A stretch of DNA of 44,907 nucleotides from Flavobacteriales bacterium (GTDB lineage: Bacteria > Bacteroidota > Bacteroidia > CAIKAF01). The translations under genes and the position numbers were made by a program. The notes under the pieces were generated by a model, which had not been told where the DNA came from, made no database searches, and worked only from the letters and a program-made list of their open reading frames with translations. Position 1 is the first letter of the stretch. Every line of letters starts with the position of its first letter. The stretch lies in NCBI GenBank assembly GCA_025055635.1, contig JANWWQ010000012.1, forward strand, positions 1 through 44,907, read 5' to 3'. Positions 1 through 44,907 of this stretch are shown here, one piece after another.

Positions 1-596
1 TCTCTCGGATACTGCAGGTGACGGACTATGAATCCTGCTGTTTGTGCACCGGCCACATTTTCAGGATTGTCGTCCACGAAAAGAGTGCGGGAAGGGGTAA
101 GACCCGCCTCCTCAGCCACCTTAAGAAAGGCTTCAGGCCGGGGCTTGCGCAGGCCCACTTGGTGAGAGTAAAAAATTTTTTTGAACAGCTTATTTATTTT
201 AAAGCCATGATCTTCTTCAAATTGCCTCTCAAAAAAGGGCTGATGCAGAGCGTTGGTATTGCTAAAAAGGTACAAAGGCCAGCGCGCGGCCAGCCTTTTT
301 AAAAACTTTACCCGTTGCGGGGTCACGCGGCCCAGCATTGCATTCCAAGCCTGGATCAGCTGGGTTTCCGCGGCTTCGGGGCAATGCTTCCCTAATTCCT
401 TAAGAAAATCCTCTGGGGATAAGCGGCCCTCTTCAAAATCTTCAAAAAATCCTTTCTGGGCATAGCCGCTGTACCAGTACCTGATATCGTGGAATCCCAG
501 TCGTTCCAGGGCCTCTAGGGACCGCTCATAATGCACGTCCAGGACGACGCCGCCCAGGTCCAGCAGTACGGCATGCCATGAGGGCTGCGAGCTCAT
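1..596 (-). CDS. HAD-superfamily hydrolase, subfamily IA (partial, runs off left edge)
   Basis: An open reading frame starts at ATG 596 and stays open to the window edge, giving 198 codons of an incomplete gene. HAD motifs appear in order: motif I near residues 13-17 (DLGGVV, the nucleophile Asp with Gly in place of the second Asp, as in the YihX-like branch), motif II (LFSNTN), motif III (a Lys in RKPRPEAF) and motif IV (FVDDNPENV). The cap between motifs I and II is helical and about 80 residues long, as in subfamily IA. By family, it should remove phosphate from a small metabolite in the cytoplasm; the substrate cannot be told. It is transcribed divergently from hppA. Only the last few C-terminal residues should be missing. 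Confidence 0.85.
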   Translation of the reverse strand, partial: MSSQPSWHAVLLDLGGVVLDVHYERSLEALERLGFHDIRYWYSGYAQKGFFEDFEEGRLSPEDFLKELGKHCPEAAETQLIQAWNAMLGRVTPQRVKFLKRLAARWPLYLFSNTNALHQPFFERQFEEDHGFKINKLFKKIFYSHQVGLRKPRPEAFLKVAEEAGLTPSRTLFVDDNPENVAGAQTAGFIVRHLQYPR

Positions 597-667
597 CGGG
601 CCAAGTTACAAGCCCTTCCCTAATTTTGCGCCCGTTTTTGTCAAGGATTATACTAAAAGCATTGATT
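597..667. promoter_or_regulatory. Divergent HAD / hppA promoter region
   Basis: This 71-base gap separates two divergent genes. On the + strand TAATTTTG at 621-628 is an exact match to the Bacteroidota -7 consensus TAnnTTTG and lies 39 bases before the hppA ATG. I see no clear TTTG -33 element and no exact -7 match on the minus strand for the HAD gene. Confidence 0.5.
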
Positions 668-2911
668 ATGAATGAGAATTTTATCTACGTGATTCCAGCC
701 TTGGGAATTATTGGCCTGTTGGTGATGCTGGCCAAGTTTCGTTGGGTAATGCGCCAGGAAAGCGGGGATGAGAAGATGAACGAACTCTCTTCCTACGTAG
801 CCCGTGGCGCGCTGGCCTTTCTGAAGGCCGAGTGGAAAATCCTCTCCTACTTCGTTGTAATCGCTGCTATCTTGTTATGTTATTCGGGTACGTTAGTAGA
901 AAACAGCAGTCCCGTTATAGCCATCTCTTTCATTGTAGGGGCATTTGCCTCGGCATTTGCCGGCTTTATCGGTATGACAGTGGCCACGCGGGCTAACGTG
1001 CGCACGACACAAGCCGCCCGCACCAGTCTGGCTAAGGCCCTGGCCGTATCGTTCACGGGAGGTTCGGTGATGGGTATCGGGGTGGCGGGTCTCGCTGTGC
1101 TGGGGCTGGGGTCATTGTTCATTGTGTTTTATCAGGTGTATGTAGTGTCCACAGGCGGCGATGTGAACGGGCTGGAAATGGAAAAAGCCCTGGAAGTGCT
1201 GGCCGGATTTTCTCTGGGTGCGGAGTCCATAGCGCTTTTCGCGCGCGTGGGCGGCGGCATTTACACCAAGGCGGCCGACGTAGGGGCTGACCTTGTGGGC
1301 AAGGTAGAAGCCGGTATCCCCGAGGACGATGTGCGTAATCCCGCCACCATTGCCGATAATGTGGGCGATAACGTGGGCGATGTGGCCGGCATGGGCGCCG
1401 ATTTGTTTGGTTCTTATGTGGCTACCATCCTGGCCACGATGGTGTTAGGGCGCGAGGTCAGTTCGCCCGATCGTTTCGGCGGCATTGGTCCTGTCATCCT
1501 GCCCATGTTCATTGCGGGCCTGGGTCTGATCTTCTCCATTGTGAGCATGGCGTTCGTGCGCATCAGAAAAGAAACCGACAGCGTGCAAAAGGCCCTCAAT
1601 CTGGGTAACTGGGGTTCTATCATCCTGACGGCGGTGGCTTCCTACTTTGCCGTTTCTTATATTTTACCTGATGTGACACTGGAAATCCGGGGATTTGAAT
1701 TTACCCGGGGAAAGGTGTTTTACTCCATCGTTCTAGGCCTTGTGGTGGGCGCTGTGATGAGCCTGGTGACGGAATATTACACGTCCATGGGGCGCCGGCC
1801 CGTGCTTTCCATCGTGAAAAAATCGGCTACGGGCCATGCCACCAACATCATCGGGGGGATATCGGTGGGGATGGAGTCCACGGCTGTGCCCATGTTGGTG
1901 CTGGCAGCCGGTATTTACGGCAGCTATGAATTGGCCGGTTTATACGGGGTGTCCATAGCTGCGGCCGGCATGATGGCCACCACAGCCATGCAACTGGCTA
2001 TTGATGCCTTTGGTCCCATCGCGGATAATGCGGGCGGCATCGCTGAGATGAACCAGCTGCCGGCGGAGGTGCGCGGCCGCACGGATCTGCTGGATGCCGT
2101 GGGGAACACCACGGCCGCTACCGGCAAAGGCTTTGCCATTGCATCGGCTGCTTTAACCTCTCTGGCCTTATTTGCGGCCTTTTGCGGCGTGTCGGGCATT
2201 GAGCACATTGATATCTATAAGGCCGATGTGCTGGCCGGCTTGTTTGTGGGCGCCATGATACCCTTCCTGTTTTCCTCCCTGGCCATAGCCGCCGTGGGCC
2301 GCGCGGCCATGGATATGGTCAATGAGGTGCGCCGTCAGTTCCGCGAGATTCCTGGTATCATGGAATACAAAGCCAAGCCGGAATATGAACGGTGTGTGGC
2401 CATCTCTACCAAGGCTTCCATACGCGAAATGATGGCCCCCGGCGCCATTGCCCTGCTGACTCCCACCCTCACGGGTTTTCTTTTTGGTCCGGAGGTGCTG
2501 GGTGGCATGCTGGCAGGCATCACGGCCAGTGGCGTGCTGCTGGGCATTTTCCAGAACAATGCCGGCGGCGCGTGGGACAATGCCAAAAAGTCCTTTGAAA
2601 AAGGCGTGGAAATCAACGGCCAGGTGTTCTATAAGAAATCTGAGCCCCACAAGGCTTCCGTCACGGGCGATACCGTCGGCGACCCTTTCAAGGACACCAG
2701 CGGCCCCTCCATGAATATCCTGATTAAGCTCACTTCCATCGTGAGCCTCATCATCGCGCCCCACATTTCCCTAAAAAGAGGAGGAGCACACGCCCTTCTG
2801 GAACCTTTTATTGGAAAAGTGGGCAATGAAGTGGTAGCATTTTATCAAGCTCCTCCTTTGGAAGCTCACACCCCCTCGTTTGAAATTAAATTACAAAGGC
2901 TTAAGGAGTAA
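668..2911 (+). CDS. hppA: Membrane-bound, ion-pumping pyrophosphatase, K+-dependent type
   Basis: The product of 747 residues hydrolyses pyrophosphate at the inner membrane and couples this to export of H+ or Na+. The signature [12 protein letters not shown] lies near residues 201-212 and is followed by the substrate-binding stretch [27 protein letters not shown] near 478 has Ala where K+-independent enzymes have Lys, which by family knowledge predicts K+ dependence. Length and the many hydrophobic segments fit the usual 16-helix fold. I start at ATG 668 ([10 protein letters not shown]); 30 extra in-frame upstream codons look non-native and would overlap the divergent HAD gene. The C-terminal tail after the last helix is about 45 residues and polar. 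Whether the pumped ion is H+ or Na+ cannot be settled by eye. Confidence 0.97.
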
Positions 2912-2956
2912 ATTAAATCTTTTATTTTAGATTCCTTCTCAAATCAAATTGACCCG

Positions 2957-5212
2957 TTAGACAACAATGGTATCCTGTGCCATAATACCAGGCCAACAGG
3001 CGTAATAGGCTTCTGCAAAGAGGGATACAGAGCCCCATGATTCTCCGAAGACGCTGATTTCCTGTTCTTGAACGTGGCCTAGGCGCAAGGCTGGTACCTG
3101 AAAGCGCTCGGCAGCCTGCAATAAAAGGATATCATTCTGCGGGTCGGTGGTCACTACGCATCGGCCCTGGGCTTCACCGAACAGAAAAGCATCGGCCCGT
3201 CCCACTGGAAAACTTTCAAGTGCAAAGCCCATATCACTCAGGATGGCTTTTTCCAGAAGGCAGCAAATGAGCCCTCCGTCAGAGACATCATGGGAAGATG
3301 CCGCCAGACCTTGTTGGCTGAGATACCGCAAGAGATTATGTAATCGCAATTCTTCCTCCAGGTTCACGTAAGGCGGCGGGCTGAGCTCTATTTTATGGTA
3401 AGAGCATACATACTCGCTACCAGCCAGGTCTTCGGTGGGTACGCCCAAGAGCCAGATGGAGTGGCCGGGGGCCTTGAAAGGGATGGAAAGCATGCGAAAA
3501 GGATCATCCAGAAGGCCCACCATACCGATGGTCGGGGTGGGATAAACGGGGATGCTCTGATTGCCGATCTGGGTTTGATTATAGAAGCTCACGTTGCCTC
3601 CGGTGACAGGGATCTGGAAAAATTCGCAGGCCCGGGCCATGCCGCGGATAGCGTGCACAAATTGCCAATAGACTTCTGGATTGTAAGGGTTGCCAAAGTT
3701 GAGGCAATTCGTGATGCCGACGGGAGCGCCGCCTGTGGCAGCAATGTTGCGGGCAGCCTCGGCCACGGCAATCATAGCGCCTATCTCAGGATGGGCAAAA
3801 ACATAGCGGGAGTTACCGTCCACCGTGAGGGCCAAGCCGCGTCCGTTCTCATGAAGGCGCACCACGGCTGCATCGGACGGACGGTTGGTGGACATGTTCA
3901 CCGTGCCTACCATACTGTCGTACTGGCGGTAAATCCATTGCTTGGAAGCAATATTGGGGTGACCTATCAGGAAAAGGCTTACTTCCCGAAGAGAGTGGGG
4001 CTGAGGCACTTGATCAGGACGGAATTTTTCCACTTCATCCATGTAGGTGGGGCGGCGATATTCGCGGTCATACTGGGGTGCGCCGCCGCCCAATACCAGG
4101 GAGGAAGCCGGCAGCTCGGCCACTAATTGTCCGTGGAAGTAGAAGCGTAGATATGGTCCTTCTGTGACATGGCCGATGAGGGCGCAGTGGAGGTCCCACT
4201 TTTCAAAGACTTGTCGCACCTGGTCTTCGCAGCCTTTTTTGACAACCACCAGCATGCGTTCCTGCGATTCGGAGAGCAGCAGTTCGTAGGGCTGCATGGC
4301 CCCCCCGCGGGTGGGTACCTGGTCCAGATGAATTTCCATGCCCACCTCGCCGCGGGCGCTCATTTCGCTTGTAGAACAAATGATTCCGGCAGCTCCCATG
4401 TCCTGCATACCCACGATAGTACCCGTGGAGGCTAGTTCCAGCGTGGCTTCCAGGAGGAGCTTTTCCTGGAAAGGATCGCCCACTTGGACGGCCGGCAGGT
4501 CTTTGATGCTGTCCTCTGTGAGGTCGCCGCTGGCAAAGGAGGCGCCATGGATGCCGTCTTTGCCGGTGGCCGAACCCACAATGAACACGGGATTACCTGG
4601 TCCGCGTGCAGTGGCCGAGATGATGGCCTCGCGGCGCACAATGCCCACGCTCATCGCATTGACCAAAGGATTTTGCGTGAAGGAATCATTTACGAACACT
4701 TCGCCCCCCACGTTGGGCACGCCAAAGGCGTTGCCATAGTCGCCGATACCCCGCACTACTCCACGGACTATGCGCCGGACACGTGGATCCTGCAGATTGC
4801 CGAAACGAAGGGAATTGAGCTGAGCCACGGGCCGGGCGCCCATGGTAAAGATGTCGCGGTGGATACCGCCCACACCGGTGGCAGCGCCCTGATAGGGTTC
4901 AATGGCTGAAGGGTGGTTGTGTGATTCAATTTTGAAAACGCAGGCCCATCCGTCCCCAATGTCCAGCAGGCCCGCATTTTCCTGACCGGCTTCGGCCAGC
5001 ACCCGCGGACCCTTGCGCGGAAGTGTTTTCAGGTATTTGATAGAATTTTTATAGGAGCAGTGTTCGCTCCACATGCCGCTGTAAGCACACAGCTCCGTGA
5101 AGTTGGGACGGCGGCCCAGAATCTCGCAGATACGATCATATTCTTCAGGTAAAAGCCCCAGTTTTTGGGCCGTTGCTACCGAAGTGGACTCGGTGGTGGC
5201 GGGGGATTCCAT
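2957..5212 (-). CDS. purL: Phosphoribosylformylglycinamidine synthase II (small PurL)
   Basis: The 751-residue product catalyses the fourth step of purine synthesis, the ATP- and ammonia-dependent conversion of FGAR to FGAM. The size is that of the small PurL, which works with separate PurS and PurQ; neither is in this window. Visible family motifs include [12 protein letters not shown] near residue 46, [15 protein letters not shown] near 96 and DVSDGGL near the C-terminus, giving the two related AIRS-like halves. I prefer ATG 5212; an in-frame GTG at 5242 would add ten residues. A near-consensus -7 box (TTAATTTG, 5218-5225 on the minus strand) sits only about 6 bases from 5212. The gene converges with hppA, leaving 45 bases between them. 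Confidence 0.96.
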
Positions 5213-5279
5213 GAGGCTGCAAATTAACGAAGGGCTCCCCACCTACGATGCCAAGCCCTGCAATGGCCCCTGCACTGCC

Positions 5280-5287
5280 TATTTTTG
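5280..5287 (+). promoter_or_regulatory. Putative -7 element for alaS
   Basis: TATTTTTG matches TAnnTTTG exactly and ends 21 bases before the alaS ATG. It lies in the purL/alaS divergent gap and may also drive the ketosynthase genes that follow alaS. No convincing -33 box is seen. Confidence 0.45.
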
Positions 5288-5308
5288 CGACTTTACGCGG
5301 TTGTTTTT

Positions 5309-7945
5309 ATGAATTCCAAGCAAGTGAGGCAGACATTTCTGGATTTTTTCCGCAATAAAGGGCACATGGTGGTCCCTTCTGCTCCGGTAGTTCTCAAGAA
5401 CGATCCCACATTAATGTTCACCAACGCCGGCATGAACCAATTTAAGGATATCTTTTTAGGACTTGCCCGCCCGCAGAGCCCCCGCGTAGCCGATACCCAA
5501 AAATGCCTCCGTGTTTCTGGTAAGCACAACGATCTGGAGGACGTGGGCCACGACACGTACCACCATACCTTCTTTGAAATGCTGGGCAACTGGAGCTTTG
5601 GTGATTATTTCAAGAAGGAGGCCATTGAATGGGCCTGGGAACTGCTGACAAGAATCTATAAAATAAATCCCGACCGTTTGTATGCTACCTATTTCGGGGG
5701 TGATGATGGGGAAGGCCTGGAGGCCGATCAGGAAGCACGGACACATTGGCTGCAATTCTTACCGGAAAACCGTGTGCTCGCCGGAGGCAAGAAGGACAAT
5801 TTCTGGGAAATGGGCGATACGGGCCCTTGCGGACCGTGCACAGAGATCCATATTGATATCCGCCCGGATTCCGAAAGAAAAGAGGTTCTTGGGGAACAGC
5901 TTGTGAATACTGGGCATCCGCAGGTGATTGAGCTCTGGAATTTGGTGTTCATACAGTACAACCGTACTGCCACGGGGGCTTTACACGTCTTACCAGAAAG
6001 ACATGTAGACACAGGGATGGGCCTGGAGCGTCTGTGTATGGTATTGCAAGGAAAAAAGAGCAATTACGATACCGATCTTTTCTCCGGATACATTTTCCGG
6101 TTAGAGGAGCTTTCCGGCCATCTGTATGGGCGGGATGCTCGTAAGGATGTGGCATTTCGGGCCATTGCCGACCATGTGCGGGCCGTGGGGGCTTGTATCG
6201 CCGATGGCCAATTGCCCTCCAATACAGGCGCTGGGTATGTGGTAAGGCGCATCTTGCGTCGGGCTGTGCGCTATGGATTTTCGCACCTGGACTTCAAAGA
6301 GCCCTTTCTTTACAAGCTTGTGGAGGTGTTAGCCGATAACCTCGGCGAAGCTTTTCCAGAATTGCGGGCTCAGCAAGCCTTTGTGGAAAAGATCCTTTTT
6401 GATGAGGAAGAAGCCTTTTTCCGCACCTTGGATCGCGGTATGGGTCGCCTCACGGAAGCCCTGCGTCAGGCCCGTTCCAAGGTCCTGGACGGCGCCACTG
6501 TATTTGAGCTATACGACACCTTTGGCTTTCCTCCGGACCTTACCCAACTGATTGCCCGCGAGGAAGGCTTTGACACGGATATGGCTGGTTTTGAGGTGGC
6601 CTTGGAAGCCCAGAGGACCCGATCGCGCCAGGCCACTGACGTGAAACAGGAGGACTGGGTGGAGGTGCGTCCTTATGAAAAGCCCCGCTTTGTAGGATAC
6701 GATCAATTGCACACTTCCACTGAAATCTTACGCTACCGTCGCGTGGAAGTGAACAAAAAGCCCCAGTTTCAGATCGTGTTAAATACCACACCGTTTTATG
6801 CCGAGGGAGGGGGCCAAGTGGGCGATACTGGAGTTCTTTTGGCCGAAAAAGAGAAAGTTAATATTCTGGATACCATAAAAGAAAACGACCTGATCATTCA
6901 CATAGCGGACCGCCTGCCCTCCGACCCGACTGTACAGTTTGAGGCCGTAGTGGATGCGGAGAGGCGTCAGCGTACAGCGTGCAACCATAGTGCCACCCAC
7001 CTCCTGCATGCGGCACTCAGGCAAGTATTGGGGCCTCATGTAGAGCAAAGGGGATCCCTGGTGCACCCCTCTTACCTCCGCTTTGATTTCTCTCATCCCC
7101 ATAAGCTGACTCAGGAAGAAATTCAGCGCATTGAAGATTTGGTCAATGAAAAAATTCGGGCCAACCTCCCGCGCCAAGAATTTCGCGATATGGCCCTAGA
7201 CGAAGCTTTGAAAGAAGGTGCTATCGCCCTTTTTGGGGAAAAATATGGCGAAAAGGTTCGCATGATTCGCTTTGGCGATAACTTTTCTACCGAGCTGTGT
7301 GGAGGCACTCATGTCGCTCATACTGGGGAAATTGGGCTTTTTAAGATCATTTCTGAGAGTGCTATTGCGGCTGGGGTGCGGCGTATAGAGGCGCTCACAG
7401 GTATGGCAGCTTTGGAATATGTCCGGGGGTTGGAACAGCAACTGCGGGAAATAAAAAATGTGCTCAAAGGGGCTGATGATCCGGTGAAACAAGTCATGCA
7501 ACTCGCCGCTAAGGTGCAGGCTTTGGAAAAAAAATTACAACAGCAACGGGAAAAAGAATTACAACAGCTTAAAACGTCTTTGCAAAATCAAATCATACCT
7601 GGCTCCTCATGCTCTTATGCGGTATGTCGCTGCGATGGCTTCACAGCCGATGAGCTACGCTCCGTGGCATTTATGATGAAAAACTCCCTTCAGCGTTCAG
7701 CTATTCTCATGGCTGGTATTACGGAAAATAAACCAATAGTGGCCTTGTGGCTATCCGATGACCTGGTGCAGGAGGGCATGAACGCCTCCCATCTGGTGCG
7801 CACTTGGGCCAGACATATCCAAGGAGGGGGAGGTGGACAGCCGTTTTTTGCAACCGCCGGCGGGAAAAAAACTGAGGGTATTGAAGCCCTTTTGGATGAA
7901 GCCCGGAAGTTTTTTGCTGGGTGGACTCCTTCACCTGGAAAGTAA
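5309..7945 (+). CDS. alaS: Alanine--tRNA ligase
   Basis: This 878-residue cytoplasmic enzyme charges tRNA-Ala. The class II catalytic core is N-terminal (KHNDLEDVG, TFFEMLGNWSFGDY near residue 90, GYVVRRILRRAVRYG). The editing domain carries the zinc-binding pair of motifs HSATHLLH near 558 and CGGTH near 664. A coiled coil follows, then the C-Ala domain with its glycine-rich GGGGGQP. All parts are present at normal length. I use ATG 5309 rather than an earlier GTG-like start because MNSKQVRQTFLDFF is the typical N-terminus. The next gene begins one base after the stop codon, so alaS appears to be the first gene of a six-gene transcription unit. Confidence 0.97.
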   Translation: MNSKQVRQTFLDFFRNKGHMVVPSAPVVLKNDPTLMFTNAGMNQFKDIFLGLARPQSPRVADTQKCLRVSGKHNDLEDVGHDTYHHTFFEMLGNWSFGDYFKKEAIEWAWELLTRIYKINPDRLYATYFGGDDGEGLEADQEARTHWLQFLPENRVLAGGKKDNFWEMGDTGPCGPCTEIHIDIRPDSERKEVLGEQLVNTGHPQVIELWNLVFIQYNRTATGALHVLPERHVDTGMGLERLCMVLQGKKSNYDTDLFSGYIFRLEELSGHLYGRDARKDVAFRAIADHVRAVGACIADGQLPSNTGAGYVVRRILRRAVRYGFSHLDFKEPFLYKLVEVLADNLGEAFPELRAQQAFVEKILFDEEEAFFRTLDRGMGRLTEALRQARSKVLDGATVFELYDTFGFPPDLTQLIAREEGFDTDMAGFEVALEAQRTRSRQATDVKQEDWVEVRPYEKPRFVGYDQLHTSTEILRYRRVEVNKKPQFQIVLNTTPFYAEGGGQVGDTGVLLAEKEKVNILDTIKENDLIIHIADRLPSDPTVQFEAVVDAERRQRTACNHSATHLLHAALRQVLGPHVEQRGSLVHPSYLRFDFSHPHKLTQEEIQRIEDLVNEKIRANLPRQEFRDMALDEALKEGAIALFGEKYGEKVRMIRFGDNFSTELCGGTHVAHTGEIGLFKIISESAIAAGVRRIEALTGMAALEYVRGLEQQLREIKNVLKGADDPVKQVMQLAAKVQALEKKLQQQREKELQQLKTSLQNQIIPGSSCSYAVCRCDGFTADELRSVAFMMKNSLQRSAILMAGITENKPIVALWLSDDLVQEGMNASHLVRTWARHIQGGGGGQPFFATAGGKKTEGIEALLDEARKFFAGWTPSPGK

Positions 7946-7946
7946 A

Positions 7947-8558
7947 ATGCTCTACATCCATCATTGGAGCCTCCTCAGAAATGGCCAATTATGGAGTGAC
8001 GGACGATTATTGGCCGCTGTACCAGCGGATCTATCTGCATCCATGGAGGGGCTCCATGATATTTACAGAAAGGCGGCATTTAATTACCCAAAATTTTTTA
8101 AGGCGGATGGATTTTGTAAGGCGGGACTTTTGACAGTGTTGCCCTGGTGGAAAACCTTACGTGCACACCCCCGGGCTATTCAAGGGTGTATGTTATTGTT
8201 TACTGACAGTGGGTGCCACTTGGCAGACGAAGAACATATCAAAGGCATGCAGAACGGTAGCCCTTCACCGGCTGTCTTTGTGTATACACTTCCAAATATA
8301 CTTTTGGGAGAATGGAGCATATTGTTAGGTTGGAAGGGTTTCGGTAGTTGCTTTTTAATGCCCTCTTGTGACGTACATCAAATCCAGAAAATTATTGAGC
8401 TACACCGGACTGATCAAAAGGAAACACCGCTATTGTGGGGCTGGTGCTCCGCCTTCCCAGATCGCATAGCCGCGGCCGCTTTTTTTTGTGACCAAGAAGC
8501 CACAGCACAGCCCTTAAGTTGTGAAAACATACAGCAAATACTGAACTTTACAGCTTGA
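7947..8558 (+). CDS. Short ketosynthase-like protein of aryl-polyene/flexirubin type clusters
   Basis: The 203-residue product matches, from memory of the family, the stand-alone beta-ketoacyl-synthase N-terminal-like proteins (Pfam Ketoacyl-synt_2 type) found in flexirubin and aryl-polyene gene clusters. Characteristic stretches are FFKADGFCKAG near residues 50-60 and AVFVYTLPNILLGE followed by GWKGFGSCF. It has no TACSS catalytic motif and no C-terminal thiolase half, so it is unlikely to condense acyl groups itself; its role in such clusters is not well defined. ATG 7947 (MLYIHHWSLL) begins one base after the alaS stop; a longer frame inside alaS is rejected. The ACP gene follows after 4 bases. 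Confidence 0.8.
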   Translation: MLYIHHWSLLRNGQLWSDGRLLAAVPADLSASMEGLHDIYRKAAFNYPKFFKADGFCKAGLLTVLPWWKTLRAHPRAIQGCMLLFTDSGCHLADEEHIKGMQNGSPSPAVFVYTLPNILLGEWSILLGWKGFGSCFLMPSCDVHQIQKIIELHRTDQKETPLLWGWCSAFPDRIAAAAFFCDQEATAQPLSCENIQQILNFTA

Positions 8559-8562
8559 CCTT

Positions 8563-8826
8563 ATGGAAAAACATCAACTTTGCCATCAACTTAAAACGCA
8601 AATCATTCAAAGACTCAATCTGGAAGGCATGACACCAGACGACATCGGTGACGAGCAGCCTTTATTCGCTGAAGGATTGGGTCTGGATTCTATTGATGCC
8701 CTTGAGTTGATTGTACTTATGGAACAGGAGTACGGCATTAAAATTGAAAATCCCCAGGAAGGACGAGCCATTTTTTCCACGGTGTCCTCCATGGCTGATT
8801 ATATCCTTCGGCAGAAGCAGTCATGA
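8563..8826 (+). CDS. Acyl carrier protein dedicated to the ketosynthase set
   Basis: An acidic protein of 87 residues with the phosphopantetheine attachment motif GLDSIDALEL, in which Ser43 should carry the prosthetic arm. It presents acyl chains to the two ketosynthases encoded next. It is not the general fatty-acid AcpP by context: it lacks fabF/fabD/fabG neighbours and sits between a short KS-like gene and a ketosynthase gene. Its stop overlaps the next start in an ATGA (8823-8826), indicating translational coupling. Confidence 0.92.
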   Translation: MEKHQLCHQLKTQIIQRLNLEGMTPDDIGDEQPLFAEGLGLDSIDALELIVLMEQEYGIKIENPQEGRAIFSTVSSMADYILRQKQS

Positions 8827-10025
8827 AGGCCGGGGAGGTGTGGGTTACCGGTATGGGCATCGTAACGGCCCTTGGACTCACCTTACAAGAACATTTGGAA
8901 AGGTTAAAAGCCGGCCAATCGGGTATTGGCCCCCCGCGCATTTTGCGCACCCGCCATACTCTTCCTGTGGGAGAGGTGCCCCACAACGATGCAGCCTTAA
9001 CCCGCATGCTGGGCTCTGAAGGTCCTTTATTTTTTGTGCGCACTGCTCTTCTGGGCACCTGGGCGGCACGGCAGGCTCTGCAACAGGCAGGTATTCATCT
9101 TCAGGACGTAGATCCCGCCACAACAGGATTCATATCTTCCACCACTGTGGGGGGAATGACCGCTACTGAGGAATATTTTTACCGGTACGAAAAAGAGGAG
9201 GCTTTACACGTATGGATTGATAAGCTGGATTGCGGAGACTCCACGCGTGACATAGCCTGTTATTTAGGGCACCAAGGTTTTTCCACCACGCTGAGCACGG
9301 CTTGCTCTTCATCAGCCAATGCGATCATGCTGGGGGCCCGTCTTATCAAAGCCGGCCGCTTAAAAAGAGTTCTTTGTGGAGGGGCCGATGCTCTTTGTCG
9401 CTTTACGCTAAATGGCTTTCATTCTCTCATGCTCACGGAAAAGGTGCCCTGCCGTCCTTTTGACAAACATCGTCAGGGGTTGAATTTGGGGGAAGGAGCC
9501 GCCTTCTTAGTTTTAGAGGATAGCCGAGAAGCAGAACGCCGAGGTGCTCAGCCTCTGGCCCGGGTAGCCGGATATGCTAACACTAACGACGCCTTTCACC
9601 AGACAGCCTCTTCACCGGAGGGAGAAGCCGCTTATGAGGCTATGAAGCAGGCCCTTGCTATGGCCGGTATCCCCCCGGAAAAAGTTTCCTACGTGAACAC
9701 GCACGGCACCGGTACCCCTAATAATGATGAGAGTGAAGGCCGGGCCCTGTGTCGCCTGTTTGGTCAGAATTTGCCCCCTTTTAGCAGCACCAAGCCTTTT
9801 ACCGGTCATACATTAGCAGCCGCAGGAGCCGTGGAAGCGGTTTTTTCTATATTGGCCATCCAGGAAGGCCAATTATGGCCTAACTTGAATTTCACCGAAC
9901 CGATGGATGACCCTTCCATTGTGCCAGTGCTGAAAACCACTTCTGCTCCCGTGCGGACTGTGGTAAGCAATTCCTTCGGATTTGGTGGCAACAACACCTC
10001 CTTGGTGATCACCGCCGTCTCATGA
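8823..10025 (+). CDS. Beta-ketoacyl-ACP synthase (KAS II-like), complete catalytic triad
   Basis: This 400-residue thiolase-fold enzyme should condense an acyl primer with malonyl-ACP. The full Cys-His-His triad is visible: Cys161 in STACSSSA, His294 in NTHGTGTPNNDE and His329 in KPFTGHTLAAAG. The N-terminus (VWVTGMGIVTALG) and C-terminal NSFGFGGNN are typical. Its closest look is to the ketosynthases of aryl-polyene clusters rather than housekeeping FabF, judging from gene order. It overlaps the ACP gene and the following chain-length-factor-like gene by ATGA at both ends, so the three proteins are likely made in step. Confidence 0.93.
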   Translation: MKAGEVWVTGMGIVTALGLTLQEHLERLKAGQSGIGPPRILRTRHTLPVGEVPHNDAALTRMLGSEGPLFFVRTALLGTWAARQALQQAGIHLQDVDPATTGFISSTTVGGMTATEEYFYRYEKEEALHVWIDKLDCGDSTRDIACYLGHQGFSTTLSTACSSSANAIMLGARLIKAGRLKRVLCGGADALCRFTLNGFHSLMLTEKVPCRPFDKHRQGLNLGEGAAFLVLEDSREAERRGAQPLARVAGYANTNDAFHQTASSPEGEAAYEAMKQALAMAGIPPEKVSYVNTHGTGTPNNDESEGRALCRLFGQNLPPFSSTKPFTGHTLAAAGAVEAVFSILAIQEGQLWPNLNFTEPMDDPSIVPVLKTTSAPVRTVVSNSFGFGGNNTSLVITAVS

Positions 10026-11077
10026 AAGCTTTGTTCATCCTGGGAAAAGCTTCCATATCGCCGCAGGGCTTTGGAGCTTCCGCCCCTTTGCCCCCCACGC
10101 CGTACACCTATGAAGAAAGGGCCTTGGTGGCTGTGGAACCTGATTACAAAGAAGAAATGAGTCCTCTGGATCTGCGCCGGATGAATAAAAGCATGAAAAT
10201 GGGCGTCTGGTGTGCCAAAAAAGCTCTCGGAGAAGCCGGTATTCCGCAGCCTGATGCCATCATCACGGCCACCGGCTTGGGTTGCCTCCAAGATACCGTG
10301 AATTTCCTTAAAACAATAATAGACAGTGACGAAACCGCCCAAGCCCCTACCTACTTCATATCTTCCACTCATAATAGTGTGAGTGGCCAGTTGGCCCTTC
10401 GATTAAAAAGTACTCTATACAATTACACCTATTGCCACAAGTCCCTGTCCCTTTATTCTGCGTTGCTGGATGCCAGTCTCCACGCCGAAGAGAATAGCCG
10501 ATCGGTGGTGTTAGTAGGCGCGCTGGACGAACACGTGGACGTAAAATTTCGGCATTACGATCTTAGAGGTTGGTGGCGCAAAGAACCTGTCCACAATCTT
10601 CGCTTGTACCAAGAGTCCTTGCCTGGGACGCTCAGCGGAGAGGGGTGTCACTATTTCGTATTAAGTGCTTCCCCTTCGGAGGGTGTGGCTATCACCCGCA
10701 TGGCGGCTGTGGAAGAAGCCAATGAATCCCAAATTGAGCGCCTCACGATGGAAATGTTAGAGGGACAGTCGGAAAAGGAAACGCTGGTTCTTTTGGGCTT
10801 GTCAGGTGACGAACCATCAGATGGTGTGTACCATAAACTTCGCCGCACTCTGCTCTCATCCTTTGTTGTGGGCGCTTTTCGCCACTTGTGTGGAGTATAT
10901 CACACCAGTGATGGCTTTGCACTCTATTTAGCCGATCAGGTTTTACGCGACGCTTCGGCACCCGCATATCTATTTCCTGAACCCCTTCAGTCTTTGCCCA
11001 TCGTTCCTCGCAGTGTGGTAATCTATACGCATTTACGCGGTTCTGGACACGTGTGGTATCGTTTGGAAAAATTATGA
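10022..11077 (+). CDS. Ketosynthase-like partner (chain-length-factor-like)
   Basis: A 351-residue ketosynthase-fold protein without the TACSS and THGTGT motifs of an active KAS. In the region where the nucleophile would lie it has YCHKS (residues 137-141), followed by LSLYSALLDA, which matches the helix after the active-site Cys in the gene before it. The N-terminal PLDLRRMNKSMKM and ISSTHNSVSGQLAL are typical of ketosynthase-like partners in flexirubin/aryl-polyene clusters. I infer a heterodimer with the preceding KAS, the partner shaping product length. Cys138 could still be reactive; alignment by eye is ambiguous. Both ends overlap neighbours by ATGA. Confidence 0.8.
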   Translation: MKALFILGKASISPQGFGASAPLPPTPYTYEERALVAVEPDYKEEMSPLDLRRMNKSMKMGVWCAKKALGEAGIPQPDAIITATGLGCLQDTVNFLKTIIDSDETAQAPTYFISSTHNSVSGQLALRLKSTLYNYTYCHKSLSLYSALLDASLHAEENSRSVVLVGALDEHVDVKFRHYDLRGWWRKEPVHNLRLYQESLPGTLSGEGCHYFVLSASPSEGVAITRMAAVEEANESQIERLTMEMLEGQSEKETLVLLGLSGDEPSDGVYHKLRRTLLSSFVVGAFRHLCGVYHTSDGFALYLADQVLRDASAPAYLFPEPLQSLPIVPRSVVIYTHLRGSGHVWYRLEKL

Positions 11078-11838
11078 TAAAAGTAGCCCTCTTGGGGGGC
11101 TTTTTTTTATTTATAGCAGGGCTCTGCTTAAGCATTTTAGGATTAATTCCGCTCATTATTGCCTTTATACCTGTATTAATTATCATAAGTCTGTTGATTT
11201 ACGGGTCCGCATTTATTTGCTCCCAGATGTTTGTGCCTGCTGTGTGCCAACTGCCTCGCCCAGAGGGAACCCTGCTTACTTTTGATGATGGTCCGCATCC
11301 TATTTATACACCTAAGATCCTTGCCATCCTCCGGGAAAAGAATGTGAAAGCTGTTTTTTTTCTGATCGGCAGGCATGCGAAGCAACATCCTGAATTGGTA
11401 AAACAAATCCAACAGGAAGGCCATACCATAGGAAACCATAGTATGATTCACCGCTGGTACTACGGTTTTTTACCGGCTTGGTGCCTCACGCAAGATGTTT
11501 TACAATTTAATGCTTTAATAAGTGAAATAACTGGGAAGGAACCCACCTTATTTCGCCCCCCTTATGGAGTTACAAATCCTCCCCTGGCAAAAGCCCTTAA
11601 ATGCTTTCCTCGTCTCCATGTGGTGGGCTGGACATTACGAACCCGCGACACGGTGATCCGCAATCCCCAACGCATTGTTCAGGTCATAAGAAAACGTGCT
11701 AAACCTGGAAATATCATCCTGCTGCACGATCGCTGTGCCGCCACAACAGAAGCATTGCCAAAAGTTATTGATTATCTCAGGGCTGATGCCTCCCTAAGGC
11801 CTGTAGCAGCAGATTTTTTTATTTTAGAGAAACCATAA
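11074..11838 (+). CDS. Membrane-anchored polysaccharide deacetylase (NodB domain)
   Basis: The 254-residue product has two hydrophobic segments in its first 55 residues, then a NodB domain. All five carbohydrate-esterase-4 motifs are recognisable: TFDDGP, NHSMIH (metal His pair), RPPYG, WTLRTRDT and ILLHD. By family it removes N- or O-acetyl groups from a glycan or similar substrate outside the inner membrane. I chose ATG 11074 because it makes an ATGA overlap with the preceding gene, matching the other junctions in this operon; an earlier frame start at 11053 lies inside that gene. Similar deacetylases accompany some Bacteroidota flexirubin-like loci, so the substrate may be a lipid-linked product rather than a polysaccharide. 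Confidence 0.9.
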   Translation: MIKVALLGGFFLFIAGLCLSILGLIPLIIAFIPVLIIISLLIYGSAFICSQMFVPAVCQLPRPEGTLLTFDDGPHPIYTPKILAILREKNVKAVFFLIGRHAKQHPELVKQIQQEGHTIGNHSMIHRWYYGFLPAWCLTQDVLQFNALISEITGKEPTLFRPPYGVTNPPLAKALKCFPRLHVVGWTLRTRDTVIRNPQRIVQVIRKRAKPGNIILLHDRCAATTEALPKVIDYLRADASLRPVAADFFILEKP

Positions 11839-12235
11839 AACTTAAAATCCGAAAAAATCTTAGAATTTACTGAAGACTTTTATGGCCTGAAATAATTCAA
11901 CAAGAAGGCTTGAATTCATTATTTTAGAGTAACTGATAATGATCCTAAATTTAAATAGATAAAGGTTTTAAGGAAAATTTTCTTCGGTTTAAATTTAAAA
12001 AGGGATATCTAAAGGAATTTTATTGCTGAATAGCATTATGTTCAAAGTTTTTCTCCCCCGCGTCAATAGAGTAAGCTTCATCGCATCCTATTTGTAATGG
12101 TTTTTACAAAGAGTAGATCCAACTCATCTTCCAAAATTTAAAAGGGTTTTATTTTATCGAGAAAAGCTCCTTTTCGGGAAAAAAATTTAGTCCTGGCAGT
12201 TTTAATTTTAATATTGAATAAACTATAAAAAATTA
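11839..12235. other. AT-rich convergent intergenic region, no gene seen
   Basis: About 400 bases lie between the deacetylase gene (+) and batE (-). The stretch is strongly AT-rich with stops in all frames. One short inverted repeat (GAAAAG/CTTTTC, 12161-12175) is not followed by a T-run on either strand. I see no RNA gene or convincing terminator. Confidence 0.7.
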
Positions 12236-12988
12236 TTATAAAATTTCAACGTTTTCGCGTTTCACCCACCCTTGCCGCCGGCTGTCAATCATAATTAAAA
12301 AATAGGAGGCCGTAGAATCACGCAAGTGGGCTACAGCCCCTTCGTGCAGCACAAACAGTTTAGGGGCGGTGGTGGAAGGCTCACTACTGACCTCACATTC
12401 AGGAACCACCACTACGGTCAAAGGTTGTTTTAATTGCTGCCCGTGCACGAAGGCCGGCAAAAAGAAAAGCACACTCAAGCCGGCTGCCACAAGGCTTCCG
12501 TAAAATCCCCAACGGCGCCAAACCTCCTGAAAACCAAACGCATAGATGCCCATGAGAGTCATGGCGATGGCCCCTGTACCCAAAGCCAGTATCCACCATG
12601 TTCTTATCGGTAACAAGCTCCCGATAATTCCCAGCCAGCGAAAAACAAAAAATGGTTCGGGCAGAGGTATTTCGTCCGGGGCCCGGGCCAAAGCCATCTC
12701 TAAGTTGTGGCGGATATCCTCATTTAGGGGCCTAATCCTATATGCAGCAAGGAAATACCGGATGGCTTCGCCGATCCTGCCAAGTTTGTAAGCGCAATTT
12801 CCTCGGTTGTAGAGTAGCCAGGGGTTTTGTGGTTCTTCCGCTAGTAATCTATCATAAAAAGCGGCGGCTTCTTCAAACCTTCCGGAATCGTAATAAACTA
12901 CCGCTGAATCTTCAAGGGGATGGGCGTGCAGGGGTGTGGCTATGCTCCCCATCCATAAAATTGTGAGTATGCGGAAGGTCTTTTTCAT
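12236..12988 (-). CDS. batE: BatE: TPR and SH3-like protein of the Bat operon
   Basis: The 250-residue product has a signal peptide (cleavage after about residue 23, at HAH), TPR repeats near residues 25-95 (YYDSGRFEEAAAFYDRLL, LLYNRGNCAYKLG), two membrane helices near 125-200 and a C-terminal bacterial SH3-like segment ending in GWVKRENVEIL. This is the usual BatE layout. Bat proteins have been linked to aerotolerance and envelope stress in Bacteroides and Leptospira; the molecular role is unsettled. I use ATG 12988, which follows the batD stop by 7 bases, rather than a TTG at 13012. Confidence 0.85.
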   Translation of the reverse strand: MKKTFRILTILWMGSIATPLHAHPLEDSAVVYYDSGRFEEAAAFYDRLLAEEPQNPWLLYNRGNCAYKLGRIGEAIRYFLAAYRIRPLNEDIRHNLEMALARAPDEIPLPEPFFVFRWLGIIGSLLPIRTWWILALGTGAIAMTLMGIYAFGFQEVWRRWGFYGSLVAAGLSVLFFLPAFVHGQQLKQPLTVVVVPECEVSSEPSTTAPKLFVLHEGAVAHLRDSTASYFLIMIDSRRQGWVKRENVEIL

Positions 12989-12995
12989 TTTGTTA

Positions 12996-14807
12996 TCAGG
13001 CAGAATGTTCAATAAGGGTGCGACATTTTACCAAAAGATCCAGACGGGCTGTAGCATCGGTAGGAGCATAGCGAGCGGCCTCGCACTCGTCCAGAACCTG
13101 CACAAATCCTTCTCCCTTTTCCGGATCATTGGAAAGGGCCTGGCGGATCATGGAACGATCAGTGGAGTGGAGGGGAAGACGAAATCGATCATGCAGGAAT
13201 TGATAGACAGCACGAGCGCACAGCTCATAAAATCGTTCGGACTGACCTTCGGCCAAGGCCTTCTCTGCCTGGCGTAACAGATCCATCGCCCGACGGGTAC
13301 TACGGCGGCCACGAGGAGCAGCTTCCGCCTCCTGGCGGAGTCGACGCACGGTGGGTCTTACTAAAAACAATCCGACCGTGGCGGCCCAGGGCAGGAGGAG
13401 CCAGCCCCATGCAGGGGTTGAAGAATCCTTATCCCCTGCATAGTTGCCGAAGGCCTGCCGTTTAAGGTATCGGATATCATCTTGAAGAATTCCTACCTCT
13501 TTTTTGCCAGGAGATATTACAGACGTTCCTCCTCCCGCCAGTTGGGCCCCTTCCACTGTTAGGGTAATTTCCTCAACTGGATGAATCCGGTACTTTTCAG
13601 CCTTATAATCAAACCACGAAAACTCAGGTATAACAATTTTGAATTCCCCTGGACTGCGCGGGATGGCGATGAGTTCCGTTTCCCGGTAACCCGAGAGCCC
13701 TGCTTCCGAAGCCGCTACTTTATCGGTGGTTTTGGGTTCGAAGACCTCAAAAGAGGGAGGCAATTGCAGGCGCGGCAATTCGGCAAGGGGCAGATTGCCT
13801 TGCCCGCTCAGTCGAAGGCGAAATTTCACGGCATCCCCCGTTTGTATCCTAGAGGGTTCCACGATATTGTGCATTTCAAAAACACCGCAAGCGCCGGTGA
13901 AAGAGGCCGGCTTGCCCTGCGTAGGAAAGTCCTTCACATGGATGATGATCGGAGCCGACTCCAGGTTTTTTTCAAAAATGCGCAGCCGACCTCCGCTAAA
14001 GAAGTCCTGCCAAAAGTCGCCGGTACGTTCCACTATTTGGTACTTGACTTCTGCTCCAGCTTTGCCCAGGTTGAGCGTGCCGGGTTTTTGAGCTACCACC
14101 ACGAGCTTGCGCAGCACAGCCACATAATATCGTTGCCCATTGTGAACCTCCACGCGAAACTGCCGATCTGCGGCATCTGGAATTTCCTGGATGTAGGCGC
14201 CTTTCAGGCGGGGCATAATCACATCCTTGAGTTCCGTCTGCAACCGTGTGAACAATTTTACGGTGAGTACAAAGGGCTCCCCGGGATATACGCTAGATTT
14301 GGATGTAAAAGCCTGAATAAAAATGTCTTGGTTGTCAGAGGCGACTTGCTGGCGGGTTTCCGGCTCCCGACCGGGAGCCCGGGGGGCTGGTACTTGACCT
14401 TCCACCACTTCTATCTCCAAGGTGTTGGAAGTGATTGTGCGGCCTTCATAACGGGCTGTCGCAGCGCCCACAATGTATTTCCCCTTCTTTTGAGGAATGA
14501 GATCATAACTGATGGACATTGACATGGACAAGCGTCCGTTAATAAATGTCTGGCTGAAGCTTTGGTAAGGCCCGCCAACTATGGAAAAATCACTCAGCCG
14601 GGGCATTCTGAAATCTTCAAACTGCACATTAGACTTATATGTAATTCGGAACACTTCCCCTACAGCTACAGGATTACGCGAAACTTCAGCCCGAATTTCC
14701 TGCGCCCTAGCAATATGAAGATACGACGATGCAACCCATGCAAAAAATAATAATGAAGTTAAGGTAAAATTTATTGAGGTGATTTTCATGAAAGTTTTTC
14801 TTCCCAT
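12996..14807 (-). CDS. batD: BatD: exported multi-domain protein
   Basis: A protein of 603 residues (597 if it starts at ATG 14789, which is equally plausible). It has an N-terminal signal peptide ending near HIARAQE, several beta-sandwich domains in the periplasm (IRAEVSRNPVAVGEVFRI begins the first), one transmembrane helix near residue 460 (WGWLLLPWAATVGLFLV) and a helical cytoplasmic tail. This is the normal BatD length and topology. It is probably a scaffold for BatA/BatB VWA domains; this is inference from the family. The batC stop lies one base upstream. Confidence 0.9.
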   Translation of the reverse strand: MGRKTFMKITSINFTLTSLLFFAWVASSYLHIARAQEIRAEVSRNPVAVGEVFRITYKSNVQFEDFRMPRLSDFSIVGGPYQSFSQTFINGRLSMSMSISYDLIPQKKGKYIVGAATARYEGRTITSNTLEIEVVEGQVPAPRAPGREPETRQQVASDNQDIFIQAFTSKSSVYPGEPFVLTVKLFTRLQTELKDVIMPRLKGAYIQEIPDAADRQFRVEVHNGQRYYVAVLRKLVVVAQKPGTLNLGKAGAEVKYQIVERTGDFWQDFFSGGRLRIFEKNLESAPIIIHVKDFPTQGKPASFTGACGVFEMHNIVEPSRIQTGDAVKFRLRLSGQGNLPLAELPRLQLPPSFEVFEPKTTDKVAASEAGLSGYRETELIAIPRSPGEFKIVIPEFSWFDYKAEKYRIHPVEEITLTVEGAQLAGGGTSVISPGKKEVGILQDDIRYLKRQAFGNYAGDKDSSTPAWGWLLLPWAATVGLFLVRPTVRRLRQEAEAAPRGRRSTRRAMDLLRQAEKALAEGQSERFYELCARAVYQFLHDRFRLPLHSTDRSMIRQALSNDPEKGEGFVQVLDECEAARYAPTDATARLDLLVKCRTLIEHSA

Positions 14808-14808
14808 A

Positions 14809-15507
14809 CTACCAATCCTTTCCTGATGCAGAAACTATTACTTCTTTGGCGTTTTTATTATCCAAATCTTTTTGTTGTTCCTTATTGAGCAGAGCCTGCA
14901 AAAGTTTATCGGCTTCCTCCCTGCTCATTTGGGGCTGGGGACGCTGGGCATTTTTAGAATTGTTTTCGTCCTTTTGGGCTGGTTCATTCTGGGGGCGGGA
15001 ATTTTGTTTTTCCTGCTGGGATGGATGGGCGTTTTTCTTTTTGTCGGTTTCTTTGGAATTTGGGGAAGGCGGTGGGATCATGCGCAGAGCATAAGCCAAA
15101 TTGTAGCGGGTGTCTTCGTCCTCCGGGTTGAGGCGTAAAGCGTTTTTGTAAGCTTCTATGGCTTCCTGGGGCTTGCGTTCGGCCAGGTAGCTGTTACCCA
15201 GGTTGTGCCAAGCCTTGGCCGCCAGCTGGCCCTCCGGATTATTTTTTAGCATTTGATGTAGGTGGTGCCGAAGGGAGTCGTAATTATTCATACGGTAATA
15301 TGCAGCACCTAGATTGAATCGAGCTACTGGGTTGTCAGGATCTTTTTTTAAGGGTTGGGCATAACGACGGGCGGCCGTCGGATAATCTCCCTTGCGGAAG
15401 GCTTCATTCCCTTCGCGAATGGCTTTACTCGCGCTCTGCCCATGCGCACGAAAGCAGGTAAGCCATAAAATTAAAATAAAAATTATTAATAAATTTTTCT
15501 GGTTCAT
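14809..15507 (-). CDS. batC: BatC: TPR protein
   Basis: The 232-residue product has a signal peptide (MNQKNLLIIFILILWL, cleavage near HGQS), three TPR-like repeats near residues 30-140 (AWHNLGNSYLAERKPQEAIE is the clearest) and a low-complexity tail rich in Lys, Asn, Gln and Pro. This is the BatC architecture, thought to mediate protein contacts in the Bat complex. Its start codon lies at the edge of a perfect 18-base palindrome that also covers the batB stop. Confidence 0.87.
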   Translation of the reverse strand: MNQKNLLIIFILILWLTCFRAHGQSASKAIREGNEAFRKGDYPTAARRYAQPLKKDPDNPVARFNLGAAYYRMNNYDSLRHHLHQMLKNNPEGQLAAKAWHNLGNSYLAERKPQEAIEAYKNALRLNPEDEDTRYNLAYALRMIPPPSPNSKETDKKKNAHPSQQEKQNSRPQNEPAQKDENNSKNAQRPQPQMSREEADKLLQALLNKEQQKDLDNKNAKEVIVSASGKDW

Positions 15508-15524
15508 TGATTAATATTAATCAA
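15507..15524. repeat. Perfect palindrome at the batB-batC junction
   Basis: TTGATTAATATTAATCAA reads the same on both strands. It covers the batB stop codon (15517-15519) and ends at the first base of the batC ATG. In the mRNA a hairpin here would sit over the batC translation start; it could also be a protein-binding site or chance in an AT-rich gap. Confidence 0.6.
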
Positions 15525-16542
15525 ACAACGTGGTTTTTCCTTTCTTTATATGTTTTGTAAGGGGCAAAAAGAATTCAGTGAGGAGTAAAAACACAGTGAA
15601 TCCAGCAAAGTAATAAAAGCGATTAGATTTATCTTGAAACCGATTCATTTGAATTTCCTCGGCAGCCAGACGGTCTATTTCTGCAGTAATCTGATCCAAG
15701 GCATGGGAAAGGTCGTTTCCGTGCACATAGATACCTCCTCCTATATCGGCCAGTTGGCGCAAAAGGTCTTCATTGAGTCGTGTTACAACAGTGCGGCCGT
15801 CGGCATCGGTTTTATAACCTTTAAATTGACCATTGACATAAATAGGGATGGGAACACCTTCCGAGTTTCCTATTCCGATCGTAAAAATGCGAATGTTGTT
15901 TTGGGCCAGTTCACGGGCTTTTTCCAGGGCACCGGGTTCATGGTCTTCGCCATCGCTGATGAGAATGAGGGCCCGATTGGCCGGTCCTGGTTCGCCGAAG
16001 GCCAGGAGACTGCGTTCTAAAGCGGCCGAAATGTGAGTGCCACCAGTTGCAACTGATTCAGTAGATATTTTATCTGTTAGGAGGTCGGCTGCTGCTTTAT
16101 CCGTGGTCAAAGGGAGCTGAACGGCCGCCGAACCCGCAAAAACCACAATCCCAAAACGATCATGCTTTCTACGACGGATGAGGTTTTTCAGAGAGAGCTT
16201 GGCCCTTTCCAGACGGTTGGGTTTAAGGTCTTCGGCCAGCATGGATTTACTCACATCTAAGGCTACAATAATATCATGGGCCTGAACAGCCTCTTTCTTT
16301 TCCTGATTACCCCAGCGGGGACCGGCTGCCGTTAATACGGCACCGACATAAGCCAGGATCATCATCAGTCGGCTCAGAAATGGTTTAAAAAAGCTAAGCC
16401 GGGGGAGGTTGTGAGTCAGCAAGGAAGATTCCACCCATGCATGGATCAGTCGCTTATGCCGGATCCGCGAAAACCAGGCTGCTATCAGCAAGGCCGGCAC
16501 TGTCCAGAGGAGATATAAAAGTTCTGGTCGTTCAAAGCTCAT
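15517..16542 (-). CDS. batB: BatB: membrane-anchored VWA-domain protein
   Basis: The 341-residue product has membrane helices near residues 8-24 and 57-73, a von Willebrand A domain near 88-285 and a C-terminal helix near 309-325. The metal-ion adhesion site is complete: DVSKS at 96-100, Thr169 in GGTH and Asp197 in ISDGED. VWA proteins of this kind bind partner proteins through the metal; they work with MoxR ATPases. It overlaps batA by ATGA, consistent with equal synthesis of the two VWA proteins. Confidence 0.92.
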   Translation of the reverse strand: MSFERPELLYLLWTVPALLIAAWFSRIRHKRLIHAWVESSLLTHNLPRLSFFKPFLSRLMMILAYVGAVLTAAGPRWGNQEKKEAVQAHDIIVALDVSKSMLAEDLKPNRLERAKLSLKNLIRRRKHDRFGIVVFAGSAAVQLPLTTDKAAADLLTDKISTESVATGGTHISAALERSLLAFGEPGPANRALILISDGEDHEPGALEKARELAQNNIRIFTIGIGNSEGVPIPIYVNGQFKGYKTDADGRTVVTRLNEDLLRQLADIGGGIYVHGNDLSHALDQITAEIDRLAAEEIQMNRFQDKSNRFYYFAGFTVFLLLTEFFLPLTKHIKKGKTTLFD

Positions 16543-17567
16543 GTGGCAACATTTAATAGTGTGAAACGCAGAAGCATCTCCAGGGCAAAGAGCAGCAAAG
16601 CTCCCAAGGCAAAGGGCTGGTACAGGTCTGGTTCAGCCTGATATTCCATGGAAAAAAGACGTGTTTTTTCCAGCTTATCTATTTCAGAATAAATTTCTCT
16701 AAGCTTTTCATTGTTAGTAGCCCGGAAATAGCGGCCTCCCGTTTTTTCGGCGATCTGAGTGAGCAATTGGTCGTCAATCTCCACGTCAATCACTTGATAT
16801 ACGATCTGGCCATTCGGATACCGACCCACGGGAGACTCAGCCTTACCACGGGTTCCCACACCGATGGTGTACACCCTTATTCCATAGGTTTGGGCCATTT
16901 CAGCCGCCGTTTCAGGATATATAATACCCCTGTTATTCACACCATCCGTAAGTAAAATCACCACCTTGCTTTTGGCTTCTGAGTCGCGCAGCCGGGCCAC
17001 GGCCGAAGCCAGGCCGTCGCCAATTGCCGTACCGTCCTCCAGCATGCCGGTGCGCAAAGAAGATACCTGTTCCAAAACTCTACCATGATCGGTGGTGACA
17101 GGGCACATCATGATGCTTTCTCCACTGAAGGCCACTAGGCCAATGCGATCCGAAGGACGATTTTTGATGAATTCTGATGCAGTTTTTTTTGCGGCCTCTA
17201 AACGGTTGGGCCGGAAATCCTTGGCCAACATGCTGAGGGAAACATCAATAGATAATACGATATCGATGCCTTCTGTGGAAGAGCGTGCATATCCGATAAA
17301 GCCTCGCGGACGAGCCAGTGTAATGGTGAGAAGAGCCAGGGCCCCGAATCGCAGAGCATCAGGGAGCCAAAGCATCCGAACGCGCCAGGAAGAAATCGTT
17401 TTTCTGAAAAACCAGTGAGAAGAGAACCGCGCAGGGGCATGGCGCATAATGCCCATTTTGCGGCGTATCCAACCCAAAAACGGTATGACAGGAAGAAATA
17501 AGAGCACCCAGGGGTAGTCAAAGTGCAGCTCCCGGAAATAATTCAGCACACCTTCAATGCCGATCAT
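16539..17567 (-). CDS. batA: BatA: membrane-anchored VWA-domain protein
   Basis: The product of 342 residues is a paralogue of BatB with the same plan: N-terminal helices near residues 20-33 and 70-86, a VWA domain near 100-300 and a C-terminal helix. The MIDAS residues are DVSLS at 108-112, Thr180 in EDGT and Asp208 in LTDG. BatA and BatB are thought to form a membrane complex. It overlaps the genes on both sides by ATGA (16539-16542 and 17564-17567). Confidence 0.92.
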   Translation of the reverse strand: MIGIEGVLNYFRELHFDYPWVLLFLPVIPFLGWIRRKMGIMRHAPARFSSHWFFRKTISSWRVRMLWLPDALRFGALALLTITLARPRGFIGYARSSTEGIDIVLSIDVSLSMLAKDFRPNRLEAAKKTASEFIKNRPSDRIGLVAFSGESIMMCPVTTDHGRVLEQVSSLRTGMLEDGTAIGDGLASAVARLRDSEAKSKVVILLTDGVNNRGIIYPETAAEMAQTYGIRVYTIGVGTRGKAESPVGRYPNGQIVYQVIDVEIDDQLLTQIAEKTGGRYFRATNNEKLREIYSEIDKLEKTRLFSMEYQAEPDLYQPFALGALLLFALEMLLRFTLLNVAT

Positions 17568-18511
17568 GGCGCGCTTTTTTCTCCTTGTGTTGGTGCGGGA
17601 GTTAAGTATAACTTAACAAAGTCTAGGGCTGTGGTCATGGCCGCTTCATTCTCTGCGGCTAAGGGGCGGCCCTTGGCGAATTTAGTCATATCAGCAGAGG
17701 TGAACAATTCCCTGAAACGTTGCAGAAAAGAAGCTTCTACTCCTTGCATGCGCAAAGCCTGCAAAATTTCTTCCGACACCATTTCGGGTGCGGGAAATTT
17801 GAAATGAGCCTGGAAAAATGTGCGTAGAATCTCCGTAAGACGCACATAGTACAATTTTTCCTGACCTTTTTGCCAGAGTTGTTCGGCGGCTAAAGTCTCC
17901 AGAGCTTGCAAGGCCTGCTCTGCCGGAGTAAGTACTTTTTCTGGAACAACCCTTTTTCTATTCTTCCGACGGCGATACCACCACCATGCTGTGCCCCCCA
18001 GCAGCAAGACACACAACAGACCGAGAAAATATAAAAGGTATTCGCGCCAATCGCGGGGCGGTTCTAAGGGTCCCTTGATGTCCCGAAAGGCGAGTGTGGT
18101 GTCTACAGGTACAGTATTTACATGCAACTTGAATGAGTCTGACAGCAGCATGGCGGTGTCGCCCTTGGGGTCAATGAGGAAAAAAGGCACGGAAGGCACG
18201 GCAAAACTCCCAGAGTCAAATGCCGTAATGCGAAGTTTTAAGGATATAAGGGTGTTTCCTTCACGCTGAGAGGTATCAAGATCTACGGAGCCCACAGATT
18301 CCAAGGGTTCCGGGCAAATCATTTTTTCCGAAGGCAGCAATACCCGTATCCCGCCTGGAATTGAAAGCTCATAGGTCACTAAGACTTGTTCCCCGAGCAA
18401 AATGCTATCCCTACTATAAAGGGTACGAAGGGTTTGCGACCAGCTTGGAATAAGCGCCGGTGCTAGGAGAATTCCTGCTATGAGGGAACGCATTCTGATG
18501 GGGGTTGTCAT
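17564..18511 (-). CDS. Bat-operon membrane protein, BatD/DUF4381-like
   Basis: The 315-residue product has a signal peptide ending near PSWSQT, a beta-rich periplasmic part (residues 27-140), a single transmembrane helix near 160-177 (YLLYFLGLLCVLLLGG) followed by RRRKNRKR, and a helical cytoplasmic domain. This resembles the short BatD-like or DUF4381 proteins commonly found between DUF58 and batA. It probably helps anchor the MoxR/VWA assembly. It overlaps DUF58 (18508-18511) and batA by ATGA. Confidence 0.75.
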   Translation of the reverse strand: MTTPIRMRSLIAGILLAPALIPSWSQTLRTLYSRDSILLGEQVLVTYELSIPGGIRVLLPSEKMICPEPLESVGSVDLDTSQREGNTLISLKLRITAFDSGSFAVPSVPFFLIDPKGDTAMLLSDSFKLHVNTVPVDTTLAFRDIKGPLEPPRDWREYLLYFLGLLCVLLLGGTAWWWYRRRKNRKRVVPEKVLTPAEQALQALETLAAEQLWQKGQEKLYYVRLTEILRTFFQAHFKFPAPEMVSEEILQALRMQGVEASFLQRFRELFTSADMTKFAKGRPLAAENEAAMTTALDFVKLYLTPAPTQGEKSAP

Positions 18512-19380
18512 CTCCCAGAGCGTCGTTCAAAAATTCGTACCAATTCTTTTATGTAGGGCTTGTCGGTGTACACCACGGCGTAGTCAATACCTTGACGCTG
18601 GAAGAGGTTTTGAACTTCGGTTCGCAGGCGGCGGCTTTCCTCTTGGAAAGAGCGGCGTGTGGCCCGATCCCCAAAGTCTATCCAGCGCCCTTCGCCGGTT
18701 TCATTATCCAAAAGGTAAAACAAACCTGAGGTGGGTAGATTTTCCTCACGTGGATCCACAAGGTGCAAAGCCACAATATCGTGGAAAGCGGCAGCTACCC
18801 GAAGCGGCTTTTCAAAAGATGGTGTGATGAAATCACTAAATAAAAAGGCAGTTGCTCTCTTCTTCAGCGTGTTGCGCAGAAAAGGCAAAACACAGGAAAC
18901 ATCTGAACTCTTGCCTGCGGGTTGAAACTCCAGAACATCCCGCACAATCCGCAGCATATGGCTACGACCCTTGCGCGGTGGTATGAAGGCTTCCACTTTG
19001 TCGGTGAAAAAAATGGCACCCACTTTATCGTTGTTGGCAATGGCTGATAAAGCCAGCACAGCAGCCATCTCGGCCATCAAATGCCGTTTGGTCCGGCCGC
19101 GCGTGCCAAAGTCCAACGAACCACTCATGTCCAGCAACAGCATCACGAGCAGCTCGCGTTCCTCTTCAAAAACTTTTACGAAAGGCTCCTGCAAACGGGC
19201 TGTCACGTTCCAGTCAATACGGCGCACATCGTCGCCAATTACGTAGGGTCTCACTTCACTGAACACCACCCCACGCCCTTTGAAGGCACTGTGATAGCTG
19301 CCACTAAGGAACTGCGACGACAGCCCCCGGGCTACAATTTCAATGCGGCGTACCCGGCGCAGGAGTTCGGTGGTCTCCAT
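18508..19380 (-). CDS. DUF58 (VWA-like) protein
   Basis: The product of 290 residues has the DUF58 hallmark near residues 33-60: FKGRG, then RPYVIGDDVRRIDWN. A VWA-like fold follows with DMSGS at 84-88, a partial metal site. It has no signal peptide or membrane segment, so it is probably cytoplasmic. DUF58 proteins accompany MoxR ATPases in nearly all bacteria that have them. The gene starts 20 bases after moxR and overlaps the next gene by ATGA. Confidence 0.9.
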   Translation of the reverse strand: METTELLRRVRRIEIVARGLSSQFLSGSYHSAFKGRGVVFSEVRPYVIGDDVRRIDWNVTARLQEPFVKVFEEERELLVMLLLDMSGSLDFGTRGRTKRHLMAEMAAVLALSAIANNDKVGAIFFTDKVEAFIPPRKGRSHMLRIVRDVLEFQPAGKSSDVSCVLPFLRNTLKKRATAFLFSDFITPSFEKPLRVAAAFHDIVALHLVDPREENLPTSGLFYLLDNETGEGRWIDFGDRATRRSFQEESRRLRTEVQNLFQRQGIDYAVVYTDKPYIKELVRIFERRSGR

Positions 19381-19400
19381 ACCGCTGGAAGCTACTGAAC

Positions 19401-20396
19401 TTAGGGCACCTCCACGTTGTGAAGAATTTCACGAATCAGGTGGTCAGTAGTCATGTTTTCGGCCTCTGCTTCGTAAGTGAGACCAATCCGATGACGCAGC
19501 ACGTCAAGAGCTACGTGGCGAACGTCTTCCGGTACTACATATCCTCTGTGGCAAAGGAAAGCCTGGGCCTTGGCCGCTTTGGCCATGCTGATACCTGCCC
19601 TCGGTGAGGCCCCGTAACTGATAAGGCCGTTCAGCTTGGAAAGATTGTAATCGGCAGGATTACGAGTGGCAAATACAATGTCCACAATATATTTTTCAAT
19701 TTTTTCGTCCATGTAAATGGCTTCTACTGTTTTGCGGGCCTCTAGAATATCTCCCAGGGTTAACACTTTGCGGACCTCCGGCAATGCCGAGGCCATGTTC
19801 AGGCGGATGATTTTTTGCTCTTCATGCTTATCCGGATAGGTCATCACCACCTTGAGCATGAATCGGTCCACCTGGGCTTCGGGAAGATGGTAGGTGCCTT
19901 CCTGTTCAATGGGGTTCATCGTGGCCAGGACCAGGAAAGGTTGAGGAAGGGGATAAGTTTCGTCGCCAATGGTCACTTGACGCTCCTGCATGGCTTCCAA
20001 AAGGGCGCTCTGTACTTTGGCAGGGGCACGGTTTATTTCGTCGGCCAGAACGAAGTTGGCAAATATGGGTCCCTTGCGGTTAGAAAATTCCTGTGTTTTT
20101 TGATTATAAATTACAGTTCCTATAATATCAGACGGAAGTAAATCAGGGGTAAATTGTATCCGACTGAATTTGCCATCCACAGCGGCAGCCAGCGATTTGA
20201 CGGCCAGGGTCTTGGCCAGACCGGGCACTCCTTCCAGTAGAATATGGCCGTCGGTTAATAAACCCGTCAACAGGCTTTCAATCATGTGCCGCTGACCCAC
20301 AATGACTTTTTCCAATTCCATCAATAGGAGGTCCACGATTCCACTTTTTTCCTTGACCCACTCATTGATGGTCCGGATGTCCTGAGCTGTTTCCAT
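19401..20396 (-). CDS. MoxR-family AAA+ ATPase
   Basis: The 331-residue cytoplasmic ATPase has Walker A GVPGLAKT at residues 56-63, Walker B VLADEINRAP at 117-126, sensor 1 ATMNP at 158-162 and an arginine finger near VDRF at 176-179. MoxR proteins act as chaperones that assemble or mature VWA-domain partners, here DUF58, BatA and BatB. I use ATG 20396 (METAQDIRT), which gives the usual family length; an open frame extends to 20519 but would overlap the divergent ABC permease gene. It is first in the eight-gene unit. Confidence 0.93.
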   Translation of the reverse strand: METAQDIRTINEWVKEKSGIVDLLLMELEKVIVGQRHMIESLLTGLLTDGHILLEGVPGLAKTLAVKSLAAAVDGKFSRIQFTPDLLPSDIIGTVIYNQKTQEFSNRKGPIFANFVLADEINRAPAKVQSALLEAMQERQVTIGDETYPLPQPFLVLATMNPIEQEGTYHLPEAQVDRFMLKVVMTYPDKHEEQKIIRLNMASALPEVRKVLTLGDILEARKTVEAIYMDEKIEKYIVDIVFATRNPADYNLSKLNGLISYGASPRAGISMAKAAKAQAFLCHRGYVVPEDVRHVALDVLRHRIGLTYEAEAENMTTDHLIREILHNVEVP

Positions 20397-20495
20397 GGTT
20401 TGTGTTTGCCTGGGGTGCAGCAAATAATATTCCATTATTTGATTTAGATGCGCTTCGTTTCTTTGTAAGTAGTTCAGCCATAAAGCGGTCGTTGC

Positions 20496-21251
20496 ATGAT
20501 TAGGCTTCAGGCACGGCAAGTATGGAGGTTGGCACGAAAGTATCTCTTCATCCGCTACAAGAACACCGCTTTCGGCATCCTTTGGTCTTTTGTGAATCCT
20601 CTGCTGCTTCTGCTGGTGTTCAGTATCATTTTTTCTCAGGCATTTCCTTCGGTGGAGAATTACAAGCTATTTGCGCTGAGTGGGATTGTCATCTGGAATT
20701 TTTTCCCGGGGGCCATGGGAACACTTATTCAGATATTACCCGACAATGCTCCTGTGCTGCGCAGTTATCCTGTGGCGCCACTGGTTTTACCTCTGGCTGC
20801 CATCCTGTCATCCCTGCTCCATTTTTTTATTTTATTTCTGGCTTTTGCATTTCTGTTGCCTGCTTTTGGTTGGAAGCCATCTTGGACCTTGCTGGGTATA
20901 GTGCCGGGAATGACATTGTTCGCTCTGTTTACTTTGGGATGGGGTTTGGTGCTGGGAACCTTAAACGTATTTTTTAGAGATGTGGCCTTGCTCTGGAACA
21001 CCCTGCTACCTGCCATCTTTTATTTTACGCCCGTTGTCTTTCCTGCGGATCTGGTGCCGCAAGGTTTACAACCTTTCTTGTGGGCCAATCCGCTCGCCTG
21101 GTATGTTCTTCCGCTACGCCGGTGCCTGGTAGAAAATGAATGGCCCACTTTCGCAGAGTGGGGTGTGATGGCGATTCTGGCGATGACCTTTCTGTTCGCA
21201 GGTTTGTTATTCTTCAGGAAACTAAAAAAATATTTCATTGCCTTTTTGTGA
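20496..21251 (+). CDS. ABC-2 type polysaccharide exporter permease (Wzm/TagG-like)
   Basis: The 251-residue product has six hydrophobic segments. Its N-terminal LARKYLFIRYKNTAFGILWSF and the segments after it match ABC-2 permeases that export O-antigen, teichoic acid or capsular glycans (KpsM/Wzm/TagG group). It should pair with the ATPase encoded next. ATG 20496 gives a normal N-terminus. No glycan synthesis genes adjoin it, so the exported glycan is unknown. A 99-base gap separates it from the divergent moxR. Confidence 0.85.
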   Translation: MIRLQARQVWRLARKYLFIRYKNTAFGILWSFVNPLLLLLVFSIIFSQAFPSVENYKLFALSGIVIWNFFPGAMGTLIQILPDNAPVLRSYPVAPLVLPLAAILSSLLHFFILFLAFAFLLPAFGWKPSWTLLGIVPGMTLFALFTLGWGLVLGTLNVFFRDVALLWNTLLPAIFYFTPVVFPADLVPQGLQPFLWANPLAWYVLPLRRCLVENEWPTFAEWGVMAILAMTFLFAGLLFFRKLKKYFIAFL

Positions 21252-21261
21252 AAGGTTTCTC

Positions 21262-22008
21262 GTGGAGCCTTTAATTGCTTTTGATGAAGTCGGTTTTTCT
21301 TATCTTGTTCCTTATGGCCAAGTGACATCCTTTAAGGAGGCCGTGCACCAGCTTTTCAGCGGTCGGGTTTTTCAACGCAAGGAAGTGTTGCGAAATATCC
21401 ACTTCACCCTTTATCCTGGCGAGTGCCTGGCCGTTGTGGGGCGGAATGGCAGTGGTAAAACCACCTTACTGCGCCTGGTATGTGGAATCACGGAACCCGA
21501 AACTGGACGCATTGTGCGACGGGGCACCTTGGCTCCGGTACTTTCCCTGGGCGCTGGGCTAGAACCCGAGCTAACGGGCCTTGAAAACATCCATCTATTA
21601 TCGGCCCTGGCCGGTTTCAGCCAAGAGGAAGAAAAGCAATTACCCGCTCGCGTGATGGCGTTTTCTGAGCTTTCGCCCGAGGTGTTGCGCATGCAGGTGA
21701 AACGTTATTCTACAGGTATGATGGCCCGCCTGTCGTTTGCGTTAGCGATGGCCCGTAAACCAGACCTTCTGGTAGTGGACGAGGCGCTGGCTGTGGGCGA
21801 TGCGGCTTTCCAGGATAAGTGTTACCAGGCCATAGAGGAGCACATCCGAAGGGGAGGATCACTCATGCTGGTTTCACACGCCGCAGCTGAAGTGAAGCGC
21901 TTATGCAACCGAATGTTGGTACTGGAAAAGGGACAAATCCAGTTTGACGGATCTCCCGACGAAGGCCTTCGCTGCTACCAAAACATACTTTCTGAAGCAC
22001 CTTTTTAG
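21262..22008 (+). CDS. ABC transporter ATPase (Wzt/TagH-like)
   Basis: The 248-residue ATPase powers the exporter encoded upstream. Walker A is GRNGSGKTT, the signature is YSTGMMARLSFALA in place of LSGGQ (typical for the glycan-export group) and Walker B is LLVVDEALAVGD, followed by the switch His in MLVSHAA. It lacks the C-terminal carbohydrate-binding domain of long Wzt proteins, so it resembles KpsT/TagH in length. I choose GTG 21262, with AAAGG eight bases before it; a TTG at 21238 would overlap the permease gene. Confidence 0.88.
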   Translation: MEPLIAFDEVGFSYLVPYGQVTSFKEAVHQLFSGRVFQRKEVLRNIHFTLYPGECLAVVGRNGSGKTTLLRLVCGITEPETGRIVRRGTLAPVLSLGAGLEPELTGLENIHLLSALAGFSQEEEKQLPARVMAFSELSPEVLRMQVKRYSTGMMARLSFALAMARKPDLLVVDEALAVGDAAFQDKCYQAIEEHIRRGGSLMLVSHAAAEVKRLCNRMLVLEKGQIQFDGSPDEGLRCYQNILSEAPF

Positions 22009-22029
22009 CTAAATATGGCATGCAACTCA

Positions 22030-22037
22030 TAAATTTG
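22030..22037 (+). promoter_or_regulatory. Putative -7 element for the Ig-like repeat protein gene
   Basis: TAAATTTG matches TAnnTTTG exactly and ends 37 bases before the ATG at 22075. This suggests the secreted protein gene is transcribed separately from the ABC exporter genes. Confidence 0.45.
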
Positions 22038-22074
22038 TTTTATAGTCTTACTCACGGTAAACTATCAAAATTCT

Positions 22075-25000
22075 ATGCCTCGCTCCCTTTTCCTCACACT
22101 TTTTTTATTTAATTTATTTGGGATTTTTTTGCCCTGCAACGGTTCGGGCCAAACGGTTATCTGGTCCGAAAACTTCAGCAGCGCAGCTGGCTGGATCCTT
22201 TCGGGGAATGGTCAGATGATGATTCCCGGCTCTCAACCCGCCAACGGATCTGCCCCCAACGTGTGGGCCATAAATGCCGTGGGAACGACGATTGATAACA
22301 CTTCAAATCTGCATGTTACTTGTACGGGCATCATCTGCCAGCTGCTGGGCGCTCCTGGGCCTCTTTACAACGCCACGGATGCCACCAATAACAGCAACAT
22401 TGTGGCGTACATGAACTCCGATATCCCTGCGTCTTCCTTTTCGGGTTCAGGACCATTTACTCTCACGTTCCAGTGGATGTGTCAGGGGGGCACTGTTCCT
22501 ACGGAAGGAGGTGCCCGTCTTATATACAGTGTGAACAGCGGAGCCACCTGGTCTGAAGTCCCCACCATTTACAACGGTTCCTCCTCTGTGAATACAGCTT
22601 CCATTAATCTAGGCACTTTACCAGGTTTTGTGCCAGGAACGACTCCCATCCGATTTGGCTTCAGATGGTTTAATTCCATTGGATCGGGAACTCATTTGGA
22701 TCCCCCCATGATAGTAGACAACATGCAGGTAACGGCTCCTGCCTCCCAGCCAAATACAATCACCACATCCTCTATTCAACCCTTAGCTGTATGTCCCGGA
22801 GGAACGGTACAGGTAGGCTTTACGTCCACAGGCACTTTTAATTCGGGCAACGTGTATACAGCCCAGCTGTCGGATGCCTCGGGCTCCTTTTCTTCTCCTG
22901 TCAATATTGGGACTCTGAATTCCACAGCCAATTCAGGTACTATCACGTGTACTATCCCTCCGGGCACACCTGCAGGTTCCGGATATCAGATTCGTGTCAT
23001 AGCTTCAAATCCTGCCACAACAGGTTCTTCCGGCTCCATCACCCTCACTGTGCTGCCCGCCGTCACACCCTCCGTGACATTGAGCACCACGCCAGCTATG
23101 CCGGTCTGTGCCGGCACACCCCTCACTGTGGTGGCCAACGTTTCAGGAGGAGGCACAAGCCCCACGTTTGCGTGGACTCTTAATGGATTACCCTATCCCG
23201 GTACGGGTTCATCCATTACAATTTCCAACCCTCAGTCCGGTGATGGGGTGGGGGTTACAGTGACTTCCTCTGATCCGTGTGCCGTGCCGACGCAAGCCAA
23301 TGCCACGCTTTCCCTGAATGTAGATCCTGCTGGCCCCCCTTCTGTGACTTTGACGGTCTCTCCGGACTCCATCATTTGTGCGGGAGAGATTGTGACCCTA
23401 ACGCCTAATCCCATCAATGGTGGTTCCTCTCCGACGTACCAGTGGTATGTGAACGGGACTCAGGTAGCCACGGGTCCCACCTACAGCTCCTCCACCTTAA
23501 ACGACCTAGACGAGGTGTGGGTCGTAATGAATTCTTCGTCTCCATGTGCCTCGCCCCCGACAGCCACCTCTCCCACGGTGACCATTTACCACGCCTCCAG
23601 CGCGTCGCCATCCGTAACCATAACGGCCAATCCAGGCACCACGGTTTGCGTGGGCGACAACATAACTTTCACAGCCAACCCTGTCAACGGAGGAGCCTCC
23701 CCCACCTATCAATGGTACGTTAATGGTAACCTGGTGGGTACAGGACCCACTTACATGACTAATACTCTGCAGAATGGCGACCAAGTATATGTCACTATGA
23801 CTTCCTCAGCTTCGTGTGCCAATCCGTCCACGGTCAACAGCCCTCCGCTCACCATCAATGTGACCTCAGGCTCGGGGAATAACCCCACGGTGACGGTGAC
23901 GGCCAATCCAGGGACCACCATTTGCCAAGGCCAATCGGTCACATTTACCGCCACTGTTCAGAACGGGGGGCCCAACATGACTTACCAATGGCAGGTCAAT
24001 GGAGCCAACGTGGGTAGCAACCAAGCCACCTTCACCACAAATGCCCTCATGAATGGCGATCAGGTGTCTGTGACGGTAACTGTACCTGGTGGCAGTTGCG
24101 GAGGAGGAGTGGGTTCATCCCAGCCCCTTACTATCACAGTCACTTCTTCCGTTATTCCCACTGTTACCATCAACTCCACCCCTACGGGGGCCATTTGCAG
24201 TGGAACCACGGTAACCTTTACGGCTACTCCTAACAACGGGGGGCCTAATCCCACCTACCAGTGGTTTATAAATGGTAATCCGCAGCCCGGAAATCAGGCT
24301 ACTTTCAGCACCAGCAATCTGAACAACAACGACGTGGTCACCTGCGTGATGACTTCTTCGGCTTCCTGTGCCGTTCCACCTACGGCCCAGTCTAACCCCA
24401 TACAAATTACTGTGCAGCCTACAATAACGCCAACCATTACGGTCACCGCACAACCTTCGGGTCCGGTGTGTCCCCATGATACCATTCTTTTCACAGCCAA
24501 CTATACCGGAGGAGGCACAGTTCCGCTTTTCACCTGGTCAGTTAATGGACAGCCATTGGGTAACAACAGCACCTTCCTGTACATCAACCCGCAGAACGGC
24601 GCCCAGGTTACTTGTACACTCACCAGCAACGCTCCTTGCGCAAATCCAACCACCGTGACGTCCAGTCCCTTTAATGTAGTCACTCATCCGGCTTACACCG
24701 GGACCATTTTCCTTAATGCCATTGGTTCTTTGGAAATTCCTCCCTGTATTGGATGCACCTATCAATGGTATCTGAATGGTAATCCCATTCCGGGGGCGAA
24801 CTCAAACACCTATAAGCCCACGCAGGCCGGGGTGTATACCGTAGTAGTAACCACACCTCAGGGTTGTACCTTTACCACTCCCTCTTACATCAGCAATTTC
24901 TCTGTGAGCGACTTTGAAAAAGAACTGGCATTATGGCTTTATCCAAACCCCGCAGTCAATTTCTTAACATTGGAAGTCCGGAGCTTAGAGTTAGTTAAAT

Positions 25001-25161
25001 ATATCCGATTCTATGATTCTCAGGGGACCCTCATCCACTGCATACCTGGAAATGGACTTGGCCAATTCAGCATAGATATTACTGATTGGCCCGCTGGCGT
25101 TTACATTACCGAAGTTATACTACCTCATTCAGTAGTGCGTCAAAAGTTTATCAAAAATTAA
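22075..25161 (+). CDS. Secreted Ig-like tandem-repeat protein with T9SS type A sorting domain
   Basis: The 1028-residue product has a signal peptide ([19 protein letters not shown], cleavage near GSGQ), an N-terminal beta-sandwich near residues 25-220 that resembles a carbohydrate-binding or MAM-type module, a second domain near 222-328, then six Ig/PKD-like repeats of about 89-92 residues beginning near 328, 418, 507, 599, 691 and 782, and a seventh degenerate one near 870. Each full repeat has a conserved YQWYVNG-type core and two conserved Cys that may pair. The last 75 residues are a type A sorting domain ([13 protein letters not shown], then AGVYITEV and a basic end). It should be secreted by T9SS and attached to or released from the surface, probably as an adhesin. 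Ligand unknown. Confidence 0.9.
23059..24684 (+). repeat. Six in-frame tandem Ig-like repeat units (267-276 bases each)
   Basis: Units start near 23059, 23326, 23593, 23869, 24145 and 24418. Units three and four share stretches of identical DNA, for example ACGGCCAATCCAGG at 23623-23636 and 23899-23912, exactly 276 bases (92 codons) apart. This points to comparatively recent internal duplication of that pair. Confidence 0.8.
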
Positions 25162-25180
25162 TCAGTGAAGTTTTTTCAAT

Positions 25181-25188
25181 TAACTTTG
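25181..25188 (+). promoter_or_regulatory. Putative -7 element for the small secreted protein gene
   Basis: TAACTTTG matches TAnnTTTG exactly, 14 bases before the ATG at 25203, in the 41-base gap after the Ig-like repeat gene. Confidence 0.45.
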
Positions 25189-25202
25189 TAAAAAAAACAA
25201 AC

Positions 25203-25661
25203 ATGAAAAAGTTCATTTTTTCCTTTTTAGTTGGTTTTCTAGCCTTATCGTTTCCCTTTTACGTTGTTGCCCAAATAGAAGGTGATGAAATATTATCCCT
25301 TATAGGGAAATCTGTTAAAGATCCTAAAGCTGCTGAATTCCTCAAACAGGTAAATCCGGATCCCGACTATGGTATCAATTACGAGAATGGGGTAAGAGTT
25401 TACACGGATGGCAACCGAATTTCACGAATTTATTTATATTTTGAAGGTTGGGTTGAAGGGAAAAAAATGAATACCTTCAAATGGAAATTTCCTGGCCTTA
25501 TCCATAGTAACTTCACCATTTATGATGCCGAACGCTACTTTGGACCGGCTCTGGAAAAATACGACCAACGCGCCATTTTTGTCAAAGATGGCGTTCAAAT
25601 AGAAATCGTTTTTAAAGACGAACAAATGCTCCAGCCTAGTTATGTGCATTTGATGAAGTAA
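25203..25661 (+). CDS. Small secreted protein of unknown function
   Basis: I do not recognise this 152-residue protein. It starts with a clear signal peptide (MKKFIFSFLVGFLALSF, cleavage near VVAQIE). The mature part is about 128 residues, mixed alpha/beta, with no Cys. It contains GVRVYTDGNRISRIYLYFEG, a pattern of short beta-strands with charged turns, and AERYFGPALEKYDQRAIFVKDG near the C-terminus. No lipobox or T9SS tail is present, so it is probably periplasmic. ATG 25203 is chosen because a longer frame (from 25086) lies inside the upstream gene and would bury the signal peptide. It has its own promoter-like element, so a link to the Ig-like protein is uncertain. Confidence 0.8.
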   Translation: MKKFIFSFLVGFLALSFPFYVVAQIEGDEILSLIGKSVKDPKAAEFLKQVNPDPDYGINYENGVRVYTDGNRISRIYLYFEGWVEGKKMNTFKWKFPGLIHSNFTIYDAERYFGPALEKYDQRAIFVKDGVQIEIVFKDEQMLQPSYVHLMK

Positions 25662-26062
25662 TTTGAGCTTTCTTTTGCTTTGCCTCTCCTGTACTTTTAA
25701 AAAGTTTGGCCTTTAAAGTCTTTTACCTTTTTAATTCTACTAATAAATTAGATTTTTATTTTTTAATTTATTCTTAATTGTTTAACCTTTAACACCAGCT
25801 CTGTGGGTTTTTCCCTCGTTACTCCTCATAAATACTGAATGGCCCTGTGAATGCTCCTGAAAACGAAGGCAGGATGGGGAGAATGATGCTGAATTATAGC
25901 TGAATCTTTATATTAAGTTGATGTACCTTTCTTGAATTAAGTTAATTTCTCCCCACATCCATTTTTCCATAATAGTAGGCGAAGTTCTTATGGACTGTCC
26001 CTGCCAGGCAAGGCATGAATTTTCCGGCGAGGAAAAGTCACCGATAAATGTGGAAAAATGTT
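25662..26062. other. Convergent intergenic region, no gene seen
   Basis: About 400 bases between the small secreted protein gene (+) and the SulP gene (-). The first half is very AT-rich. Two weak inverted repeats (around 25693-25705 and TTTTCC/GGAAAA at 26020-26036) lack T-runs, so I do not call terminators. No ORF or RNA gene is supported. Confidence 0.65.
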
Positions 26063-27691
26063 TTAAAACTTAAATCCTTTAAAATTAAAGATTGGGCGAT
26101 GATTCTTTTTGTACCGTGTGGCTAATGGATGGGAGGAGATAGCATGTAGCAATTCAAGGCCCTTCAACTCCAAAATGCCCCCCTGATCGTGCCTTAAAGT
26201 AGCCAACTCCTTTAGGTGGGAAAGGGCTGTGTGATCCAGCCCACGGGCTTCTTTGAAATCAAGGACGATTTTCTGTTTTACCTCCACCTTTTCAATGAGT
26301 TTGTTTAGAGAATGGAAATTTGAGAATACCAAGGCTCCCCGAATATGGATGTAAAGGGTGTTATGGTCGTTATCGTATTCTGGGCTCAGAGAAATTCCAA
26401 AAAAGTCCGTAGGACGTAGCCCACGGGCCATATGCCAGGTTATCTGGGCCAATGTTCCAGCCAAAATACCAATCAGGAGGTCGGTTGAGAGGGTAAACAC
26501 TACGGTGACAACCGCCACGATGAATTCCTGGCGGCCTGTATGCCAAAGTTGGGCAAATTTGGAAGGATGGGCCAGGCGGAATCCCGTGTACACAAGGATG
26601 GCGCCCAGCGCCGCCAGCGGGACTCTTTGGATGAGTGAGGCTCCGGCTGTGAGGTAAAGTAAGAGAAAAAATCCATGAAAAAAATTGCTCCACCAGGTGC
26701 GGGCCCCATAACTGACATTGGCTGAACTGCGGATGATCTCTGAGATCATGGGTAGGCCTCCCAGGAGGGCGGCTAACACGTTGCCTATTCCCACTCCGGT
26801 CAAGTCACGGTGAAGCTGAGCCCGGCGATGCCAGGGGTCCAGCAGGTCTACGGCACGAGTGCTCAACAGAGTTTCCAGGCTGCCAATGAGGGCAAATAAA
26901 AAAATGTACTTAATGGAAAGGGGCTCCCAGATGCGGGTAAAATCAGGAAACGTAATAAAATCCAACGCCTCCTCTGGAAGTTGGACCATAAATTGAGGGC
27001 CTCGGGGCCATTGGTCTCCCAGAATTTTTAGAGGCTTAGAGTCCCTCAAGGAAAAAATATGTCCCACGACAATGCCCAAAAGAAATACCAGGAGAGCAGC
27101 TGGAAGGCGTTTAAGGTTAGGCCAGGGAAGTCTTTCCCACAGGACTAAGAGAAATAAGCTCGCTAGACCAATACCTGCGGCAATCGGATGGGAATGAGCC
27201 AACGCCCCAGGCAAAGCAGCTATCTGGGAAGGTAGATCCTTTCCGATGGGTTGCAGACCCAGTGTAGGATACAGCTGTTTGACCATCACGATTATCCCGA
27301 TAGCCATAAGCATGCCTTTAACGACGGGAAGAGGAAAAATTTCGCCCAAAATGCCCCCGCGGACGAGGCCTAGGAGGACTTGAAGGATCCCGGCTACAAC
27401 AATGCAAGCCAACGCAAAGGGATATCCCCGTTCTGGTTCACCCTGCCCCAGGTCGGTCACGGCACCTAAGGCGATAACGATGAGTCCAGCCGCAGGCCCT
27501 TTGATAGTGAGTTGGGAACCGCCCAAAAAGGAAACCAAAAGTCCGCCCACGATAGCAGTGAACACCCCGGCAGAGGCCGGAAAGCCACTGGCCAGCGATA
27601 TGCCTAAACATAAGGGCAGGGCTATGAGAGAGACGAGAAAGCCGGCCACAAGATCAGCCGGTTGAAAACGGGGTAGGGAAGGTCTGAGCAT
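26063..27691 (-). CDS. SulP-family anion transporter with STAS domain
   Basis: The 542-residue inner-membrane protein has the SulP N-terminal region (DLVAGFLVSLIALPLCLGIS), GPAAGLIVIALGAV, at least ten further hydrophobic segments to about residue 420, and a cytoplasmic STAS domain near 435-540 (LVFSNFHSLNKLIEKV, IVLDFKEARGLDHTALSHL). The family moves sulfate, bicarbonate or other anions; the ion cannot be read from sequence. In some Bacteroidota similar proteins sit beside a carbonic anhydrase gene, which is not the case here. It is a single-gene unit facing cphA divergently. Confidence 0.92.
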   Translation of the reverse strand: MLRPSLPRFQPADLVAGFLVSLIALPLCLGISLASGFPASAGVFTAIVGGLLVSFLGGSQLTIKGPAAGLIVIALGAVTDLGQGEPERGYPFALACIVVAGILQVLLGLVRGGILGEIFPLPVVKGMLMAIGIIVMVKQLYPTLGLQPIGKDLPSQIAALPGALAHSHPIAAGIGLASLFLLVLWERLPWPNLKRLPAALLVFLLGIVVGHIFSLRDSKPLKILGDQWPRGPQFMVQLPEEALDFITFPDFTRIWEPLSIKYIFLFALIGSLETLLSTRAVDLLDPWHRRAQLHRDLTGVGIGNVLAALLGGLPMISEIIRSSANVSYGARTWWSNFFHGFFLLLYLTAGASLIQRVPLAALGAILVYTGFRLAHPSKFAQLWHTGRQEFIVAVVTVVFTLSTDLLIGILAGTLAQITWHMARGLRPTDFFGISLSPEYDNDHNTLYIHIRGALVFSNFHSLNKLIEKVEVKQKIVLDFKEARGLDHTALSHLKELATLRHDQGGILELKGLELLHAISSHPLATRYKKNHRPIFNFKGFKF

Positions 27692-27717
27692 CTTGGGGAT
27701 GGTGATAAAAGCATTGC

Positions 27718-27725
27718 CAAAACTA
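27718..27725 (-). promoter_or_regulatory. Putative -7 element for the SulP gene
   Basis: On the minus strand TAGTTTTG matches TAnnTTTG exactly, 26 bases before the ATG at 27691. Confidence 0.45.
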
Positions 27726-27856
27726 AATTATGGCTATAGATAGATTTAACAGGCCAGCATTTGTGGCAATGGACAGGTTGTAAGCTTCCTTGTTATTTAA
27801 AGGGTTTTCCCTCAAGCAAAAAAAATTCTTCAAACCACCTTGTGGTTCCGTTCCTC

Positions 27857-27864
27857 TATTTTTG
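27857..27864 (+). promoter_or_regulatory. Putative -7 element for cphA
   Basis: TATTTTTG matches TAnnTTTG exactly, 25 bases before the cphA ATG. Confidence 0.45.
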
Positions 27865-27889
27865 AGTTTTGTAAAAGCATTGAAATAGC

Positions 27890-30517
27890 ATGAAGATTCT
27901 TGACATCAAAGTGATGAAAGGACCTAACTATTGGTCCATCCGGCGCCATAAGTTGATTGTGATGCTTTTAGACCTGGAGGACTTGGAAGAGCGGCCTACT
28001 AATGTGATTCCCGGATTTTTGGAGCGTTTGCAGGCGCTCTTCCCCGGCATGTATGAGCACCGGTGTAGTGAAGGGGTGCCAGGTGGATTTTTCAAAAGAG
28101 TAGCAGAAGGTACCTGGATGGGCCATGTGGTAGAACACATTGCGCTGGAGCTACAGACGATGGCTGGGATGGATGTGGGCTTTGGTCGGACACGGGAGAC
28201 AGCGAAAAAGGGAGTATACCACGTGGTGTTTAGCTACATGGAAGAAAAGGCCGGAATCTATGCCGGAAAGGCCGCCGTTCGCATTGCCCAAGCCTTGGTG
28301 GAAGGCACTCCATATGATCTGGCTCCCGATATTCAGACCCTTCGCGAAATCCGGGAAGAGGAACGCTTAGGACCCAGCACAGCTTCCATCGTGGAAGAGG
28401 CTATCCGCCGCAAAATTCCCTACATCAGGTTGAATAGACGTTCGCTGGTACAACTGGGTTATGGAGTTAATCAAAAACGCATCCAAGCCACTGTGACCAG
28501 TCAGACCAGCAATATTGCCGTTGAAATTGCCTGCGACAAAGAAGACACCAAAAACTTACTGGAAGCTGCTGAGATTCCTGTCCCCAAAGGCCGTATTTGC
28601 TATGACCTGGACGACCTGGAGATAGCGGTGCGCCGGATCGGCTATCCATTGGTAACCAAGCCCGTCAATGGTAACCATGGCAAAGGTACCACCACCAATT
28701 TACGGACCTGGGAAGAACTGGTAGCAGGGTTTGAGGCGGCCCGCCGTTACAGCCGCGGAGTGATTGTGGAAAAATTTATCGTGGGGCATGATTTCCGTGT
28801 GCTGGTGATCAACTACAAATTTGTGGCAGCTGCCCTTCGTACGCCTGCAGCGGTGACGGGTGACGGAAAGCACACTATCCAAGAGTTGATTGATATTGTG
28901 AACAGCGACCCCCGACGGGGTTACGGTCACGAAAAAGTGCTCACTCAAATAAAGGTGGATGAATTTACGGAGAAAATATTGCGCGACAAGGGTCTCACCC
29001 TGGATACCGTGCTGCCCGAGGGAGAAACCCTGTACCTTAAGCCTACAGCAAACATCAGTACAGGCGGTACGGCCACAGACGTGACCGACCTGGTGCATCC
29101 TTCCAACATTTTCATGTGTGAACGCATTGCCCGCATCATAGGCCTAGACATTTGCGGCATAGACATCATGGCACCTGACCTATCCACTCCGATCACCGAA
29201 AACGGGGGAGCAGTGCTAGAAGTAAATGCTGCGCCGGGGTTCCGTATGCATCTGGAACCCACCGAAGGCCTGCCGCGCAACGTGGCGGAGCCCGTGCTTG
29301 ACATGTTATATCCTCCCGGCACAACGGCCCGCATACCCATCATCGCCATCACTGGAACCAACGGAAAAACAACCACAACGCGCCTTATTGCCCATATTGT
29401 GAAGCAAGCCGGTTACAAGCCGGGTTTTACCACCACGGATGGCATTTATATTCAGAATCAGCTCATGATGCGGGGCGATTGCACGGGTCCTGTGTCGGCC
29501 GAATTTGTCTTGAAAGATCCAACCGTTGATTTTGCTGTTTTAGAGACAGCTCGGGGCGGCATTCTGAGGGCTGGACTAGGGTTTCATAACTGTGATGTAG
29601 CGGTGGTGACCAATATCGCTGCCGATCATTTGGGTTTGGGCGGAATTGAAAACTTAGACCAGCTTAGCCGCGTTAAAAGCGTGGTGCCCCAAAGCGTATT
29701 TCCGCATGGATTTGCCGTCCTCAACGCCGATGACGACCGGGTGTATGCCATGCGGCAGGACCTCAGCTGCAATATCGCTTTGTTCAGCCTGGATGAGAAC
29801 AACCCCCGGATACGTAAACACTGCCAGGAAGGCGGTATTGCAGCTGTCTTTGAGAATGGTTACCTCTCGCTATTAAAAGGCACCTGGAAAATTCGGGTGG
29901 AAAAAGTCACCAACGTGCCCATCACTTTTGGAGGAAAAGCAGAGTTCAACGTGGCGAATTCCCTAGCGGCCATTCTGGCTACTTACGTGAAAGGGATATC
30001 CATAGAGGATATTCGGATCGCTTTGAACACCTTCATTCCTTCACCTGCGCAAACGCCGGGCCGAATGAATATTTTCCACTTCCACAATTTCACAGTCATG
30101 GTGGATTATGCCCACAACACGGCTGGTTTGCATGCAATCGGACAGTTCATTGCCAAGGTGGACGCCCATCCTAAAGTGGGCATCATTGCGGGTGTGGGTG
30201 ACCGTCGGGACGAAGATATTAGAAGTTTGGGTGCTGAGGCTGCCCGCTATTTTGATAAAATCATCATTCGTCAAGATCGCAATTTGCGTGGACGCACCGA
30301 AGATGAAATTATTCAGTTGCTTTTAGAGGGCATCCATAGTCAGGCACCCGATAAGCCTGTGGAAGTGATCAAGACCGAACGAGAAGCCATTGACCATGCA
30401 TTGCGTACAGCAGAGAAAGGAAGCTTTATAGTGATTTGCAGCGATGTTGTGCCCGACGCGCTGGAGCAAATAATGGCTTACAAAGAAGAAGAAGACCGCG
30501 AATTGATTAGTATTTAA
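27890..30517 (+). CDS. cphA: Cyanophycin synthetase
   Basis: The 875-residue enzyme polymerises Asp and Arg into cyanophycin (multi-L-arginyl-poly-L-aspartate) using ATP. The layout is the full bacterial one: an N-terminal domain (residues 1-160), an ATP-grasp domain near 215-480 (KPVNGNHGKGTT near 257, then EVNAAPGFRMH) that adds Asp, and a Mur-ligase-like domain from TGTNGKTTTT near 487 that adds Arg, with VDYAHN further on. Nothing is truncated. No cyanophycinase (cphB) or isoaspartyl dipeptidase gene is in the window, so breakdown of the polymer must be encoded elsewhere if it occurs. The stop overlaps the next ATG (TAATG). Confidence 0.95.
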   Translation: MKILDIKVMKGPNYWSIRRHKLIVMLLDLEDLEERPTNVIPGFLERLQALFPGMYEHRCSEGVPGGFFKRVAEGTWMGHVVEHIALELQTMAGMDVGFGRTRETAKKGVYHVVFSYMEEKAGIYAGKAAVRIAQALVEGTPYDLAPDIQTLREIREEERLGPSTASIVEEAIRRKIPYIRLNRRSLVQLGYGVNQKRIQATVTSQTSNIAVEIACDKEDTKNLLEAAEIPVPKGRICYDLDDLEIAVRRIGYPLVTKPVNGNHGKGTTTNLRTWEELVAGFEAARRYSRGVIVEKFIVGHDFRVLVINYKFVAAALRTPAAVTGDGKHTIQELIDIVNSDPRRGYGHEKVLTQIKVDEFTEKILRDKGLTLDTVLPEGETLYLKPTANISTGGTATDVTDLVHPSNIFMCERIARIIGLDICGIDIMAPDLSTPITENGGAVLEVNAAPGFRMHLEPTEGLPRNVAEPVLDMLYPPGTTARIPIIAITGTNGKTTTTRLIAHIVKQAGYKPGFTTTDGIYIQNQLMMRGDCTGPVSAEFVLKDPTVDFAVLETARGGILRAGLGFHNCDVAVVTNIAADHLGLGGIENLDQLSRVKSVVPQSVFPHGFAVLNADDDRVYAMRQDLSCNIALFSLDENNPRIRKHCQEGGIAAVFENGYLSLLKGTWKIRVEKVTNVPITFGGKAEFNVANSLAAILATYVKGISIEDIRIALNTFIPSPAQTPGRMNIFHFHNFTVMVDYAHNTAGLHAIGQFIAKVDAHPKVGIIAGVGDRRDEDIRSLGAEAARYFDKIIIRQDRNLRGRTEDEIIQLLLEGIHSQAPDKPVEVIKTEREAIDHALRTAEKGSFIVICSDVVPDALEQIMAYKEEEDRELISI

Positions 30518-31497
30518 TGGAATCTCCAATTGTAGTAGTGGCACGCACCGATAACATCGGGGACGTGGTGGTGTCGCTATGGTCACTGGCCTGGTTACAT
30601 AAAAAGTATCCAGACTTATCATTGGGATTCATCACGCGCCAGGAATGGCAGCCCTTGGTGGCGCGTTGTGATTTTATAAATTCATGGTGTGCCCTAGAAG
30701 ATTTTCTGAAGGGCGAGGTGCCCTGGAAAGAAGCGCAAAGGCAGCACATCGTTTTTTTCTTTAGTCGACCGGTGGAGGTTCGTATGGGCCGGCGCTTAGG
30801 TTTTCGTCGGCGTACGGGAACGGCCGGGCGCTGGTGGCATTGGCTGTGGAGTAACGATCGTGTTTTTTTCAGTAGGAAAAGGTCGCAATTACACGAGGCT
30901 CAGCTAAATCTGCTTTTGCTGTATCGGCATTTTCCTGCTGTGTGGCCATGTCCTTTGGAAGAGTTACGGAATTGTTTGCCCTGGAGGGGGAGAAAAAATT
31001 CTTCAGTTAAGGAAAAAAAAATTATAGTGCACCCCTTTACCAATAGGAGTGCCCCATTGTGGCCCAAGAATTACTGGGTGACGCTGATAAGGCTTTTAAG
31101 CCAACAAAGTTGGGGAATCGTTTATATGACAGGATTAGCCTGTAATTGGAATGAGGCGGATGGCCTCATCAGAGAGGCGGGTCTTCCTCCCGAACGAAAC
31201 CTTTGCGGAAAGTTTGATTTAGAGGGCTTCATCCGCTTTGTAGAGGAAAGCGAGATCCTGGTGGCACCTTCTACGGGTCCGTTGCATATTGCGGCGGCTT
31301 TGGGTGTGCGCTCCATTGGGTTATATGTGCCGCGGCCTCCGATGCATCCGGGGCGATGGGGTCCGCTGGGTCCTCGTGCTATGGCGTTGACCGGACGCAG
31401 GCACTGTCTGACGCCGCACCAATGCCGTCCCGATCGCTGTGGCTGTATGGAAGCACTTCGTCCTGAAAAAGTATTAGAGGCCTTGCGGGGTGGTTGA
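30517..31497 (+). CDS. Glycosyltransferase family 9 (heptosyltransferase-like)
   Basis: The 326-residue protein has the GT9 start (VVVARTDNIGDVVVSLWSLAWL), a C-terminal nucleotide-sugar half with VAPSTGPLHIAAALGVRSIGLY near residues 248-270, and the Cys-containing end HCLTPHQCRPDRCGCM that recurs in this family. By family it transfers heptose or a similar sugar onto a lipopolysaccharide core or other glycan at the inner membrane. Its ATG shares a base with the cphA stop (TAATG), so it is translated from the same mRNA although no shared function is evident. The middle (residues 95-160) is unusually Arg- and Trp-rich. Confidence 0.85.
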   Translation: MESPIVVVARTDNIGDVVVSLWSLAWLHKKYPDLSLGFITRQEWQPLVARCDFINSWCALEDFLKGEVPWKEAQRQHIVFFFSRPVEVRMGRRLGFRRRTGTAGRWWHWLWSNDRVFFSRKRSQLHEAQLNLLLLYRHFPAVWPCPLEELRNCLPWRGRKNSSVKEKKIIVHPFTNRSAPLWPKNYWVTLIRLLSQQSWGIVYMTGLACNWNEADGLIREAGLPPERNLCGKFDLEGFIRFVEESEILVAPSTGPLHIAAALGVRSIGLYVPRPPMHPGRWGPLGPRAMALTGRRHCLTPHQCRPDRCGCMEALRPEKVLEALRGG

Positions 31498-31690
31498 AAG
31501 GTTTGCGTGAGGGTGGCAGAGAGCGGCCGAAGGCCGGTATTGCCTTTGCGGCAAGGGCCCCAAAGGATTGCCGGAGCGAAAGCGAACCCCAGAACAGACC
31601 GACCCCTCCTAGCCTACGGCACTTGCCGGCAAGAGGAGAGCGGAAAACAGCCCTCCGGATGTCGGCCAGTAGACGGAACACTCAAATAAA
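31498..31690. repeat. Structured GC-rich intergenic element, possible dispersed repeat or RNA
   Basis: The 193 bases after the GT9 gene contrast with the AT-rich flank that follows. Several inverted repeats are packed together: CGGCC/GGCCG at 31524-31536, TTGCC/GGCAA at 31540-31554, GGGCCC at 31555-31560 and the palindrome CTTGCCGGCAAG at 31622-31633, the last flanked by CTCCT and AGGAG. The core AGAACAGACCGACCCC (31590-31605) recalls intergenic repeats that I remember from other Bacteroidota genomes, but I cannot search for it. Short frames across it are not protein-like. Confidence 0.5.
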
Positions 31691-31744
31691 AAACTATTAA
31701 CTAGAATTATTGCTTTTAAAACACGGAGAAAATTCTGCGCTCTT

Positions 31745-31752
31745 TACCTTTG
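31745..31752 (+). promoter_or_regulatory. Putative -7 element for the peroxiredoxin gene
   Basis: TACCTTTG matches TAnnTTTG exactly, 19 bases before the ATG at 31772. Confidence 0.5.
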
Positions 31753-31771
31753 CGCTGAAAATTTTAAACCT

Positions 31772-32401
31772 ATGGCACTCGTTGGTAAAAAAGCGCCCTC
31801 ATTCAAGGCAATGGCCGTTGTGAACGGCGGAGAAATCGTAGAAAATTTCTCACTGGACCAATACCTAGGCCAGAAATACGTCATATTCTTCTTTTATCCG
31901 AAGGACTTCACATTTGTATGCCCTACGGAGTTATGGGCTTTTCAGGAACACCTGGCCGAATTTGAGGCCCGTAATGTGGCTGTTGTGGCCTGCAGTACGG
32001 ACACTGAGCAAAGCCACTGGGGCTGGTTGCAAGTGCCCAAAGAGCAAGGTGGCATTAAAGGTATTACTTATCCTATCGTAGCCGACACTAACAAAACAAT
32101 TTCTTACAATTATGGGGTATTGAACGGAGAATTTTACTATGACGAGAATGATCAATTGGTGGCCACAAGTGAACTGGTGGCTTATAGGGGCCTGTTTTTG
32201 ATTGATAAGAATGGCATTGTGCAACACGAGTTGATCAATAATATGCCCCTGGGCCGCAATGTGAAGGAGGCCCTGCGCATGGTGGATGCTCTGCAGTTTT
32301 TTGAGCAAAAAGGTGAGGTATGCCCGGCCAACTGGGAGAAGGGCAAAGAAGGGATGAAGGCCAGCCATCAAGGTGTGGCTGAATATCTGGCAAGTCATTA
32401 A
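31772..32401 (+). CDS. 2-Cys peroxiredoxin (AhpC/Prx1 type)
   Basis: The 209-residue cytoplasmic enzyme reduces hydrogen peroxide and organic peroxides. The peroxidatic Cys50 lies in FTFVCPTELWAF and the resolving Cys184 in GEVCPANW; the C-terminal extension with its YL near the end matches typical 2-Cys decamers. Start ATG 31772 follows an exact TAnnTTTG element by 19 bases. No ahpF or thioredoxin gene adjoins it, so the electron donor is unknown. A strong intrinsic terminator follows 23 bases after the stop. Confidence 0.95.
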   Translation: MALVGKKAPSFKAMAVVNGGEIVENFSLDQYLGQKYVIFFFYPKDFTFVCPTELWAFQEHLAEFEARNVAVVACSTDTEQSHWGWLQVPKEQGGIKGITYPIVADTNKTISYNYGVLNGEFYYDENDQLVATSELVAYRGLFLIDKNGIVQHELINNMPLGRNVKEALRMVDALQFFEQKGEVCPANWEKGKEGMKASHQGVAEYLASH

Positions 32402-32424
32402 AGATTCAGATTTATAAGATGAGG

Positions 32425-32450
32425 ACAGCCCCTCGCGGGGCTGTTTTTTT
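32425..32450 (+). terminator. Intrinsic terminator after the peroxiredoxin gene
   Basis: An 8-bp stem ACAGCCCC/GGGGCTGT (32425-32432 and 32437-32444) with loop TCGC is followed by six more T residues (seven counting the last stem base). The T-run ends one base before the rsmG ATG at 32452. Confidence 0.85.
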
Positions 32451-32451
32451 A

Positions 32452-33075
32452 ATGGGCGAGTCAGCACGTTCCTTCTGGAGTATCCATTTACCCCATTGGT
32501 CTGCGGAGAGAGTCAGTTTGCTGGAACGTTATGCCTCATTATTAAGGGAGGCCAACGCTAGGGTGAATCTAGTGTCCCGAAAAGATGTGCAGTATTTAGA
32601 GGAGCGGCATATTTTGTATTGCTTATCGGTGGCTGAAAGCGGCCTTTTGCGTTCCTTGCAAACGCTGACTGACGTGGGGACCGGAGGGGGACTGCCCGGC
32701 ATCCCGATAGCTATTGCCGAGCCCCAGTTAAAGGTAACCTTGGTGGAATCTGTAGCCAAAAAGGTAGCTGCTGTGGAACATATTGTACAGGCTTTGGGAC
32801 TCAGCCATGTGCGTGTAGTGAGAGCACGAGCTGAACAGTGGCAGGGAAGCTATGATTGTGTAACGGGGCGGGCTGTGTGTCCCCTACCTGAATTTATTAA
32901 AATGACAGGGCACCTAGTAGCACCTCGGGGAATCGTGGTATACCTGACGGGAAGTCGCAACCCTTCGGAGCGCCGCGTACGAGGCTGGCAGGTGAGGGAA
33001 CTGGCCGTACGGGACATTTTTCCTCGGAGCGAATGGCTCGCAGAAAAATTTATTCTCGTGGCTCAAAGGTCTTAG
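32452..33075 (+). CDS. rsmG: 16S rRNA (guanine-N7) methyltransferase G
   Basis: The 207-residue enzyme methylates G527 of 16S rRNA using S-adenosylmethionine. The SAM-binding loop is DVGTGGGLPGIP near residue 75, preceded by NARVNLVSRKD and followed by CVTGRAVCPLPEF near 135, all typical of RsmG. ATG 32452 (MGESARSF) is the best start; the frame is open further upstream but that codes through the terminator hairpin. No promoter-like element is seen between the hairpin and the ATG, so expression may depend on readthrough from the peroxiredoxin gene. Confidence 0.93.
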   Translation: MGESARSFWSIHLPHWSAERVSLLERYASLLREANARVNLVSRKDVQYLEERHILYCLSVAESGLLRSLQTLTDVGTGGGLPGIPIAIAEPQLKVTLVESVAKKVAAVEHIVQALGLSHVRVVRARAEQWQGSYDCVTGRAVCPLPEFIKMTGHLVAPRGIVVYLTGSRNPSERRVRGWQVRELAVRDIFPRSEWLAEKFILVAQRS

Positions 33076-33083
33076 GAATGAGA

Positions 33084-33110
33084 AAAATTCCTTCGGGAAT
33101 TTTATTTTTA
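33084..33110 (+). terminator. Intrinsic terminator after rsmG
   Basis: An 8-bp stem AAAATTCC/GGAATTTT (33084-33091 and 33096-33103) is closed by a C(TTCG)G tetraloop and followed by a T-rich run. It begins 9 bases after the rsmG stop. Confidence 0.75.
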
Positions 33111-33391
33111 AAATTACGATCAAAGTATAAAAAGATAACCATGATAAAATATAAAAATCCAGAATGATAGGGCATACTTATACCCAAAACTCGCTTTAAA
33201 TAGATTTTTATTGATCATTTTTATTTAAGTAAAATATGGTGGAATAATATTTAGTAAAAATCGTTTATGGTGCATTTCAGAAATTCTCATATTCATTTAA
33301 CAAGCTTTTCTTAACCCAAGTTAATAAAGTAGGAATGGGTAACACTTATGATTCAGGTTATATTACTTTATTAAGAATATCCTTTTAAAGT
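33111..33391. other. AT-rich convergent intergenic region, no gene seen
   Basis: Together with the terminator before it this is about 316 bases without a gene between rsmG (+) and purB (-). The stretch is very AT-rich with frequent stops. No ORF, RNA gene or repeat can be supported. Confidence 0.7.
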
Positions 33392-34735
33392 TTACCGTCC
33401 TAAGTATCGGTGTGGCGCCCATCTTTTCAACTCAGCCTTGACCTGGTCATTCACGGGCAGACTGTCCACGAAAGTATGCAACATCTGGAGCGTGACGGTT
33501 TTTCCTCGGGTGAAGTCGCGTAGCATTTCGTAAGCCTCCCTCAGACCTTCCCGTCGCAGGATGGTTTGATATGCCTCGGTGACGACCTCTGGATGGTTCT
33601 GCAGATCCGCTTTCAGAGCGGTGGTGTTCACTCGCAATTTTCTTATGCCCTGCTGAACACCCTGAATAGCAATCCAAAGGTGCCCTACCGGCACTCCCAG
33701 GTTGCGCAATACGGTGCTGTCAGTAAGATCTCGTTGCCACCGCGAAATGGGCAGCTTCATGGCCATGTGTTCAAACAGGGCCCGTGCAATTCCCAAATTA
33801 CCTTCGGCGTTTTCAAAATCAATGGGATTCACTTTGTGCGGCATGGCTGATGAACCCACCTCTCCCTCCCGGGTAGTTTGGCGGAAGTAGTCCAGAGCCA
33901 CATACAACCAAATATCCTGACACAAATCCATCAGTATGGTGCAGATCCGGGATAGGTTTTGGCACCAGGCGGCCAGCGTATCGTAATGCTCAATCTGCGT
34001 GGTAGGATGCGAACGTACAAGACCAAAATCAGTGATAAACTTATCCGCTAACTGATGCCATGGTAATTGAGGGAAAGCCGCAAAGTGGGCATTAAAATTT
34101 CCTGTGGCTCCCCCGAATTTGGCAGCAAAAGGGAGCTTCTGTAACCCGCGCAGCTGAACCTGTAAGCGCACGGCAAACACTCGAATTTCCTTGCCCAGGC
34201 GGGTGGGTGAAGCCGGCTGGCCATGCGTCCGTGCCAGCATAGGGTAGCGATTCCAGGCTGCTGCATATTGACGTAATAGTGTTACCAAATCCAGCAGCGC
34301 CGGATATAGATGCTGCCTACAAAAGTCCCGCAAAGCCAATGGGACAGCCACATTGTTTACATCCTGCGAGGTGAGTCCAAAGTGCACCCAGCTTTCCGCT
34401 TCCTCCAAGCCTATATTCCGCAGTTCTTCTCGCACTAGGTATTCTACAGCCTTCACATCATGGTTTGTGAGGTTTTCAAGTTCCTTTACACGGAGGGCCT
34501 GAGTAAGACTAAAAGACCTAAACCGTTCCTCCGGCTCGGGGAGGCGACTGAGAAGATGACCGAAATCCTTACCTGGCAGAGGAAGGGAAAGAAGCCAACG
34601 CAGATAAGACCATTCTACAAATACCCTATACCGGATTAAAGCATATTCCGAGAAATACTCTTGCAGAGGCTTTGTTTTGGAAGCATAACGACCATCCAGC
34701 GGACTGATAGCCAGCAATTCCTCTGCGCTGCTCAT
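33392..34735 (-). CDS. purB: Adenylosuccinate lyase
   Basis: The 447-residue enzyme acts twice in purine synthesis, cleaving SAICAR and adenylosuccinate with release of fumarate. The fumarase/lyase signature SSAMPHKVNP is near residues 292-301, and the active-site His region ARTHGQPASPT is near 170. The N-terminus (ISPLDGRYASKTKPL) is the usual one of the bacterial PurB with about 450 residues. Start ATG 34735 lies only 5 bases from an exact TAnnTTTG element on the minus strand, implying an extremely short leader if that promoter is used. It is not linked to purL. Confidence 0.96.
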   Translation of the reverse strand: MSSAEELLAISPLDGRYASKTKPLQEYFSEYALIRYRVFVEWSYLRWLLSLPLPGKDFGHLLSRLPEPEERFRSFSLTQALRVKELENLTNHDVKAVEYLVREELRNIGLEEAESWVHFGLTSQDVNNVAVPLALRDFCRQHLYPALLDLVTLLRQYAAAWNRYPMLARTHGQPASPTRLGKEIRVFAVRLQVQLRGLQKLPFAAKFGGATGNFNAHFAAFPQLPWHQLADKFITDFGLVRSHPTTQIEHYDTLAAWCQNLSRICTILMDLCQDIWLYVALDYFRQTTREGEVGSSAMPHKVNPIDFENAEGNLGIARALFEHMAMKLPISRWQRDLTDSTVLRNLGVPVGHLWIAIQGVQQGIRKLRVNTTALKADLQNHPEVVTEAYQTILRREGLREAYEMLRDFTRGKTVTLQMLHTFVDSLPVNDQVKAELKRWAPHRYLGR

Positions 34736-34740
34736 AAGGG

Positions 34741-34748
34741 CAAAGGTA
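34741..34748 (-). promoter_or_regulatory. Putative -7 element for purB
   Basis: On the minus strand TACCTTTG matches TAnnTTTG exactly and ends 5 bases before the purB ATG. Confidence 0.45.
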
Positions 34749-34760
34749 TAGGGACCTCCT

Positions 34761-34768
34761 TACTTTTG
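34761..34768 (+). promoter_or_regulatory. Putative -7 element for the LptF/LptG permease gene
   Basis: TACTTTTG matches TAnnTTTG exactly, 23 bases before the TTG start at 34792. It is only 12 bases from the divergent purB element. Confidence 0.45.
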
Positions 34769-34791
34769 TAGGAATTAAACGTGCAGCTGCT

Positions 34792-36264
34792 TTGAGAAAA
34801 CTGGACCTCCATACATTGCGTCGTTTTATCGGGCCCTTTTTCCTCACGTTTTTCATTGCACTGGTAGTGCTTCTGATGCAATTTATTTGGAAGTACATTG
34901 ATGATCTGGCCGGAAAAGGATTAGAATGGCATGTGATCGGTGAATTATTGGTATATACCTCTGCTACGCTGGTTCCCCTTGCTTTGCCTCTGGCGGTGCT
35001 GCTTTCCTCCATCATGACCTTTGGAAGCCTGGCCGAGCACCTGGAACTGGTAGCTGCTAAGGCCAGCGGCATTTCCCTGTTGCGTGTGATGAGACCGGTG
35101 ATGTGGACTTCGGCAGGATTATCCCTTTTAGCTTTTGTGTTTTCTGACCGTCTCATGCCGGCGGCTAATTTGAAAATGCGGGCCCTCATTATGGATATTC
35201 AAGACCAGAAACCCGCCATGGACATTAAACCGGGGATCTTTTACAGCGATTTGGAAAAAGTAGCCCTGCGGGCTGAACAGATATCCCGCGATAAAAAATG
35301 GCTTTTTAATGTCCTCATTTATGACCACTCTGACCCAGAAATTGGCAACAGCCGCGTGATAGTGGCCGAAAGTGCCACCGTCCATACTACTTCGGACAGG
35401 CGCTACCTGATTCTGGAACTATACAACGGTCAGTCCTACATGGAAGAGAAATTCTATCACAATAGGGATCCTTCTTTTCCCCATATCACCACCCGATTTA
35501 AACGCCAGGAAATTCGTGTAGATATTTCAGACTTTCAATTGCAGCGTCAAAGTGAAGCCCTTTACCGCGGCCATTACACAATGCTGGGTTTGACGGCCCT
35601 CTCCAGAGAAATAAGGGAACTGGAAGGGGAACACCAAAACCGCCTCCGCAACCTCACGGCCTTTATTCTTAGAACTCCTCCTACCATACCCATGCATGCT
35701 GGAATGGAAGTGCCGGCCAGCGGTCGGTGGCGTCCAGGATCCCCTCCCCTCAACGTGCATCTAAACCTTGATAATCTATCTCAGCCAAACTGGCATGAAA
35801 AGCTGCCGCCCGAAGCCCGAACTTATTTGAACACCCAAGCGGCTCTGTTACTAAGTCAAACGAAAGCCCGCCTCAGCGACCTGCGCCAAGAATTTCGCTT
35901 CCGACGAGAAAACCTGGCCCGTTACAAGGTGGAGTGGCACCGAAAGTTTACCCTTTCGGCGGCATGCCTTCTGATGTTTTTCATTGGAGCTCCTCTTGGG
36001 GCCATCATACGCAAAGGGGGACTAGGCCTTCCCCTGGTGGCCTCGGTATTGATCTTTATTCTGTACTACATTTTAAGCACTTTAGGGGAAAAGGCTGCTA
36101 AACAGCTTACCATCAGTGCGGGGGCAGGCATGTGGCTTTCTACTCTCATCATGCTACCTATGGGGCTGTGGTTGATGATGAAAGCAAATTATGACAGCCC
36201 CATTCTACAGCGCGAAACCTATGTACAGCTGTGGCGCCAGCTGAGGCAAAAGGCCAAGCTATGA
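34792..36264 (+). CDS. LptF/LptG-family lipopolysaccharide export permease
   Basis: The 490-residue inner-membrane protein has the YjgP/YjgQ plan: helices near residues 10-32, 52-75 and 97-115, a periplasmic beta-jellyroll (120-260), then helices near 392-412, 418-440 and 445-468. An extra coil-rich segment between 265 and 385 (Pro-rich, then a long helix LLLSQTKARLSDLRQEF) makes it longer than E. coli LptF/G, as is common in Bacteroidota. It should work with LptB, encoded elsewhere, to move lipopolysaccharide out of the membrane. The start is TTG 34792; no in-frame ATG fits the N-terminus. Its stop overlaps the next ATG (ATGA). Confidence 0.9.
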   Translation: MRKLDLHTLRRFIGPFFLTFFIALVVLLMQFIWKYIDDLAGKGLEWHVIGELLVYTSATLVPLALPLAVLLSSIMTFGSLAEHLELVAAKASGISLLRVMRPVMWTSAGLSLLAFVFSDRLMPAANLKMRALIMDIQDQKPAMDIKPGIFYSDLEKVALRAEQISRDKKWLFNVLIYDHSDPEIGNSRVIVAESATVHTTSDRRYLILELYNGQSYMEEKFYHNRDPSFPHITTRFKRQEIRVDISDFQLQRQSEALYRGHYTMLGLTALSREIRELEGEHQNRLRNLTAFILRTPPTIPMHAGMEVPASGRWRPGSPPLNVHLNLDNLSQPNWHEKLPPEARTYLNTQAALLLSQTKARLSDLRQEFRFRRENLARYKVEWHRKFTLSAACLLMFFIGAPLGAIIRKGGLGLPLVASVLIFILYYILSTLGEKAAKQLTISAGAGMWLSTLIMLPMGLWLMMKANYDSPILQRETYVQLWRQLRQKAKL

Positions 36265-37475
36265 AGTTGGCCGTTTTGCTCAATAAGTTTCCTTTTAATA
36301 TTCACGATGGAGGGGCGCTGGTGAGCAAAGGTTTGGCCCGCGCCGTTCTAGACTGTTATCCGAATTCCCTGATATTGGTTCCCCATACCTTCAAGCATCC
36401 ATTCAACTATGACCATATACCCCCTCATTGGCACCCACAGCAATGGAAAGCCGTGGAATGTCATACCCGTGTGACCTTAAAAGGTTTTATCAGTGCCATT
36501 ATGGAGGGACGCGCATACCACTTGATTCGTTACCAACGGTCGCCGGCTGTAAGCCACCTTGTGACTCTAGTGAAAAACTACGGCCCTCAGACCATCATAT
36601 TAGATGGTATGGCGGGTCTGGCATTTCTACCTATTATTAGGAAGGCCTTTCCAGATATGCCAATCATATATCATGCGCACAATGTGGAGTGGAAAGTGTG
36701 GCAGACATTGTGTCACCAGACTAAGGGACAGCCGGTGCGTAGGGGGGCTCTGGAAGTGTTATATCGCTTACTTCGCCGCGAAGAGATTAATACCTTACCC
36801 TTGGCCACAGTGGTAACGGGAGTGAGCCCTGTGGATGTCCAGTATTTCTCTGGAATTTCAGGGGTTAAAACTGTTTCCTTCCTGCCGGCAGCGTTGTGGG
36901 ATAAAACACCAGATCCCGTGCCATGGCCGGCTGATGAGAATACCCTTAAACTCTATCATGTTGGATCCATGGATTGGCAACCCACCCGCCAGGGGATTGA
37001 ACTTTTTCTGGATAGGTATTGGCCATACTTGAGGAAAAAGTTTCCAGAAATAGAGTTGCATTTGGCTGGCAACCATATGCCTGATACCCTGCACAAACGA
37101 AAGCTCCCAGGCCTCTTTGTACATGGTTTTGTGGATAGCGTAGCGGATTTCATACGGGACAAGCATATATGCATAGTGCCGGTATTTGCCGGCAGTGGCA
37201 TCAAAGTGAAAGTGATTGAAGCGCTGGCCCTTGGTAGGCCCGTAATTACGACGCCATTGGGGGCAGAAGGTCTACCCTTGATTCCAGATGTGCATGTTTT
37301 GTTAGCATCAAGTCCGGAAGAATTTGAGAAACAGTTGGCCTATTTGCAAAGTCAACGGAATTTAGCTGTTGAAATCGCCCAAAAAGGACACCAGGTTATT
37401 GCTAAAACCTATCATTTGGCTAACACCTGCCAAAAATTAAGAGAGATACTAAAACAAGCATCTGAAATTCAATAA
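36261..37475 (+). CDS. Glycosyltransferase (GT4-like)
   Basis: The 404-residue protein has two Rossmann halves. The N-terminal acceptor half starts MKLAVLLNKFPFNIHDGG and includes IIYHAHNVEW near residues 142-151; the C-terminal donor half ends with GSGIKVKVIEALALGRPVIT near 310-330, typical of the GT-B fold in GT4. The sugar and acceptor are unknown. ATG 36261 overlaps the permease stop in ATGA, so it is probably co-translated and may modify an envelope glycolipid. I reject an earlier start at 36231, which lies inside the permease gene. Confidence 0.85.
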   Translation: MKLAVLLNKFPFNIHDGGALVSKGLARAVLDCYPNSLILVPHTFKHPFNYDHIPPHWHPQQWKAVECHTRVTLKGFISAIMEGRAYHLIRYQRSPAVSHLVTLVKNYGPQTIILDGMAGLAFLPIIRKAFPDMPIIYHAHNVEWKVWQTLCHQTKGQPVRRGALEVLYRLLRREEINTLPLATVVTGVSPVDVQYFSGISGVKTVSFLPAALWDKTPDPVPWPADENTLKLYHVGSMDWQPTRQGIELFLDRYWPYLRKKFPEIELHLAGNHMPDTLHKRKLPGLFVHGFVDSVADFIRDKHICIVPVFAGSGIKVKVIEALALGRPVITTPLGAEGLPLIPDVHVLLASSPEEFEKQLAYLQSQRNLAVEIAQKGHQVIAKTYHLANTCQKLREILKQASEIQ

Positions 37476-37552
37476 AGAATTTAAAAAAATTTTCTATTCA
37501 TTAGATATGGATTACTCAATTGAAAGCCTAAAAAGTCGGAATTTCCTAAGAA

Positions 37553-37560
37553 TAAATTTG
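37553..37560 (+). promoter_or_regulatory. Putative -7 element for the second glycosyltransferase gene
   Basis: TAAATTTG matches TAnnTTTG exactly, 17 bases before the ATG at 37578, within the 102-base gap between the two glycosyltransferase genes. Confidence 0.45.
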
Positions 37561-37577
37561 GCAAGATTCAGCTGGTG

Positions 37578-38741
37578 ATGCGAATTCTGATGGTGACTCC
37601 GCGTTTTCCTTACCCCTTGGATAAAGGCGATAAGTTGCGCGCCTTCCATCAAATTCGCTTGCTGAGTCTGCGGCATCAGGTGGGTCTATTTGCTCTTACA
37701 GATAAATCGGTGAGCCGAGCAGAAGTTGAAGCAGTGACACCATACCTTAAGGATTTGCACATTGAATATCTTCCCTGGTGGCGTATTGGGGTGTCGTTAT
37801 GCCAAGCCCTGACTAGTCGGGAACCTTTTCAGACGGCTTATCATAGCCACCCTAAGGCCATAAAACGCTTTAGGGAATTTTTAGAAAGATTTCTACCTGA
37901 CGTATTGTACTTTCAACTGCTCCGCACTTTCCGTTACGCCATGGCTGCCCCAGGCCGCCGTCTTCTTTTAGATATGATGGATCCCTTTGCAAAAAATTTA
38001 GCCCTGCGGCTGCCCTTTGAGAAGCCAATCATGCGGTTCTTTCTTCGGGAAGAAGAGGCCCGGCTGGATTACTACGAGCGGCTTGCCTTGGAACGCTTTT
38101 CCCGGGTGGCCATCATCAGTGCACGGGACCGTGAAGACATTAGAAGCCCAGCCCGAGAAGAAGTGTTCATTATTCCTAATGGTATTGATACTTCGTTTTA
38201 TGCTCCTTGGCCTTCTGAACGCGTTTGGGACGTGTGTTTTGTGGGCTCGCTGCGCTACCCCTCCAATACCGAAGCGGCCCTTTTCCTTGCTCGTGATGTG
38301 ATGCCTCAGGTGTGGCGGAAAAAGCCCAATGCCCGGCTGGTGCTCGTGGGTGCTGACCCCCCCTGGCGTGTGCGCAGGCTTCGTAACCGTCTGGTTCATG
38401 TGACGGGACGTGTGTCCGACACTCGGGCTTATTATGCGGCTTCAAGGGTTTTCTGCGCGCCTATGTTCTTAAACACAGGAATCCAAAATAAAATACTTGA
38501 AGCCATGGCAATGGGACTTCCCGTGGTCACAACATCCCGCGTGAACGATGCCATAAAAGCCACACCCGGCGAACATCTCCTAATTGCAGATGAAGCCGCC
38601 GAAATGGCTGATCACATACTTAATGTGCTTGAGTGTAAGGATTTGGCGGCCAAACTGGCTTCCCACGGAAGAATATTTGTGCAACATCAATATAGCTGGG
38701 AAAAAGTTGAAAAGGCCTTGGAAGGATTTTTTGCTTTTTGA
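37578..38741 (+). CDS. Glycosyltransferase, resembling exosortase-associated sugar transferases
   Basis: The 387-residue GT-B protein begins MRILMVTPRFPYPLDKGDK and ends with TGIQNKILEAMAMGLPVVTT near residues 300-320. From memory this start and end resemble the PEP-CTERM/exosortase-associated sugar transferase group (TIGR03087-like). Other conserved parts are RLLLDMMDPFAKN near 134 and IIPNGIDTSFYAP near 195. The donor and acceptor are unknown. ATG 37578 is preferred over GTG one codon earlier. It has its own promoter-like element, so it is probably separate from the upstream glycosyltransferase gene. Confidence 0.8.
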   Translation: MRILMVTPRFPYPLDKGDKLRAFHQIRLLSLRHQVGLFALTDKSVSRAEVEAVTPYLKDLHIEYLPWWRIGVSLCQALTSREPFQTAYHSHPKAIKRFREFLERFLPDVLYFQLLRTFRYAMAAPGRRLLLDMMDPFAKNLALRLPFEKPIMRFFLREEEARLDYYERLALERFSRVAIISARDREDIRSPAREEVFIIPNGIDTSFYAPWPSERVWDVCFVGSLRYPSNTEAALFLARDVMPQVWRKKPNARLVLVGADPPWRVRRLRNRLVHVTGRVSDTRAYYAASRVFCAPMFLNTGIQNKILEAMAMGLPVVTTSRVNDAIKATPGEHLLIADEAAEMADHILNVLECKDLAAKLASHGRIFVQHQYSWEKVEKALEGFFAF

Positions 38742-38781
38742 TAATTTAAACTAAATTTTTAGTACGAAAACTTCAATTGGA

Positions 38782-39165
38782 TTACTGAAAACCACGATAC
38801 ACAAGGTGACGTGTAAGCACATAAACTATTCCCGAGCACAAAATCACATTAAAGGCAATATTTAATACGACAGGCCCTGGACCCCACCGCGCCCAGAGAA
38901 GCACATTTTCCTGACTGAACGTGCTAAAAGTGCTAAGACCTCCGCAAAAGCCTGTGGCTAACAGCATATATAGGGAAGGATTTTTTTCGCGGAACCCTAC
39001 TAACCACACCAATCCTACGATTAAAGAGGCCAGCATATTGGACAGTAGAGTGCTGAGCGGCACACCCCACAGGAATTTGTTCATAAAGGCCTGCGCCAGT
39101 CCAAAACGAAGCACCGAACCCAGGCCCCCGCCCAAAAAAACGGCCACTGCGTGCATCCCATTCAT
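38782..39165 (-). CDS. crcB: Fluoride ion channel CrcB/FluC
   Basis: The 127-residue four-helix membrane protein has the family marks GGGLGSVLRF at residues 12-21, NMLASLIVG with the pore Asn near 43, and GFCGGLSTFSTFSQE near 72-86. It works as a dimer that lets fluoride leave the cell. The gene is last in the yebC operon and its ATG overlaps the PAP2 stop (ATGA). No fluoride riboswitch can be present just upstream because that space is coding. Confidence 0.92.
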   Translation of the reverse strand: MNGMHAVAVFLGGGLGSVLRFGLAQAFMNKFLWGVPLSTLLSNMLASLIVGLVWLVGFREKNPSLYMLLATGFCGGLSTFSTFSQENVLLWARWGPGPVVLNIAFNVILCSGIVYVLTRHLVYRGFQ

Positions 39166-39746
39166 AGCGGTGAGGATCGGCCAAATTTATACTTAAGTGC
39201 CGCAAAGCCTTTGGCTGCGAGAAAGGCGGTCAAGGTACCGAAAATCAAGCCGGCCAGCACATCGCTTGGGAAGTGTACTCCCACAAAAATGCGGCTGAGG
39301 CTCACACAAGAGGCCGCTAAATAGCAGTAAACTCCTATGATACAAGAAATACGGTTGGCGAGGTATTGCGAGGAAATGAACGTCCACCAAGTGGCTTGAG
39401 CAAAACTGTTGGCTGCGTGGGCCGAAAAAAAACCAAATTCACTGCAGCGAGGCCATAAAAGATGCACTTCCGTTTCCCATATCCTGCAGGGCCGTGGGCG
39501 TTGCACTAAGTCCTTGACGAGATTGCTCACCTGGTCAGTGAACGTTAATAAAATGGCAGCACCCACAAGAGCCCCTAAGAACAGAGAAAGATGTAAGCGA
39601 CATAGGCCCATCCAAACGATAGGGAGAGCCATTACAACCCAAGCTGCTCCTGAACTCCAAAAGATCCAGAAACTATCTAAGGCAAGGAGGCTTCCGTTTA
39701 GTGAAAAAAATAGATTTTTATCTAGCTCAAACAACCATTCAGACAT
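39162..39746 (-). CDS. PAP2-family membrane phosphatase
   Basis: The 194-residue protein has five or six hydrophobic segments and the three PAP2 motifs: KDLVQRPRP near residues 78-86, [10 protein letters not shown] near 107-116 (with SAHA in place of the usual PSGH; His110 is kept) and [12 protein letters not shown] at 151-162. It probably dephosphorylates a lipid phosphate such as undecaprenyl pyrophosphate or phosphatidic acid at the outer face of the inner membrane. It overlaps obg by 8 bases at its start and crcB by 4 at its end. Confidence 0.9.
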
Positions 39747-40740
39747 GGCTTGGAGTATTAAGGGCTTGCCACAGGCGGTCTTTAAGTATTTCCAAGCCGG
39801 TCCCCGTTACGGCCGAAAAAAACACCGGGTTCAGATCATTCAAATGGGCCGCTAACTCGGCTTCCAAATCTGCGTCCAGAAGATCTGATTTTGATATGCC
39901 AATAACCCTTTGTTTCTTAAGCAATTCAGGATTGTATTTTTCTAATTCATTGAGGAGGATATGGTATTGTTGACGGTGATCTGGACAATCTGCCGGTATC
40001 ATGAACAACAGTACGGAATTACGCTCAATGTGGCGGAGGAAGCGTAATCCTAACCCCCGGCCCATATGGGCCCCCTCAATAATGCCAGGAATGTCAGCCA
40101 CGACAAATGATTTGAAGTCGCGGTATGCCACTAACCCCAGATGGGGCACAAGGGTAGTAAAAGGGTAATCAGCTATTTCAGGTCGGGCGGCCGAAATAGC
40201 GGCGAGCAGAGTGCTTTTTCCGGCGTTGGGGAAACCCACTAGACCTACATCAGCCAACAGTTTGAGTTCAAAAATTTTCCACCCCTCTTGACCGGGCTCT
40301 CCAGGTTGTGCGAAACGGGGTGCTTGCAGGGTAGGGGTTTTGAAAAAAGCATTCCCGCGGCCGCCGCGCCCCCCCCGGAGAAGGATAAACTCCTGACCAT
40401 GAGAAGTGATTTCGCACTGTACCTTGCCGGTGGCAAAATCTTTAACAACAGTGCCCAGAGGTACTTCAATCACTTGATCGGCGCCATCAGCGCCGGTTTT
40501 CATACGACCCATGCCGGGTTCTCCGTCGGCGGCGTGGATATGTTTGCGGTATTTAAGATGAAGTAGAGTCCAAAGTTGCTTATTACCCCGGACGATGATA
40601 TGGCCTCCTCTGCCCCCATCACCTCCGTCAGGACCTCCACGAGCTGTGAACTTATCCCGGTAAAAGTGAACAGCTCCAGGCCCGCCTTTTCCGGAACGGA
40701 CAAAAATTTTTACATAGTCAACGAAATTGGTCTCTGCCAC
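39739..40740 (-). CDS. obg: Obg GTPase
   Basis: The 333-residue GTPase has the glycine-rich Obg fold (residues 1-160, with [14 protein letters not shown]) and a G domain: GFPNAGKST at 169-177, DIPGIIEGA at 216-224 and SKSD at 283-286 in place of NKxD. It lacks the C-terminal OCT domain, as in most Bacteroidota. Obg acts in 50S ribosome maturation and stringent signalling. The start is GTG 40740, directly after the yebC TGA with no gap, so translation is coupled. Confidence 0.96.
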
Positions 40741-41457
40741 TCAGGCCATGTTATGAAAAACGTGCTGCACATCATCGTCTTCCTCCAACTTTTCGATGAG
40801 ACGCAGCACTTCGTTTTGTTGCTCTTCAGTTAGATCTTCCTTTGTAGCACCTGGATTAGGGACGTAGACGAATTCGCTAGATACAATTTCAAGGCCTTTC
40901 TCTTCCAGTGCCTTTTGCATGGCAGCATTGTCCTTGAAGGGAGTGATGATATACAGCATATCCTCTTCCTGATTAAGCTCTTCAAGGCCATAGTCAATGA
41001 GCTCTAATTCCAGTTCCTCAAGGTTCTGACCCTGACTTTTGACTTTGAAGATAGCCTTATGTTCAAAAATGAAATCCAACGAACCACTCTTTGTGAGAGA
41101 ACCTCCAGCTCGGTTGAGGTGCATGCGGAGGTTGGCCACTGTACGATTAGGGTTATCTGTGGCTGTCACAATAATGAGGGCCACTCCGTGGGGCGCATAG
41201 GCTTCATACACCACTTCTTCAAAATCTTTTTCTTCTTTGTTCGTGGCTCTTTTAATGGCCGCTTCAATATTGGCCTTTGGCATGTTAATAGCTTTGGCAT
41301 TTTGAATGGCCATACGCAGGCGAGGGTTTAATTCGGGGTCTGGCCCGCCTTGTTTAGCGGCGATAGAAATTTCTCTACCCACACGGGTGAATTGTTTTGC
41401 CATCCGCGCATAGCGCGCAAACATTTTGTATTTACGCTTTTCAAATATGCGACCCAT
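40741..41457 (-). CDS. yebC: YebC/PmpR-family protein
   Basis: The 238-residue protein has the family N-terminus (GRIFEKRKYKMFARYARMAKQF; Bacteroidota replace HSKW with this form), NPRLRMAIQNAKAINMPKAN near residues 43-62 and VYEAYAPHGVALIIV near 85-100. YebC proteins were described as transcription regulators; more recent work puts some on the ribosome where they relieve stalling. The acidic C-terminus (EEDDDVQHVFHN) is typical. ATG 41457 is used rather than an upstream frame start. It is the first gene of yebC-obg-PAP2-crcB. Confidence 0.94.
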   Translation of the reverse strand: MGRIFEKRKYKMFARYARMAKQFTRVGREISIAAKQGGPDPELNPRLRMAIQNAKAINMPKANIEAAIKRATNKEEKDFEEVVYEAYAPHGVALIIVTATDNPNRTVANLRMHLNRAGGSLTKSGSLDFIFEHKAIFKVKSQGQNLEELELELIDYGLEELNQEEDMLYIITPFKDNAAMQKALEEKGLEIVSSEFVYVPNPGATKEDLTEEQQNEVLRLIEKLEEDDDVQHVFHNMA

Positions 41458-41478
41458 GATGGCTTGTTTGGTTGGGAG

Positions 41479-41486
41479 CAAAATTA
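41479..41486 (-). promoter_or_regulatory. Putative -7 element for the yebC operon
   Basis: On the minus strand TAATTTTG matches TAnnTTTG exactly, 21 bases before the yebC ATG. Confidence 0.5.
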
Positions 41487-41524
41487 GATATGACTGGTTG
41501 CAAGGGGTAATTGATGAGTCTTTT

Positions 41525-41558
41525 GGAACAAGCCGTAGGCTTGACCAAGGCGAGTTCC
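41525..41558. other. Nested inverted repeat between yebC and the OmpA-like gene
   Basis: A 6-bp stem CAAGCC/GGCTTG (41529-41543, loop GTA) lies inside outer arms GGAA and TTCC. No T-run follows on either strand, so it is not a standard terminator. It lies in a 214-base gap with no convincing gene. Confidence 0.4.
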
Positions 41559-41671
41559 GATGTACTGTGAGCTTTTCGAGTTTTTAGGGAATTTTCAGTC
41601 AGAGGACTATTTCTGAAAGGACTGTTCCAATTTGCTGGCCTCCGGGTCACCTACGAAAAAACGGGGATAAC

Positions 41672-42928
41672 CTATCGTCCGTTCCAGAGAATACGCACCT
41701 CCACCCGGCGGTTGCGGGCTCGGCCTTCTTCGGTTTCGTTTGAAGCTTTGGGCTGGGTTTCCCCAAAGCCTTGGCGAAGAATGATGTGTTCACGTGGATA
41801 ACCCAATTTAACTAGAAAGTCTACTACGCTCTCAACCCGCTTTTCAGAAAGGCGCTGATTATACTCGTCAGTGCCTTTGTAATCCGTATGACCACGGATC
41901 TCAATTCGGGCTAGATCCGGATAGTCCTTGATGTCTTTCCATACGAAGTAAAGCTTATCGCGGGATGTGTCAGGAATTTTCCAGGAGTCAAAGTCGTACT
42001 CAATAAGGAAACTTCGGGGGAGGGGCTTGCGTTTTTTTTCAGATAAGAACGTAGAGCTGGGGCGGTAGCCAGGTGGAGGGGGTAGCTTTTCCCCTTCCGA
42101 TATAAAGCTGCGGGCTTCTAAGAACACTGCGGAGTCCACGAAACGGTCACCCACATCGGCTATTGCAAGTTTGATATGATAGGTTTTGTAAGCCTGAACG
42201 CGGGCTCGGGCTTTGAGGACCTTGGTGAATCCGTCAAACTGGATTTTGTTGTCGTACACGGGTCGTTGTTTGCCCTGGGTTTTTGGGTCAGAAGTGGAGC
42301 CATTATCCACGTATAAATGGGAGTTCACCTGATCATTGATGGAATTTACGCTCACTATGTCCTGCCCTCCCATGACTGTGGCCAGGTTCAGTTTTCCGTC
42401 TATCCCCGGGCCGCTTATAAAAAAGCCAAATACGTCATTGTACCCTCGGTTTACAAATTCCAGGTATTCTTCGCTGGCGAATACGTAACGAAAACTGATA
42501 AATTCGGACACAGGCACAAAATCAAACTCCAGGGACACAGCGTCCATAGTACGTGCTTGGGCCAGTGCGTCCAGATCAGCGTCCCCACCTTGCATTAATT
42601 CGGATCCGGATATGGGATTGTTGTTCGGCCCCCTTACGCCGTTGAGGTGGCCTGTGGTCAGGAGAAAACCTTCCTCAATTCCGAGTTTACCTCCTTTGTA
42701 AGAAAAAAGGCCCAGGCTGCCTTTAGACCCGGAGAAGCGGATATTGCTGATTTCTACTTCTTTGGTGCCCAGGAATAGATTGCGTACAACTTTTTCCAGG
42801 TTATAATTTGCTGAAAGATATAAATCCTGCCCTCTGCTCAGTAAGCAACCCTGAACCCATAGCAGCATGCTCCAAATGAAAGAACGGCATGCAGTAATTA
42901 AGTTTAATGTGATGCCGTCCACTTTCAC
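41672..42928 (-). CDS. Choice-of-anchor-L domain protein with C-terminal OmpA domain
   Basis: The 418-residue exported protein has a hydrophobic N-terminus, a choice-of-anchor-L-like beta domain near residues 40-275 (GFLLTTGHLNGVRGPNN, EFDFVPVSEFISFRYVFASEEY, VMGGQDIVSVNSIND) and an OmpA-type peptidoglycan-binding domain near 305-418 (IEIRGHTDYKG, NQRLSEKRVESV, ARNRRVEV). By domain content it should sit at the outer membrane and grip peptidoglycan. The start is GTG 42928; a later ATG at 42868 would leave MLLWVQGCLLSRGQD, also a possible signal peptide. It is last in the exosortase-GT2 unit. Confidence 0.85.
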   Translation of the reverse strand: MKVDGITLNLITACRSFIWSMLLWVQGCLLSRGQDLYLSANYNLEKVVRNLFLGTKEVEISNIRFSGSKGSLGLFSYKGGKLGIEEGFLLTTGHLNGVRGPNNNPISGSELMQGGDADLDALAQARTMDAVSLEFDFVPVSEFISFRYVFASEEYLEFVNRGYNDVFGFFISGPGIDGKLNLATVMGGQDIVSVNSINDQVNSHLYVDNGSTSDPKTQGKQRPVYDNKIQFDGFTKVLKARARVQAYKTYHIKLAIADVGDRFVDSAVFLEARSFISEGEKLPPPPGYRPSSTFLSEKKRKPLPRSFLIEYDFDSWKIPDTSRDKLYFVWKDIKDYPDLARIEIRGHTDYKGTDEYNQRLSEKRVESVVDFLVKLGYPREHIILRQGFGETQPKASNETEEGRARNRRVEVRILWNGR

Positions 42929-42952
42929 AAGCTAATAACGCAGAAAATTTTC

Positions 42953-43693
42953 CTACGTTGCAATTTCGGGGAAAAAAGTCTGTCGCGCCCAAGTGTTGTA
43001 CTTCAAAATACACCATATGGCCCATAAACCGTCTTTCCAATTAATCTTTTTACCCTCCGCATAGGTTCGACCGTAATAGGAAATACCCACCTCGTAAACC
43101 CGGACTCCTGGAAACCGCGCCATCTTGGCCGTCACCTCCGGCTCAAAGCCAAAACGATTTTCCTGCAGGCGAATACGCTTCAAAATATCGGCCCTGAACA
43201 ACTTGTAACAGGTTTCCATATCGGTGAGGTTGAGATTTGTGAACATGTTACTGAGGAAGGTGAGAAACTTATTGCCTATGCTATGCCAGAAAAACAGAAT
43301 GCGATGGGGGTTGCCCCCCATAAAACGGGAACCGTACACCACGTCGGCATGACCTTTGAGAACGGGATCCAACAACAAAGTGTATTCTGCCGGGTCGTAT
43401 TCCAAATCGGCATCCTGTACCACAATGTAATCTCCTCGGGCTTCTTGGATTGCGCGGCGTAGGGCAGCTCCCTTACCCAGGTTTTTCGCTTGACGGAAGG
43501 AACGGATAGGAAATTGAGGGTTCTGTTGTTGAAAGGCTATGAGAGTTTCCCAAGTACCATCCATGGAGCAATCGTCCACCACCACAACTTCGCGCTCCAC
43601 TCCTGGAGGAAGAGCCACTGTGCACACCCGATGGAGCACTTGCGCTATGGAACTTTGCTCATTGTAAGCAGGCATTATGACACTCAACAACAT
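42953..43693 (-). CDS. Family 2 glycosyltransferase (polyprenol-phosphate sugar synthase-like)
   Basis: The 246-residue GT-A protein begins LLSVIMPAYNEQSSI, has the DAD metal motif at residues 94-96 (VQDADLEYDP), GSRFMGG near 122 and ETCYKLFR near 160, followed by FGFEPEVTAKM. These match dolichol/polyprenol-phosphate mannose synthases without the C-terminal membrane domain. It would load a sugar on a lipid carrier at the inner face of the membrane. It starts 9 bases after the exosortase gene, suggesting co-transcription. Confidence 0.9.
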   Translation of the reverse strand: MLLSVIMPAYNEQSSIAQVLHRVCTVALPPGVEREVVVVDDCSMDGTWETLIAFQQQNPQFPIRSFRQAKNLGKGAALRRAIQEARGDYIVVQDADLEYDPAEYTLLLDPVLKGHADVVYGSRFMGGNPHRILFFWHSIGNKFLTFLSNMFTNLNLTDMETCYKLFRADILKRIRLQENRFGFEPEVTAKMARFPGVRVYEVGISYYGRTYAEGKKINWKDGLWAIWCILKYNTWARQTFFPEIAT

Positions 43694-43702
43694 CCAGAAA
43701 AA

Positions 43703-44347
43703 TTATTTATCACCAAACTTTACTATCCACCAGCGAATAAAAAAGAACACTATAGAATAACATATCAATAAATACACATAGGAATGGCTGAGCTTAAAGA
43801 GTAATTCACGGGACACGTGTTTCTGGATTAGCACAAGGCTTACTATACGGAAAATATTTCCGGCTTCGGCAGCCACCATACCCAAAGGAATAAACCATAG
43901 TTTATGTTTCCAGGGCCCAGGATAGGCTAAGACGGCACCAGCCAACACAATCATGGGTGCGATTCCCAGGCAGCTTTCGGCCACGTTAATGCCTCTGGTA
44001 CCCGGCAGCCAGAGAATACGAAATTCTTCCGGAATACCCTTGTAATCGCGCCAGAGGATGACTTTTTGGCAGGGAAAGCCCAACACATCATGGATAACAA
44101 AATGACTAACATCTACTAGGACCTTTCCTACATGGTGGTTGAGGGCACGGTATAGCGGAGAAAGTAATTCGTGCAGTTGACCAATAACATTAACACCTCC
44201 TTCATACCAATGCATTTGAAAACCTCCAGTCCATTGAAAAAGCTTCCAAAGCCCATAGGTAAGGCTCATTTTCCATAAAAATAAGCCTACATGAAAAACC
44301 GCATTGAGGTCTAACTTGGTCTTTTCCAAAAGGCTTTTTGAAGCCAC
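43703..44347 (-). CDS. Exosortase/archaeosortase-family protein
   Basis: The 214-residue polytopic membrane protein has the three catalytic residues of the exosortase family: Cys126 in NVAESCLGI, Arg167 in NIFRIVSL and His188 in LSHSYVY. Hydrophobic segments surround them. Exosortases cut a C-terminal sorting signal from exported proteins and pass them to a new anchor. Size and motif context suggest one of the Bacteroidota subgroups (XrtF-like or related), but I cannot assign it. The start is GTG 44347; a TTG at 44329 is possible. An exact -7 box lies only 4 bases before the GTG. Confidence 0.82.
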   Translation of the reverse strand: MASKSLLEKTKLDLNAVFHVGLFLWKMSLTYGLWKLFQWTGGFQMHWYEGGVNVIGQLHELLSPLYRALNHHVGKVLVDVSHFVIHDVLGFPCQKVILWRDYKGIPEEFRILWLPGTRGINVAESCLGIAPMIVLAGAVLAYPGPWKHKLWFIPLGMVAAEAGNIFRIVSLVLIQKHVSRELLFKLSHSYVYLLICYSIVFFFIRWWIVKFGDK

Positions 44348-44351
44348 GGCT

Positions 44352-44359
44352 CAAATGTA
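44352..44359 (-). promoter_or_regulatory. Putative -7 element for the exosortase unit
   Basis: On the minus strand TACATTTG matches TAnnTTTG exactly, 4 bases before the GTG start at 44347. This would give a leaderless or nearly leaderless mRNA, or favour the later TTG at 44329. Confidence 0.4.
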
Positions 44360-44393
44360 GAGATACCAATTTTTAGTAGCCAGCCTCTCCCCC

Positions 44394-44429
44394 AAAAACG
44401 CCACCGGCCTCCATGCGGAGGCCGGTGGC
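44394..44429 (-). terminator. Strong intrinsic terminator after the T9SS client gene
   Basis: A perfect 13-bp stem GCCACCGGCCTCC/GGAGGCCGGTGGC (44400-44412 and 44417-44429) with loop ATGC. On the minus strand it is followed by GTTTTTG. It lies 27 bases after the stop of the T9SS-client gene and insulates it from the exosortase unit. Confidence 0.85.
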
Positions 44430-44456
44430 TGTATGTGGGTTTTTGATTAAGCCCTA

Positions 44457-44907
44457 TTACTTGGCTAGCCCAAGGGGCAGGCGGGCGCTCTGCGTGCCGC
44501 TGCCGTCGCTCCAGTTCAGAATGTACAACCCGGCCGCTACATCCAGCTCCCCTAGATCATACACCCCGCGCACCGCATTCTGAATGGCATCCGTCCACAC
44601 CACCTTCCCGCTCATGTCCACCAAGCGCAGCGTCAGCCGACCCGGCACATCCCGACCCAGCGACAAGTATACCCGGCCACCGCTCACCCACGCCCGATCC
44701 GCCTCCGTACCGGCAACCGTCTCCTTCACCTGCGGCACCTCCGGCGCCACCATGGCCTGCTCCGTCACAGCTACCTCACGGCGGAACTTCAACACAAACC
44801 GATCCCGCGTCTCCGCTCCGTTGATGTCAAACACATAGCTGGTCTCACTTCCTACCCTCACCTCCTTCTGCTCCTTCCGATCCACCAGGTAGCACACCAG
44901 GCCCGCC
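44457..44907 (-). CDS. T9SS-secreted protein, C-terminal part (partial, runs off right edge)
   Basis: About 150 residues are visible and the frame is open to the window edge, so the start lies outside. The last 75 residues form a type A T9SS sorting domain: GGRVYLSLGRDVPGRLTLRL, then DMSGKVVW, LDVAAGLYILNW and a basic ending LPLGLAK. Before it is the end of a beta-rich domain (FDINGAETRDRFVLKFRR). The protein should be exported by Sec, passed through the T9SS pore and have its tail removed. Nothing can be said of its N-terminal function. Codon use is markedly richer in C and G than in the neighbouring exosortase gene. Confidence 0.85.
   Translation of the reverse strand, partial: AGLVCYLVDRKEQKEVRVGSETSYVFDINGAETRDRFVLKFRREVAVTEQAMVAPEVPQVKETVAGTEADRAWVSGGRVYLSLGRDVPGRLTLRLVDMSGKVVWTDAIQNAVRGVYDLGELDVAAGLYILNWSDGSGTQSARLPLGLAK

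Follow-up and report, generated by a model that had tools for sequence, protein, structure and literature searches.

Flexirubin is an orange pigment of the outer membrane. Its biosynthesis genes, flx and dar, have been described in Chitinophaga pinensis and in Flavobacterium johnsoniae. Known producers group them in a single large cluster, which spans 37 kb in F. johnsoniae, or in two, as C. pinensis does with flx and dar; the C. pinensis flx cluster encodes the ketosynthases FlxC, I, L, N and O, with the deacetylase FlxP following L/N/O (PMC3992019). Related aryl-polyene (APE) clusters have been described in E. coli and in Xenorhabdus/Acinetobacter; these build on a 4-hydroxybenzoate start unit and combine a dedicated acyl carrier protein (ACP) with an active ketosynthase, ApeO, and a dead partner, ApeC (structures 6QSP and 7F28; PMC8253772, PMC8358021). 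The half-size partners in these structures (7f28_A/C and 6qsp_B) are one-domain chain-length factors that pair with ApeO (PMC8358021).

The locus analyzed here resembles both systems and departs from each. As in the flx/dar clusters, its core is orthologous and in the same order, and the genome shares FlxA, FlxB, LolA2 and DarH with them at equivalog level, DarB and DarG at subfamily level, and most other steps; the pathway genes, however, lie at about ten places instead of in one or two clusters. With the APE clusters it has in common the active ketosynthase with a dead partner, the dedicated ACP, and relatives of ApeI, LolA and the exporter. In contrast to APE, the start unit is expected to derive from tyrosine through FlxA, there are two dead partners, one full-length and one half-size, and a NodB deacetylase, not listed among APE genes, and dialkylresorcinol genes are present. 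We consider it very probable that the five genes are the flxL-M-N-O-P portion of a flexirubin (aryl-polyene plus dialkylresorcinol) pathway, the genes of which lie apart from one another in this genome. The pathway itself is ordinary and its arrangement unusual, with the flexirubin core behind alaS and the cluster dispersed in the lineage.

A five-gene block behind alaS

The window, meaning the whole stretch of 44,907 nucleotides that was analyzed, carries the following genes at the locus.

5309 to 7945, forward strand: alaS, for alanyl-tRNA synthetase, which presumably heads the operon (TIGR00344, 905 bits, cut-off 457)
7947 to 8558, forward strand: short ketosynthase-like protein of 203 aa, FlxL-type, a one-domain partner of ApeC-like size (alignment with flx-cluster relatives, AlphaFold model, fusions to ketosynthases in five relatives)
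8563 to 8826, forward strand: acyl carrier protein, FlxM-type by position (PF00550; NF006617, 71.7 bits, cut-off 70)
8823 to 10025, forward strand: active ketosynthase (KAS), FlxN/ApeO-type (PF00109 and PF02801, catalytic residues, tree placement)
10022 to 11077, forward strand: KAS-like partner without catalytic residues, FlxO-type (PF13723, ketosynthase fold, fusions)
11074 to 11838, forward strand: NodB-family polysaccharide deacetylase, FlxP-type, with a hydrophobic N-terminal membrane anchor (PF01522, 110 bits)

All five open reading frames of the block are present and intact, and the coordinates confirm the tight packing described in the initial annotation. A single base lies between the alaS stop codon (7943-7945) and the start of the short ketosynthase-like gene at 7947, four bases separate the latter from the ACP gene, and the KAS, KAS-like and deacetylase genes each begin inside the preceding stop through an ATGA overlap (8823, 10022 and 11074). 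On the 3′ side of the deacetylase gene, an AT-rich gap of 397 bases (28% GC) is followed by a gene on the opposite strand, so that the putative operon would stop behind the deacetylase.

Identity of the five proteins

The short ketosynthase-like protein gave no match in Pfam or NCBIfam, and a sequence search of the PDB returned nothing useful; its identity is therefore based on alignment with its relatives, with which it has the motif SPAxFVYTLPNI in common, and on its fold. The predicted model (pLDDT 86.5) finds 7f28_A/C and 6qsp_B (ApeC) as its top PDB matches, at a modest TM of 0.52-0.55, and since these are the half-size ketosynthase partners, the label "KS-like" first given to this protein holds. 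The ACP is 86% identical to that of the sister species.

The KAS keeps the catalytic residues Cys161, His294, Lys324 and His329, which are invariant across nine relatives. Its nearest NCBIfam score, to PRK09185, falls under the cut-off of that model; it is 52% identical to the KAS of flx clusters and groups with KAS of the same family with a support of 1.0 (FastTree), and besides many FabF structures its structure matches include 6qsp_A (ApeO) and 7f28_B. In the KAS-like protein the catalytic pattern is absent at the aligned positions, as it is in every relative, while the model has a ketosynthase fold with matches that include 1tqy and 6kxd; this protein is probably the chain-length factor of the KAS. 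The block thus holds an active ketosynthase with Cys-His-His beside a catalytically dead partner, the combination that marks the ApeO-ApeC type. The deacetylase retains the motifs TFDDGP and HSMIH, and its hydropathy exceeds 2 across the first ~45 residues.

The block in other genomes

Named genomes were scanned with the KAS-like alignment, which yielded 583 confirmed stretches; 80 loci from among these, mostly from Bacteroidota, were kept and their gene order read with HMMs built in this analysis. The uninterrupted order short ketosynthase, ACP, KAS, KAS-like, deacetylase occurs at 36 of the 80 loci, and at some of the others the block is cut by contig ends or its genes are fused. KAS adjoins KAS-like at 72 loci and KAS-like adjoins the deacetylase at 52, and at least two further flexirubin gene families lie within the fetched flank at 76, which bears out the resemblance to the flexirubin/aryl-polyene core that had been proposed from the window. 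By order and family, rather than by alignment to the C. pinensis proteins themselves, the block appears to correspond to flxL-M-N-O-P of that species. Because the five-gene order recurs across Bacteroidota and the junction with alaS is kept in a sister species, the block is more than a chance assembly.

A variant layout was seen in Mucilaginibacter-type clusters (L103, L107, L109, L112, L130, L136, L140 and others), where the ACP gene is not between those of the short ketosynthase and KAS but farther on and on the other strand, and where no deacetylase was seen behind KAS-like. The same cluster occurs at L114, L171 and L172, in records titled Alphaproteobacteria, Neomarinimicrobiota and Chlorobi, which reflects either mislabelled bins or transfer.

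Most of the remaining pathway genes lie scattered over the genome

Ketoreductase, dehydratase, ammonia lyase, ligase and exporter genes are all absent from the window itself, and the initial annotation had left two options, a pathway split over the genome or a separate minimal polyketide/lipid system. In the latter, host fatty-acid enzymes would reduce and dehydrate the chain and the membrane deacetylase would finish the product. Searches for the missing enzymes recovered most of them at scattered sites in the present genome, G000, which is a 2.32 Mb draft assembly of 136 contigs with 94% completeness.

FlxA, a tyrosine ammonia-lyase, passes its model (NF053541, 701.6 bits, cut-off 700) and lies on contig C87 together with a flavin monooxygenase that is 53% identical to its flx-cluster relatives, and the ketoreductase FlxB is found on C136 (NF053542, 346.9 bits, cut-off 340). 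A ketosynthase-ACP-acyltransferase set on C64 shows 66, 57 and 39% identity to flx clusters, respectively, and an FlxI-type ketosynthase with intact catalytic residues is located on C103. LolA2 on C41 reaches its model (NF053544, 126.2 bits, cut-off 125) at about 30% identity to flx relatives. Contig C92 contributes two sites: near 38 kb, an ApeI-like dehydratase (~31%) with a glycosyltransferase (40-42% identical to those of flx clusters), and near 72-76 kb, DarB, an ApeP-like protein, DarG, DarH and an ABC ATPase. DarH is well above its cut-off (NF053550, 433.5 bits against 300), whereas DarB passes the StlD/DarB family model (467.5/450) without reaching the strict DarB model (456.7/550), and DarG likewise passes DarG_fam (136.8/70) without reaching the flexirubin DarG model (135.6/170). 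The likely FlxY, a 4-coumarate CoA ligase on C70, has FlxY as its best family with 434 bits against a cut-off of 520, the next family scoring 157. A full-length RND exporter, 27-28% identical to flx exporters, stands near the end of contig C46; this gene (L086, 13577-17386) encodes a single protein of 1269 aa in which an RND transporter is fused to acyltransferase and methyltransferase-like parts. DarA found no match in this 94% complete draft, and has matches in the sister species G001 and in G002 and G006. The missing DarA, the FlxY, DarB and DarG scores short of their stricter cut-offs, and the low identities of the exporter, LolA2 and ApeI count against the flexirubin assignment.

Two candidates were rejected in the course of this search. 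A short-chain dehydrogenase on C87, considered as the missing ketoreductase, has no relatives in flx clusters, and FlxB on C136 takes that place; a second ammonia-lyase on C54 is hutH-like and scores 274 bits to NF053541. At L029 (1676-4674), this histidine ammonia-lyase gene overlaps by 4 bases a preceding gene that reads like hisS, giving this genome a second junction between a tRNA synthetase gene and one of metabolism.

In total, pathway genes were located at about ten sites spread over nine contigs. At most loci the neighbors on either side are unrelated, and owing to the draft state, loci on separate contigs may be nearer to each other than they look. The first of the two options thus stands, most of the rest being found at about nine further places. 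A separate minimal system is very unlikely: it would account for the gene content of the window and for G006, where the block is likewise solitary, but the block genes are orthologous to and collinear with contiguous flx cores, equivalogs of FlxA, FlxB, LolA2 and DarH exist elsewhere in the same genome, and among the 16 genomes of the order that were covered the short ketosynthase gene is found in 4, so the order includes genomes without the block, which speaks against a general lipid pathway. A full cluster elsewhere with its own ketosynthase pair had been set beforehand as the refuting observation; it was not found, the whole draft having one KAS-like and one short-ketosynthase match, both single-copy.

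Sister species and intermediate relatives

In the sister species G001, alaS and the block are on two contigs joined by an exact end overlap of 141 bases. The alaS stop is 9 bases from the first start codon of the block, and AlaS is 70% identical to that of the present genome. Upstream of alaS and beyond the block the two species have different genes, indicating that the unit has been retained through changes in its surroundings. G001 also keeps at least five other sites: FlxB by the same MerR-like gene, FlxA by the same trmB-like neighbor, LolA2 behind lpxH, ApeI with the glycosyltransferase, and DarB-DarH. Within the genus the scattered layout is an old one. Relatives can be ordered by their degree of dispersal: other families mostly have a single cluster, G002 and G006 take an intermediate position with several loci each, and G000 and G001 have about ten. 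In G006 the block is solitary, with lnt-like and mutS2-like genes on its two sides as read from translations. Such a series lends itself to studying why clusters break up and become coupled to housekeeping operons, and what follows from it.

Comparison of the sister species also bears on the idea that the block is no more than the decaying remnant of a flexirubin cluster that has been lost. The short ketosynthase-like protein and the deacetylase are fast-evolving, with 44-46% identity between the two species, and DarA is missing from the draft, as would be expected of a relic. Against this, the five reading frames are intact and keep their catalytic residues, and in all five genes identity at codon positions 1 and 2 (55-93%) is far above that at position 3 (31-46%), a pattern of purifying selection by which no gene of the block looks like a relic. 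The remaining pathway genes are intact too, several passing curated models, and decay is in our judgement highly improbable. In G001 the N-terminal membrane part of the deacetylase (L032, 480-600; contig C51) is without one obvious frame, through either a sequencing error or a real change.

Ketosynthase pairing and a proposed pathway

Fused genes occur in ten relatives: KAS with KAS-like in five, the FlxI-type ketosynthase with the short ketosynthase in three, and the short ketosynthase with KAS in two. These fusions suggest two pairs of ketosynthase and partner, FlxN-FlxO and FlxI-FlxL, the five KAS::KAS-like fusions supporting a predicted heterodimer of KAS and KAS-like. The putative FlxI-FlxL pair is split in this genome between C103 and the window. 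The fusions amount to a testable statement on how ketosynthases and dead partners pair in flexirubin synthesis.

By homology to the flx and ape enzymes, FlxA would convert tyrosine to 4-coumarate, which FlxY would activate. The chain would then be elongated on the ACP with malonyl units by FlxN (the KAS)/FlxO and the FlxI-type ketosynthase/FlxL, each unit being turned into a double bond by FlxB and the ApeI- and ApeP-like dehydratases. DarB and the other dar genes would make the resorcinol part, and the membrane deacetylase, LolA2, the glycosyltransferase and the RND-acyltransferase-methyltransferase fusion would process and export the product, which is predicted from gene content to be a flexirubin.

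Junctions with housekeeping genes

The initial annotation had called the joining of the block to a tRNA synthetase gene unexpected. None of the 80 named loci contains alaS, and it is not beside the block in the other relatives examined apart from the sister species, but the junction is not a unique oddity: on C103 the FlxI-type ketosynthase starts inside the ruvB stop (ATGA), and LolA2 overlaps lpxH by one base in the present genome and by 4 bases in G001. FlxB follows a dihydroorotase gene at 47 bases. Among open papers, we found none that reports an alaS gene followed by flx genes or a flexirubin pathway scattered over a genome; biosynthetic cluster searches, which rely on genes lying together, would recover this pathway in fragments only.

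The layout suggests that the block is co-transcribed with alaS, and alaS-linked expression, as first proposed, is plausible given that the junction is kept in the sister species. An own promoter inside alaS or the short ketosynthase gene, which would leave the block functionally untied from alaS, seems rather unlikely. One match to the Bacteroidota-type promoter TTG-N17-24-TAnnTTTG does lie in the short ketosynthase gene (8278-8306, N18), within chance expectation at ~0.5 for the region, but the final 450 bases of alaS contain none, the gap between alaS and the block measures only 1 base here and 9 in the sister species, and the unit is kept there with both of its flanks altered. A sigma-70 promoter scan gave no excess over shuffled sequences, a model unsuited to Bacteroidota. 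Returning to transcription from alaS, pieces of the cluster may survive where housekeeping operons express them. As a tentative generalization, for which we would claim somewhat less than even chances, the pigment cluster of this lineage has merged with the housekeeping part of the genome, where its pieces are kept as translationally coupled tails of essential or core operons (alaS, ruvB and lpxH) that are expressed with growth instead of under cluster regulation, are selected, and are stable between species.

At window positions 11085-11101, within the first codons of the deacetylase gene, a GC-rich hairpin is followed by eight T (-14.3 kcal/mol, z -2.6). It could be an attenuator of the last gene, or a by-product of the hydrophobic coding sequence.
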